Source: a virus. From it: a stretch of 64,000 nt of DNA. The stretch is from positions 18,611 to 82,610 of IMG/VR virus record IMGVR_UViG_3300036770_004568; one strand, written 5' to 3'. The stretch's first letter is position 1. Each line of letters opens with the position of its first letter. Below are positions 1 through 64,000 of this stretch, in pieces. The translations under genes and the position numbers were made by a program. The notes under the pieces are model-generated. The model searched no databases and was not told the origin of the DNA. It worked only from the letters and a program-made list of their open reading frames with translations.

Positions 1-207
1 GCGTTCCAGGTTTGTGGCGCCTTGGACGAGGCAGGTCTCGGTAATGGGGATCCGTGCATTGGTGTAGAGGTTAACCATGCCCCGTTGATCGGTCTTGCTC
101 ATGGTCTCTGAGAAGACCAATACGACATTGAACCGTGGCTTGCAGTCACGATCCAGCCGCAACGGTTCATCCTCGGTGATAAACAGATAGAGGGTGTGCT
201 CGTGCAT
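1..207 (-). CDS. Partial hypothetical protein (5' end only)
   Basis: An open frame starts at ATG 207 on the minus strand and runs off the left edge of the window, giving 69 codons. The start overlaps the stop of the upstream glycosyltransferase-like gene as TAATG, so the two are probably translationally coupled. The protein begins MHEHTLYLFITEDEPLRL and includes a strand-like VVLVFSE segment. I recognise no family. The real length and function cannot be judged from this fragment. Confidence 0.6.
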   Translation of the reverse strand, partial: MHEHTLYLFITEDEPLRLDRDCKPRFNVVLVFSETMSKTDQRGMVNLYTNARIPITETCLVQGATNLER

Positions 208-1160
208 TAGCTCAGATAGTCAATGAGGGTATGGACACCCGAGTAGAAGACTTGCTTCTGGCTGCGTAGGTGACTGCGCAAACTCAAGCCTTGATTGAGA
301 ACTTCAGAGGGGTTCCGAAACTGCCCGAGAATCATGAGTCTCAGCATCTCACTACAGATGTAGGGGTCTGCATCAATGTTTTGAACGTTGATCAACCACT
401 GGTGATGCAAGGGGAGATCCTTACGGCTCAGGGCTACATTGAGGTTAGAGACTATAAGTCCGCAGCCGAGCAATGACATCTCCCTGAGATGACGATGCAG
501 ATGCGTGTGGCCTCCTAGATCCAAGTACACACTACTTTTGAGACCCAAATCAGAGATGGTGTTTCGGGGGAACTGACTGATGCCTAGGAACCGCACATCA
601 GGCAAGGCTGAGCGCAGGGCCACGATGTGTTTCTGTCCTCCTCGATCATTGAAGACGACTTGTTTGATTCGTTTTTCTTTCGCCAGTTCTTCTTCCGCAA
701 CAATGAACTCATCATGGATGTAGTCTGTGAGCCGAAAGATGGGTTGGCCCGCTCGCTCCTGCTGCAGTTGCTGTTCCCCGCAATGGGTCTGGGCAATGTA
801 TGTGCACTGATCAATCAGGGTTGAGCTTGGTTTCAGTGCCAGTCGGCTGATGCCGGGTGCATCAAGGAACCAGATCAAGCGCCGTGCCTTCTCCGGTGGC
901 TGATAGAAGTTCAGGCAATGGTGATCACTGATAATCCACACGCACCAGGGGTGGTCAATGTCTTCGAGTCTGAACTTGGGTGTGGTGACAACGTTGTAGA
1001 GATTGGTGTAGAGCGGAGGGTGTTCATGTTTGTTTTGACGACGGTCATCCGTATACCAGATATAGGAGCGCTCACCGCAATCCCTCAAGGCACCGCAGAG
1101 TTGATGCAAAGCCTCTGCGCGCCAGTCATGGAGATAAGAGCAGAAAACGTAGAACTCCAA
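207..1160 (-). CDS. Glycosyltransferase-like protein (GT-B type C-terminal half)
   Basis: This 317-residue protein has a C-terminal half that resembles GT-B glycosyltransferases. VVFNDRGGQKHIVAL (about residues 168-182) is followed by a VYLDLGGHTHLHRHLREM segment (about 216-233) and GCGLIVS. In related proteins this pattern binds the sugar nucleotide and carries the conserved acidic/REA site. The N-terminal half is a plausible acceptor domain rich in Trp and His. The gene is coupled by TAATG to the partial gene downstream. With the GT4 enzyme at 15.1 kb it may modify host or virion glycans. The assignment rests on pattern only; the precise substrate is unknown. Confidence 0.55.
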   Translation of the reverse strand: MEFYVFCSYLHDWRAEALHQLCGALRDCGERSYIWYTDDRRQNKHEHPPLYTNLYNVVTTPKFRLEDIDHPWCVWIISDHHCLNFYQPPEKARRLIWFLDAPGISRLALKPSSTLIDQCTYIAQTHCGEQQLQQERAGQPIFRLTDYIHDEFIVAEEELAKEKRIKQVVFNDRGGQKHIVALRSALPDVRFLGISQFPRNTISDLGLKSSVYLDLGGHTHLHRHLREMSLLGCGLIVSNLNVALSRKDLPLHHQWLINVQNIDADPYICSEMLRLMILGQFRNPSEVLNQGLSLRSHLRSQKQVFYSGVHTLIDYLS

Positions 1161-1241
1161 CCACTACTGGCATGTGCAGCCAGTCTATCAGGTTTTGAAA
1201 CTTGTGGATCTAGAATGAATGTTATGCTTTGATGTTCAATC

Positions 1242-2027
1242 ATGTCCGTTGATAATACTACTTCTAACCCACAGCCAACGGCGAATCCACCGCCCACTGC
1301 TTACACGGAGCAAAAGCCTCATCTTGATATTCCGTTGCCTCACGGAATTCCCAACATCTCATTCTCAGCTGATGGTGTTATTGCTCTTGGAGCACTAGCC
1401 TGGATCCTGTGGGATCGCCTACTGAAAAATCAGATTGTCACCAAGCTCGATGGTGTCTTTGCACCTATCGAAGAGGAGCGCAAGCTCAACAATCTGTTGG
1501 CCCAGGTTGGTGTGATTACCAATGCCAGTCGGGTTGTGTTGGCTGCCTTCCACAATGGAGCCATTGACAACTGTGGGTATCACTTGACCAAGCTCTCCAC
1601 GATCAATAGTTACACCGCACCAGGGAGGCTGCCGATGTCGGTGCCGATTCGGGATCTGCCGGTGGGCCGCATCATGATCGAACTGGAAGAGCTCTTGGCA
1701 TCCACAGGGGATTGCTGGGTCATCACCGAGTACAAAGACTCACTTCCTGCTCCTTGCAAAGATCATCTGAGGAAGAACAACATTCAATGGATGTACAACC
1801 GACTAGTGAAGGTCGGTAATCTTCCCATTGGGATCTTGTCATTGCAGTATGACCAAGGTGAACGGCGTCTGCCGCCAGTTAACAATGAACCCCATGTTAA
1901 GCTTCTTGAGGATCTGTACAATCAGATTTCAGTCATTATGCGTAGACGGATCATTCATCCTGGTCCATTGCGCAAATTGTTGATGCGTCTCAAGGGTGGT
2001 GGTATTGAGGGACGCAATGCTCGTTAG
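1242..2027 (+). CDS. Membrane-anchored protein with possible GAF-like domain
   Basis: The protein has 261 residues. It begins with a Pro/Asn-rich stretch, then one hydrophobic helix at about residues 44-60 (GVIALGALAWILWDRLL), which would anchor it in a membrane. The remainder is soluble, with RVVLAAFHNGAIDNCGYHLTKL at about 97-118. That pattern recalls phage proteins with a GAF-like fold (a strand, then FHNG). The C-terminus is strongly basic. No catalytic motif is visible. The gene lies alone between a divergent glycosyltransferase-like gene and the nuclease at 2.1 kb. The function is unknown and the GAF comparison is tentative. Confidence 0.55.
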   Translation: MSVDNTTSNPQPTANPPPTAYTEQKPHLDIPLPHGIPNISFSADGVIALGALAWILWDRLLKNQIVTKLDGVFAPIEEERKLNNLLAQVGVITNASRVVLAAFHNGAIDNCGYHLTKLSTINSYTAPGRLPMSVPIRDLPVGRIMIELEELLASTGDCWVITEYKDSLPAPCKDHLRKNNIQWMYNRLVKVGNLPIGILSLQYDQGERRLPPVNNEPHVKLLEDLYNQISVIMRRRIIHPGPLRKLLMRLKGGGIEGRNAR

Positions 2028-2079
2028 TGCTTGGACAACAAGACGAATTGGGCATTTGTGATCATCCACTAAAGTTCTG

Positions 2080-2087
2080 CTATACTA
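2080..2087 (+). promoter_or_regulatory. -10-like element CTATACTA upstream of the nuclease gene
   Basis: The sequence CTATACTA lies about 22 bases before the GTG start of the PD-(D/E)XK nuclease gene. The same octamer, or one base off, occurs before the gene at 9101 (9061-9068) and before the tRNA cluster (25069-25076). A matching -35 box is weak. This is a promoter by resemblance only. Confidence 0.4.
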
Positions 2088-2108
2088 AAGACAAGTAGCA
2101 GAGCGCCA

Positions 2109-2999
2109 GTGCAGCAGCTTTGGGAACCTAATGTCATTAAGACGGGACGTGCTTCCCGTAAACAAGGTCCCCAAGGCCGCAGCTATATCACGCCCTATGG
2201 CTATCTGCCGAGTGTTACCACAATTCGTGAAGGGGTCTCCGACGCCAAAAGCAAGAAGCGTCTGGAGATGTGGATTAAGAAGAATCCTGGTGCCAGTGAA
2301 GAAGCGAGTAAGCGTGGAACCCATATCCATGAGATGTGTGAGTATCATCTTCGCAAACTTCCGTACCAGGTCAATCCGGCCTATGCGGACTACTGGGAGG
2401 GCATTCCCAAGATCTTGGATCAGTTTTCACGGGTAATCTGGTCCGAGCGTCCCATGGGCAATGATTTCCAGTGGACGATTGGCAGTGACGAGATTGCTAG
2501 GCTCTGGGGCCACGTGGTTGATGAGAATGGCTGCATCTTGGGTTGGGCTGGATGTCCTGACCTCATTGGTGAGGCTGGAGGGAAGCTCACCCTGGCTGAC
2601 TATAAAACCAGTGTGAATCCCTATTGTCGTCACATGCCTGGCCGTGGGGTGACCCGCTACTCAGATGAGTGGAAGGCCCAAATGTCAGGTAATGCCAAGT
2701 TCAAGAAGGCCGCGCTCCAGATTGGTGCTTATTCCTTGGCATCAGAGGAGACCCTAGGACTTGAGATTGAGCAGGGTGCCATCATCGTTGCGACCAAGTC
2801 TGAGACCCAGCTCTTCATTCTTAGTCGTAGTGACGTCAAGTACCAACAGAAGCTGTGGATTGAGACCGTCAAGAAGTACTACGACGAGCACGAAATTCCT
2901 GACCAGGATCACCCTGAAGAAGTGATCAACACTCAAGATACGGTCATTGCTGAGACTCTTACCGTTGAAACTCTCACTGTTGAGTCGGTAGCCGTTTAG
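2109..2999 (+). CDS. PD-(D/E)XK nuclease (Cas4/RecB-like exonuclease)
   Basis: The protein has 296 residues and starts at GTG 2109. It shows the PD-(D/E)XK pattern: GTHIHE at about residues 69-74, a PDLI Asp at about 160, then LTLADYKTS carrying the D-x-K pair, and QxxxY in ALQIGAYS at about 205. These residues bind metal and cut DNA in RecB/Cas4-type exonucleases. Phages commonly use such enzymes in recombination and genome processing. The last ~45 residues, from KKYYDEHEIPDQDHPEE onward, form an acidic tail with ETLTVET repeats. A near copy of that tail ends the next gene. The family call is firm; its exact role in the phage is inferred. Confidence 0.8.
   Translation: MQQLWEPNVIKTGRASRKQGPQGRSYITPYGYLPSVTTIREGVSDAKSKKRLEMWIKKNPGASEEASKRGTHIHEMCEYHLRKLPYQVNPAYADYWEGIPKILDQFSRVIWSERPMGNDFQWTIGSDEIARLWGHVVDENGCILGWAGCPDLIGEAGGKLTLADYKTSVNPYCRHMPGRGVTRYSDEWKAQMSGNAKFKKAALQIGAYSLASEETLGLEIEQGAIIVATKSETQLFILSRSDVKYQQKLWIETVKKYYDEHEIPDQDHPEEVINTQDTVIAETLTVETLTVESVAV
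2865..2999 (+). repeat. Copy 1 of duplicated nuclease 3' end
   Basis: This is the original-position copy of a duplicated 3' coding end. It matches 3919-4051 at high nucleotide identity over the block encoding KKYYDEHEIPDQDHPEE, then more loosely over the TVET-rich tail. See the HNH gene that follows. Confidence 0.85.
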
Positions 3000-3007
3000 T
3001 TGAATCT

Positions 3008-4051
3008 ATGAAAACTTGCAAGTGCTGCAAGCAGGAGCTTCCGCTAAGTTCTTTTTATGAGCATAGTGGATGTCGTGATGGTTATCGTCCTGAATGTAAA
3101 CAGTGTACATGTAATAACCAAAAAAAGCATAGAGCTGCTAATACCGATAAGATTAAAGCAAGGCAAAAACGCTATCGATCAAATCTTCAAGAGAAGAATA
3201 AGACTTATCAGCACTCCGACCCGATTAGGTGTAGAGTGTGCAAAGAGGTGAAGCCTCCTTCAGAGTTTCATAATAACAAATCACGTAAGACGGGAAAGAG
3301 TGATGTTTGTAAGTGTTGCTGCAGCATTTACCAAAAAGGCTATCGAGCGAACAATAAAGAGAAAATACGCATCTCTTGGAAAAGATGGTATGAATCAAAC
3401 AAGGAGCGAGTAATTACTCAGCATCGAGAGTATTACGCGGCTAATCCTGAGAAGAGACGTACATACATGCAGCAATATCAACGTAAACATCGCACAAGAA
3501 TTCTAGCCCTTCGTCGTCAGTGGCGACAAAAGAACCCGGACAAGATAAGTGCTTCCACGAAATCAAGGCGTTATCAGTCTGATCTCATGGTAAAGTCTCT
3601 TACTCCATCTGAAGTATCTGCGCGAAATAGGATTTATCTTTTTCGAGACTTCCTGAACCTGCTCTTTCCATTAACTGGCTATCTGTTCCATGTTGATCAC
3701 ATTGTACCACTCGCTCGCGGTGGGACTGAACACCCTGATAATTTGCAAATACTGCGTGACAAAGAAAACCTATCAAAGGGATGCAAGCTTGCCCACGAGG
3801 CTTCACTAAAGCCCTTGCCAGTACCAGAATCATTTTCCGGACTCTTAACAATGAAGCTCTATTCTGATCTCAGTAAAGAAGTTGAAATTGTTGAGGTATA
3901 TCATCTTTGGATTCAGCACATCAAGAAGTACTACGACGAGCACGAAATTCCCGACCAGGATCATCCTGAAGAGGTGGTGGCGACGCAAGACGTAGTTGTT
4001 AACCAAACGGTAACCGTCGATACCGTGACCGTCGAGACCCTGGTGGCTTAG
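3008..4051 (+). CDS. HNH endonuclease with zinc-ribbon repeats and captured nuclease tail
   Basis: This 347-residue protein starts 8 bases after the nuclease stop. Two cysteine modules occupy the N-terminus (CKCCKQELPLSSFYEH..CRDGYRPECKQC and CRVCKEVKPPSEFHNN...CKCC). They are of the kind found in phage HNH homing enzymes and probably bind zinc. A very basic, coiled stretch follows (about residues 105-200). The HNH core is FHVDHIVPLARGGTEHPDNL at about 228-247, followed by L..KENLSKG. The last ~45 residues, IKKYYDEHEIPDQDHPEEV onward, duplicate the C-terminus of the upstream nuclease. This suggests the gene inserted near the nuclease 3' end and left the displaced end fused to itself. The local AT content is also higher than in neighbouring genes. 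Confidence 0.8.
   Translation: MKTCKCCKQELPLSSFYEHSGCRDGYRPECKQCTCNNQKKHRAANTDKIKARQKRYRSNLQEKNKTYQHSDPIRCRVCKEVKPPSEFHNNKSRKTGKSDVCKCCCSIYQKGYRANNKEKIRISWKRWYESNKERVITQHREYYAANPEKRRTYMQQYQRKHRTRILALRRQWRQKNPDKISASTKSRRYQSDLMVKSLTPSEVSARNRIYLFRDFLNLLFPLTGYLFHVDHIVPLARGGTEHPDNLQILRDKENLSKGCKLAHEASLKPLPVPESFSGLLTMKLYSDLSKEVEIVEVYHLWIQHIKKYYDEHEIPDQDHPEEVVATQDVVVNQTVTVDTVTVETLVA
3919..4051 (+). repeat. Copy 2 of duplicated nuclease 3' end
   Basis: This is the in-frame copy of the nuclease tail fused to the end of the HNH gene. It is nearly identical to 2865-2999 through the KKYYDEHEIPDQDHPEE block, then diverges in the Val/Thr-rich end. Confidence 0.85.
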
Positions 4052-4192
4052 CGCATGCAGCCAGAAACTGACGAATTCTGAGAAGAGGAAACGTCCTGTC
4101 GCAGTTGCCTGTACTGCATCTATGCGAGACCTGCATAGTTGAGGACTGTAAACTTTCAATGAGGCGACCCTAAAAGCAACATTAAGCCTCTT

Positions 4193-4218
4193 GGGATCAG
4201 TAGACTCTTGCTGATCCC
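4193..4218 (+). other. Strong hairpin in the 4052-4277 intergenic region
   Basis: The 226-base gap after the HNH gene contains a perfect 8-bp stem, GGGATCAG/CTGATCCC, with a 10-base loop. A second small stem, CTAC/GTAG, follows at about 4229-4241. There is no U-run after the first stem, so it is not a typical intrinsic terminator. It could be part of a small structured RNA or an mRNA leader. No homology is recognised. Confidence 0.4.
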
Positions 4219-4277
4219 GACCACTGCGCTACTACCTGTAGTCGCGTAGGGGAAGGCAATACCACCGCCCAAGGCAC

Positions 4278-4625
4278 ATGCCGTCAGAAGGACCGAGGAC
4301 CACCACTGTTCCAGACAACACCCGTACTGGTCAACTGTCGATTCTATCCGAATCGATACGGACCATTCTCAACACGTCGTACTTGATGTCTGTTGAGAAC
4401 AATACGTTATACTTCTGTCATTCCAGTAAGGAGAAGATGCATTGGCTTGTCAATGATCTGACTTCTTCACTGATTTTTAGTCATGCCAAGCAATTGGGAT
4501 GTGACTACGTTCACTTCCATTACTATGGCAAGGTGTCTGTGTCCGGTGGTTTAACTTACATCCGTAATAGCATTGCGAATCATGCAAAGAAGTTGCGTGA
4601 GAAAGAATTCACGTTGACAATTTAG
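4278..4625 (+). CDS. Small hypothetical protein
   Basis: This open frame has 115 codons. It contains a plausible folded segment (YLMSVENNTLYFCHSS, then CDYVHFHYYGKVSVSGG) and a basic C-terminus. No family is recognised. The start is uncertain: ATG 4278 gives a low-complexity N-terminus, and ATG 4386 (MSVENNTLYF) is a reasonable alternative. Neither has a clear ribosome binding site. Its stop overlaps the end of the convergent XRE regulator gene by 4 bases. Confidence 0.45.
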   Translation: MPSEGPRTTTVPDNTRTGQLSILSESIRTILNTSYLMSVENNTLYFCHSSKEKMHWLVNDLTSSLIFSHAKQLGCDYVHFHYYGKVSVSGGLTYIRNSIANHAKKLREKEFTLTI

Positions 4626-5347
4626 ACGGTCGAAAGACCATTGCCTTCTTCTGACTTTCCGTTCTCTGCCGTTGGTTCCGTATTGGAGCCAGCGGCATTT
4701 TCTTCGGCTTCACTCAATTCCAGTTTGCTTTGCAGTTCATCAATGTCACAACGCAACAGAGAAGCCAGTCGCACCAGGAAGTTGAAGTCGGGTTTGATGC
4801 CCTGGTGTAGTGAAATGATTTCTGGTTCACCGATGCCGTAACTCTCTAGCAGGGAGATCCACTGGGCTGGTGTGTTCACCCTGGAGCGTTCAGCTTCAAT
4901 CATGTCAACAATGGATTGATTGGCTGATGTTTCTTCTGGTTCATCACTGGGTTGCAGTTTCAGCCTTTGAATCTCTTTGCGGATCAGGTCACTGACCAGG
5001 GAGAGTAGTGAGGAGAGCAGCTGGATATTGGTGATGCTGCGGATACTGCTCTCTAAATTGTAGAAACTCATGGACCGTTTCCAATGTCCATTGATGAGGT
5101 AGTGCAGCAAGTCATCAATGGGTACACCATAGAGGTGGGAAACACGCTGCATGGTTAGTGTACGGATAGAGAGGGGATGCACCTTCCCATAGACATAATC
5201 ACGGATGCAGGACTGTGATACACCCAGGTATTCCTGTCCTAGTCGTGCTTGACTAAGACGCCTGTAATCCATAATCTCCTTGATCACAACACTGAACCTT
5301 TTGCGGGCACCAGTGTTTAAGAGAACATCGTCTAGTTGGTTGGTCAC
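4622..5347 (-). CDS. XRE-family helix-turn-helix regulator, candidate phage repressor
   Basis: The protein has 241 residues. An N-terminal XRE-like HTH spans about residues 18-70: IKEIMDYRRLSQARLGQEY, then VSQSCIRDYVYGK as the recognition helix region. A second helical unit in the C-terminal half (YGIGEPEIISLHQGIK...LLRCDIDEL, about 165-205) has the same rhythm and may be a second, degenerate HTH. The tail is acidic. The gene is divergent from the primase-helicase, with 139 bases between them, which is a typical place for an operator controlling replication. No LexA-like peptidase domain is present. A CI-like repressor role is inferred from position and HTH only. Confidence 0.6.
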   Translation of the reverse strand: MTNQLDDVLLNTGARKRFSVVIKEIMDYRRLSQARLGQEYLGVSQSCIRDYVYGKVHPLSIRTLTMQRVSHLYGVPIDDLLHYLINGHWKRSMSFYNLESSIRSITNIQLLSSLLSLVSDLIRKEIQRLKLQPSDEPEETSANQSIVDMIEAERSRVNTPAQWISLLESYGIGEPEIISLHQGIKPDFNFLVRLASLLRCDIDELQSKLELSEAEENAAGSNTEPTAENGKSEEGNGLSTV

Positions 5348-5486
5348 TGCTCTATACCGAGTGGCTGTAGAACTTCCAAGAGTCTAAGGGCTATCAGGAC
5401 GCAAGCGAGTCCAAACACTAGATCGCTTAACAATGCCCCCTTCCCGTTCACCACAAGTAGACTGGTACTTGACCTAGTGGCGTGGC

Positions 5487-8400
5487 ATGGAGAAGCGGGA
5501 GTCCCTAAAGAAAACCTTAAATCCTGGCGAGATCAAACTGGAGTGGATCCCCAAGAATTGGCCCCTGACCCCGTTGGGTGCCTACAAGAATGCCTATATC
5601 CAAGACTGGCAATCTAACCCGTTCTCTATTGAAGAAATTAGAACGGAAATTAGCCAAGGCCGATGTAAAGGTGTTGGCGTCTTGGGAGGTCCCTGCTTCA
5701 ACGAACGTTTTGGTTTGGTGTGGGTGGATGTCGATGGACAGTCGGTCCAGTCCAAGATTGAGGAGCTCTCACACCTTCCCTATGCGGAAGCACTGCCCGA
5801 TACCCTGACGATCTGCAGCGGTCGTGTGGGCCGTGAGCGCAGATTGTACAAGGTCTTGGCTGAGGACTTTGAGATCTTTGTTCGCAACAAATACTCTTGG
5901 CAGACCGATACCCCTGGTGAAAAACTAGAGATCCTCTGGTCCAACCTTCAAGGTGTGGTCATGGGACTGCATCCGGAGACCAGTGGCTTTTACACCCCTG
6001 ATGGTCTGGGCTTTGAGTGGGCCACGGATCTCCCACTGATTCCCAGTTGGCTCAAAGATGTCATCACCTCCAAGAATGCGCGGATGGGTGGTGCCGCCAA
6101 ACGGGTCACCCGTGTGGAAGGTCCTGGCTTTGCGTTCTCGCTGATTCAGGATTCCTCCAGAGATCGGGCCATGGCAGTCGAGGCCATGTGGTCGTTGCCG
6201 AGTGAGTTGGCGGATGACTATGACACCTGGATCATGGTTGGCCAGGCCTTGCATTCGGTTGATGATGAATTACTGGAGCAGTGGGATGCCTGGTCCCAGC
6301 AGTCAGAGAAGTATCAACCTGGTTTGTGCGAGCGCAAATGGGCGTCGTTCAATGCCGGATCGGGTGTGGGGCTGGGAACGCTCATTGAACTCAGCAAGAG
6401 AGTCTCCAATGTCGTCTATGAGCGACTGGAGCGTGAGAATGCATCACTGCCTGAAGATGATGACCTCGATCAAATCGAGAAGATTCGTCTTGAGCAGATG
6501 ATGATGCTTGAAGGTGTGGTGGAGCAAACCATTGAGAACACCACTGAACTGCATCACATCCATGAGGTGCTAGAAGAAGTTGTGGATGTGGTCAATGACT
6601 TTGCTGGTCAAAACCTTGTTGTTGATGAGTCATCGCTCGATACGGATAGTCCTGAACCCTCACTACCATCGCTGAAGAGAAATCCTCCCGTCAACATCAT
6701 GCGGGACATGATTCTTTTCAAGATGGCTGGGAGTATTCTCTATGATCCAACACAGGAGTCCTATTACAGATACAGCCATAGATCAGAAGGCGTGTGGGGC
6801 AAGCTATCAAGTTTTGAAATGAACTCCATCATCCAGAACTACCTGGATGAAATGCACCTGCCCAAAGGCTATTCATCAGGGACGGTTCAATCACTGATGG
6901 ATCTCCTCGGACCACGGCTGGGTCAGGTGGAGTGGAACAACAAGCCCAACTTGCTGTGCTTCAAGAATGGGGTTCTTGATACCGAGACCATGACCCTGAT
7001 GCCCCACAGCAGGGACTTCTACATGGTCACCCAATTGCCATTTGACTACGACCCTTCTGCAGATTGTCCCCGTACCAAGCAGTGGATTGCCTATACCCAA
7101 TTCAACAATGAGGAGATGGTCAAGGTGCTGCAGGCCTGGTTGCGTGCGGTGCTGCTGGGACGCCATCAACTGCAGATGTTCCTGGAATTGATTGGTGCTG
7201 CCGGTGCTGGTAAAGCTCAGCCCAATGACGCTCGTATCTTGACGCCCGATGGATGGCGCCATTTGGATTCCATCAAGGTCGGTGATCATGTGATTGCCGC
7301 TGATGGCAATCCATCGTTGGTCATGGGGATCTATCCGCAAGGACGCAAGGAGATCTTTTCTGTTGTCTTTGATGATGGCAGTGTGGCTGAGTGCTGCAAT
7401 GAGCACCTCTGGCAGATCTACATCGGTGACAATCGCAACCACTACATCTGGACACTGGGGCAGATCCAGGAGTACCTCAAGAAATGTCCTGATGCACGGA
7501 TCTCAATTCCTCTCTGTCAGCCAGTGCAGTTCCCTGTGCAGCAGATCCAGGCGGAACCCTACGCCTATGCACGGGAAGTCATTGATTTGATGAACAGTGG
7601 ATCGGAGTCCAACAAGATTCACTGTATCCCGATTCAGTACAGACTGAATACCATCTCTGTTCGTCTGCATTTCCTGCAGGGTCTGATGGACCTAGCCGGT
7701 AGCACCAGGGAGGATGGGATGTGTGTGTTTGAGTGCAAGGAAGAGTACTTTGCTTCGGACCTGGCTTCGATCATCCGTAGCCTGGGAGGTAAAGTTTGGG
7801 TGCGTCCGCAGAAATCCAGGTCCAAGAAAAACCCTGTTGTGACCTATCGGTTGGAGTTCTTCTTGCATCCGATGTTTGCCCCCTTCCGCCTCAACGATGA
7901 GAAGCTGGTGGAGTGGCGTAAGGCTTACAACGGCTTTGCCCACACCAAGGTGATTGACAAGATCACGTTCTCTCGCTACTCAGAAGCGCGTTGCATCTAC
8001 ATCAACAACCCAGCTCACCTGTACATCACGGATCACTTCGTGGTGACGCACAATACTTCGTTCTCAAACCTGTGTGTGGCCCTGGTGGGAACTGAGAATA
8101 CCTTTAGCACCAGGCTCAGCCTGCTGGAGAGCAACCGCTTTGAGGTCAGTGGTGCCTATCAGAAGAAGCTGATTGTGATCGCCGACTCGGAGCGCTATGG
8201 CGGATCGGTGGATACGCTCAAGGCATTGACAGGTGGTGATCAGATTCGCTCGGAGCAAAAGTTCCAGCGTCAAGCCTCTTCGTTTGTGTACACAGGAATG
8301 TTGGTGCTCACGGCCAACGAGAGCTTGCAGACCACAGATCCCAGTTCCGGTCTGTTCCGGCGCCGCCTGACCGTTCCTTTCTCTCGCTCCAGGGCTGGGC

Positions 8401-9053
8401 AGAAGAATATTGAACTGATTGCCTTTGATGCACTGGGCAATCCTTATGGGTATCTGGCTGGTGAGCTCAGTGGCGTGGTGAACTGGGTGCTGTCGATGAG
8501 TGAGGAGGAGATGCTGGAGTACACCAAGAACGCCACAAACCATATCAAGGTTCTCAAAGAGCAGAAGGCTGAGTTGCTGTCTGAATCCAACACTCTGATC
8601 GACTGGATGCAGGAGCGGATCGTCTTTGATCCCAATGCCGCAACGGCGGTGGGTCACAAGCAAGACGCTGAGGCGGGTCAGTTCTCCGTGCGCAATGCCG
8701 AGAGCTGGTTGTATGCCTCTTATGTCGATGCCTGCCGCAAAGCCAATGTTCGCGAAGTCGGGCGCCCCAGGTTTGTCCGGTTGCTGGAGGACATCTGCAT
8801 CAACCAGCTGCGGGTCAAGGTGCTGAAGATCAAGGGCAAGAGGACCCGTCACATCTTCAAGGGTTTGGCAATTCGCAAGGCTGATTCGTTCTATGACGGA
8901 TTCCCATCGATTGTGGACTATGCGTTCAATGCGGACAAGTGGGAGTATCTGTATGGTTCACAAGAGACCATTGAAGAGCAGTTGAAGCAAGACCTGGTGC
9001 TGGAGCATCAACCGTCCCAACTCAGTTCGGGAATCCCTGATTTACCGTTCTGA
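5487..9053 (+). CDS. Primase-polymerase / SF3 helicase with intein in Walker A
   Basis: This protein has 1188 codons, or about 908 residues after intein removal. The N-terminal ~210 residues look like an AEP-type prim-pol domain (GVGVLGG then FGLVWVDVDG, with the paired Asp residues of the catalytic site). A PriCT-2-like segment follows (DDYDTWIMVGQALHS...WDAWSQQSEKY...CERKW, about 235-285). After an acidic linker comes a D5_N-like region, and then the superfamily 3 helicase: Walker A GAAGAGK-T (residues 570-576 and 857), Walker B-like KKLIVIADSE, and sensor VLTANE. The protein would prime and unwind DNA at the phage origin. The start is ATG 5487; the shared upstream region holds the divergent regulator. 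The domain order matches prim-pol/D5 replication proteins of phages and plasmids. Confidence 0.88.
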   Translation: MEKRESLKKTLNPGEIKLEWIPKNWPLTPLGAYKNAYIQDWQSNPFSIEEIRTEISQGRCKGVGVLGGPCFNERFGLVWVDVDGQSVQSKIEELSHLPYAEALPDTLTICSGRVGRERRLYKVLAEDFEIFVRNKYSWQTDTPGEKLEILWSNLQGVVMGLHPETSGFYTPDGLGFEWATDLPLIPSWLKDVITSKNARMGGAAKRVTRVEGPGFAFSLIQDSSRDRAMAVEAMWSLPSELADDYDTWIMVGQALHSVDDELLEQWDAWSQQSEKYQPGLCERKWASFNAGSGVGLGTLIELSKRVSNVVYERLERENASLPEDDDLDQIEKIRLEQMMMLEGVVEQTIENTTELHHIHEVLEEVVDVVNDFAGQNLVVDESSLDTDSPEPSLPSLKRNPPVNIMRDMILFKMAGSILYDPTQESYYRYSHRSEGVWGKLSSFEMNSIIQNYLDEMHLPKGYSSGTVQSLMDLLGPRLGQVEWNNKPNLLCFKNGVLDTETMTLMPHSRDFYMVTQLPFDYDPSADCPRTKQWIAYTQFNNEEMVKVLQAWLRAVLLGRHQLQMFLELIGAAGAGKAQPNDARILTPDGWRHLDSIKVGDHVIAADGNPSLVMGIYPQGRKEIFSVVFDDGSVAECCNEHLWQIYIGDNRNHYIWTLGQIQEYLKKCPDARISIPLCQPVQFPVQQIQAEPYAYAREVIDLMNSGSESNKIHCIPIQYRLNTISVRLHFLQGLMDLAGSTREDGMCVFECKEEYFASDLASIIRSLGGKVWVRPQKSRSKKNPVVTYRLEFFLHPMFAPFRLNDEKLVEWRKAYNGFAHTKVIDKITFSRYSEARCIYINNPAHLYITDHFVVTHNTSFSNLCVALVGTENTFSTRLSLLESNRFEVSGAYQKKLIVIADSERYGGSVDTLKALTGGDQIRSEQKFQRQASSFVYTGMLVLTANESLQTTDPSSGLFRRRLTVPFSRSRAGQKNIELIAFDALGNPYGYLAGELSGVVNWVLSMSEEEMLEYTKNATNHIKVLKEQKAELLSESNTLIDWMQERIVFDPNAATAVGHKQDAEAGQFSVRNAESWLYASYVDACRKANVREVGRPRFVRLLEDICINQLRVKVLKIKGKRTRHIFKGLAIRKADSFYDGFPSIVDYAFNADKWEYLYGSQETIEEQLKQDLVLEHQPSQLSSGIPDLPF
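7215..8054 (+). other. Class 3-type intein with degenerate LAGLIDADG domain
   Basis: This 280-residue in-frame insertion separates the Lys and Thr of the helicase Walker A motif (GAAGAGK, then TSFSN). It starts with Ala (AQPNDARILTPDGW), not Cys or Ser. It ends in VVTHN followed by Thr. Block B contains NEHLW and block F contains ARCIYI, with THN-T at the end. This is the Trp-Cys-Thr triad of class 3 inteins, which splice through the block F Cys. The centre has FLQGLMDLAGST at about residues 156-167 of the intein. This matches a LAGLIDADG helix but lacks the usual acidic residue, so the nuclease is probably dead. The boundaries follow from restoring GAAGAGKT. Confidence 0.88.
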
Positions 9054-9060
9054 ATTCTGG

Positions 9061-9068
9061 CTATACTA
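9061..9068 (+). promoter_or_regulatory. -10-like element CTATACTA
   Basis: This octamer lies 33 bases before ATG 9101 and just after the primase-helicase stop. It is identical to the element at 2080-2087. It probably starts the transcript of the small protein at 9101, which ends at the terminator at 9454. Confidence 0.4.
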
Positions 9069-9100
9069 TACAAGAGTGTTGATTACCTCGACGTTATTAC

Positions 9101-9433
9101 ATGTCTGACATTAAATTCACTTGGACTGTGACCAACCTGGAGCGCCAGTGCGATACGGGTCTGGTGCTTGGTGCTGCCTACATGGTGGAAGCATCCGATG
9201 ATGTCTATAAATCCAGTGTGGTGGGCACCATCGAGTTCGATGCTCCTGAAGACGACAGCAGCATCGTTCCCTATTTTGATCTGACCCAGGACCTTGTACT
9301 GGGCTGGATCAAGGAGAAGCTGGGTGAGGAGAACACCGCCAAGGTGGAAGACGCCCTCAACACGGCTGTCTCTGAGCAACGTCAACCAACCCGTGCGCTT
9401 GGTATTCCCTGGCCTGTGGCTGCAGCTGCCTAA
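9101..9433 (+). CDS. Small conserved phage protein, paralogue of 14446-15051
   Basis: The protein has 110 residues. It begins MSDIKFTWTVTNLER and ends with GIPWP near the C-terminus. It shares the pattern FTWT-(V/I)-LER, a central VVGTIEF strand, a LVLGWIKEKLG helix and G-(I/L)-PW with the protein at 14446. No catalytic motif is visible. It is bracketed by its own promoter-like element and a terminator, just upstream of the first spike gene. Its paralogue sits just after the second spike gene, so a role linked to spike assembly or recognition is possible but unproven. Confidence 0.7.
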   Translation: MSDIKFTWTVTNLERQCDTGLVLGAAYMVEASDDVYKSSVVGTIEFDAPEDDSSIVPYFDLTQDLVLGWIKEKLGEENTAKVEDALNTAVSEQRQPTRALGIPWPVAAAA

Positions 9434-9453
9434 GGCTACATGCATAGATTTAT

Positions 9454-9491
9454 AGCTCCAGTTCTCAACACCAGGGATCTGGAGCTTTTTT
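9454..9491 (+). terminator. Intrinsic terminator after the 9101 gene
   Basis: An 8-bp stem AGCTCCAG/CTGGAGCT with a 17-base loop is followed by a run of six T. It is 20 bases after the stop of the 110-residue gene, on the plus strand. Confidence 0.85.
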
Positions 9492-9517
9492 CTTATGCTT
9501 GACGCATTCATCCTTGC

Positions 9518-9523
9518 TAGAAT
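9518..9523 (+). promoter_or_regulatory. TAGAAT promoter element upstream of the first spike gene
   Basis: A TAGAAT hexamer lies 49 bases before the start of the 954-residue spike gene. A TTGACG upstream (9499-9504) gives 13-base spacing, shorter than usual. It belongs to a repeated set; copies precede at least eleven other genes (see findings). Confidence 0.5.
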
Positions 9524-9571
9524 ATGTGATAACTCAAGGCATCCATTTGGTTGTGACCGGCTGAGATAAGA

Positions 9572-12436
9572 ATGGCGCTGAAGTTCTCCATCAAACCTAC
9601 TGATCCAGACGATATTCTCTATTCCCAAGCGGGTCGGCCCACGCTTGATCTGCGTTTTGCATCGAGTAAGAGCCTGGTCGATCACGTCTCAGGTCAGAAC
9701 CTGATTGATTTTACGCGTGGTGGCAATGGCGTCGGGACGTATGTGGGTGCTGATGGACTGATCAAGAACTCAGTCATTAACCTACTGCTGCGGAGTGAGG
9801 AGTATGATAATGCAAGTTGGACAAAATCAAGAACAAGCATCTCAGCAAATGCCGGTGCTGCGCCAGATGGATCAATTACCGCAGACAAGTTAGTTGAAGA
9901 CACGTCAGTCAGTCTTACTCATTTGGCTAGTCAAGACGTAACAGTAACTGCTAACACGACTTACTCTTTCAGTGTTTACGCCAAGGCTGTTGAGCGCAGT
10001 CGATTAAGGATTGACTTTTCCGACGCCTCAAATGGTGCCGATTCCGTCTTCGGCTTATTTAATTTAAGCACTGGTACGGTTGCCAGCTCTGGGGCAGGTG
10101 GTAATGGAACTCTTTCTAGCACTTCGATTCAGTCGGCAGGAGACGGTTGGTACCGCTGCATTGTTGTTGGTAAGTTTAACAACACCGATACCGACGGTCG
10201 TGTTCTTCTTTACTTAGACAACGGCACTACTATTACCTACACAGGCGATGGCGCCAGTGGATTGTTTATCTGGGGCGCTCAACTCGAGCAAGCCTCAACC
10301 GTAGGCGAGTATGTCAAGACTACGTCTAGCCTCTCCGGCGCCCCACGCTTTGACCACACTCCTGTGACGGGTGAGAGCTTGGGTTTGCTGGTAGAGGAGG
10401 CTCGGACAAACTTCCTGTTGCGCAGCGAGGAGTTCAATGATGCAAGTTGGAGCAAGAACAACGGAACTATTTCTAGTAACCTATCATCTGCTCCCAATGG
10501 TCTTAATACCGCAGATGCATTTATTCCGGATGCAATAACAGGGCTTACCTACTTACAGCAACAGCCTGCACCACTATCGGCTGGTAGTGTTTACACATTC
10601 AGTATTTTTCTAAAAGCATCAGGGTATTCTTGGGTATTTCTTGATGCTTTTGATGGTACCAATAATCGAACTTGGTTTGATTTATCAAATGGTACCATTG
10701 GTACTGTGACTGCTGGCAACACCTCTACTATTACATCTTATGGTAATGGATGGTATCGCTGTACTCTAACTAGAACTGCTGCACTTACTACAGTTAACTA
10801 TGCGATAGCGGTTGTTACCGGAAACAATTTCCAGAATATTACAGCAAATGGGACATCAGGGATTCTTCTTTGGGGTGCTCAAGTTGAAGCCGGAGCATTT
10901 GCTACTAGCTACATTCCGACTGCTAGTCTTGCTGTAACACGCAATGAAGATGTTGTTAGTATTGTAGGTGCTAACTTTAGGCGATGGTATAGGCAAGCTG
11001 AAGGCGCATTTTACGCTGAAGCTTGTCCTCTCCTGGAGGCGTCTGTATCATCAATTATCCTAAGTGCATCAAATGGTACTTCGACTGATCGTCATACAAT
11101 AACTAGAAACCTGACATCTAGTAATGCGCGTATCTTTTCAAACGTTGCTGGCGTTATTCAGGTTCAATCTGATCTTGGTGTTTGGACTGGAAAGGGTCGA
11201 ATTGCCTATGGATATGCTGCAGATAACTTTGCTGGATCCCTCAATGGAGCTTCTCCTGCCGTCGATACTGCAGGATCAGTGCCAATTGTCAGTGATCTTT
11301 ATATCGGCAGGCGTTCTGATGCAACAACCAACATGATCAATGGTACAGTCTCTAGAATCGCCTATTTTGACCGACGACTTCCCAACGCCACGCTCCAGGC
11401 GATCACCAGCAGTACACCTCCTGCAACGTATGGGAATCTGGTTTTGAACAATGCTAATGATCCGGCTGCCATTGCTGGTGTTCAACCCACACTGGATTAC
11501 CGTTTTGCACGGGATAGGCGTGAGATTGAATCTGTCAGCCTGACGGATAAGCTGACGTACACCGGAGACAATGGCACGTTTGTTGGTTCGGATGGAACCA
11601 TTCAACGTGCAACCACCAATGTCCCCAGGTTTGACCATGACCCGGTCAGTCGGCTTAGCAAGGGGTTATTGGTTGAGGTAAGTCGTGAAAATCTTATTAC
11701 TTGGAGTGAACAGGCCGACAATGCTGCATGGCTTAAAGTTCGATGCTCGATCACGCCAAATGCCGCTACCGCACCAGATGGTCTGCTTACAGCGGATAAA
11801 TTAGTTGAAGACACGTCAAACAATACTCACCGGCTGTATGCGTCAAACGCAACCATTACGGCTGGAGCAACTGTTACTTTTTCGACATTCTTTAAACCTG
11901 CAGAGCGATCTCAGATCAACCTTTTTGTTGATGAAGTTGGTGGAGCCAGCTTTAGTGCATATGCTTCTGCGTCGGGAATTTCTGGTTCTGGTTTTACGGG
12001 AACTGGTTCATATCTATCTGGTTCAGTCACTCCTTATCCAAATGGTTGGTATCGAGCATCAATTACTGGTTCATTGGGCGGTGTAATTACAGCAATCCGT
12101 GAATCTGTATTTACTGCAATTACTAATAACACATCATATCAGGGCGATGGATCTAGTGGTCTTTTCTTGTGGGGCGCTCAACTTGAATCTGGAACATCTT
12201 TTACTACCTATATTCCTACCAGCTCCACAGCAATAACCCGGACCGCCGACTCAGCCGTCATCAATGGCACCGGAGTCATCACCGGCACCTACACGATGAT
12301 CGAAAAGCCTACTGGTTGCGCACTTGTCTCTGGAAGCAACATCAACCTTCAAGCAGGCTATACAGCAGAACGCGTTATGGTCTTTCCTGCTGCTTTGTCT
12401 GCTCAACAGATCACAGATATACGCAATGCGATGTGA
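9572..12436 (+). CDS. Large modular spike/fibre protein
   Basis: The protein has 954 residues. The N-terminus (TLDLRFASSKSLVDHVSG) and later GTYVGADGLIK, PRFDHTPVTGESLGLLVEEA and NFLLRSEEFNDASWSK segments are hallmarks of phage head-spike/fibre proteins with jelly-roll carbohydrate-binding modules. At least three copies of the LLLRSEE(Y/F)(D/N)..W + SADKL(V)...YSFSV + GNGWYRC + LFLWGAQLE module can be followed (from about residues 65, 280 and 690). The last two-thirds end in a second TLDYRF..FVGSDGTIQ start, so the gene looks like two fused spikes. It probably binds host surface glycans. It shares modules with 12494, 30587, 31867 and the C-terminus of 36558. Confidence 0.75.
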   Translation: MALKFSIKPTDPDDILYSQAGRPTLDLRFASSKSLVDHVSGQNLIDFTRGGNGVGTYVGADGLIKNSVINLLLRSEEYDNASWTKSRTSISANAGAAPDGSITADKLVEDTSVSLTHLASQDVTVTANTTYSFSVYAKAVERSRLRIDFSDASNGADSVFGLFNLSTGTVASSGAGGNGTLSSTSIQSAGDGWYRCIVVGKFNNTDTDGRVLLYLDNGTTITYTGDGASGLFIWGAQLEQASTVGEYVKTTSSLSGAPRFDHTPVTGESLGLLVEEARTNFLLRSEEFNDASWSKNNGTISSNLSSAPNGLNTADAFIPDAITGLTYLQQQPAPLSAGSVYTFSIFLKASGYSWVFLDAFDGTNNRTWFDLSNGTIGTVTAGNTSTITSYGNGWYRCTLTRTAALTTVNYAIAVVTGNNFQNITANGTSGILLWGAQVEAGAFATSYIPTASLAVTRNEDVVSIVGANFRRWYRQAEGAFYAEACPLLEASVSSIILSASNGTSTDRHTITRNLTSSNARIFSNVAGVIQVQSDLGVWTGKGRIAYGYAADNFAGSLNGASPAVDTAGSVPIVSDLYIGRRSDATTNMINGTVSRIAYFDRRLPNATLQAITSSTPPATYGNLVLNNANDPAAIAGVQPTLDYRFARDRREIESVSLTDKLTYTGDNGTFVGSDGTIQRATTNVPRFDHDPVSRLSKGLLVEVSRENLITWSEQADNAAWLKVRCSITPNAATAPDGLLTADKLVEDTSNNTHRLYASNATITAGATVTFSTFFKPAERSQINLFVDEVGGASFSAYASASGISGSGFTGTGSYLSGSVTPYPNGWYRASITGSLGGVITAIRESVFTAITNNTSYQGDGSSGLFLWGAQLESGTSFTTYIPTSSTAITRTADSAVINGTGVITGTYTMIEKPTGCALVSGSNINLQAGYTAERVMVFPAALSAQQITDIRNAM

Positions 12437-12448
12437 TATCTGATCAAC

Positions 12449-12454
12449 TAGAAT
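12449..12454 (+). promoter_or_regulatory. TAGAAT promoter element upstream of the second spike gene
   Basis: A TAGAATAG sequence lies 40 bases before ATG 12494. It is one of the repeated TAGAAT elements in this window. Confidence 0.45.
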
Positions 12455-12493
12455 AGTCGTTAGCAAGTCTCTTCGTTCCAGGGTATTGGGGTC

Positions 12494-14359
12494 ATGGGTG
12501 TCAAGATTACAGGTGCTGTTGGTAAAGATGATGATAAGCTCTATTCACTAGCTGGTACACCTACGCTTGATCTTAGATTTGCATCAACCAAAAGTCTGAC
12601 AGACTATGTCTCAGGTAAGAACCTGATCACGTTCACCAGGGCCAGCACTGGGACGTACGTGGACTCCGATGGCGTGATCCGCAGCGCAGCGACGAACTTG
12701 CTGCTCAGGAGTGAGGAGTTTGATAATGCGAGTTGGTCACGTGTGCGGCTAAGTACCGTTAATGCTAATGGAGCAGTTTCCCCTAACGGGACGCTTTCCG
12801 CTGATGAGATGGTAGTGGACACAGCAAATGGCACGCATTCAATCTATAGTAATACTATTTCCTCTACCACTGCGACCTATTCAGCAAGTGTTTACCTAAA
12901 AGCAGGGACTTCAAACTTTGCCTTTTTTGGCTTGACTGATTTGGCAACAGGTGGTGCTGAAAGAAGGATCAACCTTTCTACGGGGGTCGTTGATACTGTC
13001 AATATCGGAGGAGCAGGTTCTTGGACTTCTGTTTCTTCGACTGTTGCCTCTGTTGGCAACGGTTGGTACAGGCTTACAGTGACGGCAACTCAGGGGGGCG
13101 GTACTAGCGTTGCACTCCAGGTACTTGTCGGAAATTCAAGTGGTCAGCGCACTTACTTAGGAAACAACACAGATAGTGTTTACGCATGGGGCGCCCAACT
13201 AGAACTCGGCTCCACGGCCACAACGTACATCCCAACAGGTGCCACGATCAATTCGGCGCCACGCTTCGACCACAACCCGCTCACGGGCGAGTGCCTGGGG
13301 TTGTTGGTCGAGGAGAGCAGAACCAACAGCATTCGCAACAACACGATGGTCGGTGCGGTAGCTGGTACGCCGGGGACGTTGCCAACGAATTGGAGTGAAA
13401 GCCTTGCCGGGCTAACGCGAGAAGTTGTCGGGACAGGAACAACAAACGGCATCAACTGGATTGACCTAAGACTCTCAGGTACATCAACTGGCACGGTTGT
13501 CAATCTCTCAATGGAAGCAATCAATGTGGCGGTGGCTGCTGCTGGTCAGAACTGGACCAACTCTTTCTGGATTGCCCGTGTTGGCGGTACTACAACTAAC
13601 GTCACTGGTGTTAACTCACGCATTCGTTCTTACAATTCAACCCCTGCCTTCTTGGGTCAACATGATGGTTCTGCTATCACTTTAACCAGCTCTCTTGTAA
13701 GGCACGAAGCTACCTATTCAAATTTGCCAGCTACAACAGCATTTGTTGAGCCTGTAGTGCGAGTGGTCGTAGCTAATAGCTCTGCCATCGACATCACCCT
13801 CCGCATCGGCCTGCCCCAGTTAGAGCAGGGGGCATTTGCCACTTCAGTCATCCCCACCACCGGCACCGCTGTCACACGCAGTGCGGATATTGCAACTCTA
13901 TCTGGTACTAACTTTTCGAGTTGGTACTTTCCTGCGCAAGGCACTCTATTTGCATCGATGTCTTCTGCATCTGGTGCTGCATATACGGGCTATGTTCTTT
14001 CTGTAGGTCCTGACTTCAATAATACTATTCAGATGTATCGACAATCTGACACACAGCCTGTTGCGCGAGTACGAGTTGGAGGTGTTGATACTTATGGATC
14101 TATCGGCAGTGGTCCTGTTTGGACGGGTACAACACTTGGAAAGTTTGCATTGGCTTTATCACCATCTAGCGGACGCCAAGCATTTAACGGAACATTAGAT
14201 TCGGCTGGTGATGATCTCAATATTACCTTACCTGTTTCGTCAAGCATGTCCATTGGTTCTCTGGCTGGCTCAAGCATTTTTGCAAATGCGCACATTCGAC
14301 GCATTGCTTACTTTGACCGCCGCTTACCCAACGCCACTCTTCAAGCCATCACAACCTAG
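12494..14359 (+). CDS. Modular spike/fibre protein
   Basis: The protein has 621 residues. Its first ~55 residues (TLDLRFASTKSLTDYVSGK, then FTRASTGTYVDSDGVIR) match the N-terminus of the preceding spike and of the minus-strand spikes. One LLLRSEEFDNASWS module follows. Then comes a PRFDHNPLTGECLGLLVEE joint, and a second module beginning SRTNSIRNNTMVGAVAGTPG. That block recurs nearly unchanged in the minus-strand gene at 30587. The end, RRIAYFDRRLPNATLQAIT, matches the middle of the preceding gene. It is likely a receptor-binding spike. The modular recombination is visible at nucleotide level. Confidence 0.75.
   Translation: MGVKITGAVGKDDDKLYSLAGTPTLDLRFASTKSLTDYVSGKNLITFTRASTGTYVDSDGVIRSAATNLLLRSEEFDNASWSRVRLSTVNANGAVSPNGTLSADEMVVDTANGTHSIYSNTISSTTATYSASVYLKAGTSNFAFFGLTDLATGGAERRINLSTGVVDTVNIGGAGSWTSVSSTVASVGNGWYRLTVTATQGGGTSVALQVLVGNSSGQRTYLGNNTDSVYAWGAQLELGSTATTYIPTGATINSAPRFDHNPLTGECLGLLVEESRTNSIRNNTMVGAVAGTPGTLPTNWSESLAGLTREVVGTGTTNGINWIDLRLSGTSTGTVVNLSMEAINVAVAAAGQNWTNSFWIARVGGTTTNVTGVNSRIRSYNSTPAFLGQHDGSAITLTSSLVRHEATYSNLPATTAFVEPVVRVVVANSSAIDITLRIGLPQLEQGAFATSVIPTTGTAVTRSADIATLSGTNFSSWYFPAQGTLFASMSSASGAAYTGYVLSVGPDFNNTIQMYRQSDTQPVARVRVGGVDTYGSIGSGPVWTGTTLGKFALALSPSSGRQAFNGTLDSAGDDLNITLPVSSSMSIGSLAGSSIFANAHIRRIAYFDRRLPNATLQAITT
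13310..13410 (+). repeat. ~100-bp block shared with the minus-strand spike at 31560-31680
   Basis: The block encoding VEESRTNSIRNNTMVGAVAGTPGT-type sequence is nearly identical to the reverse complement of about 31560-31680. It therefore forms a distant inverted repeat about 18 kb apart. Confidence 0.8.
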
Positions 14360-14414
14360 TTTTTTAGAGTCTTCTAGCTTGATACAGCCATCTTGAATCA
14401 CCAGATAGTTGAAC

Positions 14415-14420
14415 TAGAAT
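14415..14420 (+). promoter_or_regulatory. TAGAAT promoter element upstream of 14446
   Basis: TAGAAT lies 26 bases before ATG 14446. A TTGAAT is located 16 bases upstream (14393-14398), giving one of the better -35/-10 pairs in the window. Confidence 0.55.
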
Positions 14421-14445
14421 AGCTAGATGACTCTTGACTGCGGCT

Positions 14446-15051
14446 ATGGCTACTCAATTCACCTGGACGATTGTTGATCTTGAGCGATACACAAAAGATG
14501 GTGTTGTCTATAATGCGCACTACACCGTTAATGCTGATGACGGGTGCTATCAAGCCAGTGTGTATGGTTCGATTGGTTTGACACCTCCATCTACGGATAA
14601 CCTCATTCCGTTTGATCAACTCACCGAAGAGCTTGTCATTGATTGGGTGAAGCGTCATTTCGGATCTGACAAGGTCTCAGAGATTGAAGGCAATCTTCAG
14701 GCCCGCATTGATGAGCAGCACCAACCAGCCACGGCAGCAGGTCTCCCCTGGCAATTCGGCAATCCTGAACCTGCTCCTGTGCAGGATGACGTGATCACCC
14801 CTGAGTCCCTCGACCCAGGGGATGTGGAGGAAGTGTCCGATTCTCCAGTTGAGCCTCTGATCGTTGACGCTCCAGCTGACACCGTTGTTGAAACCGAAGT
14901 GCTGAGCGAAGAAGAGGAAGAGGATCTGGGATACTCCGGTGAAACGGTCTTGATCCGTGCTCGCAACGAACTGGGTCAGTACATTGCTGATGATGGGACC
15001 ACAGAAGGACACAACGAAGCGTGGATTGAAGTGCCGATTGAAGAGGCCTGA
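14446..15051 (+). CDS. Conserved phage protein, longer paralogue of 9101-9433
   Basis: I choose ATG 14446 (MATQFTWTIVDLER) because it aligns with the start of the 110-residue paralogue; an upstream TTG is less likely. The first ~105 residues match that paralogue (FTWT, LER, YGSIGL, DWVKRHFG, GLPWQFG). The extra C-terminal ~90 residues are very acidic with an EEEEEDLGYSG stretch, perhaps for binding a basic partner. It sits directly after the spike pair. No enzymatic motif is visible. The function is unknown. Confidence 0.7.
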   Translation: MATQFTWTIVDLERYTKDGVVYNAHYTVNADDGCYQASVYGSIGLTPPSTDNLIPFDQLTEELVIDWVKRHFGSDKVSEIEGNLQARIDEQHQPATAAGLPWQFGNPEPAPVQDDVITPESLDPGDVEEVSDSPVEPLIVDAPADTVVETEVLSEEEEEDLGYSGETVLIRARNELGQYIADDGTTEGHNEAWIEVPIEEA

Positions 15052-15103
15052 AGCTTAGGTTCAATTTTCAATTATCGATAGACTGGTCAAAACGTGAAAA
15101 ACA

Positions 15104-16351
15104 ATGGCCAGGCCTAAGCTCTTGTGGGTTGGTGATATCTGTGCGACCACTGGTTTTGCCCGTGTGACCCATAACATCCTCACGCGTCTAGTTGATGATT
15201 ATGAGATTGTGGTTCTTGGTAGCAATTACCATGGGGATCCCCACTCCTATCCTTTCAAGATCTATCCAGCCACCAATCGCTTTACGGGCAATGCCTACTT
15301 CGGTGAGCTTCGCATCCGTGAAGTCGTGCTTATCGAGAAACCCGACATCATTTTCTGCATCAATGACTCCTGGATCATCAATGACCTCTACTCCAAGGTT
15401 CATGATCTCCATGAGAAGAAGCTCTTCAAGTTCGTGGGCTACTACCCAGTCGATGGGGTGAACTGGTTCAACGTCCTCTCCCTATCGGCCAACTCCTGGG
15501 ACCAGGTGTATGTGTACACGCACTTCGGCTGTGTTGAGGCCAAGAAAGCAGCTCTGGTGCAAGAACCCATCTACCTGCCCCATGGTGTTGACACCGATGT
15601 CTTTTACCCCCAGGACAAGACTGAATGCCGTAAACGCCTTGGCCTGCCTCACGATGCGTTCATTGTCTTTAATGGTAACCGCAACCAGCCCCGCAAGCGC
15701 ATTGATCTGACCATTCGCGCGTTTGCCCAGTTTGCGTTGGATGCTCCCAATGCCATCCTCTATCTGCACATGGGCGCTAAGGACATTGGCTGGGACATCA
15801 AGTCCCTCTTTGGCAAAGAGATGGCTCGCTACAACCTCTCTCCTGCTCGCCGTATTGTTCTCTCTGGCCAGGAGCACCGGGGCGTACAAAACGCTTCTAT
15901 CGAATTGCTGAGGGACATTTATGGTTCAGCGGATGTGGGTGTCAATACCTGTGAGGGCGAGGGCTGGGGTTTGGTCAATTTTGAACATGCCGCGTGCCAG
16001 GTGGCGCAGATTGTTCCCAATCACACCAGCTGCAAGGAGATCTTTGATGGCTATGGAGATCTAATTGATGTGGAGCATACCGTGACCGATAAAGACTTTG
16101 GGCGCGAGATGTTCTGCATCAATACTGATTCATTGGCGTCACTGCTATACCGACACTACAGCGATCAGGCCTACAACAAAGCCAAGGCTCAGATGTGCTA
16201 TGAGCGTGTGACAGATACCCAATTCAGCTGGGATACGATTGCAACCTCACTGAGGACATCCTTGAAGGTGTTGCATCAGAAAGACGATCCAGCTTCCATT
16301 GGATTTAAGAGCGAAGCCAAGACGTTCAAGCAAAAGAAAAAGAAGAAGTGA
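15104..16351 (+). CDS. Group 1 (GT4) glycosyltransferase
   Basis: The protein has 415 residues with a GT-B fold typical of GT4. The N-terminal LLWVGDICATTGFARVTHNIL is the acceptor-side glycine loop. LPHGVDTDVFYP marks the domain junction (about residues 160-171). FNGNRNQPRKRIDLTIRAF is the nucleotide-sugar region, and CEGEGWGLVNFEHAAC carries the E-x7-E motif (about 283-298). The tail is a run of Lys. It probably moves a sugar from an NDP-sugar onto a glycan or protein. It lies between spike-associated genes and nrdA, so virion or host-glycan modification is a reasonable inference. The substrate is unknown. Confidence 0.85.
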   Translation: MARPKLLWVGDICATTGFARVTHNILTRLVDDYEIVVLGSNYHGDPHSYPFKIYPATNRFTGNAYFGELRIREVVLIEKPDIIFCINDSWIINDLYSKVHDLHEKKLFKFVGYYPVDGVNWFNVLSLSANSWDQVYVYTHFGCVEAKKAALVQEPIYLPHGVDTDVFYPQDKTECRKRLGLPHDAFIVFNGNRNQPRKRIDLTIRAFAQFALDAPNAILYLHMGAKDIGWDIKSLFGKEMARYNLSPARRIVLSGQEHRGVQNASIELLRDIYGSADVGVNTCEGEGWGLVNFEHAACQVAQIVPNHTSCKEIFDGYGDLIDVEHTVTDKDFGREMFCINTDSLASLLYRHYSDQAYNKAKAQMCYERVTDTQFSWDTIATSLRTSLKVLHQKDDPASIGFKSEAKTFKQKKKKK

Positions 16352-16553
16352 GGGCATAACAGGGCATAACAGATTGTGCTCCAACCCTGTTGCGGCGCCT
16401 GCAATCTCGGGATCTAGCTAGGCTGTCTGAGCTTCTTCATCTTAGGATGACAAGACGTCGCAACAAGCAAAGAATGCACCAAGGTCATCCTTGTTGACAG
16501 GGTTTTGCTATCTCTATTGACGTTGCGTAGTCCTACGTTGTTTCATAACTTCT

Positions 16554-18860
16554 ATGTCCTCGATCCACATTGTCAAGCGCAATAAGTCCAAGGAAGCCTT
16601 TGATATCGCCAAGATCAGAAAGGTGGTGCAATGGGCCTCGGCTGGTCTCGATGTCAACCCGATGGAGCTGGAGGCCAACCTGGCTCTCCATGTCAAAAAT
16701 GGCATGACCTCTAAGGAGATTCACAGCACCCTCATTGATACGGCGCTGCGTCTTACCTCACCCCAGGAACCTGACTGGCGGCTGCTGGCTGCTCGTTTGA
16801 AGCTCATCGACTTCTACAAGGACGTGCATCTGCGCCGGGGAATGACCTATGAGTATCGCTATCCCAACTACCTCGATACGGTCAAGCTGCTGGTGAAGCA
16901 GGGTCTCTATTCCCCTGTGCTGCTGGAGAAGTACACCGAGAAAGAGCTGATCAAAGCTGGTCAATTTATCAAGCAGGACTATGACCTGGAGTTTGACTTT
17001 GCTGGGATCAACCTGATGATCAAGCGCTACATGATCGAAGGCCCTAAGGGTGTGATGGAGATGCCGCAAGAAGCACTCCTCTCCGCTGCCCTGCTGATTG
17101 AGCAGGACCAGCCCGATGATGTGCGTCTGAGCCGGGTCAAAGAGACCTACACCTACCTGGCCCAGCGCAAGATCTCACTGGCGACACCGATCCTGATCAA
17201 CTTGCGCAAGCCCAACGGCAACCTGTCGAGCTGCTTCATCACCAAGTTCAAGGACGACATCAACTCCATCTTCCACACCATGGAGCAGATCGGTCAGATC
17301 GGATCCAGTGGTGGTGGTGTGGGCGTGTGCGTCACTCCCATCCGTGCCCACGGCGCCCGCATCAAAGGGATTCCTGGTCGTGCCGGTGGAGTGGTGCCCA
17401 ACATCCGCACCATCAATGACATTGCCCTGTACTTCAACCAGGGCGGCAAACGAGCGGGTGCTGTGACCGTGGCCTTGGACAGTTGGCATCTCGACATTGA
17501 GAGCTTTTTGGAGCTGCAGACCGAGAACGGAGACCAGCGCTCCAAGGCCTATGACATCTTTCCCCAGGTGGTGGTCACGGACTACTTCATGGCGTGCGTG
17601 GATAACGATGCTGACTGGTATCTCTTCGATCCCCATGAGGTGCGCGACGGCTTTGGGATTGAGCTGGCGGATCTGTGGGGTTTGGAATTTGAAGAGGCTT
17701 ACAAGATGCTGTGCATGCAAGCTGAAGCGGGCGGCATTGAGCTGTACAAGGTCATCAATGCCAAGACCCTGTACAAGCACATCATGAAGACCCAGCTAGA
17801 GACGGGGATGCCCTATGTCACGTTCAAGGACACCATCAACCGTGCCAACCCCAACCCCCATGTGGGCATCATCCCCTGCACCAACCTGTGCGTGGAATCG
17901 TTCTCGGTGGTACAGCCCAGCTCGGTGAGCAACCTACGCCTGCGTGATGACGTGCTCTACGGCAAGGAGATCGGTAGGGAGTCCGAACCAGGGTTGATCC
18001 ATACCTGCAACCTGGTGTCCATCAACATGGCGAATGTCAAGTTGGAGGAGATGGAGGCGGTGTGCAGGACTTCGGTGCGGATCCTGGATAACTGCATTGA
18101 TATCACTGATGTGCCCGTGGTTGAAGGCTTCCGTCACAACACCCTGCTGCGCACCATTGGTGTGGGCCTGATGGGTCTAGCGGACTACTTCGCCTTGAAC
18201 AATACGAAGTACACCGAGGCTCAGCAGCTCACCGACGAATTGGCTGAGCATTTTGGGTACTGGACCACTAAAGCCAGTATTGATCTGGCCAAAGAGCGGG
18301 GTGCCTATGTCCTCTATGACGGCAGCACCTGGAGCCAGGGTCTGATCAATGGCAAGACGCTGGACTGGTACCGGATCAACAGCAAGACCAATGGTCTGCT
18401 GGATTGGACTCCTCTGTTTGAAGATCTGCAGATCTATGGGGTGCGCAACAGCCACATCCAGGCCATCGCACCCAACACCAGTAGCTCCATCGTGCAGGGC
18501 TGTACGGCTTCGGTGTTGCCGATCTTTAACCGCTTTTACATCGACAACAGCGGGTCCCAGTCTGTTCCTGTGGCACCTCCGTACCTCAAAGACAAGTTCT
18601 GGTTCTACCAGGAGTCCAAGTCCATTGACCAGAAGGTGGTGGTGGACATTGTCAGCCGCCTGCAGCAGTACACCGATACTGGGATCTCCATGGAGCTGCT
18701 GTTCAACCTCAACTCAGGCATTACGGCCAAGGACATCTTTGAGACCCACATGGAGGCGTGGAAGAAAGGCACCAAGGCCATCTACTACACCCGCAGCATC
18801 CAAAAGGACGCTGAAGCGGCCCATGCCGATAAGGAGGTCTGTCTGGCCTGCGCTGGCTAA
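16554..18860 (+). CDS. nrdA: Class I ribonucleotide reductase, large subunit
   Basis: The protein has 768 residues. An N-terminal ATP-cone (residues ~3-90, IVKRNKSKEAFDIAKIRKVV) would give allosteric activity control. The catalytic barrel keeps the expected residues: the first active-site Cys in NGNLSSCFITKF, the N-x-C-x-E loop in CTNLCVESF, the partner Cys in IHTCNLVSINM, and the tandem tyrosines of radical transfer in KAIYYTRSIQ. The C-terminus ends CLACAG, the swinging redox pair. It reduces ribonucleoside diphosphates to deoxyribonucleotides together with NrdB, supplying phage DNA synthesis. The nrdB gene starts 44 bases downstream. Nothing looks degenerate. Confidence 0.95.
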   Translation: MSSIHIVKRNKSKEAFDIAKIRKVVQWASAGLDVNPMELEANLALHVKNGMTSKEIHSTLIDTALRLTSPQEPDWRLLAARLKLIDFYKDVHLRRGMTYEYRYPNYLDTVKLLVKQGLYSPVLLEKYTEKELIKAGQFIKQDYDLEFDFAGINLMIKRYMIEGPKGVMEMPQEALLSAALLIEQDQPDDVRLSRVKETYTYLAQRKISLATPILINLRKPNGNLSSCFITKFKDDINSIFHTMEQIGQIGSSGGGVGVCVTPIRAHGARIKGIPGRAGGVVPNIRTINDIALYFNQGGKRAGAVTVALDSWHLDIESFLELQTENGDQRSKAYDIFPQVVVTDYFMACVDNDADWYLFDPHEVRDGFGIELADLWGLEFEEAYKMLCMQAEAGGIELYKVINAKTLYKHIMKTQLETGMPYVTFKDTINRANPNPHVGIIPCTNLCVESFSVVQPSSVSNLRLRDDVLYGKEIGRESEPGLIHTCNLVSINMANVKLEEMEAVCRTSVRILDNCIDITDVPVVEGFRHNTLLRTIGVGLMGLADYFALNNTKYTEAQQLTDELAEHFGYWTTKASIDLAKERGAYVLYDGSTWSQGLINGKTLDWYRINSKTNGLLDWTPLFEDLQIYGVRNSHIQAIAPNTSSSIVQGCTASVLPIFNRFYIDNSGSQSVPVAPPYLKDKFWFYQESKSIDQKVVVDIVSRLQQYTDTGISMELLFNLNSGITAKDIFETHMEAWKKGTKAIYYTRSIQKDAEAAHADKEVCLACAG

Positions 18861-18904
18861 CCAACCCCTCGAACCACGGATTCCCTCAATCAACAACCAG
18901 CACT

Positions 18905-19942
18905 ATGGAACGGCAGAAACTGTTTGATCCCACGGGCGACGATTCTCTGGAGACACGCTCAATCATTGGTGGTCATAGCACCAACATCCTCAACCTCAAC
19001 AATGTGCGCTTTCGCTGGGCACCCAAGTTGTACCGCACCATGCTGGAAAACTTCTGGGTGCCGGAGAAGGTCGATCTGAGCGGCGATAAGGAGTCGTACA
19101 AGAAGCTCACACCCGATGAGGAGATCGCCTATGACGAGATCCTCTCGTTTTTGATCTTCCTCGACAGTATTCAGACCAATAACATCGGGAACATCAACGA
19201 CTACATCACGGCACCGGAGGTCAAGGTGCTGTTGGCCATCCACCAGTACCAGGAAGCGATTCACAGCCAGTCGTATCAGTACATCATTGAGACGATTGTA
19301 GCAATGAACAAGCGCAACCTGATCTATGACTACTGGAGAAAAGACAACGTCCTGCTTTCTCGTAACTCCTACATTGCCAACATCTACCAGGCGTTCCTGG
19401 AGTCGCAGACCGATGCCAACTTTGCCAAGGTCCTGATTGCCAACTACTTGCTAGAAGGGCTCTACTTCTACAACGGATTTAACTTCTTCTACAACTTGGC
19501 ATCGCGTGATCTGATGCTGGGAACAGCTGAGATCATCCGCTACATCCAGCGTGATGAGCTGACCCACTGCCTTCTCTTTGAATTTATCATCAAGGAGATC
19601 AAGCGTACTCGTCCCACCTTCTTTGATGAGGAGGTGATCGAGGAGATGGTCAGGCAGGCTGTGGACCAGGAGATCACCTGGACCAATCACATTGTGGGTA
19701 ACAAGATCTTGGGGGTCTCTGAGGAGACAACGGATCAATACACCAAGTGGTTGGCCAATGATCGTTGGCGCAAGCTGGGGTTCAAGGGACAGCTCTACAA
19801 GGGCTATGCCAAGAACCCCTACAAGCACCTGGAGGCCTTTGCCGATACCGGTGGTCAGGGATCAGTGAAGAGCAACTTCTTTGAGTCCAGCATCACCTCC
19901 TACAACCTCTCCAGTGCGGTGGAGGGTTGGAATGACTTCTGA
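18905..19942 (+). CDS. nrdB: Class I ribonucleotide reductase, small subunit
   Basis: The protein has 345 residues. The ferritin-like core keeps the diiron and radical residues: Asp in LIFLDSIQTNN, E-x2-H-x3-Y in EAIHSQSYQYI (ligands plus the radical tyrosine), Glu in LLEGLYFYNGF, and E-x2-H in RDELTHCLLF. The retained tyrosine indicates a standard tyrosyl-radical subunit rather than a class Ic type. The C-terminal SAVEGWNDF is the tail that docks on NrdA. It forms an operon with nrdA and ends at the terminator at 19965. Confidence 0.95.
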   Translation: MERQKLFDPTGDDSLETRSIIGGHSTNILNLNNVRFRWAPKLYRTMLENFWVPEKVDLSGDKESYKKLTPDEEIAYDEILSFLIFLDSIQTNNIGNINDYITAPEVKVLLAIHQYQEAIHSQSYQYIIETIVAMNKRNLIYDYWRKDNVLLSRNSYIANIYQAFLESQTDANFAKVLIANYLLEGLYFYNGFNFFYNLASRDLMLGTAEIIRYIQRDELTHCLLFEFIIKEIKRTRPTFFDEEVIEEMVRQAVDQEITWTNHIVGNKILGVSEETTDQYTKWLANDRWRKLGFKGQLYKGYAKNPYKHLEAFADTGGQGSVKSNFFESSITSYNLSSAVEGWNDF

Positions 19943-19964
19943 GACGCACTGAGACAATCATGAG

Positions 19965-19991
19965 AAAGCCCCTCGAACCAGGGGCTTTTTT
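19965..19991 (+). terminator. Intrinsic terminator after nrdB
   Basis: The stem AAGCCCCT/AGGGGCTT with a 6-base loop is followed by six T. It lies between nrdB and the convergent gene at 20015. An A-run on the other side may let it act on both strands. Confidence 0.9.
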
Positions 19992-20014
19992 CATGCCTTC
20001 CGTTGGCTCGGAGA

Positions 20015-20458
20015 TCAGTGCAGCTCGCAGGCTCCTGTTGAACTCTCACAGGTGGGGCAGTACTCAGACTCCAGTGCCACGTCGTCGTAGGCGTCGGTCT
20101 CAGCCGGTGGGGGCACCAGCTCAGCAATGCGCTCCGAGAGGGCTGTGACGGTCTGATTAAGGCCTTCCAGCTCCTGTTTGATCTCACGGTTGCTGGTGTA
20201 GTTGAAGATGCCTTCGCGCTTGTTGAGGGCGTCAGGATCGTTCGCCATCAGGTAAGTGCGTGCGTCCTCATCAGTGGAAGAAGCAATGGATTCAAAGATG
20301 TTCCAGAGCACCTCACTGGTCAGTTCACGGGAGTTGATGCCGAACTTAGCGAGTTCGGTGTCCATCGACTGCATCAGATCAGCCGTCTCCCTGGTTTTGG
20401 CAAGGAACAGCTCCTTGTACTTCTCTTTCTCCAGGCCGTAGTAGTTCACGCTGCCCAT
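20015..20458 (-). CDS. Hypothetical helical protein
   Basis: I take ATG 20458 (MGSVNYYGLEKEKYKELF) as the start; an in-frame TTG at 20476 is less likely. The product is 147 residues, mainly charged helix (about 8-40 and 95-120 look coiled-coil). It ends with YCPTCESSTGACELH, where CPTC and a further Cys/His could bind zinc. It is convergent with nrdB across a terminator. No family is recognised. Confidence 0.6.
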   Translation of the reverse strand: MGSVNYYGLEKEKYKELFLAKTRETADLMQSMDTELAKFGINSRELTSEVLWNIFESIASSTDEDARTYLMANDPDALNKREGIFNYTSNREIKQELEGLNQTVTALSERIAELVPPPAETDAYDDVALESEYCPTCESSTGACELH

Positions 20459-20587
20459 GGTATTCGCTATTTGCAAATCACGAATCCAGTCTAACTAAAT
20501 TACAGAACTACGCCTTATCTCTAGCCACCAACATCGCGACCTGTGGAATACTTTCGCAAAGGGTGTGGGATGCGTGATGGATGCAAG

Positions 20588-22045
20588 AGTGCTTGACTAC
20601 TCCCTGCGCTAAAGCACAAGGATTCTCATAAGAGATTTCAACGATCATGATATTGTGGTAATAACCACAGCCTCATGCGTTGGGGCGAAGTCAAAGCGCC
20701 CCTAGCTGGTTTGCATTGCATTCCAGGTACATTGGCTTTACGACCAATGTTGTAAGCACCATTGCAGTCAGCATTGATGACTTCACCATTGGCGGCTTTG
20801 TAGAGACCACGAGTAATACGTCGTCCTGATGGTTTCCAACACTCGGGTTTTTCACCGTATACGGGAATCACATCAAGATCTAAGGCTGATGCCTTAGACG
20901 TATAACTTTCTTCCTGCTCAATGAACAGGATCCCATAGAGCTCACAAAGCTCCATGACTCGTCGTTTAAGACGAGCCGTGGGAATCTGTACAAACTTCTG
21001 GTTGTTTTTCTTGCCTAGATTAACAGACTGCTTTTGTCCTTTGTTCCAGCCAAACACAACTGTGCCAATCTTATGATCAAGACAGTATTGAATCACTAGT
21101 CGGGCTGCTTTGTTGACAGCGTCACGCATTTGACGGTTACGTTTAGTTGTGACACGATCAAGCAACTTAGACCAAGATCCATGAGGTTTAGACTCCTTGA
21201 GAATACTGACGCGTTTGTTGTACCACTGATTCAGTGATTTCAGATGCCTACCATCAATGATGAATGAATGACCCATGGTTGATGCACAGGTCAACCAGTT
21301 ATCAATGCCATGATCAATTGCTAATGCATGTGATTGATCAAGATCTAGTGCAGATTGCTGTGCAGACTTACTGATCCATACTGCATCAAAGTAATCAGCC
21401 CGTGGGACAATTTGTAGTTCGCGGATACTGTCCCAATTTAGATTGGATGGGAAAGGAATGTAAATTTCTGGAAGTCCAAACCAGACTTTGCAATAGCGTC
21501 CGAGAGGAACTCGGACTTGGTTGTTTGTTAGCTTGAGCCAACGCTTAGGATAAATAACTTGGTACATACCGCCTGACTTACGGTATTTTGGCAGCTTAGG
21601 TTCATCAGGAAGCTGTCCTGTCTTCCATAGTTTTTCTAAAGCTCTATACGATTTAAATGATTCACCAACGCTGATACAAGTCTGTTGTGCAGAACTATTG
21701 AAGACAGACTTCATGTGAATATTGTCTTTCATCAATGTTGAAAGACGCTGTCCATTTGTAATTTGTGCAAGCGTTAGCTGACGTTTATTAGGTTTTGACT
21801 TAAAGTAAAGCTGTCTAGCAAGATAAACAGTACAGTTATACAGCTTATTGGATTCGCTGCATAAATATTGCAATACCGCCTTCAGTGACGGGTCACAGGG
21901 CAGCCGGTTGATCTGAGCGACGTATTGCTGAGCCATGGCACCAGTATACTAGGCATAGCAGGCATGACGTCAGCTAAAAAGTCTCAGATACTAGGCTACT
22001 GAAGCGCTTTTCCTCCCCGCCCTAAAGATCGGGGCTACCAAGCTC
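20588..22045 (-). mobile_element. IS200/IS605-like element encoding TnpB only
   Basis: Both flanks of tnpB have hairpin-containing ends typical of this group. On the right, a CCCCG/CGGGG stem lies around CCTAAAGAT (about 22015-22036). On the left, CCTGCGCTAAAGCACAAGG is followed by ATTCTCATAAG (about 20603-20632), just after the tnpB stop. There is no tnpA, so mobility would need a transposase in trans. The outer limits are estimates because these elements create no target duplication. Confidence 0.65.
20638..21936 (-). CDS. tnpB: TnpB RNA-guided nuclease, IS605 OrfB family, variant RuvC
   Basis: The protein has 432 residues. RuvC-I is ALAIDHGIDNWLTC with the catalytic Asp, and RuvC-III is INADCNGAYNIGRK with the final Asp. 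The RuvC-II position reads GTVVFGWNKGQKQ, with no Glu at the usual place; a downstream EESYTSKAS may supply it, as in TnpB groups with rearranged catalytic sites. The CxxC zinc finger between RuvC-II and III has lost most cysteines (only ECW remains). TnpB nucleases are guided by an RNA that overlaps the 3' end of the gene, here expected around 20590-20760. Activity is uncertain. Confidence 0.85.
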   Translation of the reverse strand: MAQQYVAQINRLPCDPSLKAVLQYLCSESNKLYNCTVYLARQLYFKSKPNKRQLTLAQITNGQRLSTLMKDNIHMKSVFNSSAQQTCISVGESFKSYRALEKLWKTGQLPDEPKLPKYRKSGGMYQVIYPKRWLKLTNNQVRVPLGRYCKVWFGLPEIYIPFPSNLNWDSIRELQIVPRADYFDAVWISKSAQQSALDLDQSHALAIDHGIDNWLTCASTMGHSFIIDGRHLKSLNQWYNKRVSILKESKPHGSWSKLLDRVTTKRNRQMRDAVNKAARLVIQYCLDHKIGTVVFGWNKGQKQSVNLGKKNNQKFVQIPTARLKRRVMELCELYGILFIEQEESYTSKASALDLDVIPVYGEKPECWKPSGRRITRGLYKAANGEVINADCNGAYNIGRKANVPGMQCKPARGALTSPQRMRLWLLPQYHDR

Positions 22046-22918
22046 AACTTAATCAGGTGTAGTGTGGTAGCTTGGTAAAGGCCTATCGAATGAAAAAGTT
22101 TTCCACAGGTTTATGGCTTGTCTCAGTGAGACTCGGTGAGATTAGGGGCTCTAAGTCAAACTCATAACGAGTATGAGTTGGGAATGGTAGCAATGTGATA
22201 CAAAAATAAGGGTGAGAAAACGAAGGACTTTGGAAAGGCGCTACATTGGTACGTGTAGTCAGCTGCGTAGTAGTGCGTAGAAATGGGGTAATTATGGTAG
22301 CAACGGTAACAAAGTGGTACTGAATTAATCAAAGTTGTTGTTCGTCTTGGATTGATAAGTACAGCTTGTGGATGTTACGTGAGACCGAAAAACGGTATCA
22401 CTGCGATACGGAAAAGGCCTCGGACCAGGGGTGTTTTGGTATCGCATTGATACAGAGCTGGGACGAGGAGTTTACAGTCTCAGATGAGACTCATAGTGGT
22501 AACGGATAAAAACGACAAAAATCGACTGAACGAGTGATTTCATTTGGTCTACCTAAAATATGGCAAAGTGTTCTTTCGCATGCGTGGTGGTGGCCAAGGG
22601 GGGTAGGGGGTTCAGGGCGTACCCCGGCAGGAACACTTTGCCACATTTCTGGGGAACTAATTAAAATTCCGTTCCGGTTGTTTTTCGTCGTTTTTTTTCG
22701 CGATGACCCCTGTTTTGGTATAGCTGTGTTACATTCAGGCCCTCAAACCTGTATCAACCACTACAAAAATCACTACAGCACTACACGTACTCAGTCGCCG
22801 TTGAGTGCATGTACTCGTGTATTTCAGCACTGCTGATGCCTTAGTACTTGTACTCAACACCCTATATTTCTACTTTTCCAAAAGCTTGCTAGCATTTAGT
22901 GACCAGTCACTAGGAGCA
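22046..22918. other. Non-coding region with palindromic repeats and a long inverted repeat
   Basis: There are 873 bases without a convincing gene. Three copies of a 16-base imperfect palindrome GGTA(G/T)C-N5-GATAC lie at 22186-22201, 22394-22409 and 22438-22453. CTCATA...TATGAG occurs at 22161-22176, and GTCTCA..TGAGAC palindromes near 22114 and 22478. A perfect 13-bp inverted repeat spans 22561-22643 with a G-rich loop. The layout suits a regulatory or replication-origin region. Which one it is cannot be decided from the sequence. Confidence 0.5.
22561..22643. repeat. Perfect 13-bp inverted repeat with a 57-base G-rich loop
   Basis: TGGCAAAGTGTTC (22561-22573) and GAACACTTTGCCA (22631-22643) are exact reverse complements. 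The loop holds runs of six, five and three G, separated by 2-4 bases, which could form a G-quadruplex. No T-run follows, so it is not an intrinsic terminator. Confidence 0.8.
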
Positions 22919-23566
22919 ATGGCCAGGACACTCAAGGGTGCCGATCATCGCAGGGGGAAGATCGAAGAGTTCTTGACGATGGTCTGTCTTCCAGACAGGA
23001 TTGACCGTTTTACCTACAAGGGTTATCCCTGTCCGAAAGGTCACATGCTTCGGCATCGCCACCATCACTGGTGTGTTCAGTGCGTTTCCAATATTGTCAA
23101 CAACAAATGCGGTATGGATGTCAATCTCACTGACATCTCTCATGCATCGTTCTATAGTCACTTTTTTCAGTGCGTTCAACCGCCACGCGGCTTTGATGAA
23201 TGCTGGCTGATGTCAGAAGACTTTCTGGCCATTAAAGACCGCAACTATCCACGACTGACGGCACTGACCTATCGCACAGGACTGGCAGGTGTTAGCAACA
23301 CCATCTCACTCACAAAGTTTGTCTATAACTACTTCTGGGGTGACGTAGGTGCATTGGTAGTTACTAGGACATGCAAGAACCCTGCCTGTTGGAATCCACT
23401 GCACATGAAGTCATGCTTCAACATGGCCAAGAGTCCAACATCAGTTGATCCTTTGCAGCTCAAGTATGACTCTGTCAAGAACATGCTCAATCACATGAAG
23501 CCGCGTTCTTTTGAGAGCGAAAAAGTTTTGTCTCCCGATCTTGCTGCTCGTCTTGCTGGACTCTGA
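22919..23566 (+). CDS. Degenerate HNH-like zinc protein, paralogue 1
   Basis: I choose ATG 22919 (MARTLKGADHRRGKIEEF); the longer frame from 22805 adds hydrophobic residues with no counterpart in the paralogue. The product is 215 residues. It has CPKGHMLRHRHHHWCVQC at about 37-54, probably a zinc ribbon. Near residues 140-160, GALVVTRTCKNPACWNPLHMKS resembles the C-terminal half of HNH homing nucleases (C-x-NP-x-CxNPxH). The leading His of HNH is absent. It lies 2 bases before its tandem paralogue. It is likely a former homing nuclease or DNA-binding protein. Confidence 0.65.
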   Translation: MARTLKGADHRRGKIEEFLTMVCLPDRIDRFTYKGYPCPKGHMLRHRHHHWCVQCVSNIVNNKCGMDVNLTDISHASFYSHFFQCVQPPRGFDECWLMSEDFLAIKDRNYPRLTALTYRTGLAGVSNTISLTKFVYNYFWGDVGALVVTRTCKNPACWNPLHMKSCFNMAKSPTSVDPLQLKYDSVKNMLNHMKPRSFESEKVLSPDLAARLAGL

Positions 23567-23568
23567 TC

Positions 23569-24273
23569 ATGCCACGCGTTAAGTACACGGACAATCTGCA
23601 TCTCTCTACAATTCAGCATCTGCACATTGCAATTCTCAAGCCTGATCTGATTGACGAGTTGTTCTATGTCGGCCAGGTCTGTCCCCTTGGTCATCGCTAC
23701 CGCCATAGGCAACTGCACTGGTGTTTGAACTGCGGACTCAAGGCCTATGGCAACCGGCCTCAAGCGGACCTCAACATGGTGGTCAAGGAGCACCGCACGT
23801 ACTTCATGAACGTGTTTGCGAACCTCCCCACGGATCAGCCCCTCGATCAATGCTGGGAGCTGCCTGAGGGCGTCCGCAAGCCCGGCAAGATGCAGCACTA
23901 CTCCTATCTGACCTACCGCACCCCTCAGCTTAAGCGGGCCGTCTCTGTGCCCCTACCACGGCTGGTGTATTCCCTGTTCTGGGGCGAGGTGGGTGCCGTC
24001 ACGGTTGTCTCGACGTGCAACAACCCGATCTGCTGGAATCCCTTGCATGTACGCAGCCGCTTCAATGTCAAACCCACGCCCAAGGAGCTGGGGCAAATCA
24101 TCTTGACCCCTGATCCATGGCGAGTGATGCAGTTTGAGAAACGCCCCATGACCTTGGAGAAGGAACGCTCTCCATCCATTGCGATCATCAAACCACCCGT
24201 GATGAACAAGGAGGTTGAGCCCGGATCACCATTCCGTCCCCTGGAAAGCCAATACATCCCTAAATTAGAATAG
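23569..24273 (+). CDS. Degenerate HNH-like zinc protein, paralogue 2
   Basis: The protein has 234 residues, starting 2 bases after the previous stop. It repeats the layout of its neighbour: CPLGHRYRHRQLHWCLNC, YLTYRT, LVYSLFWGEVGAVTVVSTC and then NNPICWNPLHVRS. The C-terminal ~60 residues are unrelated to paralogue 1. A tandem duplication followed by divergence explains the pair. The HNH catalytic His is not evident here either. If these proteins are active nucleases, the active site differs from the standard one. Confidence 0.65.
   Translation: MPRVKYTDNLHLSTIQHLHIAILKPDLIDELFYVGQVCPLGHRYRHRQLHWCLNCGLKAYGNRPQADLNMVVKEHRTYFMNVFANLPTDQPLDQCWELPEGVRKPGKMQHYSYLTYRTPQLKRAVSVPLPRLVYSLFWGEVGAVTVVSTCNNPICWNPLHVRSRFNVKPTPKELGQIILTPDPWRVMQFEKRPMTLEKERSPSIAIIKPPVMNKEVEPGSPFRPLESQYIPKLE
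24266..24271 (+). promoter_or_regulatory. TAGAAT promoter element
   Basis: TAGAATAG lies 22 bases before ATG 24294 and overlaps the end of the preceding HNH-like gene. It is part of the repeated TAGAAT set. Confidence 0.5.
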
Positions 24274-24293
24274 AGGGACTAGAAAGATATGGC

Positions 24294-25058
24294 ATGACAC
24301 AACGTAGCCGCAGTTACCACGATCCCCTGGACCTCGGTCTTTATGATCGAACATCCATTCGCTACATCAAGGGTCGGATTGGTGCTGAGAACAAAGGGCA
24401 GACGGCATTTCGCTGTACCAATGACGGTGCTTCCAATGCTTTTCAGAACGTCTGGTTCAAGGTGACGATCACGGACCCCGGCTATCTCATCTTTCTCAAG
24501 GATGACAACAGGGATAAGCGATTTTATTCCGTCAATGTCTATACGGCTGATTCTGAGCGGCGTCAATTGGCCTACCCCATGCTCACCGGTGATGTCTGTA
24601 GGAAGTTCGATAACATGGTAGCTGGCTTCTCATCGGATCTCTACAACATCTCTGATCAACGCCCAGAGTTAAGGGACCGGAACCGCACATCCCTATTTCC
24701 CTTGCCCAAGGGTTCCTATGTCATCAACATCTCGACCCAGCGCTGGGACATGTTTCGTTATGGCGTCTACATGATTCTGGAGATGCCCACGCAGACCGGC
24801 TATCTGGAACTGGAAACTGAGACCAACAGCATGCGTGAGTTTGCTTTGCAAGAAGCCACAACCCAAAATGTTCCAAAGTTCTTCTTGCTTGAGGATGCTG
24901 TGGTGGGTGTTCTGCAGCCGGTGCGGGAGCGCAGTGACCATGACGAGCGGGAATTGCGTGGTGCTTGGCGCGAGTCGTTTAAGGATGTGCCTTTCCCGAA
25001 GGAGATTCAAGATTACATTCGTGCCACCCAAGTTCCCGCTTCAGCTTGTTTCAACTGA
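24294..25058 (+). CDS. Hypothetical protein, possibly secreted-domain-like beta protein
   Basis: The protein has 254 residues with no signal peptide or membrane helix. Alternating short hydrophobic segments (FKVTITDPGYLIFLKDD, GSYVINISTQRW, VYMILEMPTQTGYLELETET) suggest a beta-sandwich. The C-terminus is charged and helical. It has its own TAGAAT promoter and directly precedes the tRNA cluster. I recognise no family. A virion or adsorption role would be a guess. Confidence 0.6.
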   Translation: MTQRSRSYHDPLDLGLYDRTSIRYIKGRIGAENKGQTAFRCTNDGASNAFQNVWFKVTITDPGYLIFLKDDNRDKRFYSVNVYTADSERRQLAYPMLTGDVCRKFDNMVAGFSSDLYNISDQRPELRDRNRTSLFPLPKGSYVINISTQRWDMFRYGVYMILEMPTQTGYLELETETNSMREFALQEATTQNVPKFFLLEDAVVGVLQPVRERSDHDERELRGAWRESFKDVPFPKEIQDYIRATQVPASACFN

Positions 25059-25080
25059 TTGACCATTGCTATACTTGATA

Positions 25081-25162
25081 AGCGGAGTGGAGAAGTAGGA
25101 TCTCGGGGACAACTAGATCACATCGGTCCCAGTCGCTGGTGCAAATCCAGCCTCCGCGTCCA
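25081..25162 (+). tRNA. tRNA-like gene with a 15-base anticodon loop (isotype not assignable)
   Basis: The sequence folds as a cloverleaf: acceptor GCGGAG/CTCCGC (25082-25087 with 25152-25157), U8, D-stem GAG/CTC with a GG-containing loop, anticodon stem GGGAC/GTCCC (25106-25110 with 25126-25130), a 4-base variable loop, and T-stem GCTGG/CCAGC. CCA is encoded at 25160-25162. The anticodon loop has 15 bases instead of 7, with no T at position 33. The T-loop starts TG rather than TT. It may be a decayed tRNA, a tRNA with a tiny insertion, or a tRNA mimic. Confidence 0.55.
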
Positions 25163-25167
25163 ATCAA

Positions 25168-25239
25168 CCAGATGTAGGTCAGCGGTAGACGGCTTGCTTT
25201 GGGAGCAAGAGGACGTTGGTTCGATCCCAACCATCTGGA
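25168..25239 (+). tRNA. tRNA-Pro (anticodon UGG)
   Basis: The acceptor stem is CCAGATG/CATCTGG. The anticodon stem CTTGC/GCAAG closes a 7-base loop TTTGGGA, giving anticodon TGG. The T-arm TTGGT-TCGATC-CCAACC is regular. The discriminator is A and CCA is not encoded. Confidence 0.93.
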
Positions 25240-25258
25240 TTCGATAGACTTTAGGGAT

Positions 25259-25331
25259 GCCGGATTAGCTCAGTGGTAGCAGCGCTACTCTTGTAAAGTA
25301 GATGTCATCGGTTCGAATCCGATATCCGGCT
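25259..25331 (+). tRNA. tRNA-Thr (anticodon UGU)
   Basis: The acceptor stem is GCCGGAT/ATCCGGC. The anticodon stem CTACT/AGTAG closes the loop CTTGTAA, giving anticodon TGT. The T-loop is TTCGAAT. The discriminator is T and CCA is not encoded. It sits 19 bases after tRNA-Pro. Confidence 0.93.
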
Positions 25332-25353
25332 TGCAGCTCCAATACATGCTTAC

Positions 25354-25878
25354 ATGTCCCTCTACCTAACATCCGATCTGCATTTTGGTCACAGCAAGGT
25401 CCTGGAGTTCACTGGACCGGATGGTCAGCGCATCCGTCCGTTTGCATCGGTAGAGGAGATGCATGAGGTGATCATCGAGAACTACAACAAGGTGGTTAAA
25501 CCCCAAGACACGTGTTACATCTTGGGTGATGTCGCCATTCCCAGATCTGGTCTTCAGCAGCTTGCAAGACTCAATGGTCGCAAGATTCTGATCCACGGCA
25601 ATCACGACACCTACAAGACACAAGATTATCTCAAGTACTTTGATCAGATTCGTGGTGTCGGCTTTAAAGATCGCATTTTCTTCACTCATATCCCTGTGCA
25701 CCCTGACACGTTCAGGGGCGGATCCATTCGTGGCAATGTGCACGGCCACTTGCACATCCATCGGGTAATAGATGGGGATGTCCTCGATCCACGCTATTTC
25801 AGCGTGTGTCTGGAGGTGAATGACTTTACGCCCGTGTCATGGGATGTGGTCCGCCAGCACTTTGGCTTGGATGAGTAG
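25354..25878 (+). CDS. Calcineurin-like metallophosphoesterase
   Basis: The protein has 174 residues, short for the superfamily but with all core motifs in order: SDLHFGH (residues 7-13, D-x-H), YILGDVA (GD, ~55-61), IHGNHD (GNHD, ~79-84), FFTHIPV (H, ~107-113) and VHGHLHIH (GHxH, ~129-136). These bind two metals and hydrolyse phosphomonoesters, phosphodiesters or nucleotides. It follows the tRNA genes. Phage homologues may act on nucleotides or on RNA ends; the substrate cannot be read from the sequence. Confidence 0.9.
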   Translation: MSLYLTSDLHFGHSKVLEFTGPDGQRIRPFASVEEMHEVIIENYNKVVKPQDTCYILGDVAIPRSGLQQLARLNGRKILIHGNHDTYKTQDYLKYFDQIRGVGFKDRIFFTHIPVHPDTFRGGSIRGNVHGHLHIHRVIDGDVLDPRYFSVCLEVNDFTPVSWDVVRQHFGLDE

Positions 25879-25902
25879 TCCAAAGCTAAAACTAGTATCC
25901 AT

Positions 25903-25908
25903 TAGAAT
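25903..25908 (+). promoter_or_regulatory. TAGAAT promoter element
   Basis: TAGAATGG lies 23 bases before ATG 25932, in the 53-base gap after the phosphoesterase gene. It is part of the repeated TAGAAT set. Confidence 0.5.
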
Positions 25909-25931
25909 GGTTGCAAGGTAATTGAAGCGCG

Positions 25932-26549
25932 ATGTATTCACCAGCTCCTGGCGTGGCGGCCTATCCCGTTCCTGTGATGGAACCCCAGTCCCAGCACTTT
26001 GCTGCTCCCATTGTCGATCCCAGTGGTCAACCCATCGGTCAGATCGAAGTGCATAAGGAGACTGTGCCTGTCATTGGCATTGAGGACCCAGAGGAGGATC
26101 TCAAGGAAGCCAAGGATGAACTAGCCCGCTACTTACTTTGCGTGACGGCGTTCATCAAGGAACTTGAGACCCAATCCCACCTGGTCCATCTCAACTTCCA
26201 GGGACCGAACTTCCTGAGTGTGCACGGCTATCTCAAGGGGCAGTACGACAAGCACCTGGAGCAGTTCGACCGGGTGGCTGAAGCCCTACGCACCTTGGAC
26301 TACTACCTGCCAATGTGTAGCAACGGCCTCAAGGATTGCTGCCGGGACTTCAAGCATTGCACCTCGTATCAAAGCAGTGAGATGCTGGCGACCTACCTCT
26401 ACAACATCGAATCCTGCGGCATGAAGGCCAAGTGCCTAGGCAAGTGTGCTGCTAAGGCATGTGCTCCTGATATTGAGAACCTGGCGGCTGATCTGGTGGA
26501 AGCCATGTTCCACGACGCCTATCTCATCAAGAGCACACTGCGCAGTTGA
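25932..26549 (+). CDS. Dps/ferritin-like protein, Cys-rich
   Basis: The protein has 205 residues. A ~45-residue Pro-rich leader precedes a four-helix segment with the Dps signature. HLNFQGPNFLSVHGYLKGQY corresponds to the HWNVKG....LH..F..QY region of Dps proteins, and FDRVAEALRTL to the D-x3-E ligand helix. Thus both His, one Asp and the Glu of the ferroxidase site are present, while the acidic residue four after the second His is Lys. The C-terminal half has nine Cys (for example CC and CGMKAKCLGKCAAKAC). Dps cages oxidise iron and protect DNA; a phage copy could sit in the virion or protect replicating DNA. The fold assignment is fairly sure; activity is not. Confidence 0.65.
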   Translation: MYSPAPGVAAYPVPVMEPQSQHFAAPIVDPSGQPIGQIEVHKETVPVIGIEDPEEDLKEAKDELARYLLCVTAFIKELETQSHLVHLNFQGPNFLSVHGYLKGQYDKHLEQFDRVAEALRTLDYYLPMCSNGLKDCCRDFKHCTSYQSSEMLATYLYNIESCGMKAKCLGKCAAKACAPDIENLAADLVEAMFHDAYLIKSTLRS

Positions 26550-26555
26550 CAATCT

Positions 26556-27080
26556 TTATTGAATGGTTGCAGGGGCTTCGGGTAGCAGCATCCAGTGAGT
26601 TGGTGGATGCTCACGGTCATCAAATTCGTTTTCTTCGTTGACTGAAGCCCAGAACGGATAGGAGAATGTGCAATGCGACTGGTCTTCGTACCGACCAGGG
26701 GCAATCGACAACCAATCTTGTTTTTGCGTTGGGCGATAGAGCAAGATAATGCGATCCCTTGGTGCGGTTTCTATAGGGTGCCAGTCTGAGGCACTCGATA
26801 TTCCAGATTTAAGTCCTGCTGCATACTCTTTCTTGAATGCACGCAGATTCTCGTCAGTTTTCTCCATCGCTTTGCTGACGGCACGCAAGCACTGAGGACA
26901 GGGTTCTTGAAGCATTCCCTGCTCAATGGCATAGAGCGCGTGATCAACGTTCTGGAACGTCCACTCGTTGCGGTTTAGCATCTTGCCACACCATGACTGA
27001 CTTTCCAGGTCGGCATGTGTGTGGCGGATATGAGGCTGGTAGTCTTGGTCCATCAGTCCGTCCTCCAACGGATTGGTCAT
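26556..27080 (-). CDS. DUF551-like protein with a Cys-pair N-terminal domain
   Basis: The protein has 174 residues. The C-terminal half reads DWHPIETAPRDRIILLYRP...THWMLLPEAP. This is the W-x-P...PTHWMPLPE pattern of small phage DUF551-type proteins of unknown function. The N-terminal half has WCGK...W.FQNVDHALYAIEQG...PCPQC, a possible zinc-binding unit. It is convergent with the Dps-like gene, 6 bases apart. Confidence 0.7.
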   Translation of the reverse strand: MTNPLEDGLMDQDYQPHIRHTHADLESQSWCGKMLNRNEWTFQNVDHALYAIEQGMLQEPCPQCLRAVSKAMEKTDENLRAFKKEYAAGLKSGISSASDWHPIETAPRDRIILLYRPTQKQDWLSIAPGRYEDQSHCTFSYPFWASVNEENEFDDREHPPTHWMLLPEAPATIQ

Positions 27081-27136
27081 GGCCTCGGTGTTGACGCACG
27101 CGGGGCCACCCTATTTATAGCACACTGCGCAGCTGA

Positions 27137-27400
27137 TTAGAACTCTTCATTGAGTTCTTTCTGAAGACGCTCACCAAACTCCTCAACCTTCTCCAGCATG
27201 TGGTTGTAGCTAAGGATTCCATCCACACGCCGCAGCACATCAGCAATCTGATAGGTGATGTCAGGAGAGTCTGAGCGCGCCGAGACACTCACGGCATTCT
27301 TGAGCGAACTCAGGCACTCCTCCAGGGATTCCTTGGTGCGCGGCGAAATGGTGATCTCACCACGGGACGGCGGGTTCATGAACATCAGTTTGCCCTTCAT
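27137..27400 (-). CDS. Small hypothetical protein
   Basis: The protein has 87 residues, with a short basic/Pro N-terminus followed by two charged helices (SPRTKESLEECLSSLKNAV and YNHMLEKVEEFGERLQKEL). No family is recognised. An inverted repeat with TAGACTATCTCATATGTCTAGATAG-type symmetry lies just upstream (27411-27435) and could be an operator. Confidence 0.55.
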   Translation of the reverse strand: MKGKLMFMNPPSRGEITISPRTKESLEECLSSLKNAVSVSARSDSPDITYQIADVLRRVDGILSYNHMLEKVEEFGERLQKELNEEF

Positions 27401-27472
27401 TGGAATTGCTATCTAGACATATGAGATAGTCTAGATGATGTTCATAGTCTACAAAGATTCGGCCCACCGAAC

Positions 27473-28174
27473 CTAGCGATTCGAGATATCCAGATACCAC
27501 CCGCCCGTGCCTTTAACCATCCATCTTGGGTTCCAGTTGGCTTTGGTGTACTCCACACCTTTGCCTTTGGTTTTGCTGATGAGATAGCCGCCTGTGGTCA
27601 TGTTGGCTTCCCCATAGGGGTCATGGTGAATCCAGGTCTTGTCCGTGGATCCAATCACCACGGTCCAGTGGCCGCCGCCCGTGGGATTGGCAGGAGTGCC
27701 GTGATGCAACCAACCCACAGGAATAGGACGTCCTTCTTTGAGCAGTCGTTCTAGATCCGCTGCTGTGCCATTGGTACGGAACAGTGCATTGAGACCGAGG
27801 GACTGCAGAGCTTTGACTTGGGCCGTACTGCTGGTGGTGTCGCCGTACTTGGCGCGGACCTGGTTGTATTCATTATCACTTTTGACCTTGCCGTAGTACA
27901 TCGCCACCATGGCACAACTGCTGCTGAAACATTCGCGCATCCCCTGGCCTGAGGCATTATCCAGTTGGGTTTGATAGGGAACAATGAGTGGATTGAGGAC
28001 AGTCGGCTTGGGTGCTGTAGAGAATTGCTGACGCCATTGAGCTTCTTCTGTTAAAATTGATGGGTCAGCCTTGAGGATTTGGTCGTAGAGCGACCGCAGG
28101 GCAGAGTTTTGGTGTGGCTGGCCCTTGTAGTTTGTCCAGAACTGAAGCCACCGTTCATAGCTCAGTGTTGTCAT
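27473..28174 (-). CDS. C39-like cysteine peptidase domain protein
   Basis: The protein has 233 residues. After a ~70-residue helical lead comes the papain-like core of C39/C39_2 peptidases: YQTQLDNASG then RECFSSSCAMVAMYYG with the nucleophile Cys (about 81-98), GGGHWTVVIG with the catalytic His (about 163-172), and WIHHDPYGE carrying the Asp. Such domains in phages cut peptidoglycan cross-bridges or process virion proteins. There is no signal peptide. It is divergent from the lysis cassette, and its own TAGAAT lies at 28206-28211. Confidence 0.75.
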   Translation of the reverse strand: MTTLSYERWLQFWTNYKGQPHQNSALRSLYDQILKADPSILTEEAQWRQQFSTAPKPTVLNPLIVPYQTQLDNASGQGMRECFSSSCAMVAMYYGKVKSDNEYNQVRAKYGDTTSSTAQVKALQSLGLNALFRTNGTAADLERLLKEGRPIPVGWLHHGTPANPTGGGHWTVVIGSTDKTWIHHDPYGEANMTTGGYLISKTKGKGVEYTKANWNPRWMVKGTGGWYLDISNR

Positions 28175-28205
28175 AACTCAATTCCATCGATATTCCTGTT
28201 TCTCT

Positions 28206-28211
28206 ATTCTA
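28206..28211 (-). promoter_or_regulatory. TAGAAT promoter element (minus strand)
   Basis: TAGAATAGAGA reads on the minus strand, 31 bases before the start of the C39-like gene. It is part of the repeated set. Confidence 0.5.
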
Positions 28212-28232
28212 ATCTTCACCACTTACCGACCC

Positions 28233-28517
28233 ATGTCTGTTATCTATGACGAAATCTTCTTAACAGAAGACGAATTTACTGAACAATTTGACGAGATCAT
28301 TGAATCCATTAACGAGTCCACAAAGACAGTGTGGATCATTGATCACAAGGTTGCACTGATCCCTTGTCACCTCTACGAGGAATTAACCTCGATTACTCTA
28401 GAGTTAAACCTAGGGGATGACAATGGAACTGAAGGAGCACAAGCATCAGTACATCAACATGATCATTCGGAGCATTCTTGCTCTGTATGCAATCTGGACA
28501 GCAACGCTGATTGCTGA
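28233..28517 (+). CDS. Small acidic hypothetical protein
   Basis: The protein has 94 residues, strongly acidic at the N-terminus (EIFLTEDEFTEQFDEIIESINE) and ending in a His/Cys-rich stretch (HQHDHSEHSCSVC). The 3' third overlaps the membrane-protein gene that follows in another frame, so that tail may be partly constrained by it. No family is recognised. Confidence 0.5.
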   Translation: MSVIYDEIFLTEDEFTEQFDEIIESINESTKTVWIIDHKVALIPCHLYEELTSITLELNLGDDNGTEGAQASVHQHDHSEHSCSVCNLDSNADC

Positions 28518-28647
28518 ACTCGGTTACTGCACCTACAAGACACCAACGCAGTGCGAGACCCAACGCGCTGAGCTTGGTCGTGCTGTGACGATTATCCCTA
28601 CCACGCTGTTGGCCTGGCTAGCGGATTCTCCTGTGCAGATGAAATAA
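28423..28647 (+). CDS. Candidate holin-like small membrane protein
   Basis: I choose ATG 28423 because TAGGGG lies 6 bases upstream; an ATG at 28417 is too close to it. The product is 74 residues (MELKEHKHQYINMIIRS). It has one clear transmembrane helix (MIIRSILALYAIWTATLIAEL) and a second hydrophobic segment (AVTIIPTTLLAWLA), separated by a Cys-containing loop. This matches small two-helix holins. It lies upstream of the lysozyme. It overlaps the preceding gene by 95 bases in a different frame. Confidence 0.6.
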   Translation: MELKEHKHQYINMIIRSILALYAIWTATLIAELGYCTYKTPTQCETQRAELGRAVTIIPTTLLAWLADSPVQMK

Positions 28648-28652
28648 CGATT

Positions 28653-28658
28653 TAGAAT
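28653..28658 (+). promoter_or_regulatory. TAGAAT promoter element
   Basis: TAGAATAG lies 22 bases before ATG 28680. It probably drives the second membrane protein and the lysozyme. Confidence 0.5.
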
Positions 28659-28679
28659 AGATCGTATGTAGGTGAAGTT

Positions 28680-28997
28680 ATGCACTGGATCTTTGATATC
28701 TCCCTGGCTTTTCTGGTGATTGGTTTGACCGAAGCCATTGTCAAACCGATTGCCAAGGGATTGGTTGAACGTCAACTGCGCAAGATATTGCCTGTTGCTA
28801 TGGAGTATTTGGATCTCAGCATGCCTGAGATGATTTTTCAGTACACAGGTGAGCAGATGAATACCGCACTGAAGATGAAACTGGAAGATGTGCTGGGCCG
28901 CTCCATCTCCCAAGATGAACTGGATTTTGTCTTCAAAACGTATGATCCTCGGATTTCATCTGATTATCACCATGAAATTGGGAGCCAGAGCCAGTGA
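28680..28997 (+). CDS. Small protein with one N-terminal membrane helix
   Basis: The protein has 105 residues. Residues ~3-20 (WIFDISLAFLVIGLTEAIV) form a single membrane helix. The remainder is amphipathic and charged. The stop overlaps the lysozyme start (ATG 28994), so the two are coupled. By position it may be a second holin, antiholin or spanin-like helper, but no motif proves this. Confidence 0.6.
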   Translation: MHWIFDISLAFLVIGLTEAIVKPIAKGLVERQLRKILPVAMEYLDLSMPEMIFQYTGEQMNTALKMKLEDVLGRSISQDELDFVFKTYDPRISSDYHHEIGSQSQ

Positions 28998-29650
28998 CCC
29001 TCTCTACCTTCACGCTCAAGAATGCTGCAATGTGGTCCAAGGGACTGCCGCACCAGGACGATGCCTGGGATTGGTTGCAAAACAAGATCCCAACACCTGT
29101 GCTCAAGGAGTTCATGTTGCGTTACCGCAACGAGCACAAGATCACCAGCCTGGAGCCCCAGTATGCCCTGCCCACGCAGGCTCTTGCGTTGATCAAGGAG
29201 CTGGAGAACTTCCGCTCGATGCCGTACTTGGATTCCGAGAAGATCCCCACCATTGGCTATGGCACAACTCGGTATCCCGATGGGAAAGCAGTAACACTTA
29301 GCGATAAGCGCATCACCATCGAGCAGGCCGAGGCCTATCTCCTCCATCACATTAAGACCAGGATCCTCCCTGTTCTGCACAACTCGATTCCCTACTGGGG
29401 AGCTATGAACGACAACCAACGTTCGGCGCTCATCAGCTTTGCTTACAACACAGGCGAGAACTTCATGACCTTGAAGTCAGGGTACAACACGATTCAGTCC
29501 CATCTCAACACCCGCTCCTGGCAGTTGATTCCCCAAGCCCTAAGTCTCTACATCAACCCTGGTTCAGAGAGCGAAGAAGGACTGCGGAAACGCCGCAAGA
29601 TGGAAGCTGAGCTATGGAACGGACAGGGAAAGCACGCTAAATCGCGTTAG
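28994..29650 (+). CDS. GH24 lysozyme (T4-type endolysin)
   Basis: The protein has 218 residues. After a ~60-residue N-terminal helical region comes the GH24 core: catalytic Glu in LIKELENFRSMPYLD, the Asp eight residues on, and Thr in IPTIGYGTT (about residues 65-95). NDNQRSALISFAYNTGENF and LRKRRKMEAELW complete the family pattern. The enzyme cuts the MurNAc-GlcNAc bond. It has no signal peptide and would need the upstream holin-like proteins to reach the wall. This is the best candidate for the main endolysin. Confidence 0.9.
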   Translation: MTLSTFTLKNAAMWSKGLPHQDDAWDWLQNKIPTPVLKEFMLRYRNEHKITSLEPQYALPTQALALIKELENFRSMPYLDSEKIPTIGYGTTRYPDGKAVTLSDKRITIEQAEAYLLHHIKTRILPVLHNSIPYWGAMNDNQRSALISFAYNTGENFMTLKSGYNTIQSHLNTRSWQLIPQALSLYINPGSESEEGLRKRRKMEAELWNGQGKHAKSR

Positions 29651-29676
29651 CTCTTGCCCTGTCCTCTCAGTTTTTT
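29621..29676 (+). terminator. Intrinsic terminator overlapping the lysozyme stop
   Basis: The stem GGACAGGG/CCCTGTCC (29621-29628 with 29657-29664) has a structured loop. TCTCAG and six T follow (29671-29676). The stop codon lies within the loop. Confidence 0.75.
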
Positions 29677-29819
29677 CCGTCCTGAGCGATGCGGCCTGGA
29701 GTGTTGGCCCTGACCCTGGCACGTGGTTTTAGGTCGTCCTGGGATGTGCTCAACGCGCATGGACGATTTACCTTTACTCCCCATCTGGAATTCCGCAGAT
29801 AGAGATAGTCTATTGCGAC

Positions 29820-30392
29820 CTAACGGATCACCTCAACCCGTAGTCGATCCGGTGGTACACCATCAATCACACCATTGCGGATGCTGCCATAACGATAGAT
29901 CTTCCCCTGTAGATTAATCGTATCTTGAGGCCCAAAGTTCTTGATTAGTACCCGCTGCAAGTGATTAAGAGGATGGCAAGGAAAGCCGTGCTTCTCACTG
30001 CATTTAGCCACATCAATGCGATTGGTAAACGTAAATCGATCTGGTGCCTGATCATTTCCAAAATCGACAACACCTCCACTCTGCTTGGAAATAATGTGCC
30101 CTTGTGGTCCAAACTCAAGGGTATCAGCCGCATTGCTACCAACAAACCGCCAACGTGTAAAGATGCCTCGATCCAGGTAGTAGCCAGTCACAGAGCCACG
30201 TGGGTCGTTCTGGCGTTTATTGGTACCTGCTGTTTTCATCACCAAACCTGTTAGGTGATCAGCAGGCGCAGCTGTGCGAATCGCTAGGACGCGGGCACCA
30301 TCTGTGCGTTGCAGTTGGACAGTCAGACCGGCTGTCGGCAGTGCATTCCAGTTGGTCCAAGCAGCCAGCAAAGTAACAAGAATAGGATTCAT
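29820..30392 (-). CDS. Hypothetical protein, downstream of the spike cluster
   Basis: The protein has 190 residues. The N-terminus MNPILVTLLAAWTNWNALPTAGL is mildly hydrophobic but lacks basic residues, so a signal peptide is doubtful. The body has beta character, with CSEKHGFPCHPLNHLQRVLI carrying two Cys that could form a bridge. No family is recognised. It follows the minus-strand spike genes after a 194-base gap and is probably the last gene of that cluster. Confidence 0.6.
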   Translation of the reverse strand: MNPILVTLLAAWTNWNALPTAGLTVQLQRTDGARVLAIRTAAPADHLTGLVMKTAGTNKRQNDPRGSVTGYYLDRGIFTRWRFVGSNAADTLEFGPQGHIISKQSGGVVDFGNDQAPDRFTFTNRIDVAKCSEKHGFPCHPLNHLQRVLIKNFGPQDTINLQGKIYRYGSIRNGVIDGVPPDRLRVEVIR

Positions 30393-30586
30393 GACTTATA
30401 CACTGATCTATATAACAACTCTATTCGATAATACCGTGGGTTACAACTATAAGTTAATCTATTAACAGTATAATGCTTGTCTTCAGTGCAGATGTCACTG
30501 GTCATATTACACACAGTACGCGGCTCAGTATTGTGTATTGAGGCTGCAAAACTGTTGGCGGGAGTCGAAGCGAAAACAGTACATGG

Positions 30587-31861
30587 CTAGAGGGTTATGG
30601 ATTGCAAGATGTTGTTCTGCAGCCGTTGGCCCCAATACGTGAGGCGGCGGATCGTGCCGTTTAGGTTAAAGCTAGAGCTACCGTACTGTCCTCCTAGTGC
30701 TGCCTGGTTAATAACACTTGAGGGGGTTCCACTGTTGTCTGTCACCACAGAACCACCATTTACAACTGCAGCAAAATCGTCCGTTTTGTATGCAAATGTG
30801 GCACGCCGCCTGCGTACACCAGTAAGCCCTAAGGGAAAGAGAACGGCTTGATCTACCCCGGATGTCCGAGAATGCCCCGTGCCAAGACTTTCCGTGTTAT
30901 ACGCAATTTGAATTATATCGTTACCTGTGTTGCGAGCATCAAATACATGTGGAAAAAAGTTAGAAGGTACCGCAAACTCTCGGTAGGCATCAGCAAACAC
31001 CGTCCCCTCATCTTGCCGATACCACGAACTGAAATTAGTCCCGGAAATCGACGCCACATCAGCCGTGCGCGTGGCGGCGGTGCCGGTGGTGGGGATGACT
31101 GAGGACACAAACGCCCCCTGCTCAAGCTGGGGTAGGCCGATGCGGAGGGTGATGTCGATGGCCTGGCCAATGATCGAGGTGAAATACACACCGGACTGAA
31201 CAAAACTGGTTGTTCCACCCATTGACGGGCGTGCAATTGATAAGCGAGATGCGGCACTGAAACTAGATCCGGCTGAACTCCAAAGCGCATTGGATTCCGT
31301 GACGTACCCACCAGCCCCGTTTCGCTCAATTACTCGAATGAACTGGTTTGCAGTTCCATTCAATGTTCCACCGATGATGGCAATGTAAGCAGATCCAGTC
31401 CATGCCTGCCCACTGCTTGCAGCAATAGCCGTGTTTGCATCAAAGTTTACTGACCACCCGCTGGTATCCCCAGCCGTGCCGCTTACTCGAATGTCGATAT
31501 ACGCGATGCCGCTTTGCGTGCCGGTTGCTACGACTTGACTGGTGAGCCCAGTACCCAATGAACTCTGCACCCAATTCGTCGGCAACGTCCCCGGCGTACC
31601 AGCAACAGCACCCACCATCGTGTTGTTGCGAATGCTGTTGGTTCTGCTCTCCTCAACTAACAGCCCTAGACTCTCGCCCGTTGTTGGATTGTGATCAAAC
31701 CGAGGTTCATTCACACCAGCCGCTCGCAGGATACCCTGTGCATCTGTATAGGTTCCTGTGCTATTACGCGTGAAGGTAATCCGTGGATCGAGACGCTTGG
31801 TCTTGGCAAAGTTTAAATTCAGACTTGGACGTATTGTGGGATAGAGACTTGAAATAGCCAT
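30587..31861 (-). CDS. Spike/fibre protein
   Basis: The protein has 424 residues. The N-terminus (YPTIRPSLNLNFAKTKRLDPR, FTRNSTGTYTDAQGILRAA, PRFDHNPTTGESLGLLVEE) is the phage spike anchor region shared with four other proteins here. It is followed by a SRTNSIRNNTMVGAVAG jelly-roll module and a C-terminal module starting SWYRQDEGTVFAD and ending RRLTYWGQRLQNNILQ. The first module matches the plus-strand gene at 12494; the second matches the end of the 1717-residue protein. It is likely a receptor-binding protein. It follows the next spike gene with a 5-base gap. Confidence 0.75.
   Translation of the reverse strand: MAISSLYPTIRPSLNLNFAKTKRLDPRITFTRNSTGTYTDAQGILRAAGVNEPRFDHNPTTGESLGLLVEESRTNSIRNNTMVGAVAGTPGTLPTNWVQSSLGTGLTSQVVATGTQSGIAYIDIRVSGTAGDTSGWSVNFDANTAIAASSGQAWTGSAYIAIIGGTLNGTANQFIRVIERNGAGGYVTESNALWSSAGSSFSAASRLSIARPSMGGTTSFVQSGVYFTSIIGQAIDITLRIGLPQLEQGAFVSSVIPTTGTAATRTADVASISGTNFSSWYRQDEGTVFADAYREFAVPSNFFPHVFDARNTGNDIIQIAYNTESLGTGHSRTSGVDQAVLFPLGLTGVRRRRATFAYKTDDFAAVVNGGSVVTDNSGTPSSVINQAALGGQYGSSSFNLNGTIRRLTYWGQRLQNNILQSITL
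31560..31680 (-). repeat. Inverted copy of the block at 13310-13410
   Basis: The reverse complement of this block is nearly identical to 13310-13410 in the plus-strand spike gene. Both encode the same joint of anchor and module. Confidence 0.8.
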
Positions 31862-31866
31862 GGTGT

Positions 31867-33078
31867 TTACCTCGTCAGAGCTTGAAGTGTTGTATTGCTT
31901 AATCGCGCTGGCCAGTAGGTTAGACGTTTTATATGTCCATTAAGCGTAAGCAGTCCTGACAGTGATTGACCAATTGACATTTCATTTAATTCAACCGGCA
32001 AAGTTCCACTTGCATCTATAGATACTGATCCACCGCTTACGGATCTTGCATAGTCGTCTCTTTTTATACCAACAGCGCTTTTCTTGGGTCCTGCTAGTAG
32101 TCCTGTGGAAAAATCTGCTGATACCGGCCCAGAGTCAGAACTATAAACACTATTTGAAAGCACGGTTGGACCACCACTCCAAATCCATTGTCGAATAAAG
32201 TTTGTGTTCGGTAAGCTAGTGTTGAATATTTGGTAATAGGCTCGACTGGTGGAACTAGCATATGGATAATCTGTAGCCTCACAATAAACCGTCCCTTGAT
32301 TCTGTGAATACCAACTAGAAAATCTTGACCCCGTCATTGACACGACATCAGCACCTCTCGTGACAGCCGCAGCACCGGTCGGGATGTAGCTGGTAGGGAA
32401 GGCACCGACTTCCAGTTGCGCACCCCAAACTAGGATGTCAATAGAGTTAGTTGTGTTTATAGTACCTCTTGTTCCTATTTGGATACGATCTGCTGTTAAG
32501 GCAATATTAGTGCTTGTTATTGTGTATCTCTGCCACTCCGTAGTGACAATCGCTAGGCTGCCTCCGCTACCTGTCTCATTTCGGAAATAAACCTCTTGGG
32601 TTGCACCTGTGTTCGACTTCATCCACACGCTGATGCTTATGGTGTGGGGGTTGGAAAGTCCCGATACTGGCTGAATGAGCGTCGATTGATCTCCAGACGT
32701 GTTGCCCGCTCCCCTGTCTGCTTGAAGGCGATCTGCAACCATCAAGCCGTTTGGGGCCAGGGCATAATTAGGGGTCACAAACGGAGCGGATCCTGTTCCA
32801 GTGACAGTTGAAGTCCACGGGTTCTGATCAAACTCCTCACTCCTGAGCAGCAAGTTCTGCCGCTGCTCCTCCACCAATAGCCCCAGGCACTCGCCAGTCA
32901 CGGGGTCATGGTCAAACCGTGGTTCATTCACCGCAGCCGTGCGGATGATTCCTTGTGCATCCGTGTAGGTCCCAATGCTGTTGCGGCTGAAGGTGATCCG
33001 AGGATCCAGCCGTCCTGCATTGCTGAAATCCAGATTCAGCTCTGGTTCAATCGTGGGATACAGCGATGCAATGCTCAT
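31867..33078 (-). CDS. Spike/fibre protein
   Basis: The protein has 403 residues with the same anchor (YPTIEPELNLDFSNAGRLDPR, FSRNSIGTYTDAQGIIR, PRFDHDPVTGECLGLLVEEQ). It is followed by a QNLLLRSEEFDQNPW jelly-roll module and a C-terminal domain ending RLTYWPARLSNTTLQALT. The two anchor halves align closely with the neighbours while the module in between is different. This is the expected pattern when receptor-binding parts are exchanged. It is separated by 5 bases from the 30587 gene and 2 bases from the 33081 gene. Confidence 0.75.
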   Translation of the reverse strand: MSIASLYPTIEPELNLDFSNAGRLDPRITFSRNSIGTYTDAQGIIRTAAVNEPRFDHDPVTGECLGLLVEEQRQNLLLRSEEFDQNPWTSTVTGTGSAPFVTPNYALAPNGLMVADRLQADRGAGNTSGDQSTLIQPVSGLSNPHTISISVWMKSNTGATQEVYFRNETGSGGSLAIVTTEWQRYTITSTNIALTADRIQIGTRGTINTTNSIDILVWGAQLEVGAFPTSYIPTGAAAVTRGADVVSMTGSRFSSWYSQNQGTVYCEATDYPYASSTSRAYYQIFNTSLPNTNFIRQWIWSGGPTVLSNSVYSSDSGPVSADFSTGLLAGPKKSAVGIKRDDYARSVSGGSVSIDASGTLPVELNEMSIGQSLSGLLTLNGHIKRLTYWPARLSNTTLQALTR

Positions 33079-33080
33079 GC

Positions 33081-33581
33081 CTACTCCTCAATCACAGGCT
33101 CTTCTGCAGGAGGCTCAAGCTCTTGCACAGGTGCTTCCGGTTCCACTGCGACTTCAGGCTCCGGTTCCACCACCACAGACGCTTGGACCTGGACCTCTGG
33201 CCTGCTGTAGGTCAGCAGCTCTTCAATCCGCTCGACCTCAATCAGCCCCGCTCCAGCCAGTAGCTCCAGTCCTGGTGCCAGGCGTGGATCGTCCATGGCG
33301 ATCTTCGGAGACTCGGTCAACTGATCAATCAGGGCAGCCACCTCAGGTGATTGCTCAGCAGCAGCCAGGATCGTGCCATATTCCGTCGCGGTGAACCGTC
33401 GAATAAACGCACTGGAGGTAATCACACCAACGCCAAAGAGTTCGGCATAGCTGCGTCCTTGGTTCTCAATGAATTCAGTGGCAAGGGCCTCAGGTGTGAC
33501 GCCATTGCGGTTGGCAGCTTCCACCCATCCATCAATCAATCGAGGATCCGTAATCGTAATTGTCAGAGTCTCTAGAGCCAT
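33081..33581 (-). CDS. Hypothetical acidic protein of the fibre cluster
   Basis: The protein has 166 residues. The first ~120 are helical (LIDGWVEAANRNGVTPEALATEFIE; SSAFIRRFTATEYGTILAAA). The last ~35 are a Glu/Pro/Val-rich tail (VVVEPEPEVAVEPEAPVQE). The tail could be a flexible linker. It lies inside the fibre operon, tightly spaced on both sides, with its own TAGAAT at 33605. It is a possible fibre-assembly or chaperone protein; no family is recognised. Confidence 0.6.
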   Translation of the reverse strand: MALETLTITITDPRLIDGWVEAANRNGVTPEALATEFIENQGRSYAELFGVGVITSSAFIRRFTATEYGTILAAAEQSPEVAALIDQLTESPKIAMDDPRLAPGLELLAGAGLIEVERIEELLTYSRPEVQVQASVVVEPEPEVAVEPEAPVQELEPPAEEPVIEE

Positions 33582-33604
33582 ACCATGTCTTGATCTATTG
33601 TTCT

Positions 33605-33610
33605 ATTCTA
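33605..33610 (-). promoter_or_regulatory. TAGAAT promoter element (minus strand)
   Basis: TAGAATAG on the minus strand, 23 bases upstream of the 33081-33581 gene start. It is part of the repeated set. Confidence 0.5.
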
Positions 33611-33620
33611 TCGCGACCTA

Positions 33621-36410
33621 TCAGCAGAGCCGATAACTCACAAATGTATTCGCCGCTGTTCTGCGGGATGCAAACCGCGCTGATGTTCCTGCGGCTACGG
33701 TACGTGAACCAATCAATGTATGACCTGTTCCATCGTTTACGGTGACTGCATTGGTGGCACCAGTATTAACCACACTCCATTCAAATGTCATATTGGCGTA
33801 GACATTAATGAATCCAGCCTCGGTTAGTGTGCCGGTTGGTAGCGTCATGGTGACAGGCGATGCTGTAGTGCTGGTGATAATCCCAGTTTTTAAATTATCA
33901 ATACTTAGCGTGGCCGTTGCGTCAACAGCAGCAGGAGCAACTTGGGCATAAGTCTGTATCCCTTCATTGCTAATGCGGAACCGCTCCACACTGTCAATCT
34001 TGACTGTCAGTGGCTTGCCAACTTCTAATCCAGTGGTGCTGTTCCATAGCAAGTTGGCATCACCCGCTTGTGCACCACTCAGGTTGTAGGTCAGTTGGCC
34101 GCTCGCCCCAGCGACCAGGGCCACGGTGCCCGAGGCGTCGGGGAACGAAATCGTCCGATTGGCAGTGGCTGTGACCGTCTGAAGTGTGGTGGTAAAGCTT
34201 GCTCCATCACTGAGGTTGACATCCTTATACGCCACCAGATTGCCAGTGGCATCAATCTCACAGGCCGCTACACCCGCCGTACTAAAGCCAATGCGATTGG
34301 CACCAGGGCTGTAGATACCGGTATCGGTGTCAGTTCCTGGATAGATCGAGGGCAGGGCTGCAGTCCCAAGCGGAATGCTGAGGCGTCCTGTGGCACTGAT
34401 GTTGAAGACGCTGGTGCCATTGACTTGCGCATCCAGCAGCCGTCCTGTGAACCCTGAAGCGGCATTGATTCCAAGGCCTGTGCCACTGGTGCTCCAAGCG
34501 GTGCTGGTGGTGCCAAAGGGTTCCAGGAGCAGTTGGGGTTTGGTGGTCGTGGTTGTACCGCCTGTGAACCACGCTCCAGTGACCTGCAGACCTGGTATGG
34601 AGTCCGTACCGGCTCCCGTGATGGCAGCAATTCCAGCACTGATGGCTGTGGCGTCTTGGAACGCCATGGAGCCCAGGTAGCCATTGAGCGGAATCTGGTT
34701 GGGTGCCGTACCGATGTCTGCACTGGAAACCACCAGATGCTGAACCCCGTTGACGGTCTCCGAGATCGTGCCATTAACCACCAAGGCAGAGCTATTGGTG
34801 TTGGTGGTCGTGCCAATGAGAACACGTCCTGTACTGTCAATTCTTAGACGTTCCGTGGGGAACAGCGCTCCAGATGCCGTAGTTTGAAGAATGAGCCGCC
34901 CTGGCATACTGGTAGAGCTTGGTGTTCCATCTGATTCACAGAGGATTGCTCCAACGACACTATTGATGTCCGTACCATTGGCACCATAATACTGAATGGC
35001 ACCAATTACATCATTTGACTGTACAATCGCATTGCTTCCTGTAGTCGTCCCCCTTGACTTACCAAGATTTATAGTCGCCCCAAATGTGTCATTTGTATTT
35101 CTGATTATGGAAGCACTGGATGTTCCTGCATCTGTTCCTTCAACTTGTAGAACTCTTGTTACACCAGCTTGCCGTGCTGTGCTAATTCCAATCAGAAGCC
35201 TTCCAGAACTATCAAACCTTGCCTTTTCCGACCCTCCATTAGCAAAGATAAAGTTGTTGCTAGCAAAATAAGAGTCTGCTGTTCCTGCACCATAAAAGTT
35301 CCATCGATTGGTTCCAGCATCAATATTGCTTACAAATCCATAGTTATTTGTTGCTCCAGTTAGACCTGATGCAAAAAATCCTCTTTGTGTTGTAATTGTA
35401 GCCCCTGCTCCGAATGCTCCTGGCTGTGATGCACTAAAATGATTAAAACTCGGGACTGTATATGATCCTGCGCTTGCATACGCAAGGGATCCAAACGACA
35501 CATGCTGGATTGTGGTATTTGCATTGACACTTCCGCGCCAGACTATTCCATTTGAATATCCACTTGAAGCGGCTGTCACTCTTACTGTAACTCTGTCTGC
35601 AGGATCAGCAGCTCCTGCTATTCCAATTCGCCCTTGGTTGTCAATTCGTAATCGTTCAGATGGAGATGATGATCCATCTGCAGAAGTACTAAAAACAATG
35701 CGTCCAGGCATTGATCCAGTACCGGGTGTTCCATCTATTTCTCCGCCAATTCTTGCTGCACGTAGATGGGTAGCGCCATCTGATGCTGTAAAGAAGATTG
35801 ATCCTGCAACATCATTATTGACGGCAGTAGCATGACCGTTAATTGTTGTTGTATTGCTACGACCAAGCTGAAGTGTACCTCCACCGTTGGCTGCTGTATT
35901 AAACAGCATGGCTGACAGCGTTGATCCTGCATATGAGATACTTGATAGTTGAACACTTGGTTGATATACCGCTCCATCACCAGCAGGTACACTAGCAACA
36001 GCTGTTGTTCCAATTAAAATCCTTCCAAAATTATCAATACGGACCCTTTCTGCTCCTGCAGTCGACAATGACAGGATGTCAGCACTTGGACTAAATAGTC
36101 CCGTATTTGGATCGTCTACAAACGCTAATGCGGGAAGCAGTGCAGTGCCAAGTGACTTGATTTCAACCTGTCCATTGCTGTCAATCAGCAGTCTCTGAAC
36201 ACCTGCTGTGCTAATGGCTAGCTGATCTGCTCCAGGGCTATAGAGTCCTGTATTGCGATCTCCAGTGATATAAAGGCTTGGCAGTGCAGCAGTACCAAGA
36301 CCCAGTCCTAGAGGATGAATTGCATCGGCGTTCTGGAACGCAAGAGTTCCAAGCATCCCATTGGTTGGGACTTGGTTGAAATCAGTACCAATGAGAAGCT
36401 TTTGAGGCAT
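33621..36410 (-). CDS. Long tail fibre protein with repeated beta motifs
   Basis: The protein has 929 residues. It is built of repeats of the type GIYSPGANRIGFSTAGV / LRIDSTGRVLIGTT (at about residues 55, 100, 255, 400, 530 and 700). These are short beta-helix or triple-beta-spiral-like units typical of long fibres. The C-terminus (VNDGTGHTLIGSRTVAAG..) may be the trimerising tip. A ~250-residue part (about 525-790) is almost identical to a part of the 1717-residue fibre. No intramolecular chaperone (S74) motif is visible. Confidence 0.75.
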   Translation of the reverse strand: MPQKLLIGTDFNQVPTNGMLGTLAFQNADAIHPLGLGLGTAALPSLYITGDRNTGLYSPGADQLAISTAGVQRLLIDSNGQVEIKSLGTALLPALAFVDDPNTGLFSPSADILSLSTAGAERVRIDNFGRILIGTTAVASVPAGDGAVYQPSVQLSSISYAGSTLSAMLFNTAANGGGTLQLGRSNTTTINGHATAVNNDVAGSIFFTASDGATHLRAARIGGEIDGTPGTGSMPGRIVFSTSADGSSSPSERLRIDNQGRIGIAGAADPADRVTVRVTAASSGYSNGIVWRGSVNANTTIQHVSFGSLAYASAGSYTVPSFNHFSASQPGAFGAGATITTQRGFFASGLTGATNNYGFVSNIDAGTNRWNFYGAGTADSYFASNNFIFANGGSEKARFDSSGRLLIGISTARQAGVTRVLQVEGTDAGTSSASIIRNTNDTFGATINLGKSRGTTTGSNAIVQSNDVIGAIQYYGANGTDINSVVGAILCESDGTPSSTSMPGRLILQTTASGALFPTERLRIDSTGRVLIGTTTNTNSSALVVNGTISETVNGVQHLVVSSADIGTAPNQIPLNGYLGSMAFQDATAISAGIAAITGAGTDSIPGLQVTGAWFTGGTTTTTKPQLLLEPFGTTSTAWSTSGTGLGINAASGFTGRLLDAQVNGTSVFNISATGRLSIPLGTAALPSIYPGTDTDTGIYSPGANRIGFSTAGVAACEIDATGNLVAYKDVNLSDGASFTTTLQTVTATANRTISFPDASGTVALVAGASGQLTYNLSGAQAGDANLLWNSTTGLEVGKPLTVKIDSVERFRISNEGIQTYAQVAPAAVDATATLSIDNLKTGIITSTTASPVTMTLPTGTLTEAGFINVYANMTFEWSVVNTGATNAVTVNDGTGHTLIGSRTVAAGTSARFASRRTAANTFVSYRLC
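34050..34830 (-). repeat. ~780-bp direct repeat, copy 1 (within the 929-residue fibre)
   Basis: This block matches 38230-39010 at high nucleotide identity. It encodes the VNGTISETVNGVQHLVVSS to ISFPDASGT region in both fibres. The repeats are about 4.2 kb apart in the same orientation. Confidence 0.85.
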
Positions 36411-36557
36411 GCTAGTTCACTCCTGCTCGAACACAACACAGATTCAACTGATTGACCAATCGCTGAAATCCTGAAGTACGCACTTCATTACTATAGTTTA
36501 AGATGACTTCCGTCACTTTACTGTCACCAAGGCTAACCAATCTCATTTTCTATCATC

Positions 36558-39500
36558 CTATTGTGTTAGAGCCTGCAAGGTTGCATTAGGCAGGCGGGCT
36601 GGCCAGTAGGTTATGCGGCGAATGGTACCATTTGCAAATGTAGACGTACCTTGGAAGCTACCAATAAATAAACGGCTCTGACTTACAGGCATGGTGCAGG
36701 TTGCATCAATACCAATAGCTGATGAATTTACTTGTATAGCTGCGTTATTAAGCTGATTAGTCAGGGCTGCTTTATAGGCTGTCATAGAAGGATCGCCTAG
36801 GCTTGCACCGCTTCCAACGCCAACAACCTGTACCCCTCCTGACCAAGAACTTAGAGTAGGTATACCGCTAAGACCTCTAAGCTCCCATCTGTTATTAAGA
36901 GTCGAGTCATCAAACATAAACACGCGTCCCCCAGATTTAATGCTTGCCACATCAGCAAACACCGTCCCCTCATCCTGCCTATACCACGAACTGAAATTCG
37001 TCCCGGAAATCGACGCGACATCAGCCGTGCGCGTCGCGGCGGTGCCGGTGGTGGGGATGTAAGACGTGGGGAATGCTCCGGCTTCTAGTTGGGCGCCCCA
37101 GATGAAGAGGCCACTGGTTCCATCTCCGGTGGTGTTGTTGACGACTTGTGCTCTGAGTCCCGTCTCAGATCCTGTAGTCGCCGTGATGCTAAACCTTACC
37201 CAACCGTCCCGAAGAAACTGAACGCTTGAGCTGAGACCTGTATATGTTCCGCCAATGAAAGATCCGCTTGTAACGCCAGTGGTAAGGTCTACGATTAAAT
37301 CCGCCCTGTTTCCTGAATTGGCAGGATCTCGCAGGATCAATCTAAATGCAGAATGCTCTTTTGCCTTCCCGTAGCAGGAAAGCGTGTACTGGACAGGTGA
37401 GGCTGCTTTTACCAGATCTTGATTTAATGCGCCATTCGCAGCCAGATTTGATGGGATAAGCAAGTCGGCAGTAGTCTGTCCGTCTGGCGCTATCGTTGCG
37501 TTTTGCGTTACCGTTGCAGTTGCTTTTACCCAACTCGCATTGTCAAACTCTTCACTCCTAAGCAGCAAATTCTGCCGCTGCTCCTCGACCAACAACCCCA
37601 GGCACTCGCCCGTGAGCGGGTTGTGGCCAAAGCGTGGTTCATCAATTGACGCTGTACGAAGCACTCCCTGTGAATCGGTATACGTTCCTTCACTTGCACG
37701 AGTAAATGCAATCCGTGGATCCAGACTTTTGGTTTGTGCAAAAGCCAGATCCAGCGTGGGCCTGATGGTCGGGAAATTATTCTCGATGGTTGGGTTGCCG
37801 TCCAGACTGCCAATTGTGAATTTCTGCGTTCCAGCTGTGGTCAGTGCGACTTGATCCCCACCAGGGCTATACAGTCCTGTGTTGGTATCCGTTCCTGGAT
37901 AGATCGATGGCAAAGCTGCTGTTCCCAGCGGAATACTCAGTCGTCCTGTGGCATCAACATTAAAGACGCTCGTCCCATTACTCTGGAGATCAATCAGTCG
38001 CCCCGTAAATCCTGAGGCAGCATTAATTCCCAGTCCTGTTCCACTGGTGCTCCAGGAGTTGCTTGTTGCTCCTGCAGGTTCAATCAGGACTTCTGGTTTG
38101 GTGGTTGATCCTGAACCGCCCGTAAACCAAGCACCTGTGACGCTAATGGCAGGTGTACTGGCTTCGGCTGGTGAACCGACAGTGAGTTGTCTACCCAGCA
38201 GCAGACCTGTTGTGCTGCTCCATGTGAAATTGGCATCTCCGCTCTGTGCTCCTCCCAGGTTGTAGGTCACCTGGCCACTGGCACCAGCCACCAACGCAAT
38301 TGTTCCTGAGGCGTCAGGGAAGGAAATCGTGCGGTTGGCCGTGGCCGTGACGGTCTGCAGCGTCGTGGTGAAGCTGGCACCATCACTCAAGCTGATGTCC
38401 TTGTAGGCCACCAACGTGCCATCGGCAGCCACTTCAGACGCCAGGACGCCTGACGTACTAAAGCCAATGCGGTTGGCACCAGGGCTGTAAATGCCTGTAT
38501 CTGTATCGCTGCCAGGGAAAATTGAAGGCAGAGCAGCGGTACCCAGTGGGATGCTTAGGCGTCCACTAGAGGTGATGTGCAGCAAGCTGGTCCCATTGAC
38601 TTGGGCATCCAGTAACCGCCCTGCAAAACCTGAAACAGCATTGATGCCCAGTCCTGTGCCGCTAGCACTCCAGCCCGTGCTGGTGGTGCCAAACGGTTCG
38701 ATCAGCAGTTGCGGTTTGGTGGTGGTTGAACTGCCGCCTGTGAACCAGGTCCCCGTGATCTGCGTACTAGGAATAGAGTCCGTGCCAGCCCCGGTGACGG
38801 CCAGGATCCCGACGCTGACAGCCACGGAATCTTGGAACGCCATCGATCCCAGATAGCCATTGAGCGGGATTTGGTTGGGTGCTGTACCAATGTCGGCACT
38901 AGAGACCACCAGGTGTTGAACGCCATTGACGGTCTCGGAGATCGTGCCATTGACCACCAGCGCAGAGTTGTTGGTGTTTGTGGTTGTGCCAATCAGGACA
39001 GAGCCAGAGTTGGTAATCCGCAGCCGCTCTACAGGAGCTCCTGATCCTGCTGGCGTGGTGCTGAAGATCAGGCGCCCTGGCATGACTCCAGTACTTGGGG
39101 TTGCATCCACTTCACAGAAAATGGCGCCACCTGAAATCAGTCCTGCTGCTCCATCAGCGCCTTTGAAGTCGATGTAGCCAAGATCATCACCACTGGCAAC
39201 GAGTGTATTGACACCAAGAGATCCACGACTCTTAGAGAAAGTCAGAAGACCTGGGTTGATATTGTTACTGAACTGGGCAATGGCAATTGCTGAACCAGAG
39301 GTTGTTCCAACTTCCAGTGGATGACTGTTGAAAGCCGCCGCCAGGCCAACCAACAGGCGCCCAGAGCTGTCAACACGCAGGCGCTCGGTACTTGCAGTAG
39401 AGATTCCAACTGTATTCGTTGCAGGCAAGAACAGTCCATTCGTCGGCACTGTTGCTGAACTTGGGATCAGGCTAGCTCCGGTGATTGTTCCTGTTGTAAC

Positions 39501-41711
39501 AACAGCCTGAGAACCAAAGTTGGGTGAGATCTTTGTGCCTGCAATCGCTGCGGCAGCATTGACATCAGCATTAACAATGACACCGGCGGCAATGGCTGTG
39601 GTAATGGAGGCACCACTGGTCAGATCACTGTTGACCGTTCCTGTGATATCTCCAGTTAGGGCAAACGTCCTAGCGCTAGACAGTGCCGTGGCGGATGTGG
39701 CATTGCCACTCAACGTTCCAACGCTCAGCGTATCGGTTGAGGGATTGTAGAACAGTCGATTGGCATTGGTAACAACATAGACAGGGGACGATCCTGCCGT
39801 ATTGTTATCTGCTCCAAACAGTACGCGATAGAAGTTGTTATTGGCTGTGGTAACTTCAGTTCGATTAACGTTGCTTGCTAGTGTCGCCGTTGATGCATTA
39901 CCACTTAATGCGGCAGTAATGGTTCCAGCAGCAAAGTTGCCTGATGCATCCCGAGCCACAACCTTGGAGGCCGTGTTCGTTGTCGTTGCATCAACCGCCC
40001 AGGTTGTCGCAGCAGATCCATTGAAGTTATTTCCAGTAAGATATGCCCCTCGCGTGAGCGTCTGAGTGGTATTGGCAGTAATGGTGATATCAGCCGTGCC
40101 ATTAAACGACACGCCATTGATCAGACGTGCTGTTTGCAGTGCAGTTGCCGTTGATGCATTACCTCCCAATGAACCACTGATGGGAGAGAGGAAGGTCTTC
40201 ACTCCAGCAAAGGTCTGGGTGTCTGTCGTCACTACACCCGAGTTGGTTCCAGATGCTGCGGGAATGGCGGCGCCCGTTCCAGTTGATGAGTTGATAGTGG
40301 GACCTGTGGTTGTCCCACTGCTAAAGCTCAGGTTGGTTCCAGGGACGTTAACGGTGAAAGTGGCGTTTGTTCCCTGGTTGGCTGTCCATGTCTGAGAACC
40401 AGTGGCAATCCCTGTTGCATTGAGTGTCAGAGTTGCATTGTTGACACCAATGTCAGACAAGCTCCAGGAATAGGTTGTAGAGCCATTGACAGATCGCGTC
40501 GTGCTACCAATGGTGATATTGCGTGCCGTACCCCAAATTGCCGTTGTAATATCGGTTGAGCCATTAAAGCTTGTGCCATTAATCTCCCGAGCTGTTGCCA
40601 GGGTAACGGCCGTCTGCGCAGCTAGTTCAGCCGTGGTCCAAGTGACATTAGCGGATCCATCAACAGCTTTGGCTGTACCACCAATACTGATCGTTCTGGA
40701 TGTACCCCAGCTTAATGTTGTGATGTTTCCAGAACCATCAAAGCTGGTTCCATTGATCAGGCGCGGCGTCTGAAGCGTGGTTGCCGTGGATGCATTCCCT
40801 ACCAGTGCAGCGGTAACTGTTCCTGCAGTAAAGTTGCCAGATGCATCCCGCAGAACAATAGTACTGGGTGTGTTAGCCGCTGTTGAATTAACACTGATGA
40901 CCGGATTACCACCAACAGCTGTACCATTGACAACACTAATCCCGTCCCCGCTAACTGTTATCTCACGAGTGATGATGGTGTCTGCAGCACTGCGAACAAT
41001 CAGACCCGTGGTCGCTAGGTTGTGAAACGCAGAAGCCTGTCCCGTTAGGCTCAGCGTCCAGGCACGACTTGCTGACAGATCCAGTCCTGTCGCACCGCCG
41101 CTCAATCCATTGGTGGTGGTGATACCAAGGGTGCGCGCAGTTGGCACCATGGTTCCAGCCACAAGACTGGTCGTACCATCTGCAATAATCAGTCTGCGGT
41201 TACCGCTTAGACTTTCTGTATTGACATCAACGTAGTAGTTGTTATTAGAGTTATAGATCCGCAGTCCATTAGCTGATGCTCGGATCTGAACGACTCCAGC
41301 CGTATTAAAGATGAGCGAGCCCGTGCCACTTGGTGCAACAGTAATGTTTTGATTGGTTCCGCCCGCACTCAGAGAGATCGGACCCGAAGAGATAATATCT
41401 CGAACTGAGAGCTGTGTGCCATCATCAATCCGAACAATACTGGCGTTGTCTAGCGTGTTACCAGTAATCCGATTGACGCGAACAACGTTGAAGTATCCTT
41501 CCTGGATTGCATTAGGACCCTGGACAAGGTAAATACCTTCCCCTTCAGCCGACAGCTGATTGTTGATGAATTGGAAAAGGGTACCAAGATCTAGTCTCTT
41601 GTTGCGATCACCGACTTGCGGCTCATTTTGATCAACAAGCAGCAAGAGGTTGTTACTGCGAACCGCAGTAATGTCTATAAGTGGAAGATCTGATACCCTC
41701 TTGTCCGCCAT
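36558..41711 (-). CDS. Very long tail fibre with C-terminal spike domain
   Basis: The protein has 1717 residues. The N-terminus MADKRVSDLPLIDITAVRSN followed by NNLLLLVDQ is a fibre attachment segment. The middle is repetitive: NASTATTLQTPRLINGTSFDGSG-type units repeat about four times, followed by GIYSPGANRIGF/LSIPLGTAALPS units shared with the 929-residue protein. The last ~380 residues start with FPTIRPTLDLAFAQTKSLDPR and form a full spike-type domain like the 30587 protein. It thus fuses fibre shaft and spike head. It has its own TAGAAT at 41738. It probably forms a distal, receptor-binding fibre. Confidence 0.8.
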   Translation of the reverse strand: MADKRVSDLPLIDITAVRSNNLLLLVDQNEPQVGDRNKRLDLGTLFQFINNQLSAEGEGIYLVQGPNAIQEGYFNVVRVNRITGNTLDNASIVRIDDGTQLSVRDIISSGPISLSAGGTNQNITVAPSGTGSLIFNTAGVVQIRASANGLRIYNSNNNYYVDVNTESLSGNRRLIIADGTTSLVAGTMVPTARTLGITTTNGLSGGATGLDLSASRAWTLSLTGQASAFHNLATTGLIVRSAADTIITREITVSGDGISVVNGTAVGGNPVISVNSTAANTPSTIVLRDASGNFTAGTVTAALVGNASTATTLQTPRLINGTSFDGSGNITTLSWGTSRTISIGGTAKAVDGSANVTWTTAELAAQTAVTLATAREINGTSFNGSTDITTAIWGTARNITIGSTTRSVNGSTTYSWSLSDIGVNNATLTLNATGIATGSQTWTANQGTNATFTVNVPGTNLSFSSGTTTGPTINSSTGTGAAIPAASGTNSGVVTTDTQTFAGVKTFLSPISGSLGGNASTATALQTARLINGVSFNGTADITITANTTQTLTRGAYLTGNNFNGSAATTWAVDATTTNTASKVVARDASGNFAAGTITAALSGNASTATLASNVNRTEVTTANNNFYRVLFGADNNTAGSSPVYVVTNANRLFYNPSTDTLSVGTLSGNATSATALSSARTFALTGDITGTVNSDLTSGASITTAIAAGVIVNADVNAAAAIAGTKISPNFGSQAVVTTGTITGASLIPSSATVPTNGLFLPATNTVGISTASTERLRVDSSGRLLVGLAAAFNSHPLEVGTTSGSAIAIAQFSNNINPGLLTFSKSRGSLGVNTLVASGDDLGYIDFKGADGAAGLISGGAIFCEVDATPSTGVMPGRLIFSTTPAGSGAPVERLRITNSGSVLIGTTTNTNNSALVVNGTISETVNGVQHLVVSSADIGTAPNQIPLNGYLGSMAFQDSVAVSVGILAVTGAGTDSIPSTQITGTWFTGGSSTTTKPQLLIEPFGTTSTGWSASGTGLGINAVSGFAGRLLDAQVNGTSLLHITSSGRLSIPLGTAALPSIFPGSDTDTGIYSPGANRIGFSTSGVLASEVAADGTLVAYKDISLSDGASFTTTLQTVTATANRTISFPDASGTIALVAGASGQVTYNLGGAQSGDANFTWSSTTGLLLGRQLTVGSPAEASTPAISVTGAWFTGGSGSTTKPEVLIEPAGATSNSWSTSGTGLGINAASGFTGRLIDLQSNGTSVFNVDATGRLSIPLGTAALPSIYPGTDTNTGLYSPGGDQVALTTAGTQKFTIGSLDGNPTIENNFPTIRPTLDLAFAQTKSLDPRIAFTRASEGTYTDSQGVLRTASIDEPRFGHNPLTGECLGLLVEEQRQNLLLRSEEFDNASWVKATATVTQNATIAPDGQTTADLLIPSNLAANGALNQDLVKAASPVQYTLSCYGKAKEHSAFRLILRDPANSGNRADLIVDLTTGVTSGSFIGGTYTGLSSSVQFLRDGWVRFSITATTGSETGLRAQVVNNTTGDGTSGLFIWGAQLEAGAFPTSYIPTTGTAATRTADVASISGTNFSSWYRQDEGTVFADVASIKSGGRVFMFDDSTLNNRWELRGLSGIPTLSSWSGGVQVVGVGSGASLGDPSMTAYKAALTNQLNNAAIQVNSSAIGIDATCTMPVSQSRLFIGSFQGTSTFANGTIRRITYWPARLPNATLQALTQ
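38230..39010 (-). repeat. ~780-bp direct repeat, copy 2 (within the 1717-residue fibre)
   Basis: This is the counterpart of 34050-34830. The paired copies could recombine and delete or exchange the intervening fibre sequence. Confidence 0.85.
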
Positions 41712-41737
41712 TAAAGACTATGCGCCCCTAATGCATT

Positions 41738-41743
41738 ATTCTA
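41738..41743 (-). promoter_or_regulatory. TAGAAT promoter element (minus strand)
   Basis: TAGAATAA on the minus strand, 26 bases upstream of the 1717-residue fibre start. It is part of the repeated set. Confidence 0.5.
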
Positions 41744-41750
41744 CTTCAAC

Positions 41751-42209
41751 TCAACGTCGCCATTCGATATTTACCACCGGCTTAGGTGCAATGCTCCACA
41801 GAGCTTGAACACCACTGACTGTGAGTACAGCGGCCAAAAACAAGACTCCAACTTCAGCAATTGTCAGACTCCGGCGAACCACTTGCACTTGGGGCGTTGC
41901 AGAAGGCATTACATTCTGCTGCAGATATTGAGCTACAGGATCAGCTGCAGGAGCCTCAGGTTCTGGTGCAATTGCAACTTGTTCTTGCTGTTGAGGAACA
42001 GGATACGGCATCGCAGGTTGTTGAGCCGGAATGCTGTATTGAGGAGTGGGTTGATAGTTCATCAGCTTTGACCTTTGATCCAAAATATTGTTAAACTGTT
42101 CAGAGATACCATTGGAGTAATTCACATTCTTCATGGTTTCAGGATTGGGTTGACCAGGAACACCGGGCATCTTTGGCACTTCAAAAGGCATCTTTAGAGC
42201 GCTGTTCAT
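41751..42209 (-). CDS. Pro/Gln-rich protein with a C-terminal membrane helix
   Basis: I prefer the start MNSALKMPFEVPKMPG at 42209 over the codon nine bases upstream. The product is 152 residues. The first ~100 are low-complexity Pro/Gln/Ala (AQQPAMPYPVPQQQEQ). A single membrane helix lies near the end (IAEVGVLFLAAVLTVSGVQALW), then a short tail. The layout resembles tail-anchored or virion-membrane proteins. No family is recognised. It is divergent from the plus-strand HTH operon, with 30 bases between starts. Confidence 0.55.
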   Translation of the reverse strand: MNSALKMPFEVPKMPGVPGQPNPETMKNVNYSNGISEQFNNILDQRSKLMNYQPTPQYSIPAQQPAMPYPVPQQQEQVAIAPEPEAPAADPVAQYLQQNVMPSATPQVQVVRRSLTIAEVGVLFLAAVLTVSGVQALWSIAPKPVVNIEWRR

Positions 42210-42239
42210 CGTGAGCACAGATTTTTCTCAAGTATAGCA

Positions 42240-42671
42240 ATGTCAGACGGAATAGTTTCAGCCATTGACAGGCTCAGCAAAGAAGTGGCCACACTCAATC
42301 GGACCATGCTCGCCATCTGGTCTTTGATTGACAATGAAGAAACAGCCCATGTCCCAGCAGGCATGGCTGATGAATACATCTCTATTGATGAATGTGCGCG
42401 TCGGCTAGAGATCTCAGAGCAGACCATCCGCAACTGGATTACCCAAGGCAAGAAAGGTGAGCTGGGCTGGGTCGAGGGTGTGCACTACATCATCCTCCCC
42501 AGTGGACAGAAACGGGGATCAACCCGTTCCCGCTCGCACGTGCGTATCCCCTGGAACACGGTGATTCAAGACATGGTGATCCGTAAGCAAAACCGCAAGC
42601 TGGGTCTCAAGGACATCCAACAAGTCCTTGCCCCCCGCAATCACAGCGAGCACAAAGATCGTTTCTTCTAG
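42240..42671 (+). CDS. Helix-turn-helix DNA-binding protein (MerR/excisionase type)
   Basis: The protein has 143 residues. A short coiled N-terminus (IDRLSKEVATLNRTMLAIW) is followed by the HTH ISIDECARRLEISEQTIRNWI (about residues 46-66). A basic wing then follows (KRGSTRSRSHVRIPW), in the manner of MerR/Xis winged helix proteins. It heads a plus-strand operon of five genes. It is likely a transcription regulator or a small packaging-like DNA binder. Confidence 0.65.
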   Translation: MSDGIVSAIDRLSKEVATLNRTMLAIWSLIDNEETAHVPAGMADEYISIDECARRLEISEQTIRNWITQGKKGELGWVEGVHYIILPSGQKRGSTRSRSHVRIPWNTVIQDMVIRKQNRKLGLKDIQQVLAPRNHSEHKDRFF

Positions 42672-42676
42672 ACGGC

Positions 42677-43144
42677 ATGAACCGATTCAAAGACGTTGAT
42701 ATCAATAAGGTCACACTCAAGAACTATGAGTCCCTGTTGCCTGATTCCTTGATCAAACAGGTCAAGCCCTTTCTGCCGCCTGAGGGTTCCTTCAAGCTCG
42801 CCAATCTCAGACGCTACTTGCGTCTCTGCGAAGCCTATGAACAAGAAGACCCCTACGCTCACTTGAGCATGGCAAATCAAATCCGCATGGCCTATCGCTC
42901 CATGGAGCCTGCAACGCTGTGTACCAAGTTTGATCGAGCTGACATTGAGACCCGTCGCCGTTTGCGCTGCGTTGCTGAATACTTGATTCGTCAAGATGAG
43001 TTTGTGAAACTCAAGGATGAGAATGATAAGCTGGTTAAACAAAAGAGCCTCAACGGCAAGCTGGTGGTCGTCTATCAACCTCTCCCCAAGATGTTGGATG
43101 TCCTCCGCAAGCAAGGTATTGACATTCCCGAGGAGATTCCATGA
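42677..43144 (+). CDS. Hypothetical protein
   Basis: The protein has 155 residues, mainly charged helices, including a possible coiled coil at about 105-125 (RQDEFVKLKDENDKLVKQK). It has no Cys pairs or enzyme motif. It starts 5 bases after the HTH gene and overlaps the next gene by ATGA, so it is part of a coupled operon. The function is unknown. Confidence 0.6.
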   Translation: MNRFKDVDINKVTLKNYESLLPDSLIKQVKPFLPPEGSFKLANLRRYLRLCEAYEQEDPYAHLSMANQIRMAYRSMEPATLCTKFDRADIETRRRLRCVAEYLIRQDEFVKLKDENDKLVKQKSLNGKLVVVYQPLPKMLDVLRKQGIDIPEEIP

Positions 43145-43530
43145 GCTCACGACGTGAAAAACTGATTGCATCTGTTCTCAATCAAGGCTCAACCGAGCAA
43201 TCGGAAAAGTCTCTTGATACGGTTGTCAAGCTGGTTCTTGGGGATATGGGTCGCTTCTTCTATGAGTTCCACAAGGTCGATGGACCTGGAACGATGGTCA
43301 TGCAGCCCAAGAGTGAAGATGCCTCGATGTTCTACATGCCTGTAGCGGCGCTCCATGATTGGCGTGAAGACTGTCCCGATGCCGCCAAAGACATTCAACG
43401 CATCATTGAAGCTTGCATCAAAGTCGATCCTGAGGAGCAAGCGGCCTATCTGATTGTGGATGAAGATGGATTCCGCTTCTCGATTGTCGATTACAACAAG
43501 ACTGCTGAATCCAGTGTGAGTGAGAGCTGA
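43141..43530 (+). CDS. Hypothetical protein
   Basis: The protein has 129 residues. The N-terminal half is helical (REKLIASVLNQGSTEQSEKS). The C-terminal half is acidic with YLIVDEDGFRFSIVDYN. No family is recognised. ATGA and TGATG overlaps with both neighbours point to translational coupling. Confidence 0.6.
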   Translation: MSSRREKLIASVLNQGSTEQSEKSLDTVVKLVLGDMGRFFYEFHKVDGPGTMVMQPKSEDASMFYMPVAALHDWREDCPDAAKDIQRIIEACIKVDPEEQAAYLIVDEDGFRFSIVDYNKTAESSVSES

Positions 43531-44117
43531 TGCCAAGGGTTCGATCCACCCACAACCAAATCTTTGAGTTCATCACTCCGCAGCTCATCCTCGATGCGGT
43601 GTATGCCGTGCTGGGAGAGATTGACTTGGACCCCTTGAGTTCTGATCTCGCTCAAGAGTATGTCCATGCCAACCACTATCTCACCCCGCAAGATGATGGC
43701 TTTAACACGGAGAGTCCATGGGAGGGCAGGGTCTACTGTTTTCCACCAACTGGTCTGTGGACCCATGACAAACGAACCGATAAGTTCCGCCTGGCCCATG
43801 CCTACTCCATCACCTGTCTGAGTGGACCTGTACTGGCCTTCCAGAAGATGTTGTATTACTACTGCCATGGGCATATCCGCCATGGCCTGATGTATGCCAA
43901 CAACCTGGAATTGATTCGCATGGATCAACGCACCTTGGACTTTCCCGTGTGTATCCCATCTTTTCGTCCCAGGTTGCTCCGTTATGACGGCGAGACCGTG
44001 GAGCTCAAAGACAGTGAAGCCGGGGTCTTTGTGTACTTTCCTGATGTGGATAAGCCCACGGAATCCATTGAGGAGTTCGCCAAGATCTTTGATAGATTTG
44101 GTCGTATACTCGCCTAA
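43530..44117 (+). CDS. Dam-like protein with degenerate catalytic motif
   Basis: The protein has 195 residues. The start FEFITPQLILDAVYAVLGEIDLDPLSS matches phage N6-adenine methyltransferases of the type that open with ..TP..I...V....G.IDLDP. This is followed by DDGFNTESPWEGRVYCFPPTG at about 61-81. The motif that should read NPPY is FPPT here, so the catalytic tetrad is altered. The rest has the expected length. It may be inactive, have changed chemistry, or act as a DNA-binding protein. TAATG overlap couples it to the next gene. Confidence 0.65.
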   Translation: MPRVRSTHNQIFEFITPQLILDAVYAVLGEIDLDPLSSDLAQEYVHANHYLTPQDDGFNTESPWEGRVYCFPPTGLWTHDKRTDKFRLAHAYSITCLSGPVLAFQKMLYYYCHGHIRHGLMYANNLELIRMDQRTLDFPVCIPSFRPRLLRYDGETVELKDSEAGVFVYFPDVDKPTESIEEFAKIFDRFGRILA

Positions 44118-44800
44118 TGTCAATGATTCTCAAAGATCCTGCTGTCCTTGAGACGGAAGACCTGAGCTGCTACCACAAGCTCAGCGAATATGGTCTGTTG
44201 TCCGACTACGACATCATGCAGTGTGAGGGGATGATTGAACCCTTCACGGATCGCATCGTCCGTGAGATTGAAGGTCGTAAGATCCTTTCCTATGGACTGG
44301 GATCATATGGCTATGACGTACGTCTCTCAGGTGCCGAGTTCTTCATCTACAACAATGCATCTGAGATCTATGGTCCTGATACCCATAGCATTGACTGCAT
44401 TGACCCCAAAGCTTTTGACAAGGCTAAATATCTCAAACCCGCCGAGAAACATTGCGACGATCAAGGCAATGTCTACTTCCTGATTCCTCCCTACCGCTAT
44501 GCCATGGCTGTGGTTGAGGAATGTCTGAACATGCCCAGTGATGTCACCGCCATTGGCTTTGGGAAGTCCAGCTATGCACGGGTTGGTGTCAACACCCACA
44601 TCACCCCAATTGAAGCCGGATGGAAAGGCCATCTCACCGTAGCCATGTCCAACTCCACAGGCTTCCCGGCCAAGGTGTATGTGGATGAGGGACTGGCTCA
44701 GATTCTGTTCTTCCGTTCCGTCGAGTGCCGCACCAGCTACGAGGACCGCAGCGGTAAGTACCAGAACCAGGGCAAAACCGTGACCACCGCCAAGGTCTGA
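44117..44800 (+). CDS. dCTP deaminase/dUTPase-like protein lacking the catalytic Glu
   Basis: The protein has 227 residues. The trimeric dCTP deaminase/dUTPase fold is clear: LSYGLGSYGYDVRLS, GKSSYARVGVNTHITPIEAG, W-K-G-HLTVAMSNSTGFPAKVYV and GLAQILFF. In dCTP deaminases the segment after G-H is TLEFSN, where Glu is the general base. Here it is TVAMSN, so Ala replaces that Glu (about residue 176). The nucleotide-binding segments GKSS and EGLAQ are kept. The protein may bind dCTP/dTTP without deaminating it, or only hydrolyse dUTP. It is the last gene of the operon. Confidence 0.8.
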   Translation: MSMILKDPAVLETEDLSCYHKLSEYGLLSDYDIMQCEGMIEPFTDRIVREIEGRKILSYGLGSYGYDVRLSGAEFFIYNNASEIYGPDTHSIDCIDPKAFDKAKYLKPAEKHCDDQGNVYFLIPPYRYAMAVVEECLNMPSDVTAIGFGKSSYARVGVNTHITPIEAGWKGHLTVAMSNSTGFPAKVYVDEGLAQILFFRSVECRTSYEDRSGKYQNQGKTVTTAKV

Positions 44801-45181
44801 TCAATACTGGGCAATGGCTTCAGCAGCACTGCCTTCATTGCCCTCACGCATCACCCGATCTGCCATGGCCGCTTGTCGCCGTCCGAATGAGCGGCCATCA
44901 GATCGACCTTGGGACCACTGGTACCGGCTGGCTGCACGCACAGCACTACGACGGGTTTGATTGCGGATGGCCCGACTGGCTTGCTGTTCATCCGGTGCAC
45001 CAAACCCTCCTTCGGTTTCACTCCAACGGCGATCCACAGACTGAGCATAACCTGGTTCGCGGTCGCTCCATTCACCTACGGATGTCCTGGGACCTTCATT
45101 ACCGTAGCGTTTGTAGATATCACTATCAACACCAAAGTTACCCCTAAAGGCTCTTGCACTACCAACCTTTGACCTAAACAT
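44801..45181 (-). CDS. Arg-rich hypothetical protein
   Basis: The protein has 126 residues, rich in Arg, Ser and Gly (for example RNQTRRSAVRAASRYQW). It has no membrane helix or enzyme motif. The base composition suggests nucleic-acid binding, perhaps in the virion. The gene is convergent with the dCTP-deaminase-like gene, with no gap. Confidence 0.5.
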   Translation of the reverse strand: MFRSKVGSARAFRGNFGVDSDIYKRYGNEGPRTSVGEWSDREPGYAQSVDRRWSETEGGFGAPDEQQASRAIRNQTRRSAVRAASRYQWSQGRSDGRSFGRRQAAMADRVMREGNEGSAAEAIAQY

Positions 45182-45191
45182 AATCCATCAC

Positions 45192-45485
45192 TCAATAAAA
45201 GAAGTCAAAGGGTTCATCGTTATCACCATGGCAGATCTCTTCAAGATCATCCATGCTTTCATCACTTGGTGCATCAAAGCTGATTTGAATATTGTTCTCC
45301 TTCAGCACTGCAGCCAGGGCCTTGCGTTCCATGATCTGCTGCCAGACCAAGCGCAAATGGACTTGTTCTAATTCATCGCGACTCAAGTTCTTGATCGCAA
45401 CTTCAGTCTTCCGCAATTGGAATTTAGCTTCCAACGGAAGTTCAATACGAATTGACTCACTCTCCATTGGCTCTATGCTGTTCAT
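45192..45485 (-). CDS. Small hypothetical protein
   Basis: The protein has 97 residues, helical and acidic at both ends. ELPLEAKFQLRKTEVAIKN and LEQVHLRLVWQQIMERKAL are amphipathic. No family is recognised. A TAGAAT at 45489-45494 is so close to ATG 45485 that the second ATG (MESESIRIE, 45467) may be the true start. Confidence 0.5.
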   Translation of the reverse strand: MNSIEPMESESIRIELPLEAKFQLRKTEVAIKNLSRDELEQVHLRLVWQQIMERKALAAVLKENNIQISFDAPSDESMDDLEEICHGDNDEPFDFFY

Positions 45486-45516
45486 ATCATTCTAGGTCGA
45501 CTACTTCAATACTACA

Positions 45517-46143
45517 CTACGAACCGCCAGTAGGCTGCTGCAACTCCTGCTGGAAGATGTTAAAAAAGTCAGCAAGCAGGTAGGGGTCAAGCTTTTGCTC
45601 TAAGTAGTTGATCGCCATGTCCTGCTGAATCGCGCCAGTATAGGTCTTGAAGCACTCCAACAGCAAGGGGCTGTGGAAGTCATCCCAGGTGGTCAACTCC
45701 GAGAGGAACAGCACCTTTTCTTGCCGTCTGCGCTCGATCAACAGCGGCATGGCGTAACCCCGCTCGTCATAGACCCAGCGCGTGAACTCCTCTGCGGCTT
45801 GCAGTTGCTTACCGTCCTCCAGCAAGGCAAACATCAGTGAGTCTTCAAAGGTGTCCAGACCTACTGAGTGGATGAAGGAGACCAGGGCTTCGTGCATGCT
45901 GTCATTGATCTCCAAGCAGCACTCATCAATCCACTGAGAGATCTCGCGGATCTGATCTTCTAGATATTGTTCAGATTTCTTCTTGGTGATCTTCTGCCCT
46001 GGCTTCACCTCTGTCCCATCAGGATAGAAGTTCAAGCCATAACCAATGACATGGGTGTCTGGATCATCTTGATCGGGCTGGGCCTCAGGATAGTACGTTT
46101 CGTACTTCTTGATGAGACTGATTGCATTCGGAAAGAAATACAT
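45517..46143 (-). CDS. GH24-like lysozyme, degenerate, probably virion-associated
   Basis: The protein has 208 residues. The GH24 fold signature is recognisable: LIKKYETYYPEA, THVIGYG, SMHEALVSFIHSVGLDTF, EEFTRWVYDERG and ERRRQEKVLFL. The Glu of KKYE is kept, but the Thr of the usual TIGYG is Val. The active site is therefore incomplete, although catalysis may be only reduced. It lies among virion genes on the minus strand, unlike the canonical lysozyme at 29.0 kb. A wall-penetration role in the particle is a reasonable guess. Confidence 0.75.
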   Translation of the reverse strand: MYFFPNAISLIKKYETYYPEAQPDQDDPDTHVIGYGLNFYPDGTEVKPGQKITKKKSEQYLEDQIREISQWIDECCLEINDSMHEALVSFIHSVGLDTFEDSLMFALLEDGKQLQAAEEFTRWVYDERGYAMPLLIERRRQEKVLFLSELTTWDDFHSPLLLECFKTYTGAIQQDMAINYLEQKLDPYLLADFFNIFQQELQQPTGGS

Positions 46144-46179
46144 TGATCACCCGCCAGTCTCTTCAGTGTATCAAAATAT

Positions 46180-46512
46180 CTACCAGTTGTAGTTGCAGGC
46201 CCAATACCTTGGTGTCATCTTGTCCTTTGCCGTATCGCAGTTGTGACGGGCTTTGAAGTTGGCACGGCGCTTCTCATCTTGATGTCCTTTTTTACTCCCT
46301 GGTGCATCTCGGTAATGCTCGTATCCCGGTTCACCAAAACGCACCAACTTCTCTTCGCCGTCCTGGCACGCCCGCACTTTGTACTTCTTGCGTTCTCCAG
46401 GTGTCTTGACAGGCTGATTGCACTTCAGCCCTTGGAATTTCTTGGCAACCTTAGCTGCATTCTTATGTTGCTCAGAAGCCAAAACCCGATCCTCCAAAGT
46501 CACCAAAGCCAA
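46180..46512 (-). CDS. Conserved phage protein with RRANFKARHNCD / YWACNYNW motif
   Basis: The protein has 110 residues, very basic. It ends KRRANFKARHNCDTAKDKMT followed by PRYWACNYNW, a pattern I have seen at the end of various phage structural proteins. Middle segments CNQPVKTPGERKK and ACQDGEEKLVRFGEPG are also typical of that group. The function is not established. The start lies inside the end of the large 1197-residue gene, with a 41-base overlap. Confidence 0.6.
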   Translation of the reverse strand: MALVTLEDRVLASEQHKNAAKVAKKFQGLKCNQPVKTPGERKKYKVRACQDGEEKLVRFGEPGYEHYRDAPGSKKGHQDEKRRANFKARHNCDTAKDKMTPRYWACNYNW

Positions 46513-49500
46513 AGTCGAAATTCATGAAGTCTTTCTTTTGACTCATGGTCTTATTGTAAGACATGTCGATTTTCAAACCAAAGTCATTCAATGGCTTTTG
46601 CTCGTTGGCTCCAAAGTCAAAAGAATCAGCATCCATGGAATCACCAAACATATCCTTCATCGCAAAGTCAATAGGTGACAATGTTGTGCGATTAGCTTTG
46701 GTGATTGGTTCCATCTCCATCTGCATGTCATCCCTAAAACCAAATGCACTTAAGTCAAAGGGACTATTCTCAGTTCCAACTTTTCCGACAATACCCTGTG
46801 CTTCAAGTCGATCAAACTCAGGGAAGTACGTTCTGAGGTATTCATCGTTAACTTTTTTGCTGCCGCCCAATGCAAAGTAGTGAATCTCCATAAATTCCCG
46901 TGGCGGCATGGCTTTGCTATCAGTCCCTAGCCGCTCTAGCGATACTCCTTTTTCCGTAGCCCACTCGCTCCACGTCTTGTATTTGGGTTCCTTGGCTGTG
47001 CCGCCTTTGACCACACCAAGGTCACTAAGATAAGTGAACCAGAATGGCGTGCTGTCCTGCCAGAACTTGTCTTTCTCTGCTTGTGATGCATTCTGAGACC
47101 ATGTCACAAAACTCACATTGTTCCCCGTAGGATCTTTGCCAAAATTCTTGTTTGTCTTCTGTTGTTCCGTGCGATAAGCCTTCCACGCTTCTTCTGCATT
47201 GAGCCCATTGTCTCTAGCCCAAACACCGAGTTGTTTGCCACCCGTGTTCAAGATGCTTTGGGTAGAACTCAACACAATCCGGTTCCATTCATCTTTGATC
47301 TTGGTGAATGGATTGGTCTTGGAGTACCAGTCCACATCAAAAGCATCGGATCGCACAGAGATCTGAGCACCTTCAAGAATTGGATCATCCGGTCTGGTCT
47401 GACTAATGCGCTTGGCCCAGGAAACCCAAGACTGTGAAGGCTGATCTACAACAAAGGAGACGCGTGTATTGAGCGGAGAGTTTGGATCTTTTGTCTCCAC
47501 AATCCGCATGTTGTTTTCTGTTGCCCAGTAGTCCCAGAACACTTTTTGATAGGGCTTGCCTGAGTTGGGATCAATCTTATTGCCATTCTCTTTCTCCCAC
47601 TGGCTGTAGGTCATGTCAGCGGGAATTTCATTGACCTTCTTGAATTCAGTCCACGCACTTCCTGGCAGCAGCTCCAGTCCAAGACTGCTGAACCAGCTGG
47701 ACATGGATTGGTTGAGCTTGGCACCAGGGGCATTGTCAATGATGATTTGATCACTGAAGGATTCTTTGCTGATAATGCTTCGAATGGTTGAAAGAGCCTG
47801 GTCCTTGGTTCGTTGTATGTATTCAATACCAAGTTCTTTTTGATCAGGTGTCTTGCCTGTATCAATAACCATTCGAATTTGTTTGCGGATGCTTTCACCA
47901 GCAAGTGTTGAGATCACGCCTGAGAATTGTTCAATGTATTGCTTGACAACATCACTTAACCCTGCATCAGCAAACAACCCTCCATTAGCTGAATCGCCAA
48001 TACCAGACTTCTGAATCATCTCCATGAGATGCTCCTCAGGCGTTTTGAATGTTCCAAACTGAATTTGGTTGAGATACTCATCAGCCTGATTGGTCAAATA
48101 ACTGATCTGATCGGCAATCCGCTTAGCCACGTCTCCACCAAAGATGTCCGTATCATTCATGGTGAGCTTGACGTCAGCCGCCAGACCCAGAGCTGGATCG
48201 GCAATGTTCTTGGTATAAGCATCAAAGTGCAGCTTGGCAAATTCCTGTTCATTCAACAGATCAGCACCTGCTGCATAGGCTTTGTTGAACCATGCTCTAT
48301 ACAGTTCAATCTGTTGGTTGAGCGCTGTTGTTGATGTCTTATCGACATTGACAAGGTCTAACGCCTTGATATCGTTGGTGCTCAGATTCGTGGTTCCTTT
48401 CTCGACGGCAATGTTATGGATTGCCTTGATGTTGCTGTGCAGCTGATTGACCGTCATGGACGATCCATTGATTTCTCCAAGGCTCTGATTCAGATAGAAG
48501 CTCGAATCAAAGTCTCGACCTTTGGCCCAAATGGTTTGCAGGTTGGTCCAGAAGTTACCAAGAAGCGTACTTGGGTTGTTGATATTACCAATCAACAGCT
48601 CATAGTCCTTAGCAGCAAGATCCTGGAATGCCGTGTCTGATTGCTTCTCAAGCACAGGGTTGATATCACTAGCATCGACGTATTCAGCGAATTCACTAAG
48701 TGACTTTGATCCATCAAAGCGACGTTGCAGGAAGTCTTGGATGAACTGCGTCCCAAGGCGAGCATCCGCTTCTGTGCGCCCAATAACATTCCCCAGCTGG
48801 TTGCGGGGATTGTTGGGGTCATAGCGTGCTTTGAGCTCTGACTCAAACCAGTTTTGCCAGTTAAAGTTGATATTACTTCTCAGGCTAGGTGATTTCAAAA
48901 AGCCGTCTTTCAAGCCCAAATCACGTCCCATGCTCTGGAACATGTCGTTCATGCTTTCGAACGTGTCATCTTTTGTCAGACTCTCTAGTCGCTTTTGCCT
49001 TGACAGAGCTGCTTGGGCTTCACGGAATGCATCACCACGCAGGGCTGCAATTTTTAATTCCTTGTCCGCATTAGCCTCATTAAGGTTGTTGACACTCTCT
49101 TCTAGGCTCTGCTTAACCGCTGTATCAATAATGCCTTTGGCGTTGTCAACTGAGATCTTGCTAAAGTCAACGGCTTCTTTCTTGCTAGCAATCTCCGCTT
49201 CAATCTGCTTGTATGTCTCGCGATTGGTTTCCGCAATGTACTGGCTTAGCGAGACTCCATTATTAGCCACTCCAGATTTCTCATAGTTAATCAAAAGGGT
49301 TTGATAGGTATCAAGCAGTCCTCCATTATTAAAGGAGGCAAGGTCTTTCCATGACCCACCACTGCTCCAGCTGTAGGTTCCTGTCGAGGTCTGCGTCAGC
49401 TTTCCTGATTCCCGCAGCTGCATGAAGGCATAGGCTGCTTCATACGGATTAGCTTCTAGCTTTTCTGGATCAATGATGACATTGGTACCACTGCCGTTCA

Positions 49501-50065
49501 GTGTCTGTAGTCGCTGCACAAAAGCAGCTTTGTTGACTGGGCTCGTGAACGTCTCGTATTGCGCAACGGTGGTTCCGGCTGGCACGAGACCATACTGAAT
49601 GCTTCGGTTCAGTGCTGATGTCTTGAGATTGACTTTGGTGCTGTCACCAAAACCATAATCATCTGACTTGAAATGAGCCTCAAGATCTTGGAGCTGAGTG
49701 CTTGTTGGTGCGTAGAAATAGAACTGCTTGTAGAAGCTTGATAGATCTGCATTGGTGACTGTTGCATCCCGCGTAGCCGTCAACGACTGTCGACCATAGT
49801 TCACGACCGCATTAAAGCGATCCTGGTAGGTCATCTCCGCATAGCTCCCAGGAATACTTGTGCGGATACTGTCTAACGTTGCTACATAGCCTGAATTGAT
49901 CTTCTTGCCTTCCTCATTCAGCCGATTGACCACTTGATTAATTAGCTGATCAAGTTCAGCAACGGGCTCAACGGATGCGTTCTGATCTGTCCAGGCCGCT
50001 GTGCTGAGCGATGGATAAAAAGTATAGGGACTGGCGTTAACTGTAAACTCTTGACTCCAAGTCAC
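46472..50065 (-). CDS. Large virion protein (tape-measure or internal protein candidate)
   Basis: The protein has 1197 residues with no family I can name. It is mostly helical with long charged stretches (for example about residues 310-400: EAEIASKKEAVDFSKISVDN and nearby). It has no transmembrane segments and no clear enzymatic motif. The C-terminus is Phe/Gly/Asp-rich (DSFDFGANEQ ... GFGDFGGSGFGF). The size, solubility and position among virion genes suit a tape-measure, internal-core or tail-tube protein. This is inferred from context only. It starts 27 bases after the TAGAAT at 50092. Confidence 0.55.
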   Translation of the reverse strand: MTWSQEFTVNASPYTFYPSLSTAAWTDQNASVEPVAELDQLINQVVNRLNEEGKKINSGYVATLDSIRTSIPGSYAEMTYQDRFNAVVNYGRQSLTATRDATVTNADLSSFYKQFYFYAPTSTQLQDLEAHFKSDDYGFGDSTKVNLKTSALNRSIQYGLVPAGTTVAQYETFTSPVNKAAFVQRLQTLNGSGTNVIIDPEKLEANPYEAAYAFMQLRESGKLTQTSTGTYSWSSGGSWKDLASFNNGGLLDTYQTLLINYEKSGVANNGVSLSQYIAETNRETYKQIEAEIASKKEAVDFSKISVDNAKGIIDTAVKQSLEESVNNLNEANADKELKIAALRGDAFREAQAALSRQKRLESLTKDDTFESMNDMFQSMGRDLGLKDGFLKSPSLRSNINFNWQNWFESELKARYDPNNPRNQLGNVIGRTEADARLGTQFIQDFLQRRFDGSKSLSEFAEYVDASDINPVLEKQSDTAFQDLAAKDYELLIGNINNPSTLLGNFWTNLQTIWAKGRDFDSSFYLNQSLGEINGSSMTVNQLHSNIKAIHNIAVEKGTTNLSTNDIKALDLVNVDKTSTTALNQQIELYRAWFNKAYAAGADLLNEQEFAKLHFDAYTKNIADPALGLAADVKLTMNDTDIFGGDVAKRIADQISYLTNQADEYLNQIQFGTFKTPEEHLMEMIQKSGIGDSANGGLFADAGLSDVVKQYIEQFSGVISTLAGESIRKQIRMVIDTGKTPDQKELGIEYIQRTKDQALSTIRSIISKESFSDQIIIDNAPGAKLNQSMSSWFSSLGLELLPGSAWTEFKKVNEIPADMTYSQWEKENGNKIDPNSGKPYQKVFWDYWATENNMRIVETKDPNSPLNTRVSFVVDQPSQSWVSWAKRISQTRPDDPILEGAQISVRSDAFDVDWYSKTNPFTKIKDEWNRIVLSSTQSILNTGGKQLGVWARDNGLNAEEAWKAYRTEQQKTNKNFGKDPTGNNVSFVTWSQNASQAEKDKFWQDSTPFWFTYLSDLGVVKGGTAKEPKYKTWSEWATEKGVSLERLGTDSKAMPPREFMEIHYFALGGSKKVNDEYLRTYFPEFDRLEAQGIVGKVGTENSPFDLSAFGFRDDMQMEMEPITKANRTTLSPIDFAMKDMFGDSMDADSFDFGANEQKPLNDFGLKIDMSYNKTMSQKKDFMNFDFGFGDFGGSGFGF

Positions 50066-50069
50066 TTAT

Positions 50070-50459
50070 CTACGCGGCCATGTTATCCTCCATTCTATCA
50101 TCGTCAATGGCTATTAAAGATTTGAGTTGATTCCACTGCAGCGTGGTCAACTCAATGTCCATCCAAGCCTTGATCCGGTTCTCTTTCTCCAGGCTCCAAA
50201 ATTCTTGCCTCTGGAACCACTGAATCCAATCCTCACTGCCTTTCTTGTGGTTGCACTGGCAAGCTGGGACGAGGTTCGAGCGGACTGTACGACCACCCTT
50301 GAATTTGGGAATGATGTGATCTAGTGAGTGCGCGTCTCGACCGCAATAGGCACACTTATGATCCCATGAACTGTAGATGTTCTGTCTGAATAGCTGTTTA
50401 GCTTTCTTCGGATGAACTGCAACAAGTAGGGCAAGAGGTTCATGGACATCCTCAAACAT
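50070..50459 (-). CDS. HNH endonuclease
   Basis: The protein has 129 residues. The HNH core is compact: CAYCG (zinc pair), then LDHIIPKFKGG with the catalytic His, NLVPACQCNHKKGSE with the second pair and the final His. The N-terminus may begin further in (near NIYSSWDHK). It lies 4 bases from the large virion gene with its promoter in between, so it may be a free-standing homing nuclease. Confidence 0.8.
   Translation of the reverse strand: MFEDVHEPLALLVAVHPKKAKQLFRQNIYSSWDHKCAYCGRDAHSLDHIIPKFKGGRTVRSNLVPACQCNHKKGSEDWIQWFQRQEFWSLEKENRIKAWMDIELTTLQWNQLKSLIAIDDDRMEDNMAA
50092..50097 (-). promoter_or_regulatory. TAGAAT promoter element (minus strand)
   Basis: TAGAATGG on the minus strand, 26 bases upstream of the start of the 1197-residue gene and inside the end of the HNH gene. 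It is part of the repeated set. Confidence 0.5.
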
Positions 50460-50676
50460 TCCTAAATTGCAACTACAAGTATTCTGACAGCAATAAACTA
50501 TCCACTCTCTAGCAATTGACTAGGGCTTGTTAGACTATTGGATTGTCTTCAAATCCCCACGGAATCCCAAAGCAAAACGGAATAGTTAAGCAATTCCAAA
50601 TTGTCTCGTTTTGTTGACTTGAACCCACACCCACGAGTAGTCGATAAGATTGCATCAGTAGTCAAGCACTCACTCC

Positions 50677-50898
50677 ATGGCTCAATCGGAACCTTCATGG
50701 CTCAGCACCAGCCAAACCGAGTCCTACCTAAACATCAAGCGCCGCATGCTCTACAAGCAAAAGGACGCTGACTTCCTCAAGATGGGCGTGCATTACCGGG
50801 TCCTCAACCCCATGGCTGAGCGTCCCACCTACCAATGGAACGCCCAGGCCATTGAAGCTCAGATGGAAGGAGCCATCGACTTTGCCCTAGCCGCTTGA
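50677..50898 (+). CDS. Small DNA-binding protein, excisionase-like
   Basis: The protein has 73 residues. WLSTSQTESYLNIKRRMLYKQ looks like a winged-helix HTH of the MerR/Xis type, followed by a basic tail. It is convergent with the integrase, 33 bases apart, across a terminator. An excisionase role is inferred from position and shape. It has no motif that rules out another regulator. Confidence 0.55.
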   Translation: MAQSEPSWLSTSQTESYLNIKRRMLYKQKDADFLKMGVHYRVLNPMAERPTYQWNAQAIEAQMEGAIDFALAA

Positions 50899-50919
50899 TT
50901 TCACAGCCACGGATGCATC

Positions 50920-50952
50920 GCCCTCGGTCTTCTAGGCCGGGGGCTTTGTTTT
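50920..50952 (+). terminator. Terminator after the excisionase-like gene
   Basis: A stem GCCCTCGG/CCGGGGGC with a 9-base loop is followed by TTTGTTTTG. It runs into the end of the convergent integrase gene. Confidence 0.7.
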
Positions 50953-52125
50953 GTGCACGGCTTCTGCTTCTTGATACGCCTTCATCAATTGCTCTTGCTT
51001 GACATCCTCACCAATCCATTTGCGATAGGTGTTCATGTGTACGTCAACAGTATGTCCCATCATCACAGCAGAGATGGAGAAGTCCACATGGAACCGCATC
51101 AACCGCAACGCATAGGCATGTCTGAGGTCATAAGGGCGAAAACCAATCTCAAGCCTGCGAAAGCCATGGGCAATCTGCTGCACAAACTTTCCCCCTGGTC
51201 GTACTCCTAGTTCATTGACTGGGATTTCGATGCTCCCATTGCGCAGCGCAAAGAGATCCACCCAGTCCCTGTGGAAGGCGTAGACGTTCTCCCGTGCTCC
51301 ATAGAGTGCATCGGTTTTGTGCTTGAGTACATTGATCGTGCTATCTCCATTCCACTCAAACCACAACACTTCGTGGGGTCTGAGCCCATAGGCTGCCATC
51401 ATCCCATAGGTCCACAGCACGGTTCTCCAATACTTCTGATCACGATTCTTGACATCAACCATCGCTTTAATTCTGGACCACGTCTTGACAATCACGTCAT
51501 CTGAAGGCGGTTTTCTGAGCTGCCCACTGGTGCGCACGGTCTTGGTTTCAATGTCCGTGGTGTCCAGGGCTACGCCATTGACCTTGGCCAGGTAGCGACA
51601 GACGTAGAGGGTCTTGTTGCGGTGCAGGGTTCCTGGTGTCTTGCTCATGATCAATGTCCTCAACATCTCTGCTGTCAGCAGTTCGTGTTCCGGCAGTTGT
51701 TTGTAAAGGATCATGTAATTGGAGTTCCAGCTATGGAGCTTCTTTCTGTCTTTCCTATCTCTGGTTTTGAAATAGTCTTTCTCTGCTCGCGCAATGGCTT
51801 CTTGCACCGTCACCCCAATCCGCTTGCTGCTGCGGATCAGGGACGCTGGGACGGAGCCGTAGCTTGACCAGTCAAAGCAGTTGCTTTGGATGGCTGCGGC
51901 AATAGCTCTGAGTTTCTTCTCAGCCTCCATCACCCCCACCTTGGTGCAGGGCAATCCCAGGTCCAGCCGTTGCCGGTAGGGCTGCTGCATGGCAGAGTCG
52001 GGCTTCGGGGGCAACAGACCCCTGAGGATCAAGCGCTCATTGCGTTCCTCTAAATACAGACCAAGCCCTTGGACCCGGTACTTCTTGTTTCGGCGTAGTA
52101 ATTCGGCTTTGATGTCAAACACCAT
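50932..52125 (-). CDS. Tyrosine recombinase / phage integrase
   Basis: I choose ATG 52125 (MVFDIKAELLRRNKKYRVQGLGLYL); the longer frame begins with a TTG. The product is 397 residues. The N-terminal part has an LGLYLEERNERLILRGLL segment and a core-binding region. The catalytic domain shows Arg in AYGLRPHEVLWF, Lys in VLKHKTD, Arg/His in YDLRHAYALR and the nucleophile in MGHTVDVHMNTYRKWI. The usual first His of H-x-x-R is Tyr here, a variant seen in other cyanobacterial-type integrases. It would catalyse site-specific integration and excision. Confidence 0.88.
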   Translation of the reverse strand: MVFDIKAELLRRNKKYRVQGLGLYLEERNERLILRGLLPPKPDSAMQQPYRQRLDLGLPCTKVGVMEAEKKLRAIAAAIQSNCFDWSSYGSVPASLIRSSKRIGVTVQEAIARAEKDYFKTRDRKDRKKLHSWNSNYMILYKQLPEHELLTAEMLRTLIMSKTPGTLHRNKTLYVCRYLAKVNGVALDTTDIETKTVRTSGQLRKPPSDDVIVKTWSRIKAMVDVKNRDQKYWRTVLWTYGMMAAYGLRPHEVLWFEWNGDSTINVLKHKTDALYGARENVYAFHRDWVDLFALRNGSIEIPVNELGVRPGGKFVQQIAHGFRRLEIGFRPYDLRHAYALRLMRFHVDFSISAVMMGHTVDVHMNTYRKWIGEDVKQEQLMKAYQEAEAVHKTKPPA

Positions 52126-52185
52126 GTCTGGTCCAGCGACGGAGCACCCCAGGACCAACTCCCTCCAGAAGGCAGTTGCCTACTA

Positions 52186-52366
52186 GAGATAGTAGTGGAC
52201 TGACAGTTGATCTCGAACTGGCCATCTGGAGAATTCCAGTCCTTGAGATCGACTGCGCTGCAAGGGGACTCAGAGAGTAGCACAGGTGGTTTGGTCCCAA
52301 GGTGCGGGACCAGAACGGGACCAGACCTGGCCTGTTATGGCCGGACCTCCCGGCTGAAAAATGTGA
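52186..52366. other. Integrase upstream region, candidate attachment-site area
   Basis: The 60 bases near 52293-52311 contain a perfect 6-bp stem GGTCCC/GGGACC with a 7-base loop. The 10-mer CGGGACCAGA occurs twice, 11 bases apart (52305-52314 and 52316-52325). Arm-type sites and a core often lie next to the integrase. No tRNA 3' end is recognisable, so the site cannot be assigned. Confidence 0.3.
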
Positions 52367-52579
52367 TTAAATTCGGCCAGATGCCGTGACGTAAGCCGCG
52401 CCGAGGGCATCCATTAAACTAGTCTGACCGTCCGCATAGGGCATGTTGATCACGTCACCCGGCCTGATGATTGTGCCTCGATCTTGAAACTTTGTTTCTG
52501 CATAGGCACCTAGTCGAATATCTTTCTGGCGATCTGATTCATTCAGCGTCCGCTCAATGATTTTTTTGAATTCAGACAT
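52367..52579 (-). CDS. Small hypothetical protein
   Basis: The protein has 70 residues: FKKIIERTLNESDRQKDIRLG, then TKFQDRGTIIRPGDVINMPYAD. No family is recognised. It has a TAGAAT element 24 bases upstream (52603-52608) that overlaps the end of the next gene. It is the last gene before the integrase-divergent gap. Confidence 0.5.
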   Translation of the reverse strand: MSEFKKIIERTLNESDRQKDIRLGAYAETKFQDRGTIIRPGDVINMPYADGQTSLMDALGAAYVTASGRI

Positions 52580-52602
52580 CTCACATCCTATTGACTAGTA
52601 GT

Positions 52603-52608
52603 ATTCTA
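52603..52608 (-). promoter_or_regulatory. TAGAAT promoter element (minus strand)
   Basis: TAGAATAC on the minus strand, 24 bases upstream of the 70-residue gene. It is part of the repeated set. Confidence 0.45.
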
Positions 52609-54063
52609 CCTTCTCGGTATATCTTGAGGCTTGAAAGATTCACCTGTAATTGGATCTTGCATCACAAAATCCTTTGGCTTAATGAACTGCGATGGTAGGT
52701 TAAAGAGCTTGGTGATCGCAGGCTTCATCTGCGGAGTCTGTGCGTTGTAGGGCGGGATGTTCATGAAACTGATCCCGTACTCAGCCCGCTGCATCAAGCT
52801 GTCTTGTGTTTTCAGCCCTTCACGGCGGATGGCCTGTTCGATGTCAGTGACTGAGACACCAATGGGATAGTCACTCGGCTCTGGTGTGAGATCACCGCTG
52901 GCAAACTTCAAGGCATAGATGTGTTTACAGAAACGCACTTGATCCAAGGGCTGTGTCCACGAACTCCCCTCATAGATCACGTTGCCTTCTTCATCCACCC
53001 TGTAGTCATTGAACAGCGGTGGTCCGGTGCCGTTGTTGGTGTACGTCGCACCAAAGTCTTCGAAGATGCCAGGATCATCGCGTGTGCCTTCCACCAGTCG
53101 CATCTCGGTGTTATCTGTCAGCGATGTCTGAGCACTGAGATCAACCTTATCGGTGCCTGCAAGCGTCACCCGCTCCTTCTGACCGAGCTTGACGGTCCTT
53201 GCATTGGTATAGGGGAAATAACGTCCCCTAGCCCGTCCCATGGCTGCCTCAGCCTGTAATTTGGAGACCCACGCATAGTCCCTCCCGAGATAGTCCTGAC
53301 AGGTGCAGACGTACCGCGCTCCAACGGAGAGCCAACGTCCTGGTGTAAATCCCACGGTTGAGGGACTGACTAACACCCGATCAGGACTGGTCCAGATGGA
53401 GCCAACACGACGGAACCGCACAATGCCGTCATAGGGTTTGACCTCAGCCAAGACTGCACTGACATAGCCATAGCGCAATCCATTCTCTGGATTGACCGTG
53501 TCTTTGGTGATGAGCTCCTCCCCTTTCCCAATAATGCGATCTTCAAAGATCTCACCAACCAATGGGTATTGTGGATTATCAGGGAGATCAATGAACAGAG
53601 GTGCGGGCAATGGATTGTCCTTACTCCAGTCTCCTTCAAACTTGACAGTGATCAATTCATCTGTCACTTCAGAGTATTCAACACGCAATCCATCAATGCC
53701 ATTGGCACGGAAGTCATCCGTGCGCATAGCACCAGCAAGCCTGGCCCCGCACCAGTGCATGCCCAGTTCGGTGTTAGGCGTCGGGAAACCTACAAACACA
53801 CCAGGGATCTGGGGCTTTTCTTCCTCATCGGTTGCTCCTGGTACTTCGACTTCATAGAAGAAGGGGAAATACCAGGGGCTATCGAGCCCTACGGACTGGG
53901 AGATTTCATAGCCCCGTAGCCAGCGCATGTAAGCTGACTGACGGTTGTAGCTGCCATGGGCGTTTGTTGTTTGCATTGAACGGGCAAACGATGCGCTTGG
54001 TTTGTTAAACGCAAACGCATTGGCCGATGGTTTATAGAACAGATCCCCACTAGAGGGAGCCAT
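52606..54063 (-). CDS. Virion structural protein candidate
   Basis: The protein has 485 residues, mainly beta, with no membrane helix and no enzyme motif. YVCTCQDYLGRDYAW (about residue 255) has a CxC pair of the kind that can bind zinc. It is tightly packed between the 475-residue gene (2-base gap) and the 70-residue gene. A tail or baseplate role fits its place. No family is recognised. Confidence 0.55.
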   Translation of the reverse strand: MAPSSGDLFYKPSANAFAFNKPSASFARSMQTTNAHGSYNRQSAYMRWLRGYEISQSVGLDSPWYFPFFYEVEVPGATDEEEKPQIPGVFVGFPTPNTELGMHWCGARLAGAMRTDDFRANGIDGLRVEYSEVTDELITVKFEGDWSKDNPLPAPLFIDLPDNPQYPLVGEIFEDRIIGKGEELITKDTVNPENGLRYGYVSAVLAEVKPYDGIVRFRRVGSIWTSPDRVLVSPSTVGFTPGRWLSVGARYVCTCQDYLGRDYAWVSKLQAEAAMGRARGRYFPYTNARTVKLGQKERVTLAGTDKVDLSAQTSLTDNTEMRLVEGTRDDPGIFEDFGATYTNNGTGPPLFNDYRVDEEGNVIYEGSSWTQPLDQVRFCKHIYALKFASGDLTPEPSDYPIGVSVTDIEQAIRREGLKTQDSLMQRAEYGISFMNIPPYNAQTPQMKPAITKLFNLPSQFIKPKDFVMQDPITGESFKPQDIPRR

Positions 54064-54065
54064 GA

Positions 54066-55493
54066 TCAGTAATAACCGCCTTGGGCAATGATGGTCACAC
54101 CAGGTGCATAGTTCACGGTCGTCCCAGCGGTAGCATAAAGACCTGCGTAGATGGCATCACCGCGCTGTAGGAACAGGGCACGGTTCCGTCCAGGTAGATC
54201 TGCACCCAGACTTCCTGTGACTTGCGGAACGGGAACGGTGGTGTGGGGCAGCATGGCTAGGGCATCAACCCTGGAGTCGGAGGGTCCGAGAACCACGCTT
54301 CCAATGAACTTGTAGTCCCCATCGTTGGCAACAGGGTTTACTTTCTGCCTGACGTGATAGAAGCAGATTTCAATCTCATCAAACGTTTCATCTAGCGTGC
54401 TTCCAATAAAGATGAATCCGTTATCAGGTGTCAATAAAGTTGCCCGATCAAAGAAGACCACACTATTGATATTGCTGTACTGATAGAAGCCAGGACCACT
54501 GGGATGACTGCCAAGTGTGGGGCTCAAGAAGGTAAAACCATTAGCAGCACTAAAGTTCACTGCATCAGGACGCGCCACCAGTGGATTTTCTCCGGTGTAT
54601 TGATAGGCACCAGTTGAGTTAGGCAGCTGACCTAGTGAGTTGAGAAAATCTGTTGTTGTGACGTGAATGATATCGTTCTGCGTAAACGTCACTGGATACT
54701 TGTAGTACACTTCAGCGGTGCCAAGGCGGGTGAATCCGCTAGGCGTTGTGTACGTTAGAACAGCATCGTAACCCGTAACACCTGCTCCCGTGTAAAGGTA
54801 ATAGCCAGAGCTGAGGAAAGCGGAGCCTGGGTTTGTACCTAGGTATTGGAATCCTGAGGCGACTGTGTAGGTCAAACCCGATGGCGGACTAGAAATAGCC
54901 AACGAATTAACATACTGGTATACACCAACTCCGCTTGGTAGAGCAGTACTGGGATTAGCAACAACACCAGTTTCCGATACGTACAAATAATCGTACTGAC
55001 CAATGTTGATAGCATTTCCAGCATTCAGCAATGTGATTGTGGATGCTGGAGGGAGTCCAGATGGAATATGGACCAGATCTCCCGATGCAAGTGTTAGTTG
55101 TGATGCCGGAACACCGGCTACAACCAACGCATCAACGGTTGCTGGAGTTGTTTGATCAAGGGTTGTTGTTGGAGTAAAGAAATTTTCCGCCGCCTGCACA
55201 ATCGTTCCTGTGGTGTATGTCACTGATGTAGCCACACCTGATGCAGCAATAATCACGTCAGCATCGGGAACTGATTCATTGCGGATGATTTCAATGGTGT
55301 CCACAACACCACCTGAGATGTCGTCATCAGTCAGTGTGCGGTCCATGTCCACCAACAAGATGGGACCTTGACCACCCTGCACTTTGTAAGTGTCTTGGTT
55401 GCGATCACCCACCGCAGCCGTCGTCAAGACTTCGACCTCAATCAGAGGACGGTCAATCAAAAGCGGCTGCTTATTGGTAGAAGTTGACGACAT
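54066..55493 (-). CDS. Virion structural protein with internal repeats
   Basis: The protein has 475 residues. A motif of the type GVYQYVN....GLTYT..SGFQYLG recurs about four times between residues ~180 and 370 (GYYLYTG..., GAYQYTGENP..., GFYQYSN...). This suggests tandem beta units of ~45 residues. The C-terminus has LFLQRGDAIYAGLYATAG. No enzymatic motif is visible. Position and repeats suit a tail-tip, adsorption or decoration protein. Its role is inferred. Confidence 0.55.
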   Translation of the reverse strand: MSSTSTNKQPLLIDRPLIEVEVLTTAAVGDRNQDTYKVQGGQGPILLVDMDRTLTDDDISGGVVDTIEIIRNESVPDADVIIAASGVATSVTYTTGTIVQAAENFFTPTTTLDQTTPATVDALVVAGVPASQLTLASGDLVHIPSGLPPASTITLLNAGNAINIGQYDYLYVSETGVVANPSTALPSGVGVYQYVNSLAISSPPSGLTYTVASGFQYLGTNPGSAFLSSGYYLYTGAGVTGYDAVLTYTTPSGFTRLGTAEVYYKYPVTFTQNDIIHVTTTDFLNSLGQLPNSTGAYQYTGENPLVARPDAVNFSAANGFTFLSPTLGSHPSGPGFYQYSNINSVVFFDRATLLTPDNGFIFIGSTLDETFDEIEICFYHVRQKVNPVANDGDYKFIGSVVLGPSDSRVDALAMLPHTTVPVPQVTGSLGADLPGRNRALFLQRGDAIYAGLYATAGTTVNYAPGVTIIAQGGYY

Positions 55494-55536
55494 CTCTTCT
55501 AATTACTTTTTCTCTATTATAGCTTGCTCTACCCGA

Positions 55537-56307
55537 TCAAACGCTATAGCTGCCGTCTGTATCCATGGCCATGGCGTAGTAATCAGGACCATTGACAAGC
55601 ATGTTGTCAATGAATGCACTCAAGAAGCTCTGTCCTTCTTTCTTCTCTTCTTTCTTCTCATCGTCTTTTCCAGACTTGATATTGATCACAATCCCTGGTG
55701 CGACTTCATTGGGATTACTGCTTTGAGCCACTGTTGCCGCAGCTGGAGTTGTCGTTGTAGGTGTCGCTGATGCCGTAGCTGTCGCAGGAAGTGTTGATCC
55801 TCCCATGGATGCTCCCTTCCTGAAGTAGTCCTGCACCACGCTGTAGGGCTTGACTGGCTGACCGTAATAGCTCTGGCCTGAGAGGGTTGGCAGTGACGCC
55901 CATTCAGGAGCTAGCCGTGCGGTCAGTTCCGGTGTCAGTCCTCCGGCTTTGGTCAAAGCTGCAAGACCACCGACAGGCTTCAAGCGCTCGCGCACCAGGT
56001 GAAGCATCCCCAGATCTTGTTCTTCTGGTGTGAAGGATGTAGCTCCAATGGCTTGGCTGGTCCGTGCCCAAGTTGCAGGCATGAACTGGTACGCCCCGGC
56101 TGCAGCACTGGAATACCGTCCTCCATGGATCACACGGTCTGGATGCTTAGAGAGGTCGTTGAACGTACCGCCGCCGTATTGCACGTTGTAGCGCACACCA
56201 TCTTTACCCCAAGTCCCTTCTGGACCTGCAATGGCAGCCTTCAGTCCATTAAAGAGCGTTGGGTTTTGTGCTCTCCACTGCTCCAGTAGTGCCCGTGTTT
56301 GCGTCAT
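55537..56307 (-). CDS. GH104-type lysin (lambda endolysin-like), virion-associated
   Basis: The protein has 256 residues. The lambda-R-type pattern is clear: AIAGPEGTW with the catalytic Glu, YGGGTFNDLSKHPDRV, SSAAAGAYQFMPATW and LAPEWASLPTLSG (residues ~25-165). The C-terminal ~90 residues are Ala/Thr/Pro-rich then charged, unlike lambda R. This enzyme family cuts MurNAc-GlcNAc with a 1,6-anhydro product. It lies in the virion operon, so it may sit in the particle to breach the wall on entry. Confidence 0.8.
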   Translation of the reverse strand: MTQTRALLEQWRAQNPTLFNGLKAAIAGPEGTWGKDGVRYNVQYGGGTFNDLSKHPDRVIHGGRYSSAAAGAYQFMPATWARTSQAIGATSFTPEEQDLGMLHLVRERLKPVGGLAALTKAGGLTPELTARLAPEWASLPTLSGQSYYGQPVKPYSVVQDYFRKGASMGGSTLPATATASATPTTTTPAAATVAQSSNPNEVAPGIVINIKSGKDDEKKEEKKEGQSFLSAFIDNMLVNGPDYYAMAMDTDGSYSV

Positions 56308-56310
56308 GGC

Positions 56311-57333
56311 TTACCCCACTGGATAGTCAATCACATTGCCAGGAAGGCTTTGACCACTAATCACTTTGTTTTCCGCTGGTGCAGGAGCAGAGGCCGGAGC
56401 GCCAGTCTGAGCATTGCGTTGTAGCATCCGTGCATATTCGCGTTGTGCTAGAGCTGGGTTGGCCATCGCCCATTGCTTCATCTTCTCGTCATAACCGAGT
56501 TGACTGATGACTGAATCCAGTTCACTGTTCTTGGCGTTAAAGCGTTGAGCACCCACAGCCTCTTGAGCTGCGTAGTACTGAGGCAGGGTTACATTGGTTT
56601 GCTTGTCCACACCTGGAATGCTGATCCCACCGGCTGGAAGTGAGGTCATGTTGGCCACGCTCTCTAGCCCTGGTGCACCACCAAACTTGTTCTCTAAAGC
56701 GGCCACTTGATCCTGATAGGCTTTAGCTACACCTGCTGCTTGCTGGAACTGCTGGGTCTGTTGTGCACTGACCGTTGGAGCAGGACTGGTCGCAAAGGTT
56801 GGTGTCCCGCCTGTTTCCGTGGTTTGAATTGGTGCTGTTGTACCCACTCCTCCAAATGTTTGAGGGGGTGGCAGCACAGGGGCATCGGGAACTGAACCAC
56901 CTTGTCCCACCATTTCAGGTGTCAGGAGTCCATGCTTAACGGCTGTGGCACCAGATTGAAAACCGTACTTGTCTCCTGTCCAAAAGACAGGTTGACCGCC
57001 ACGCGTTGATGGCGTTCCAAGTTCACGGATACCTGTTGCATTGTTGACAGGCTGTCTGTTGCCTGAAGGAGGCGGGCCTGCAAAGCGTCCTTCTTGTGCA
57101 GCTCGAAACGCCTCATCTCGGCTACCAACAAAGCGAGGATCACGGGCTCCAGGCGTTGCTGTTGGCCGCACTGTTCCTGCGTTAGCTGGTCTGACCAGTG
57201 GCGGTAGTCCTAGATCACGCCGGTTGTCATCAGCCATCTTGCGAAGACCAGCGCCAAAGAATTCCTGGATTCCTTTCCAGGCTCCTTGGTTAACAGTACT
57301 GTTTTGTCCAGTGCGGCGGGCTTGAGGACTCAT
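56311..57333 (-). CDS. Virion protein, low-complexity
   Basis: The protein has 340 residues, Ala/Gly/Pro/Thr-rich. A QQTQQFQQAAGVAKAYQDQVAA segment (about 190-215) may be coiled coil. QPVFWTGDKYGFQSG is a possible folded island. No membrane helix or known motif is visible. It lies 3 bases from both neighbours in the virion operon. The function is unknown. Confidence 0.55.
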   Translation of the reverse strand: MSPQARRTGQNSTVNQGAWKGIQEFFGAGLRKMADDNRRDLGLPPLVRPANAGTVRPTATPGARDPRFVGSRDEAFRAAQEGRFAGPPPSGNRQPVNNATGIRELGTPSTRGGQPVFWTGDKYGFQSGATAVKHGLLTPEMVGQGGSVPDAPVLPPPQTFGGVGTTAPIQTTETGGTPTFATSPAPTVSAQQTQQFQQAAGVAKAYQDQVAALENKFGGAPGLESVANMTSLPAGGISIPGVDKQTNVTLPQYYAAQEAVGAQRFNAKNSELDSVISQLGYDEKMKQWAMANPALAQREYARMLQRNAQTGAPASAPAPAENKVISGQSLPGNVIDYPVG

Positions 57334-57336
57334 GAC

Positions 57337-57801
57337 TTACATCCAAATCAAATTGAGTAGAATTCTGGTACCAATGGCAACATCAGCAGGGCCAGGTAGA
57401 GCTTGAATAAACTCTGCACCTGATCGTTCATAGCGATAGCGTGCCTGCATCTCATCCCTGTAATTCGGGAGATAAAGCATGTGCGCTAGGCGATTGGTTT
57501 CAAACAAATAAATCTGAGACCAGACCTTCAGTGCTTCTTGGGCATTGGACGAACTCACGGTCCGGTCCACGTCACCCTCAATTTTTTCAAGCCTGGTACT
57601 AGGCGTTGAAGCAACTTCAGTCTTGCGCTCTGCCGTATCACAACGCCGAAGCTGCTGATTCAGCTTGGAATAGAAGTAGCTGTCTGGAATATTATTGACA
57701 GCCTCAACAAAGCGCGCATAATCGCCAGCAGGAATCGAGGTCACCAGAGAGTAACCCAAGTGATAGCGAACCCTAGACTGATCAAAATCAGATAGTCGCA
57801 T
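57337..57801 (-). CDS. Small virion-cluster protein
   Basis: The protein has 154 residues, mostly helix plus FDQSRVRYHLGYSLVTSI at the start and IGTRILLNLIWM at the end. This opening and ending are typical of small phage head-tail connector proteins in my reading, but this is weak. It has a TAGAAT at 57824-57829. No motif gives a sure family. Confidence 0.5.
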   Translation of the reverse strand: MRLSDFDQSRVRYHLGYSLVTSIPAGDYARFVEAVNNIPDSYFYSKLNQQLRRCDTAERKTEVASTPSTRLEKIEGDVDRTVSSSNAQEALKVWSQIYLFETNRLAHMLYLPNYRDEMQARYRYERSGAEFIQALPGPADVAIGTRILLNLIWM

Positions 57802-57823
57802 GTCTCGATCTTGCCTTCAATTC

Positions 57824-57829
57824 ATTCTA
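57824..57829 (-). promoter_or_regulatory. TAGAAT promoter element (minus strand)
   Basis: TAGAATGA on the minus strand, 22 bases upstream of the 154-residue gene. It is part of the repeated set. Confidence 0.5.
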
Positions 57830-57840
57830 TCAGGCATAAC

Positions 57841-58545
57841 TCAAGCATACGGATTAGACGCTTGTTGGAATGATTGTGCTAGTAGTTTGTTAATCAATGA
57901 ACCCACTGGGTCGTAGCGCCGCTCTTCCTCTTCTTCCTGATCTTCTTTTTGTTTCTTGATCAGATCAGCCAGATCAATGTTAATTTCAATAGGCTGTCGT
58001 CCCATCCCACCAAGCGGTCCTGTTCCGGCACCTGGTTGTTGTGGTGTGCTACCGGGCTTGACTGGGGCTCCGGCTGTACTGGTTCCTTCGAGGGTTGGAT
58101 TAACATGGAAAAAAGACACTTGGTATTTCTTGCCGGTATTAGGATCCGTGGTCCAGAGACTGGCTCCTCCAGTGCCAATTTTACCTGCTCTTTCGGCCCC
58201 ACCAAGCCATGAAATACCTGTTCCTGGTTGACTAAGCTTTCCTCCGGAATAGTCTTGTCCTTTATGGAATGTTGAACCAACGCCTATATTTCTGTAGCCA
58301 TATTTAGATGTTACTTGAGCCCCAACAGCAGGATTAACCTTCCATTCCCCTTTGTCATTGATATAGAGGGGATCATTGTTAGGACCAACACCAATGTTGC
58401 GTCCAATAATACTGCGCGTAAAAGCAGGGTTAATGAAATTTCCTTTTTCATCTGCAACGCGGTAGTCAAGATGAACCCCAGTGCTTGCATTGGGATCTTT
58501 ATCTGGGGATAGAAGCTCCCCAATGCGGAATGGATTCTGACTCAT
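57841..58545 (-). CDS. M23-like peptidase, apparently circularly permuted
   Basis: The protein has 234 residues. The motif STGVHLDYRVADEKGNFINP (residues ~22-41) matches the end of M23 domains (STGPHLHFEVR..G..VNP). The motif that should come first, VTSKYGYR..GVGSTFHKGQDYSGG, follows it at ~79-102, and a YQVSFFHVNP strand comes later. The order is therefore end-then-beginning, as in a circular permutation. The second His of HLH is Asp here; the other ligands His and Asp (FHKGQD) are kept. It probably cuts peptidoglycan peptides. The tail is charged. Confidence 0.65.
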   Translation of the reverse strand: MSQNPFRIGELLSPDKDPNASTGVHLDYRVADEKGNFINPAFTRSIIGRNIGVGPNNDPLYINDKGEWKVNPAVGAQVTSKYGYRNIGVGSTFHKGQDYSGGKLSQPGTGISWLGGAERAGKIGTGGASLWTTDPNTGKKYQVSFFHVNPTLEGTSTAGAPVKPGSTPQQPGAGTGPLGGMGRQPIEINIDLADLIKKQKEDQEEEEERRYDPVGSLINKLLAQSFQQASNPYA

Positions 58546-58585
58546 CTTGACTTATTGCTGCCTAGAACTATTTTACGCCAGGCAA

Positions 58586-59026
58586 TTAGATGCGCACCAG
58601 ATCGTCTTCAATCACCTTGTCCCAGTCCACACGGGATGATGCTGACTTCAGTTGCTCTAGTGACGTGAACTTCTCGCTGTTCAGACTGGTCTGATAGTCT
58701 TTGATCTCTTGAGCAGTCTTCAGACCAATACCTCGAATATGGTCAGCAATCTGTTGAGCCGTGGCTGTATTGATATTGAGGCGCTTATCAGGCGGGAACT
58801 CACGGGGCTTATCACCGGATGACTTATCCTTGACCGCCATGCGCTTAACAGACGCCGTCGACTTCTGATCCACAATGATTTGGTTCTTGTGAACAGAGAA
58901 GATTTGGCCGTCTTGATCTTCAACTTGATACCACTCACCATGGTCCCATTCTTGAATCACCTTGACCACAGCATTGGTCTTTTTGTAGCGGTATAGCACT
59001 TTCTCCGCTGTTTGCGTGCTAGCCAT
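58586..59026 (-). CDS. Helix-hairpin-helix (ComEA-like) DNA-binding protein
   Basis: The protein has 146 residues. The C-terminal half (LNINTATAQQIADHIRGIGL then KTAQEIKDYQ) is the HhH pair of ComEA-type proteins, which binds DNA backbone without sequence preference. The N-terminal ~60 residues form a small beta unit with WDHGEWYQVEDQDGQIFSVHK, possibly an SH3-like or Tudor-like fold. It lies just downstream of the capsid operon. It may guide DNA during packaging or ejection. Confidence 0.75.
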   Translation of the reverse strand: MASTQTAEKVLYRYKKTNAVVKVIQEWDHGEWYQVEDQDGQIFSVHKNQIIVDQKSTASVKRMAVKDKSSGDKPREFPPDKRLNINTATAQQIADHIRGIGLKTAQEIKDYQTSLNSEKFTSLEQLKSASSRVDWDKVIEDDLVRI

Positions 59027-59078
59027 ATAAAGCTTAGTTGACTATGGTCAGTCTATCACAAATCTTGCTATAGACAAT

Positions 59079-59105
59079 AAAAAAGCCCCCCAATTCGGGA
59101 GGCTT
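59079..59105 (-). terminator. Terminator for the capsid operon
   Basis: On the minus strand a stem AAGCC-CCC / GGG-GGCTT with a GAATT loop is followed by six T. It lies 24 bases after the stop of the decoration-like gene. Confidence 0.88.
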
Positions 59106-59128
59106 GAATGATTGAACAGATGTTCAAC

Positions 59129-59920
59129 TCACACCACGGGATACTTGATGTAAGGATCCAGATCGCCAAATGACACAGGGCCATCGGGCTTCACGTAGCA
59201 CACTTCACACAGCAGGTAACCACGACGACCAGCAGCGGCATCAGCAGCAGTGATGGTGGCACCAGCGTTGGAGGCCACAGATTCAGCAGCAGCCGTCGCC
59301 TTGACAAACACCCGGAAGGTCGTGTCAGCGGTCAAACGGTGGAACGATTGCGCCGTGTCGATCACACCTGAGGGGGTCTGGTAGATCAGCGGAGTACCGC
59401 CAATGCTGCCAGTTCCTTCGGCCACTTCCGTAGCCAGAGCAGGACCAGTGGTCACAGCAATTTCAGCGTAGGCAGCTTCGCGGCCCACGTTGCTCACTGG
59501 CGAACCAGCGTTATCAGGACTGAGGCTCAGACGGGCACCGGAAGGGATGTAGACAGGGGCACTTTTGCGGCTACCGGCTTGCTCGCCATCACCCAGCCAG
59601 TCTTCACCCACAGAGAGGGAGACGCGGTAGATGTAAGCAGGCTCATCAGAAGTCGCGGCCACAGTCAGACCGGTGATGTCTTCACGGGTTTCATCGTTCT
59701 TGTAGGGGGAAGGAACGATGATGTCAAACGCTTTGGTTGCGGTTGCCGGATCGGTGTCAGCCACCACGGCATAGCCAAAGGTTTGGAAATAACGCCAGCC
59801 AGGAACAGAGAGAACCGAGGTGGGACCACCCACGGTCTCATTTCCCACGTTCTGGTACCAGCCGTTGAGGGGCATGGACCAGTTGCCGGGGAAAATCTTT
59901 TTAGCTTTCTTGTAAGTCAT
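59129..59920 (-). CDS. Head decoration or second capsid-like protein
   Basis: The protein has 263 residues. It lies 35 bases after the major capsid stop and ends at a terminator, so it is cotranscribed with the capsid gene. It has beta-rich sequence (YIYRVSLSVGEDW, TPLIYQTPSG, TFRVFVKATAA) and no enzymatic motif. Its abundance is probably high: it carries good Shine-Dalgarno GGAGAG 8 bases before ATG 59920. Decoration or head-completion is the likely role; I recognise no family. Confidence 0.6.
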   Translation of the reverse strand: MTYKKAKKIFPGNWSMPLNGWYQNVGNETVGGPTSVLSVPGWRYFQTFGYAVVADTDPATATKAFDIIVPSPYKNDETREDITGLTVAATSDEPAYIYRVSLSVGEDWLGDGEQAGSRKSAPVYIPSGARLSLSPDNAGSPVSNVGREAAYAEIAVTTGPALATEVAEGTGSIGGTPLIYQTPSGVIDTAQSFHRLTADTTFRVFVKATAAAESVASNAGATITAADAAAGRRGYLLCEVCYVKPDGPVSFGDLDPYIKYPVV

Positions 59921-59955
59921 TAAGGTATCTCTCCTTTAGTTTTTGTTATCTAGGC

Positions 59956-60697
59956 TCAAGAAAGAACCCGGCCGTCCTTGACAAAGCTATACGCACAGGT
60001 GATGAAATCCTTATTCAGGCATTCAAAACCGGCGTAAAGTTGCCAGATGAGAATAATCGCCCTGCTGAAGTCGTCATTATTATTGATGAGGACTTGAGCG
60101 TTCGGACCACCGATACCCACACCAATTGCCTGAGGACCAAAGAAGTAACCTTGGGCAACTTCCTCAGCGACGGCAGAACCAGACTCAAGCTTAGCTTGAA
60201 CAGTTTTAGTCGGGTAGTTTGTTGATTCGAAGAATTTGACGCCCTCAAAGATCACGCCAGTAGGCATAACGGGTTCACCAGCCAGGAAATAAGCCTGACC
60301 AGCTTGAGGACCCATGTAGAATGAAGCGTTATTGGGCATTGCAGGGTTGCCCATATACATGCCCTGTCCAGGATTGCCAGCGTAGCGTGCAATCTCACGG
60401 AAGTCCGGATCCCTGCGGAGGTGCATCATGAAGGTGGGATCAACAATGGCCCGATACAGACCATCAGCATAAGTAGGCACATTGCGCTTACGCATCGACT
60501 TAACGATGTTCAGCAGGTCAGTGCGCACTTGGAATTGGTGCAGGCCAAGAGAAAAGGCAGCAGTTGCACCACCACTTCCGTAGTAGTCGAGGCTGGTCTC
60601 TTCTTTACCCATGGGGTAGTAGTAGCCACCTTGAGAATCGCCAGCAGGACCACGAGCGTGGGCTTTGGCTAGTTCATCAAGGAAAATACGATCCAAA
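59956..60697 (-). CDS. Major capsid protein, 3' exon (N4-gp56-like)
   Basis: This is the last and largest exon (742 nt). It encodes ~247 C-terminal residues starting LDRIFLDELAKAHARG. GATAAFSLGLHQFQVRTDL, PTFMMHLRRDPDFREIARY and GPNAQVLINNNDDFSRAIIL are typical of HK97-fold capsid proteins of the N4-gp56 kind. The five exons upstream at 60958-60974, 61194-61342, 62291-62463, 63556-63645 and about 63872-63886 complete the frame; the 5' end lies beyond the window. A simple ORF caller would wrongly start this exon at TTG 60696. Only the spliced product is a full capsid protein. Confidence 0.85.
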
Positions 60698-60957
60698 CAT
60701 GTTTCTCCAGGGCTTTTAACCCCTGGCTCTATAGCTTTACCATGGCTATAGTTCAGGCTATATCACGATCTAGATGGTCTAGATCCCCGGCACTCGTGGG
60801 AGAAGTGACTGACCGGACTGGTCTTGTCTCCTAGTCGTTGCACCTTCTAGTTAATTCCTTAACTAGCTTGGCTCAGGATTCCCCTTGGTTTGGCGGGGTT
60901 CCCTGAATTCACCGGGTTATTGCCCACTATTCACATAGTGGCGGCGCAATTGTATTT
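60698..60957 (-). ncRNA. Group I intron 6 of the capsid gene (no ORF)
   Basis: The intron is 260 nt. It has the P/Q pair GGTGAATTCAGGG...AATCCTGAGCCAAG, R-type GCAACGACTAGG and S-type GATATAGCCTGAAC. The 5' splice site follows GGCGT, which pairs with intron GCGCC through a U-G pair (P1). The 3' end G 60698 is chosen by reading frame. P10 pairing is short (TTG/CAA). Confidence 0.8.
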
Positions 60958-60974
60958 ACGCCAGCGGCGATAGT
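60958..60974 (-). CDS. Major capsid protein, 17-nt micro-exon
   Basis: ACTATCGCCGCTGGCGT encodes TIAAG plus two bases of Val. It is bounded by two independent group I introns. The left edge is supported by ACTAT pairing with intron 5 ATAGT (P10), the right edge by P1 of intron 6. The frame continues on both sides (LLD-TIAAGV-LDRIF). Confidence 0.75.
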
Positions 60975-61193
60975 CCGTGTATTCCGCTTAGGTTTCCCTA
61001 GGGACTGACTATATCTTCACCCTATGAATAGGGTGCAGGACGCTCATGCCTGTAATCAGGTAGTCGATGCACTGTCTAGAATCAGTGTTCTAGCTTAGCT
61101 CAGTGTTGCCATAGGTTTCGCCAAACCCTTAGGTTTCACTGAATTCATCCTGTTATTCACTAGACATTTACATGTCTAGGCGACAACTATTTT
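60975..61193 (-). ncRNA. Group I intron 5 of the capsid gene (no ORF)
   Basis: The intron is 219 nt. P element GATGAATTCAGTGAAACC, Q CACTGAGCTAAGC, R GCATCGACTACC and S GAAGATATAGTCAGTCC are present. P1 is exon CGAT with intron GTCG, ending in the conserved U-G pair. P10 is 3' exon ACTAT with intron ATAGT. Both splice sites are therefore well fixed. Confidence 0.88.
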
Positions 61194-61342
61194 ATCGAGC
61201 AGAGTGAGGCTACCGATGGACTGGTGAAACTGATTCAGGTTACCAGTATCGAGCAGCATCCGTTGCGCGGTGACTAGAGTCTCCCGAGCAATTTTGAAGC
61301 TTGAAGGCTGAGTCGGATCGGTCGGATCAGCAGGGCCGGTAT
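61194..61342 (-). CDS. Major capsid protein, exon of 149 nt
   Basis: The exon encodes (Y)TGPADPTDPTQPSSFKIARE to SIGSLTLLD. It starts at the second base of a Tyr codon and ends on a codon boundary. Its length (149 nt) fits the frame exactly at both junctions. Confidence 0.83.
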
Positions 61343-62290
61343 CAATTGTGTTATCCCAAGGGTGTTGATCCCTTGGCTCTATGGTTTTACCATTACCATA
61401 GTTCAGACTATATCATCACCCGTCCCAGGGGGATTGGGTGCGAGGCACTCGTGACGCAATTGTGATTTCTCTGTTTTTATTTGAGTTATACAATCTGATC
61501 ACGTCAGACACTTTTTCTGTCCGACTTAAATCAGTCTTGTATTTGAGAGAAGGAAGTACATACTCATCAATGGAAGACAAAAGCATTTTAAGCTGTTTAG
61601 TATTCCACTTTAAATAGAACTTACCTGTTTTATGACAAACTTTTGTGTAAGTGGATCCTGTTAAATCATGGATCCATGAACCAACAATATCAGTTGTTGG
61701 TTCATCTTCACAAACAGCCAACCATCCCACTCTTTCAATCTTTACTGAACCACTCGGCTTAATTCTTTTGCGAACTTCCAGTGAACCATCATCCATCCAA
61801 AATAGAGCAAGCTCTTTAAGACCAAGATTCTGAAGAACTTCGACGCTAAGAGTCTTTTTGCCTTGTGGATACAGCAGGTTGTAAATGGGGGTTAAAAATT
61901 TCTTACTTGTTACACCAAAGCGCACAGCAGGGTAAATACCTTTGTCTTTGAAGTATTTCAATTGTGCGTGTGTACCCAAGATACTGTTTAACTGCTCTAG
62001 TTGCCATTGAGCGTACTCAACATGAGCATACTGACGCTGGATGTGCAGAGTCGTTGATTCAGATCTTTTTGATTTGGAAATACAACCATCTCCGATGGCA
62101 CATCCAATAAGAAATTTTTGCTGTTCAATGTTTATCATAAAACCATCTAGCGTTAGTCGTTGAACCTTCCGTGTCCTTAAAACGGCTTGGCTGCTGATTC
62201 CCCAATAGGATAGCAAAAAATCCTCTGGAGGGGTTCCAGCAATTCACCTCGTTATCGACGCAGATTACGCTGCGAAGGAGCTACCAATTA
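61343..62290 (-). ncRNA. Group I intron 4 of the capsid gene, with LAGLIDADG gene
   Basis: The intron is 948 nt. P GGTGAATTGCTGG, Q AATCAGCAGCCAAGCC, R GGTTCAACGACTAACG and S GATGATATAGTCTGAAC are present. P1 is exon GAGT with intron GCTC (U-G at the site). P10 is exon TACC with intron GGTA. The sense-strand endonuclease gene is placed between R and S. Confidence 0.88.
61416..62138 (-). CDS. LAGLIDADG homing endonuclease in intron 4
   Basis: I take MINIEQQKFLIGCAIGDG at 62138 as the start; the longer frame reads the intron's own 5' core. The product is 240 residues. FLIGCAIGDGCI and LALFWMDDGSLEV are the two LAGLIDADG helices with their acidic residues (D9/D10 type). The C-terminus (SRVPRTQSPWDG) overlaps the intron 3' core. 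It has the same orientation as the capsid gene. It would cut intron-free alleles and spread the intron. Confidence 0.85.
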   Translation of the reverse strand: MINIEQQKFLIGCAIGDGCISKSKRSESTTLHIQRQYAHVEYAQWQLEQLNSILGTHAQLKYFKDKGIYPAVRFGVTSKKFLTPIYNLLYPQGKKTLSVEVLQNLGLKELALFWMDDGSLEVRKRIKPSGSVKIERVGWLAVCEDEPTTDIVGSWIHDLTGSTYTKVCHKTGKFYLKWNTKQLKMLLSSIDEYVLPSLKYKTDLSRTEKVSDVIRLYNSNKNREITIASRVPRTQSPWDG

Positions 62291-62463
62291 ACTCTTTGAG
62301 CACCACCAGGACTTTCTCCTTGGTGATGTTACGGCTGCTAGCAGATCCAATGGTTTGATCAGGAAGACGCTCACGGCTTTCTTTAGTACCGGGCGAGCTC
62401 CAGAACTTATAGCGGTCAAGCTGCACTGTTTGGCCAGGCTGACGGGTGAAGTCGTGGACGACA
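62291..62463 (-). CDS. Major capsid protein, exon of 173 nt
   Basis: The exon encodes VVHDFTRQPGQTVQLDRYKF to KEKVLVVLKE(Y), the region aligned with the N-terminal arm and E-loop of N4-type capsid proteins. It starts with one base completing Val and ends with one base of Tyr. The length fits the frame. It is also covered in antisense by an extension of the plus-strand frame at 62355, which is not coding there. Confidence 0.83.
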
Positions 62464-63555
62464 CTTGGTATTCCCGTCTGGCATTGATAAGCTGCTTAGA
62501 CGGTACTCACGGGTTTTCTATCCCCATGTCCAGACTATATCATATTCCCAGGACTGTTTCTGTTTCTCAAATCTTGCCTGATGAAGTTGAACACTACGCA
62601 TCAAGAATGTCGGACAAAGATGCGGCGATTGCTATTGGAATCTCTTATGTCTCTTTTTGGAAGTTAAGAAACAAATACAACATCAAATCTTTCTTTGAAA
62701 GAACAGGTCTCAGGAAGGACAAATCTACTGGAAAGCTTTTTCGTTTTTACCAATACAATGAGCGCTATTTCTCGTCAATTGATTCTACGGACAAAGCATA
62801 TTTCCTCGGACTACTAGCGTCTGATGGAAATATCTCCCCTCGTCTTACTGCTTGTCGGATTGCTCTTAAGCACTCAGACGCAGATATCCTTGATCACTTT
62901 AGGCTTTGCTTGGGAGCGGATTCTCCTCCCCTTAAGACTAAAGTGTCAAAAATCAATGGCGTTGAAAACGAGCCTCAAAAGGTATTGGTTCTAAGTCGAA
63001 CTTCTATGGTTAATGATCTAATCGAACTAGGGATAGTTCCAAATAAGTCAAAAACTCTAGAAATCAAATGTCCAAGCCTTAAAGACAATGAATTATGCAC
63101 TGCCTTTCTTCGAGGCGTTTGGGATGGAGACGGATCTATTACTCACCGACGTTTCAAAGTCGTTACTGCATCTGTTAAATTTGCATGTCAGCTCGACCAA
63201 ATGATTCATCAAGTGACTGGTATTCATTTGAAACCTTCTGTTCAACGTCCTAAATCAGGAAATCCGTTATTCGAATTCTCTGGTTATGTCAAAGATGCAG
63301 CTGTCCTGCATGCGCTATACAAAGATCCGTCACCAGCTCTTAAACGAAAGAAGCTTCAATACGAGTTGCACTGGGAATCTCGGCGCTAATTGTCCTCATC
63401 ATCTCATGGAGATGGTACGACATAGTCGTTGAACCTTCTATTGATCACTCAATAGCTTGGCTGCTGATTGCCCTAATCAAAATTCTGATGAGAGGGTTTC
63501 CAGCAATTCACCGAGTTTTCATTTCATGATTACTCATGAACGCGGCTGTCAATCA
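62464..63555 (-). ncRNA. Group I intron 3 of the capsid gene, with antisense endonuclease gene
   Basis: The intron is 1092 nt. P GGTGAATTGCTGG, Q AATCAGCAGCCAAGCT, R GTTCAACGACTATG and S GATATAGTCTGG are all on the minus strand. P1 is exon CGGT with intron GCCG (U-G at the site). P10 is exon TGTC with intron GACA. The inserted gene reads on the plus strand. Confidence 0.85.
62526..63389 (+). CDS. LAGLIDADG homing endonuclease, antisense to intron 3
   Basis: The product is ~287 residues. I start at ATG 62526 because the HTH-like DEVEHYASRMSDKDAAIAIG segment follows within frame; ATG 62607 is an alternative. The frame is open 5' to 62355, but that part is antisense to a capsid exon. The two LAGLIDADG motifs are YFLGLLASDGNI and FLRGVWDGDGSI, both with catalytic Asp. 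The first codons overlap the intron S element in antisense. Sense orientation is usual for intron genes, so this is atypical. Confidence 0.83.
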   Translation: MSRLYHIPRTVSVSQILPDEVEHYASRMSDKDAAIAIGISYVSFWKLRNKYNIKSFFERTGLRKDKSTGKLFRFYQYNERYFSSIDSTDKAYFLGLLASDGNISPRLTACRIALKHSDADILDHFRLCLGADSPPLKTKVSKINGVENEPQKVLVLSRTSMVNDLIELGIVPNKSKTLEIKCPSLKDNELCTAFLRGVWDGDGSITHRRFKVVTASVKFACQLDQMIHQVTGIHLKPSVQRPKSGNPLFEFSGYVKDAAVLHALYKDPSPALKRKKLQYELHWESRR

Positions 63556-63645
63556 ACCGGTTCCGTAGCCATTTCCGCGATGTACGCGGGGTGCTTTACT
63601 ACTACAGCTTTCACTGCCACTGACATCTTGCCATGTGTTTGTAGT
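63556..63645 (-). CDS. Major capsid protein, exon of 90 nt
   Basis: The exon encodes LQTHGKMSVAVKAVVVKHPA to AEMATEP(V). It starts with one base of a codon and ends with two bases of Val. The right edge is fixed by intron 3 P1 and P10. The left edge (63645) is less certain: it was chosen for frame, a preceding G and a 3-bp P10. Confidence 0.7.
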
Positions 63646-63871
63646 CTGGCTGTTGATTGGATTTGTGGTACCAATCAAACCCTGTACCTTCTCCGGTTTC
63701 ATGATAGAAACTACGGAGCCTACCGTCCAGGCTCTACACCTTCCCGTTGACGGGCTTGGCTCGGTATTCCCCACCTCTAGGGGTTCACCGAATTTGGCAG
63801 GTATTACCCTACGACTTTCATCGTAGGCGCCCCACTCGTGAATTGTCGTGAGAGGGATTGACAATTCAATT
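63646..63871 (-). ncRNA. Group I intron 2 of the capsid gene (no ORF)
   Basis: The intron is about 226 nt. P AAATTCGGTGAACCCC, Q GGGGAATACCGAGCCAAGCC and R GGTGTAGAGCCTGGACGG are clear. S is variant (GAAGGTACAGGG); its CAGG pairs with CCTG in R, so P7 is kept by compensatory changes. P2 is CCTACGA/TCGTAGG. P1 GCCTT/GGGGC uses two U-G pairs. Boundaries may shift by a few bases. Confidence 0.65.
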
Positions 63872-63886
63872 AAGGCCGGTATAGTT
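63872..63886 (-). CDS. Major capsid protein, possible 15-nt micro-exon
   Basis: AACTATACCGGCCTT would encode (x)TIPA(L) and join in frame to LQTHGKM. It lies between intron 2 and the 3' core of intron 1. The limits are inferred by frame only, because the intron 1 5' splice site is outside the window. Confidence 0.4.
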
Positions 63887-64000
63887 CAGCTCCCAAAATC
63901 TTGGGAAAATCATTCATCATATCTCTAGTTACCTAGAGGACGGACTATCTCTTCACCCCTGTAGGGTGCCAGGCGCTTGTGACGATTGACTGATGAAGCC
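63887..64000 (-). ncRNA. Group I intron 1 of the capsid gene (3' part only)
   Basis: The S element GAAGAGATAGTCCGTCC and a P9-type hairpin CTCTAGGTAACTAGAG are present, followed by a CCCAAGATTTTGGG hairpin before the proposed 3' site. The 5' part lies beyond the right edge. Any gene inside it cannot be seen. Confidence 0.7.

Follow-up and report, generated by a model that had tools for sequence, protein, structure and literature searches.

Six group I introns in the predicted major capsid gene of an S-EIV1-like cyanophage

How can a single capsid protein be read from a stretch of phage DNA in which its coding sequence lies scattered in pieces between intron-like elements? This question is raised by the minus strand at positions 59956–64000 of a 64,000-nt viral sequence (the window), the stretch that closes an 82,610-nt virus record (IMG/VR IMGVR_UViG_3300036770_004568). 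A first-pass annotation made from the letters alone had described six group I intron cores here, flanked by coding pieces that join into one protein. We regard it as very likely that the locus is the major capsid protein (MCP) gene of an S-EIV1-like cyanophage, carrying six group I introns that were acquired independently and would be self-spliced to give one mRNA.

By capsid sequence, the nearest isolate and the only one matched is the Synechococcus phage S-EIV1 (KJ410740), with 72% identity over exon 7. Downstream of the capsid gene, two genes were compared, and both follow the S-EIV1 order. The locus extends to the very end of the record, which means that the capsid gene is cut: the contig stops inside intron 1. 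A search for exon 1 by circular closure found no overlap of the contig ends, and unrelated genes occupy the contig start. A psbA gene is present on the record. No terminase large subunit was found in the 82.6-kb contig. Given the capsid match, the downstream order, the cut gene and the missing terminase, the contig is best described as the incomplete genome of a putative S-EIV1-like cyanophage.

A scan with the Rfam model RF00028 yields six group I matches at the locus, all on the minus strand (Table 1), of which just the two best (77.1 and 54.5 bits) pass the curated cut-off. For this reason, an independent covariance model, R1, was built from 16 intron cores of other phages, all from the codon-5 site and none from the window. 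Its training structure, which includes the P7 pseudoknot, has 98% of its cells paired, and the training alignment holds 15 pairs changed on both sides, where shuffles give 5.4 and sliding yields no more than three. Run over the 64-kb window, R1 returns six matches (E 1.6e-23 to 2.7e-6), every one of them in the capsid gene and none outside it. Such a covariance search had been proposed together with the first description of the six cores, and both models now recover all six. P7 strands were found in introns 2–6, with intron 1 contributing its 3′ strand only. A U precedes and a G ends each of the five complete introns, and intron 1 also ends in G. Short P1 (U.G) and P10 pairings occur for introns 2–6, in agreement with the first-pass annotation. 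However, P1 strength was dropped as a stand-alone test, the real sites ranking anywhere from 1st to 14th among 56–72 nearby T sites. Judged by their core structures, introns 1–6 are group I introns and presumably self-splicing.

Table 1. Features of the interrupted capsid locus in the order of the capsid reading direction, with positions in the window.
Feature	Position	Strand	Basis or context
Intron 1, 3′ end only; retained parts: P3 3′ strand, P8, P7 3′ strand GAGAUAGUCC, 3′ splice site ..GATG/AATGAT	63915..64000	-	Rfam 21.1 bits, cut 5′; model R1 31.1 bits
Exon 2, 42 nt, NDFPKILGAELYRP	63873..63914	-	Spliced alignment against L008, whose MCP is intact
Intron 2, 279 nt, group I, without endonuclease	63594..63872	-	R1 41.2, Rfam 23.9 bits
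Exon 3, 38 nt, HPAYIAEMATEPV	63556..63593	-	Spliced alignment
Intron 3, 1092 nt, group I	62464..63555	-	Rfam 49.2, R1 64.3 bits
LAGLIDADG_3 homing endonuclease ORF, intact, 287 aa	62526..63389	+	Antisense within intron 3
Exon 4, 173 nt, (V)VVHDFTRQPGQ...VVLKE(Y)	62291..62463	-	Spliced alignment
Intron 4, 948 nt, group I	61343..62290	-	Rfam 31.3, R1 25.7 bits
LAGLIDADG_2 homing endonuclease ORF, intact, 240 aa, sense	61416..62138	-	Within intron 4
Exon 5, 149 nt, (Y)TGPADP...SLTLLD	61194..61342	-	Spliced alignment
Intron 5, 218 nt, group I with complete core, ORF-free	60976..61193	-	Rfam 77.1, R1 83.2 bits
Exon 6, 18-nt micro-exon, DYRRWR	60958..60975	-	Spliced alignment
Intron 6, 264 nt, with group I core, ORF-free	60694..60957	-	Rfam 54.5, R1 82.9 bits
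Exon 7, 738 nt including stop, DRIFLDEL... to MCP C-terminus	59956..60693	-	phrog_1357 major head protein, E 4e-12

The pieces between these introns do join into one protein, as originally proposed. Aligning an intact relative (L008, 386 aa) to the minus strand by a splicing dynamic programme gives a score of 1540, with no internal stop or frameshift in any exon and the reading frame intact over all five joints. If each intron is required to follow a U and to end in G, nothing is lost (1520 with and without the rule), whereas swapping the interrupted part for shuffled DNA lowers the score to 926–952. The exon order first suggested, 15-90-173-149-17-742 nt, holds exactly for the 173- and 149-nt exons, while the others in fact measure 42, 38, 18 and 738 nt. 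The first two had been misjudged since some intron 2 sequence was taken for coding; the supposed 90-nt exon is a mixture of intron 2 and exon 3, and the 15-nt one is really the 42-nt exon. Of the two joints predicted at the protein level, KE-YTGPADP is correct, and LLD-TIAAGV-LDR has to be replaced by LLD-DYRRWR-DR. The hexapeptide DYRRWR encoded by the micro-exon occurs once in the six frames of the window and is invariant across 31 relatives.

The spliced product comprises 385 aa plus four lost at the contig end, i.e. about 389 aa in full. Because the contig ends in intron 1, exon 1 and the start of that intron were inferred from relatives: exon 1 would be 12 nt long (GTG or ATG, TTY ATT GAT) and lie past the contig end, before the codon-5 intron. 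One example of a joint-spanning peptide of the predicted protein is LTLLDDYRRWRDR. The spliced protein matches phrog_1357 (major head protein) over residues 31–377 with an E of 1.4e-14, and the product is predicted, from this PHROG profile together with synteny, to be the major capsid protein. Structure prediction with 30 relatives reached a pLDDT of 49.7, too low to confirm the HK97 fold of tailed-phage capsid proteins; in a Foldseek search with this low-confidence model, phage capsids topped the list, none of them significant, and a profile search of the PDB with the capsid found nothing.

Between the window and eight relatives, dN/dS amounts to 0.035–0.060 for exons 2–6 and 0.07–0.21 for exon 7, values that are rough, with synonymous sites near saturation. 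They show strong purifying selection on the exons, above all on exons 2–6 (dN/dS about 0.04). Such constraint is hard to reconcile with a decaying or non-functional capsid copy whose working counterpart would lie elsewhere or in the missing part of the genome, an alternative that the first-pass annotation had itself raised. In addition, no exon carries a stop or frameshift, the endonuclease ORFs are intact, the downstream gene order is the usual one and no second capsid copy exists in the incomplete 82.6-kb contig. What a decayed copy would explain is a flaw in intron 6, whose P7 3′ strand reads UAGCC instead of the usual UAGUC; the resulting A.C mismatch, absent from seven same-site relatives, could reflect either a genuine weakening or an error in the sequence. 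Even taking this mismatch and the incompleteness of the contig into account, we consider a decayed copy highly improbable.

All six introns have a homologue at the identical nucleotide position in other contigs. Intron 1 occupies the codon-5 site, which it shares with L028 (85% identical) and many more contigs. Intron 2, at codon 19, gives weak scores, has a variant P7 (GAGCCUG / ACAGGG) and is 84% identical over 124 nt to the same-site intron of L120, a copy with a LAGLIDADG_2 endonuclease ORF. Intron 3, at codon 31, has same-site homologues in L108 and L199 (86–88%), and its group I core is interrupted by the antisense endonuclease gene (PF14528, E 1.4e-8; phrog_4645, E 7e-39); used as a probe of viral contigs, this endonuclease retrieved no relative that passed. 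For intron 4, at codon 89 phase 1, about 15 homologues exist at the same site, and its endonuclease (PF03161, E 3.8e-18) has relatives in other phages at 49–68% identity. Intron 5, at codon 139 and with the P10 AUAGUU/GACUAU, is matched by a 70% identical same-site intron in L117, which is likewise small and ORF-free; two further candidates picked up by the junction pattern, L116 and L118, were chance matches with no capsid, leaving L117 as the sole true one. Intron 6, at codon 145, is shared with L199–L204 and L206 and is 83% identical to the introns of L201/L204; six of these copies measure 1.13–1.15 kb, five with an antisense ORF.

Thus, endonuclease genes are intact in introns 3 and 4 and absent from introns 2, 5 and 6. 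The short introns 2 and 6 look like versions that would have lost the endonuclease still borne by their same-site relatives.

These divergences also bear on the assembly itself. The sequence is a metagenome contig, and related strains of the family differ in their intron sets, which means that the introns could be real and their arrangement partly an assembly chimera of co-occurring intron-bearing strains. Yet the exons taken together are best aligned as a single protein, which forms its own branch in the capsid tree, with the nearest relative 82% identical. Even the nearest homologue of each intron differs clearly from it (70–88% identity), so no known strain supplied any of these introns. 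Moreover, two independent contigs carry four introns each and another carries five. A chimeric arrangement therefore seems very unlikely to us.

How widespread are such introns among the relatives? Across about 180 related capsid loci, 18 intron positions were called. Among these are the near-adjacent pairs 18/19, 36/37, 88/89 and 139/140, which could be alternative readings, so that 15–18 is the safe site count; a call at codon 37 in L110 and the alignment of L112 were discounted as contig-edge artefacts. Related genes carry from zero to five introns, with five in L199 and four each in L117 and L120. Most relatives, S-EIV1 included, have an uninterrupted capsid gene: in two samples of genes reaching the 5′ end and drawn regardless of introns, 44 of 72 and 61 of 70 lack introns, leaving 28 and 9, respectively, with at least one. 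On the capsid tree, whose rows include loci found through intron searches, a minimum of 17 changes is required for the codon-5 intron and of 11 for the codon-89 intron. This patchy scatter is as expected if the introns are homing elements.

The concentration in one gene recurs beyond the window. When 49 related records were scanned with Rfam, all matches fell by their coordinates in the capsid gene except a weak one in G032 (17 bits); many of these records are short pieces around the capsid gene, and the same pattern holds among those longer than 40 kb. Of the seven introns in the window's own genome, six sit in the capsid gene and one in psbA. Because the relatives bear different subsets of introns in the same gene, the capsid gene appears to be a landing zone for mobile introns throughout the lineage.

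Within the gene, a single intron site falls outside the first 146 of 386 codons, a skew with p about 8e-7 when tested against uniform placement, and the front of the gene (its first 40%) is also its most conserved part. Inside these 146 codons, conservation at intron sites does not differ from that at other positions (p 0.22), which leaves the conserved front of the gene as the sole clear bias. One could read this clustering, and the recurrence of the hot spot throughout the lineage, as a sign that the introns were recruited as regulators, slow or conditional splicing of six ribozymes timing or limiting capsid synthesis; with the sites so far forward, little protein could be made before splicing. 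The first-pass annotation had suggested that splicing efficiency would govern virion yield. However, the higher conservation of the front explains the site bias equally well, the patchy gain and loss fits selfish mobility and, since most relatives have no introns at all, no shared function requires them. Regulatory recruitment hence strikes us as improbable, if slightly less so than a decayed or chimeric locus.

The explanation that we favour instead, six separately acquired mobile introns, would work as follows. The late transcript would shed the six introns by self-splicing, yielding one mRNA from which a capsid protein of about 389 aa would be made. With their LAGLIDADG endonucleases, introns 3 and 4 may be full mobile elements. 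The introns were probably acquired separately by horizontal transfer and may be kept by site-specific homing among co-infecting relatives, while the exons would be kept by purifying selection. Their position in the front of the gene would follow from homing endonucleases targeting sequence that is near-identical in co-infecting relatives. Splicing, homing and transfer are here inferred from established group I biology. A bolder version, in which homing elements fight almost exclusively over the capsid gene and a carrier of stacked introns gains an advantage, the intron load being selected and not merely tolerated, appears doubtful to us. Such an advantage might come from destroying the capsid genes of rivals during co-infection, or from gating late capsid synthesis through splicing.

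Capsid-gene introns as such are already known. In the mycobacteriophage LittleE, a probable group I intron splits the MCP gene and has its endonuclease ORF on the opposite strand, much as in the window, and splicing was shown by RT-PCR and N-terminal sequencing (PMC3706429); LittleE is, however, an unrelated phage with one capsid intron rather than six. A capsid intron of the lactococcal phage Tuc2009 is cited in the same paper (PMC3706429). Closer in number is the crAss-like Zeta phage cMAG OLRF01000054, whose MCP gene is in five fragments, with at least three of the four insertions containing domains typical of group I introns (PMC7886860). That case is one example gene with four insertions, compared with six introns, an 18-nt exon and about 15–18 sites across a lineage here. 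Several group I introns per gene, as in the window, also occur in Twort (three in one gene; Landthaler and Shub 1999, as cited in PMC11878797) and in Bastillevirinae genes (two or three each; PMC11878797), though in non-capsid genes and with three at most.

Closer to home, S-EIV1 has the same downstream gene order as the window, but its capsid gene is uninterrupted. The group I intron of S-PM2 sits in psbA, unlike the capsid introns, and is partly resembled by the psbA intron of the window's own genome. For Jug phages, a mean of 18.5 introns per genome has been reported, and metatranscriptome reads supported the splicing of 37 of 76 (PMC12363816). Literature searches on S-EIV1 and on cyanophage capsid introns yielded no paper describing such a case in its title or abstract. 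The novelty suggested by the first-pass annotation therefore has to be softened, as the five-fragment crAss-like capsid gene and single capsid introns were already published; the six introns, the micro-exon of 18 nt and the clustering in one gene throughout the lineage appear unreported.

With six introns, this is apparently the most intron-riddled phage gene described, and its product is the one needed in the largest amount. In intron-bearing genomes of this kind, standard gene calling can miss or truncate the capsid marker gene. Beyond this caveat, the lineage presents one gene in naturally occurring versions with zero to six introns at shared sites, which makes it possible to test what introns cost the phage and why homing elements would choose a single gene.

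The introns inserted at codon 19 of the capsid gene, one in the window and one in a related contig (L120), are a subgroup distinct from the remaining capsid introns. They share an unusual P7, GAGCCUG/ACAGGG (window 63688-63736, minus strand; L120 3560-4484), and their P3 carries compensatory changes. Among the codon-5 introns of 16 phages, one P5 position (columns 23 and 44 of the core alignment A1) undergoes a coordinated switch between G.U and A.C, the behaviour to be expected of isosteric wobble pairs. In window intron 6, the 3′ strand of P7 reads UAGCC (60764-60753, minus strand) rather than the UAGUC of seven same-site relatives, leaving an A.C mismatch that adjoins the guanosine-binding site.

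Beyond the window, a group I intron of 242 nt, scoring 89 bits, splits a psbA gene in the same genome (L088, G000:C1). This intron partially resembles that of S-PM2 psbA, yet the spacing suggests a different insertion site.

psbA and its upstream neighbour in L088 (G000:C1), outside the window
Feature	Coordinates	Strand	Remark
psbA (photosystem II D1), split by group I intron	12707-14000	+	
Endonuclease VII-like HNH gene	12226-12645		immediately upstream of psbA

In GenBank, the capsid region of S-EIV1 (L087 8494-9720, i.e. KJ410740 60784-62010) carries annotations for two hypothetical proteins, of which one is encoded on the opposite strand; the 383-codon capsid ORF with its GTG start (L087 8569-9720) is absent from the annotation. 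Some contigs assigned to bacterial and archaeal MAGs (L207-L210 and L211, PAJN01000013.1) also contain capsid genes of this S-EIV1-like family, in one case with an intron at codon 36; these are probably misbinned phage contigs.

What the first reader, a model, noticed from the sequence alone, without database searches (positions are those of the whole stretch)
60958..60974. 17-nt micro-exon between two group I introns
Intron 5 (219 nt) and intron 6 (260 nt) are independent, each with full P, Q, R and S elements. The 17 bases between them encode TIAAG and two bases of Val. The 3' exon ACTAT pairs with ATAGT of intron 5. GGCGT of the same exon pairs with GCGCC of intron 6. The exon must therefore serve as P10 partner for one ribozyme and P1 substrate for the next, which may force an order of splicing. 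Exons this small are known between group I introns in only a few genes.
Basis: partly seen in the sequence, partly recalled or inferred. Interest (0 to 1): 0.8.

Follow-up and report, generated by a model that had tools for sequence, protein, structure and literature searches.

The report
Tiny exon between two phage introns
A cyanophage's major capsid gene is cut into at least seven pieces by six self-splicing introns, and one piece is only 18 bases long; this is a striking pile-up of ordinary mobile introns, not a new mechanism.

Summary
A very small exon between two independent group I introns is there, but its borders are wrong by 1 and 4 bases. The exon is 18 nt (60975-60958, minus strand), in frame, and encodes DYRRWR, not "TIAAG+Val". 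Intron 5 is 218 nt (61193-60976) and intron 6 is 264 nt (60957-60694).

The gene is the major head protein of a Synechococcus phage S-EIV1 relative. S-EIV1 has it uninterrupted, and splicing at the corrected sites gives a collinear protein (80% identity). Homologous introns sit at exactly the same sites in other phages: site 138|139 in L266, site 144|145 in L176-L179. They fix both borders and show compensatory base changes.

The gene carries six group I introns here (intron 1 only partly on the contig). Relatives use about 16 insertion sites, and one has a 23-nt exon.

The dual role is real: bases 1-6 pair with intron 5 (P10), bases 13-18 with intron 6 (P1). The segments do not overlap, so pairing forces no splicing order.

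Best explanation: two mobile introns at recurrent sites 18 nt apart. Caveats: no RNA data; intron 6 alone has an A·C mismatch in P7. Tiny exons between group I introns are already known in mitochondria and reported once in a phage.

The parts
60958..60975 (-). Exon 6, 18 nt, GACTATCGCCGCTGGCGT = DYRRWR (residues 139-144 in S-EIV1 numbering)
   Evidence: Gapless alignment to uninterrupted S-EIV1 protein; same 3' and 5' splice junctions in homologous introns of L266 and L176-L179
60970..60975 (-). GACTAT, P10 partner of intron 5
   Evidence: 6-bp pairing with ATAGTT of intron 5, contiguous with P1
60958..60963 (-). TGGCGT, P1 substrate of intron 6, ends in U for the U-G pair
   Evidence: 6-bp pairing with GCGCCG of intron 6
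60976..61193 (-). Intron 5, group I, 218 nt, no ORF, site 138|139
   Evidence: Rfam 77.1 bits; homologue in L266 at the same site, 71% over 234 nt, E 2e-27
61181..61190 (-). Internal guide sequence of intron 5: ATAGTT (P10) then GTCG (P1)
   Evidence: rank 1 of 286
60694..60957 (-). Intron 6, group I, 264 nt, no ORF, site 144|145
   Evidence: Rfam 54.5 bits; homologues L176-L179 at the same site, 80-83% in the 5' core; covariation 16 of 65 pairs
60942..60950 (-). Internal guide sequence of intron 6: ATT (P10) then GCGCCG (P1)
60757..60757 (-). C in the S element of intron 6 (GATATAGCC), making an A-C mismatch in P7
   Evidence: Only case among 83 introns tabulated
59956..60693 (-). Exon 7 of the major head protein gene, with stop codon
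   Evidence: phrog_1357 major head protein; 74% identity to S-EIV1
61194..61342 (-). Exon 5, 149 nt
61343..62290 (-). Intron 4, group I, with LAGLIDADG_2 ORF 61416-62216 in sense
   Evidence: Same site and homologous intron in L031/L058/L071; Pfam PF03161
62291..62463 (-). Exon 4, 173 nt
62464..63555 (-). Intron 3, group I
   Evidence: Rfam 49.2 bits; same site in L176, L284, L295
62526..63389 (+). LAGLIDADG ORF inside intron 3, antisense to the gene (from the first ATG inside the intron)
   Evidence: PF14528, phrog_4645 E 7e-39
63556..63593 (-). Exon 3, 38 nt
   Evidence: Same 38-nt exon in L284
63594..63872 (-). Intron 2, 279 nt, divergent group I
   Evidence: Rfam 23.9 bits, E 0.01; same site 18|19 in L284
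63873..63914 (-). Exon 2, 42 nt
   Evidence: Same 42-nt exon in L284
63915..64000 (-). 3' part of intron 1 (contig ends inside it)
   Evidence: Rfam 21.1 bits, cut at 5'; 84% to intron at the same site in L031

Best explanation
The window holds the major capsid gene of an S-EIV1-like cyanophage, interrupted by six group I introns. Introns 5 and 6 are two separate, ORF-less group I ribozymes. They stand at two insertion sites that intron-bearing relatives also use, 18 nt apart, so an 18-nt in-frame exon (DYRRWR) is left between them. Each intron removes itself by the usual two guanosine-dependent transesterifications. Intron 5 uses CTCGAT as 5' exon (P1 with GTCG) and GACTAT of the small exon as P10. 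Intron 6 uses TGGCGT at the other end of the small exon as P1 and the start of exon 7 (GAT) as P10. The two segments of the small exon do not overlap, so the introns can splice in either order; because intron 5 and its P10 partner are transcribed first, 5'-to-3' order is the default. The micro-exon arose because the conserved DNA around codons 138-145 offers several homing sites, and two happened to be occupied in one genome. Shown: gene identity, borders, core structure of both introns, conserved sites. Inferred: that both splice in the cell, the order, and homing as the cause.
For: Uninterrupted homologue and gapless spliced alignment. Both introns match Rfam Intron_gpI over the whole model. 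Intron 5 homologue at the identical junction CTCGAT|..ACG|GACTAC in L266. Intron 6 homologues at the identical junction TGGCGT|..TTG|GATCG in L176-L179. Covariation in intron 6: 98.1% of cells paired, 16 pairs with changes on both sides, 0 of 500 shuffles as high. Intron 5 helices kept in L266 with changed letters. P1/P10 test. About 16 insertion sites in 167 loci, and every one of the window's six sites is shared with at least one other phage. Only one MCP copy in the record, so these exons must be joined to make a capsid protein.
Against: No RNA data exist, so splicing is inferred. Intron 6 carries an A-C mismatch in P7 that no other intron tabulated was seen to have, and its P10 is only 3 bp. 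The record is a metagenomic contig whose end lies inside intron 1, so a read or assembly error is possible and exon 1 is not seen. Intron 5 has only one same-site homologue.
Confidence: 0.88

Rival explanations
1. The whole stretch 61193-60694 is removed as one composite intron (5' site of intron 5 joined to 3' site of intron 6), skipping the 18 nt. The product stays in frame but lacks DYRRWR.
For: Exon skipping between group I introns is reported in phage Twort orf142 and in phage SIOphi. The 18-nt exon is a multiple of 3. The intron 5 guide can still form 3 bp with exon 7.
Against: The skip pairing is much weaker: -4.8 against -9.4 kcal/mol for intron 5 and -1.0 against -11.3 for intron 6. 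DYRRWR is invariant in relatives. Each intron occurs without the other at its site in other phages, so each must be removable alone.
Confidence: 0.05
2. Intron 6 is decaying and splices badly because of the A-C mismatch in P7, next to the pair that binds guanosine; the capsid gene is poorly expressed or rescued by another genome copy in the population.
For: Only intron seen with GATATAGCC among 83 tabulated; homologues at the same site have GATATAGTC. Intron 6 lacks the endonuclease ORF its homologues carry.
Against: Both P7 strands are otherwise intact, and all other helices pair in the window sequence with compensatory changes. Retaining the intron would stop translation within nine codons, so a working phage must remove it. 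An A-C pair can be tolerated (inference).
Confidence: 0.08
3. The exon forces an order of splicing, because it must serve both ribozymes.
For: It does serve both. The six-base linker between the pairing segments may not let two ribozyme cores dock at once (inference). The exon can form its own hairpin that competes with P1 of intron 6 (-4.4 kcal/mol).
Against: The pairing segments do not overlap, and both survive removal of either neighbour. The competing hairpin is much weaker than P1 of intron 6 (-8.5) and follows from codons also used in intron-free relatives such as L009.
Confidence: 0.07
4. The exon is 17 nt and encodes TIAAG plus two bases of Val, with introns of 219 and 260 nt.
For: The 17-nt borders give an open reading frame through both junctions, and part of the P1 and P10 pairing still forms.
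Against: Product does not match any relative; P1/P10 scores drop from 21 to 11 and from 19 to 14; homologous introns fix the junctions elsewhere.
Confidence: 0.01

Closest known systems
Placozoan mitochondrial cox1 single-base exon between two group IB introns (PMC5436844)
   Same: A tiny exon isolated by insertion of a second group I intron next to the first; each neighbour is an independent ribozyme.
   Different: Mitochondrial gene, 1 nt, confirmed by RNA sequencing; here a phage gene, 18 nt, no RNA data.
Bacillus phage phiNIT1 ribonucleotide reductase, small exon between two group I introns (PMC11878797)
   Same: Phage gene with a small exon between two group I introns.
   Different: Found by nanopore cDNA; size not stated in the text read; enzyme gene, fewer introns.
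Staphylococcus phage Twort orf142 (Landthaler and Shub 1999, read only through PMC11878797 and PMC3073962)
   Same: Several group I introns in one phage structural gene.
   Different: Three introns and observed exon skipping; here six introns, and skipping is disfavoured by pairing.
Mycobacteriophage LittleE capsid intron (PMC3706429)
   Same: Intron of probable group I type in a major capsid gene, with the endonuclease ORF on the opposite strand, as in intron 3 here.
   Different: One intron, HNH endonuclease, splicing shown.
Fungal mitochondrial cox1 genes with up to 18 introns (PMC2987802)
   Same: One conserved gene collecting many group I introns at recurrent sites.
   Different: Organelle, not a phage.

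Membership tests
Group I self-splicing intron (introns 5 and 6) | Conserved core with P3-P9, P7 formed by R and S elements | tested here: met
   Rfam full-length matches; helix check and covariation. Intron 6 has one P7 mismatch.
Group I self-splicing intron (introns 5 and 6) | 5' exon ends in U paired to G of the guide; intron ends in G | tested here: met
   GAT|AAA..ACG| and CGT|AAA..TTG|
Group I self-splicing intron (introns 5 and 6) | P1 and P10 formed by one continuous guide sequence | tested here: met
   Intron 5: 4 + 6 bp, rank 1 of 286; intron 6: 6 + 3 bp, rank 8 of 286
Group I self-splicing intron (introns 5 and 6) | Guanosine-dependent self-splicing | not testable with these tools
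   Needs in vitro transcription
Mobile (homing) group I intron | Encodes a homing endonuclease | tested here: not met
   Introns 5 and 6 have no ORF; homologues of intron 6 in L176-L179 carry an antisense ORF, so intron 6 is at most an ORF-less relative of a mobile intron
S-EIV1-like phage major head protein | Sequence similarity along the whole protein once introns are removed | tested here: met
   80% identity to S-EIV1; phrog_1357
Exon-skipping group I gene (Twort orf142 type) | Transcripts lacking an internal exon | not testable with these tools
   Pairing energies disfavour it

The most novel reading that the evidence does not exclude
In this phage group the capsid gene is kept split into many pieces, with exons as short as 18-23 nt, because staged removal of six ribozymes times or limits capsid synthesis late in infection; the micro-exon would then be part of an ordered splicing checkpoint rather than a by-product of homing.
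Probability: 0.05. Interest if true: 0.75.

Novelty: new member of a known kind. Interest (0 to 1): 0.45.

Why it matters
Six group I introns in one phage gene is twice the number in the phage genes described in the papers read here (three in Twort orf142 and in some Bastillevirinae genes), and it is the major capsid gene, whose product is needed in large amounts. The gene offers about 16 insertion sites in natural, closely related, intron-plus and intron-minus phages, so homing-site choice, intron loss and splicing of neighbouring introns can be compared directly. An 18-nt exon between two ribozymes also tests how close two group I splice sites can lie. It is a practical warning too: standard gene calling misses such exons.

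Tried and rejected
Searching viral contigs for exact starts of introns 5 and 6 gave only chance matches. A first pattern for the intron 5 3' junction gave no capsid locus; a looser pattern found L266. Bacterial genome contigs hold no relative of the capsid protein by the search used. Blastn of introns 5+6 against phage records gave only partial matches, some of them to annotated group I introns of other phages. A predicted structure of an intact relative's capsid protein failed (mean pLDDT 28.8), so nothing is claimed about where DYRRWR lies in the fold. The papers on S-EIV1 (2015) and Twort (1999) are not held. Hand-set junctions for L176 shifted two of its sites by 2-4 nt; these were merged with the neighbouring sites when counting about 16.

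Full report
Setting. The window is positions 18611-82610 of an 82,610-nt virus record, and the record ends where the window ends. The gene under study runs on the minus strand from the window's end down to 59956. Its last exon matches phrog_1357, major head protein, and among 50,697 phage records only Synechococcus phage S-EIV1 has a relative (72% identity). In S-EIV1 the gene is one uninterrupted ORF of 383 codons, and no group I intron is found in the surrounding 12.7 kb. This gives a reference for splice sites that does not depend on RNA folding.

Borders. Aligning the S-EIV1 protein to the window finds all pieces in order, including DYRRWR alone as a six-codon block. Choosing, at each gap, the junction that keeps the protein and has U before and G at the end of the intron gives one solution for introns 2, 4, 5 and 6; for intron 3, where three positions give the same product, the same rule picks one. 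The spliced product aligns to S-EIV1 without a gap at any junction (80% identity). The small exon is 60975-60958, 18 nt, GAC TAT CGC CGC TGG CGT. That shifts the frame and gives TIAAGV, one residue more than any relative. In relatives the six residues between LLD and DR were DYRRWR in all 160 matches found.

Independent confirmation from other phages. A DNA pattern for a group I intron 3' end followed by the start of exon 7 returned four contigs, and all four are capsid loci with an intron at codon 144|145. Their junctions are TGGCGT|...TTG|GATCG, exactly as corrected here, and LLD-DYRRWR is contiguous before them. Their introns are homologous to intron 6 (80-83% in the 5' core). A looser pattern for the other junction returned, besides chance matches, L266, a more distant capsid gene with four introns. 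One is at codon 138|139, homologous to intron 5 (71% over 234 nt, E 2e-27), with junctions CTCGAT|...ACG|GACTAC. Each of the two introns therefore exists without the other elsewhere.

Structure. Both introns match the Rfam group I model from end to end. For intron 6, an alignment with three distinct homologues (endonuclease insert left out) and a hand-drawn structure of 65 pairs gave 98.1% paired cells and 16 pairs with changes on both sides; no shuffle of 500 came near, and sliding the partners by one to three columns destroys the signal. For intron 5 and its L266 homologue, P2, P3, P4, P6a, P7 and P7.1 pair in both although letters differ; P8 pairs fully in the window, and the strings chosen by hand for P5, P9 and the L266 P8 were imperfect. 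One weakness: intron 6 reads GATATAGCC where 77 of 83 introns tabulated read GATATAGTC or GAGATAGTC; the remaining cases are divergent or missed by the text pattern. This makes an A-C mismatch in P7.

The dual role of the exon. With the corrected border, intron 5's guide reads ATAGTT-GTCG: GTCG pairs with CGAT of exon 5 (P1) and ATAGTT with GACTAT, the first six bases of the small exon (P10). This is the best of all 286 T-ending sites of the ORF for this guide. Intron 6's guide reads ATT-GCGCCG: GCGCCG pairs with TGGCGT, the last six bases of the small exon (P1), and ATT with GAT of exon 7 (P10); rank 8 of 286. Exon bases 1-6 and 13-18 are used, with six bases between, so the uses do not compete for the same bases. 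Removing either intron leaves the other's partners unchanged. No order is forced by pairing; a steric limit on both happening at once cannot be excluded. Exon skipping would be in frame but loses most of the pairing energy.

The wider picture. The window gene has six introns: 1 (partial), 2 (divergent, weak Rfam match), 3 (with an antisense LAGLIDADG ORF), 4 (with a sense LAGLIDADG ORF), 5 and 6 (no ORF). Spliced alignment of 167 loci gave 20 raw insertion positions, about 16 after merging near-identical ones. All six sites of the window recur in at least one other phage. L284 repeats the window's 42-nt and 38-nt exons 2 and 3. L309 has a 23-nt exon between introns at CDS positions 846 and 869. 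Sites 414, 418 and 432 crowd within 18 nt, so small exons are expected whenever two neighbours are occupied. The 18-nt case itself was seen only in the window. The searches were capped and pattern-based, so this is not proof of uniqueness.

How it works, most likely. Established knowledge of group I introns (two-step, guanosine-started splicing; P1 fixes the 5' site, P10 and the terminal G the 3' site) applies without change. What is shown here: gene, borders, folds and recurrence of the sites. What is inferred: that both introns splice, that 5'-to-3' order is the default during transcription, and that homing explains the sites. No RNA evidence could be obtained.

Comparison with what is known. 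A one-base exon between two group IB introns is established by RNA sequencing in placozoan cox1, and very small exons are reported in fungal mitochondria. In phages, a small exon between two group I introns was found by cDNA in phiNIT1, and exon skipping in SIOphi and Twort. A capsid intron with an opposite-strand endonuclease is known in LittleE. The window is therefore a new member of a known kind, remarkable for the number of introns and for the gene. Whether 18 nt is the shortest such exon in any phage could not be established.

Noticed in passing
window 62526-63389 (+); L176-L179 introns at codon 144|145: LAGLIDADG ORF antisense to the capsid gene inside intron 3 of the window; the intron 6 homologues also carry a long antisense ORF, while the ORF in intron 4 is in sense.
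   Followed up: partly
L176 near 6607, L179 near 9900, L177 (reverse complement) near 1410: The ORF-bearing homologues of intron 6 contain, at the border of the ORF insert, a 12-13 nt exact copy of the intron-free target spanning the insertion point (CCGTTGGCGTGAC); 0 of 1000 mononucleotide shuffles match it. This fits the idea that the endonuclease gene entered the intron through a sequence resembling its own target.
   Followed up: partly
L309:6684-6707: A second micro-exon, 23 nt (ACCGGCTTCCAGTTTGAGGGGGT), between two group I introns in a related phage's capsid gene.
   Followed up: partly
L008:13213-13454 (record G000), ORF L008:12226-12645: A group I intron (89 bits) splits what looks like a psbA gene, with an endonuclease VII-like ORF just upstream.
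   Followed up: no
L293, L309, L311, L325, L332, L333: A distinct intron site inside codon 140, only 4 nt from the window's intron 5 site.
   Followed up: partly
window 63594-63872 and L284 site 18|19: Intron 2 and its same-site counterpart have an unusual P7 region without the usual GATATAGTC motif; intron 2 scores weakly in Rfam.
   Followed up: no
window 24946-25042 (+): ARAGORN reports a tRNA-like gene with a four-base anticodon (aagg) next to tRNA-Pro and tRNA-Thr.
   Followed up: no
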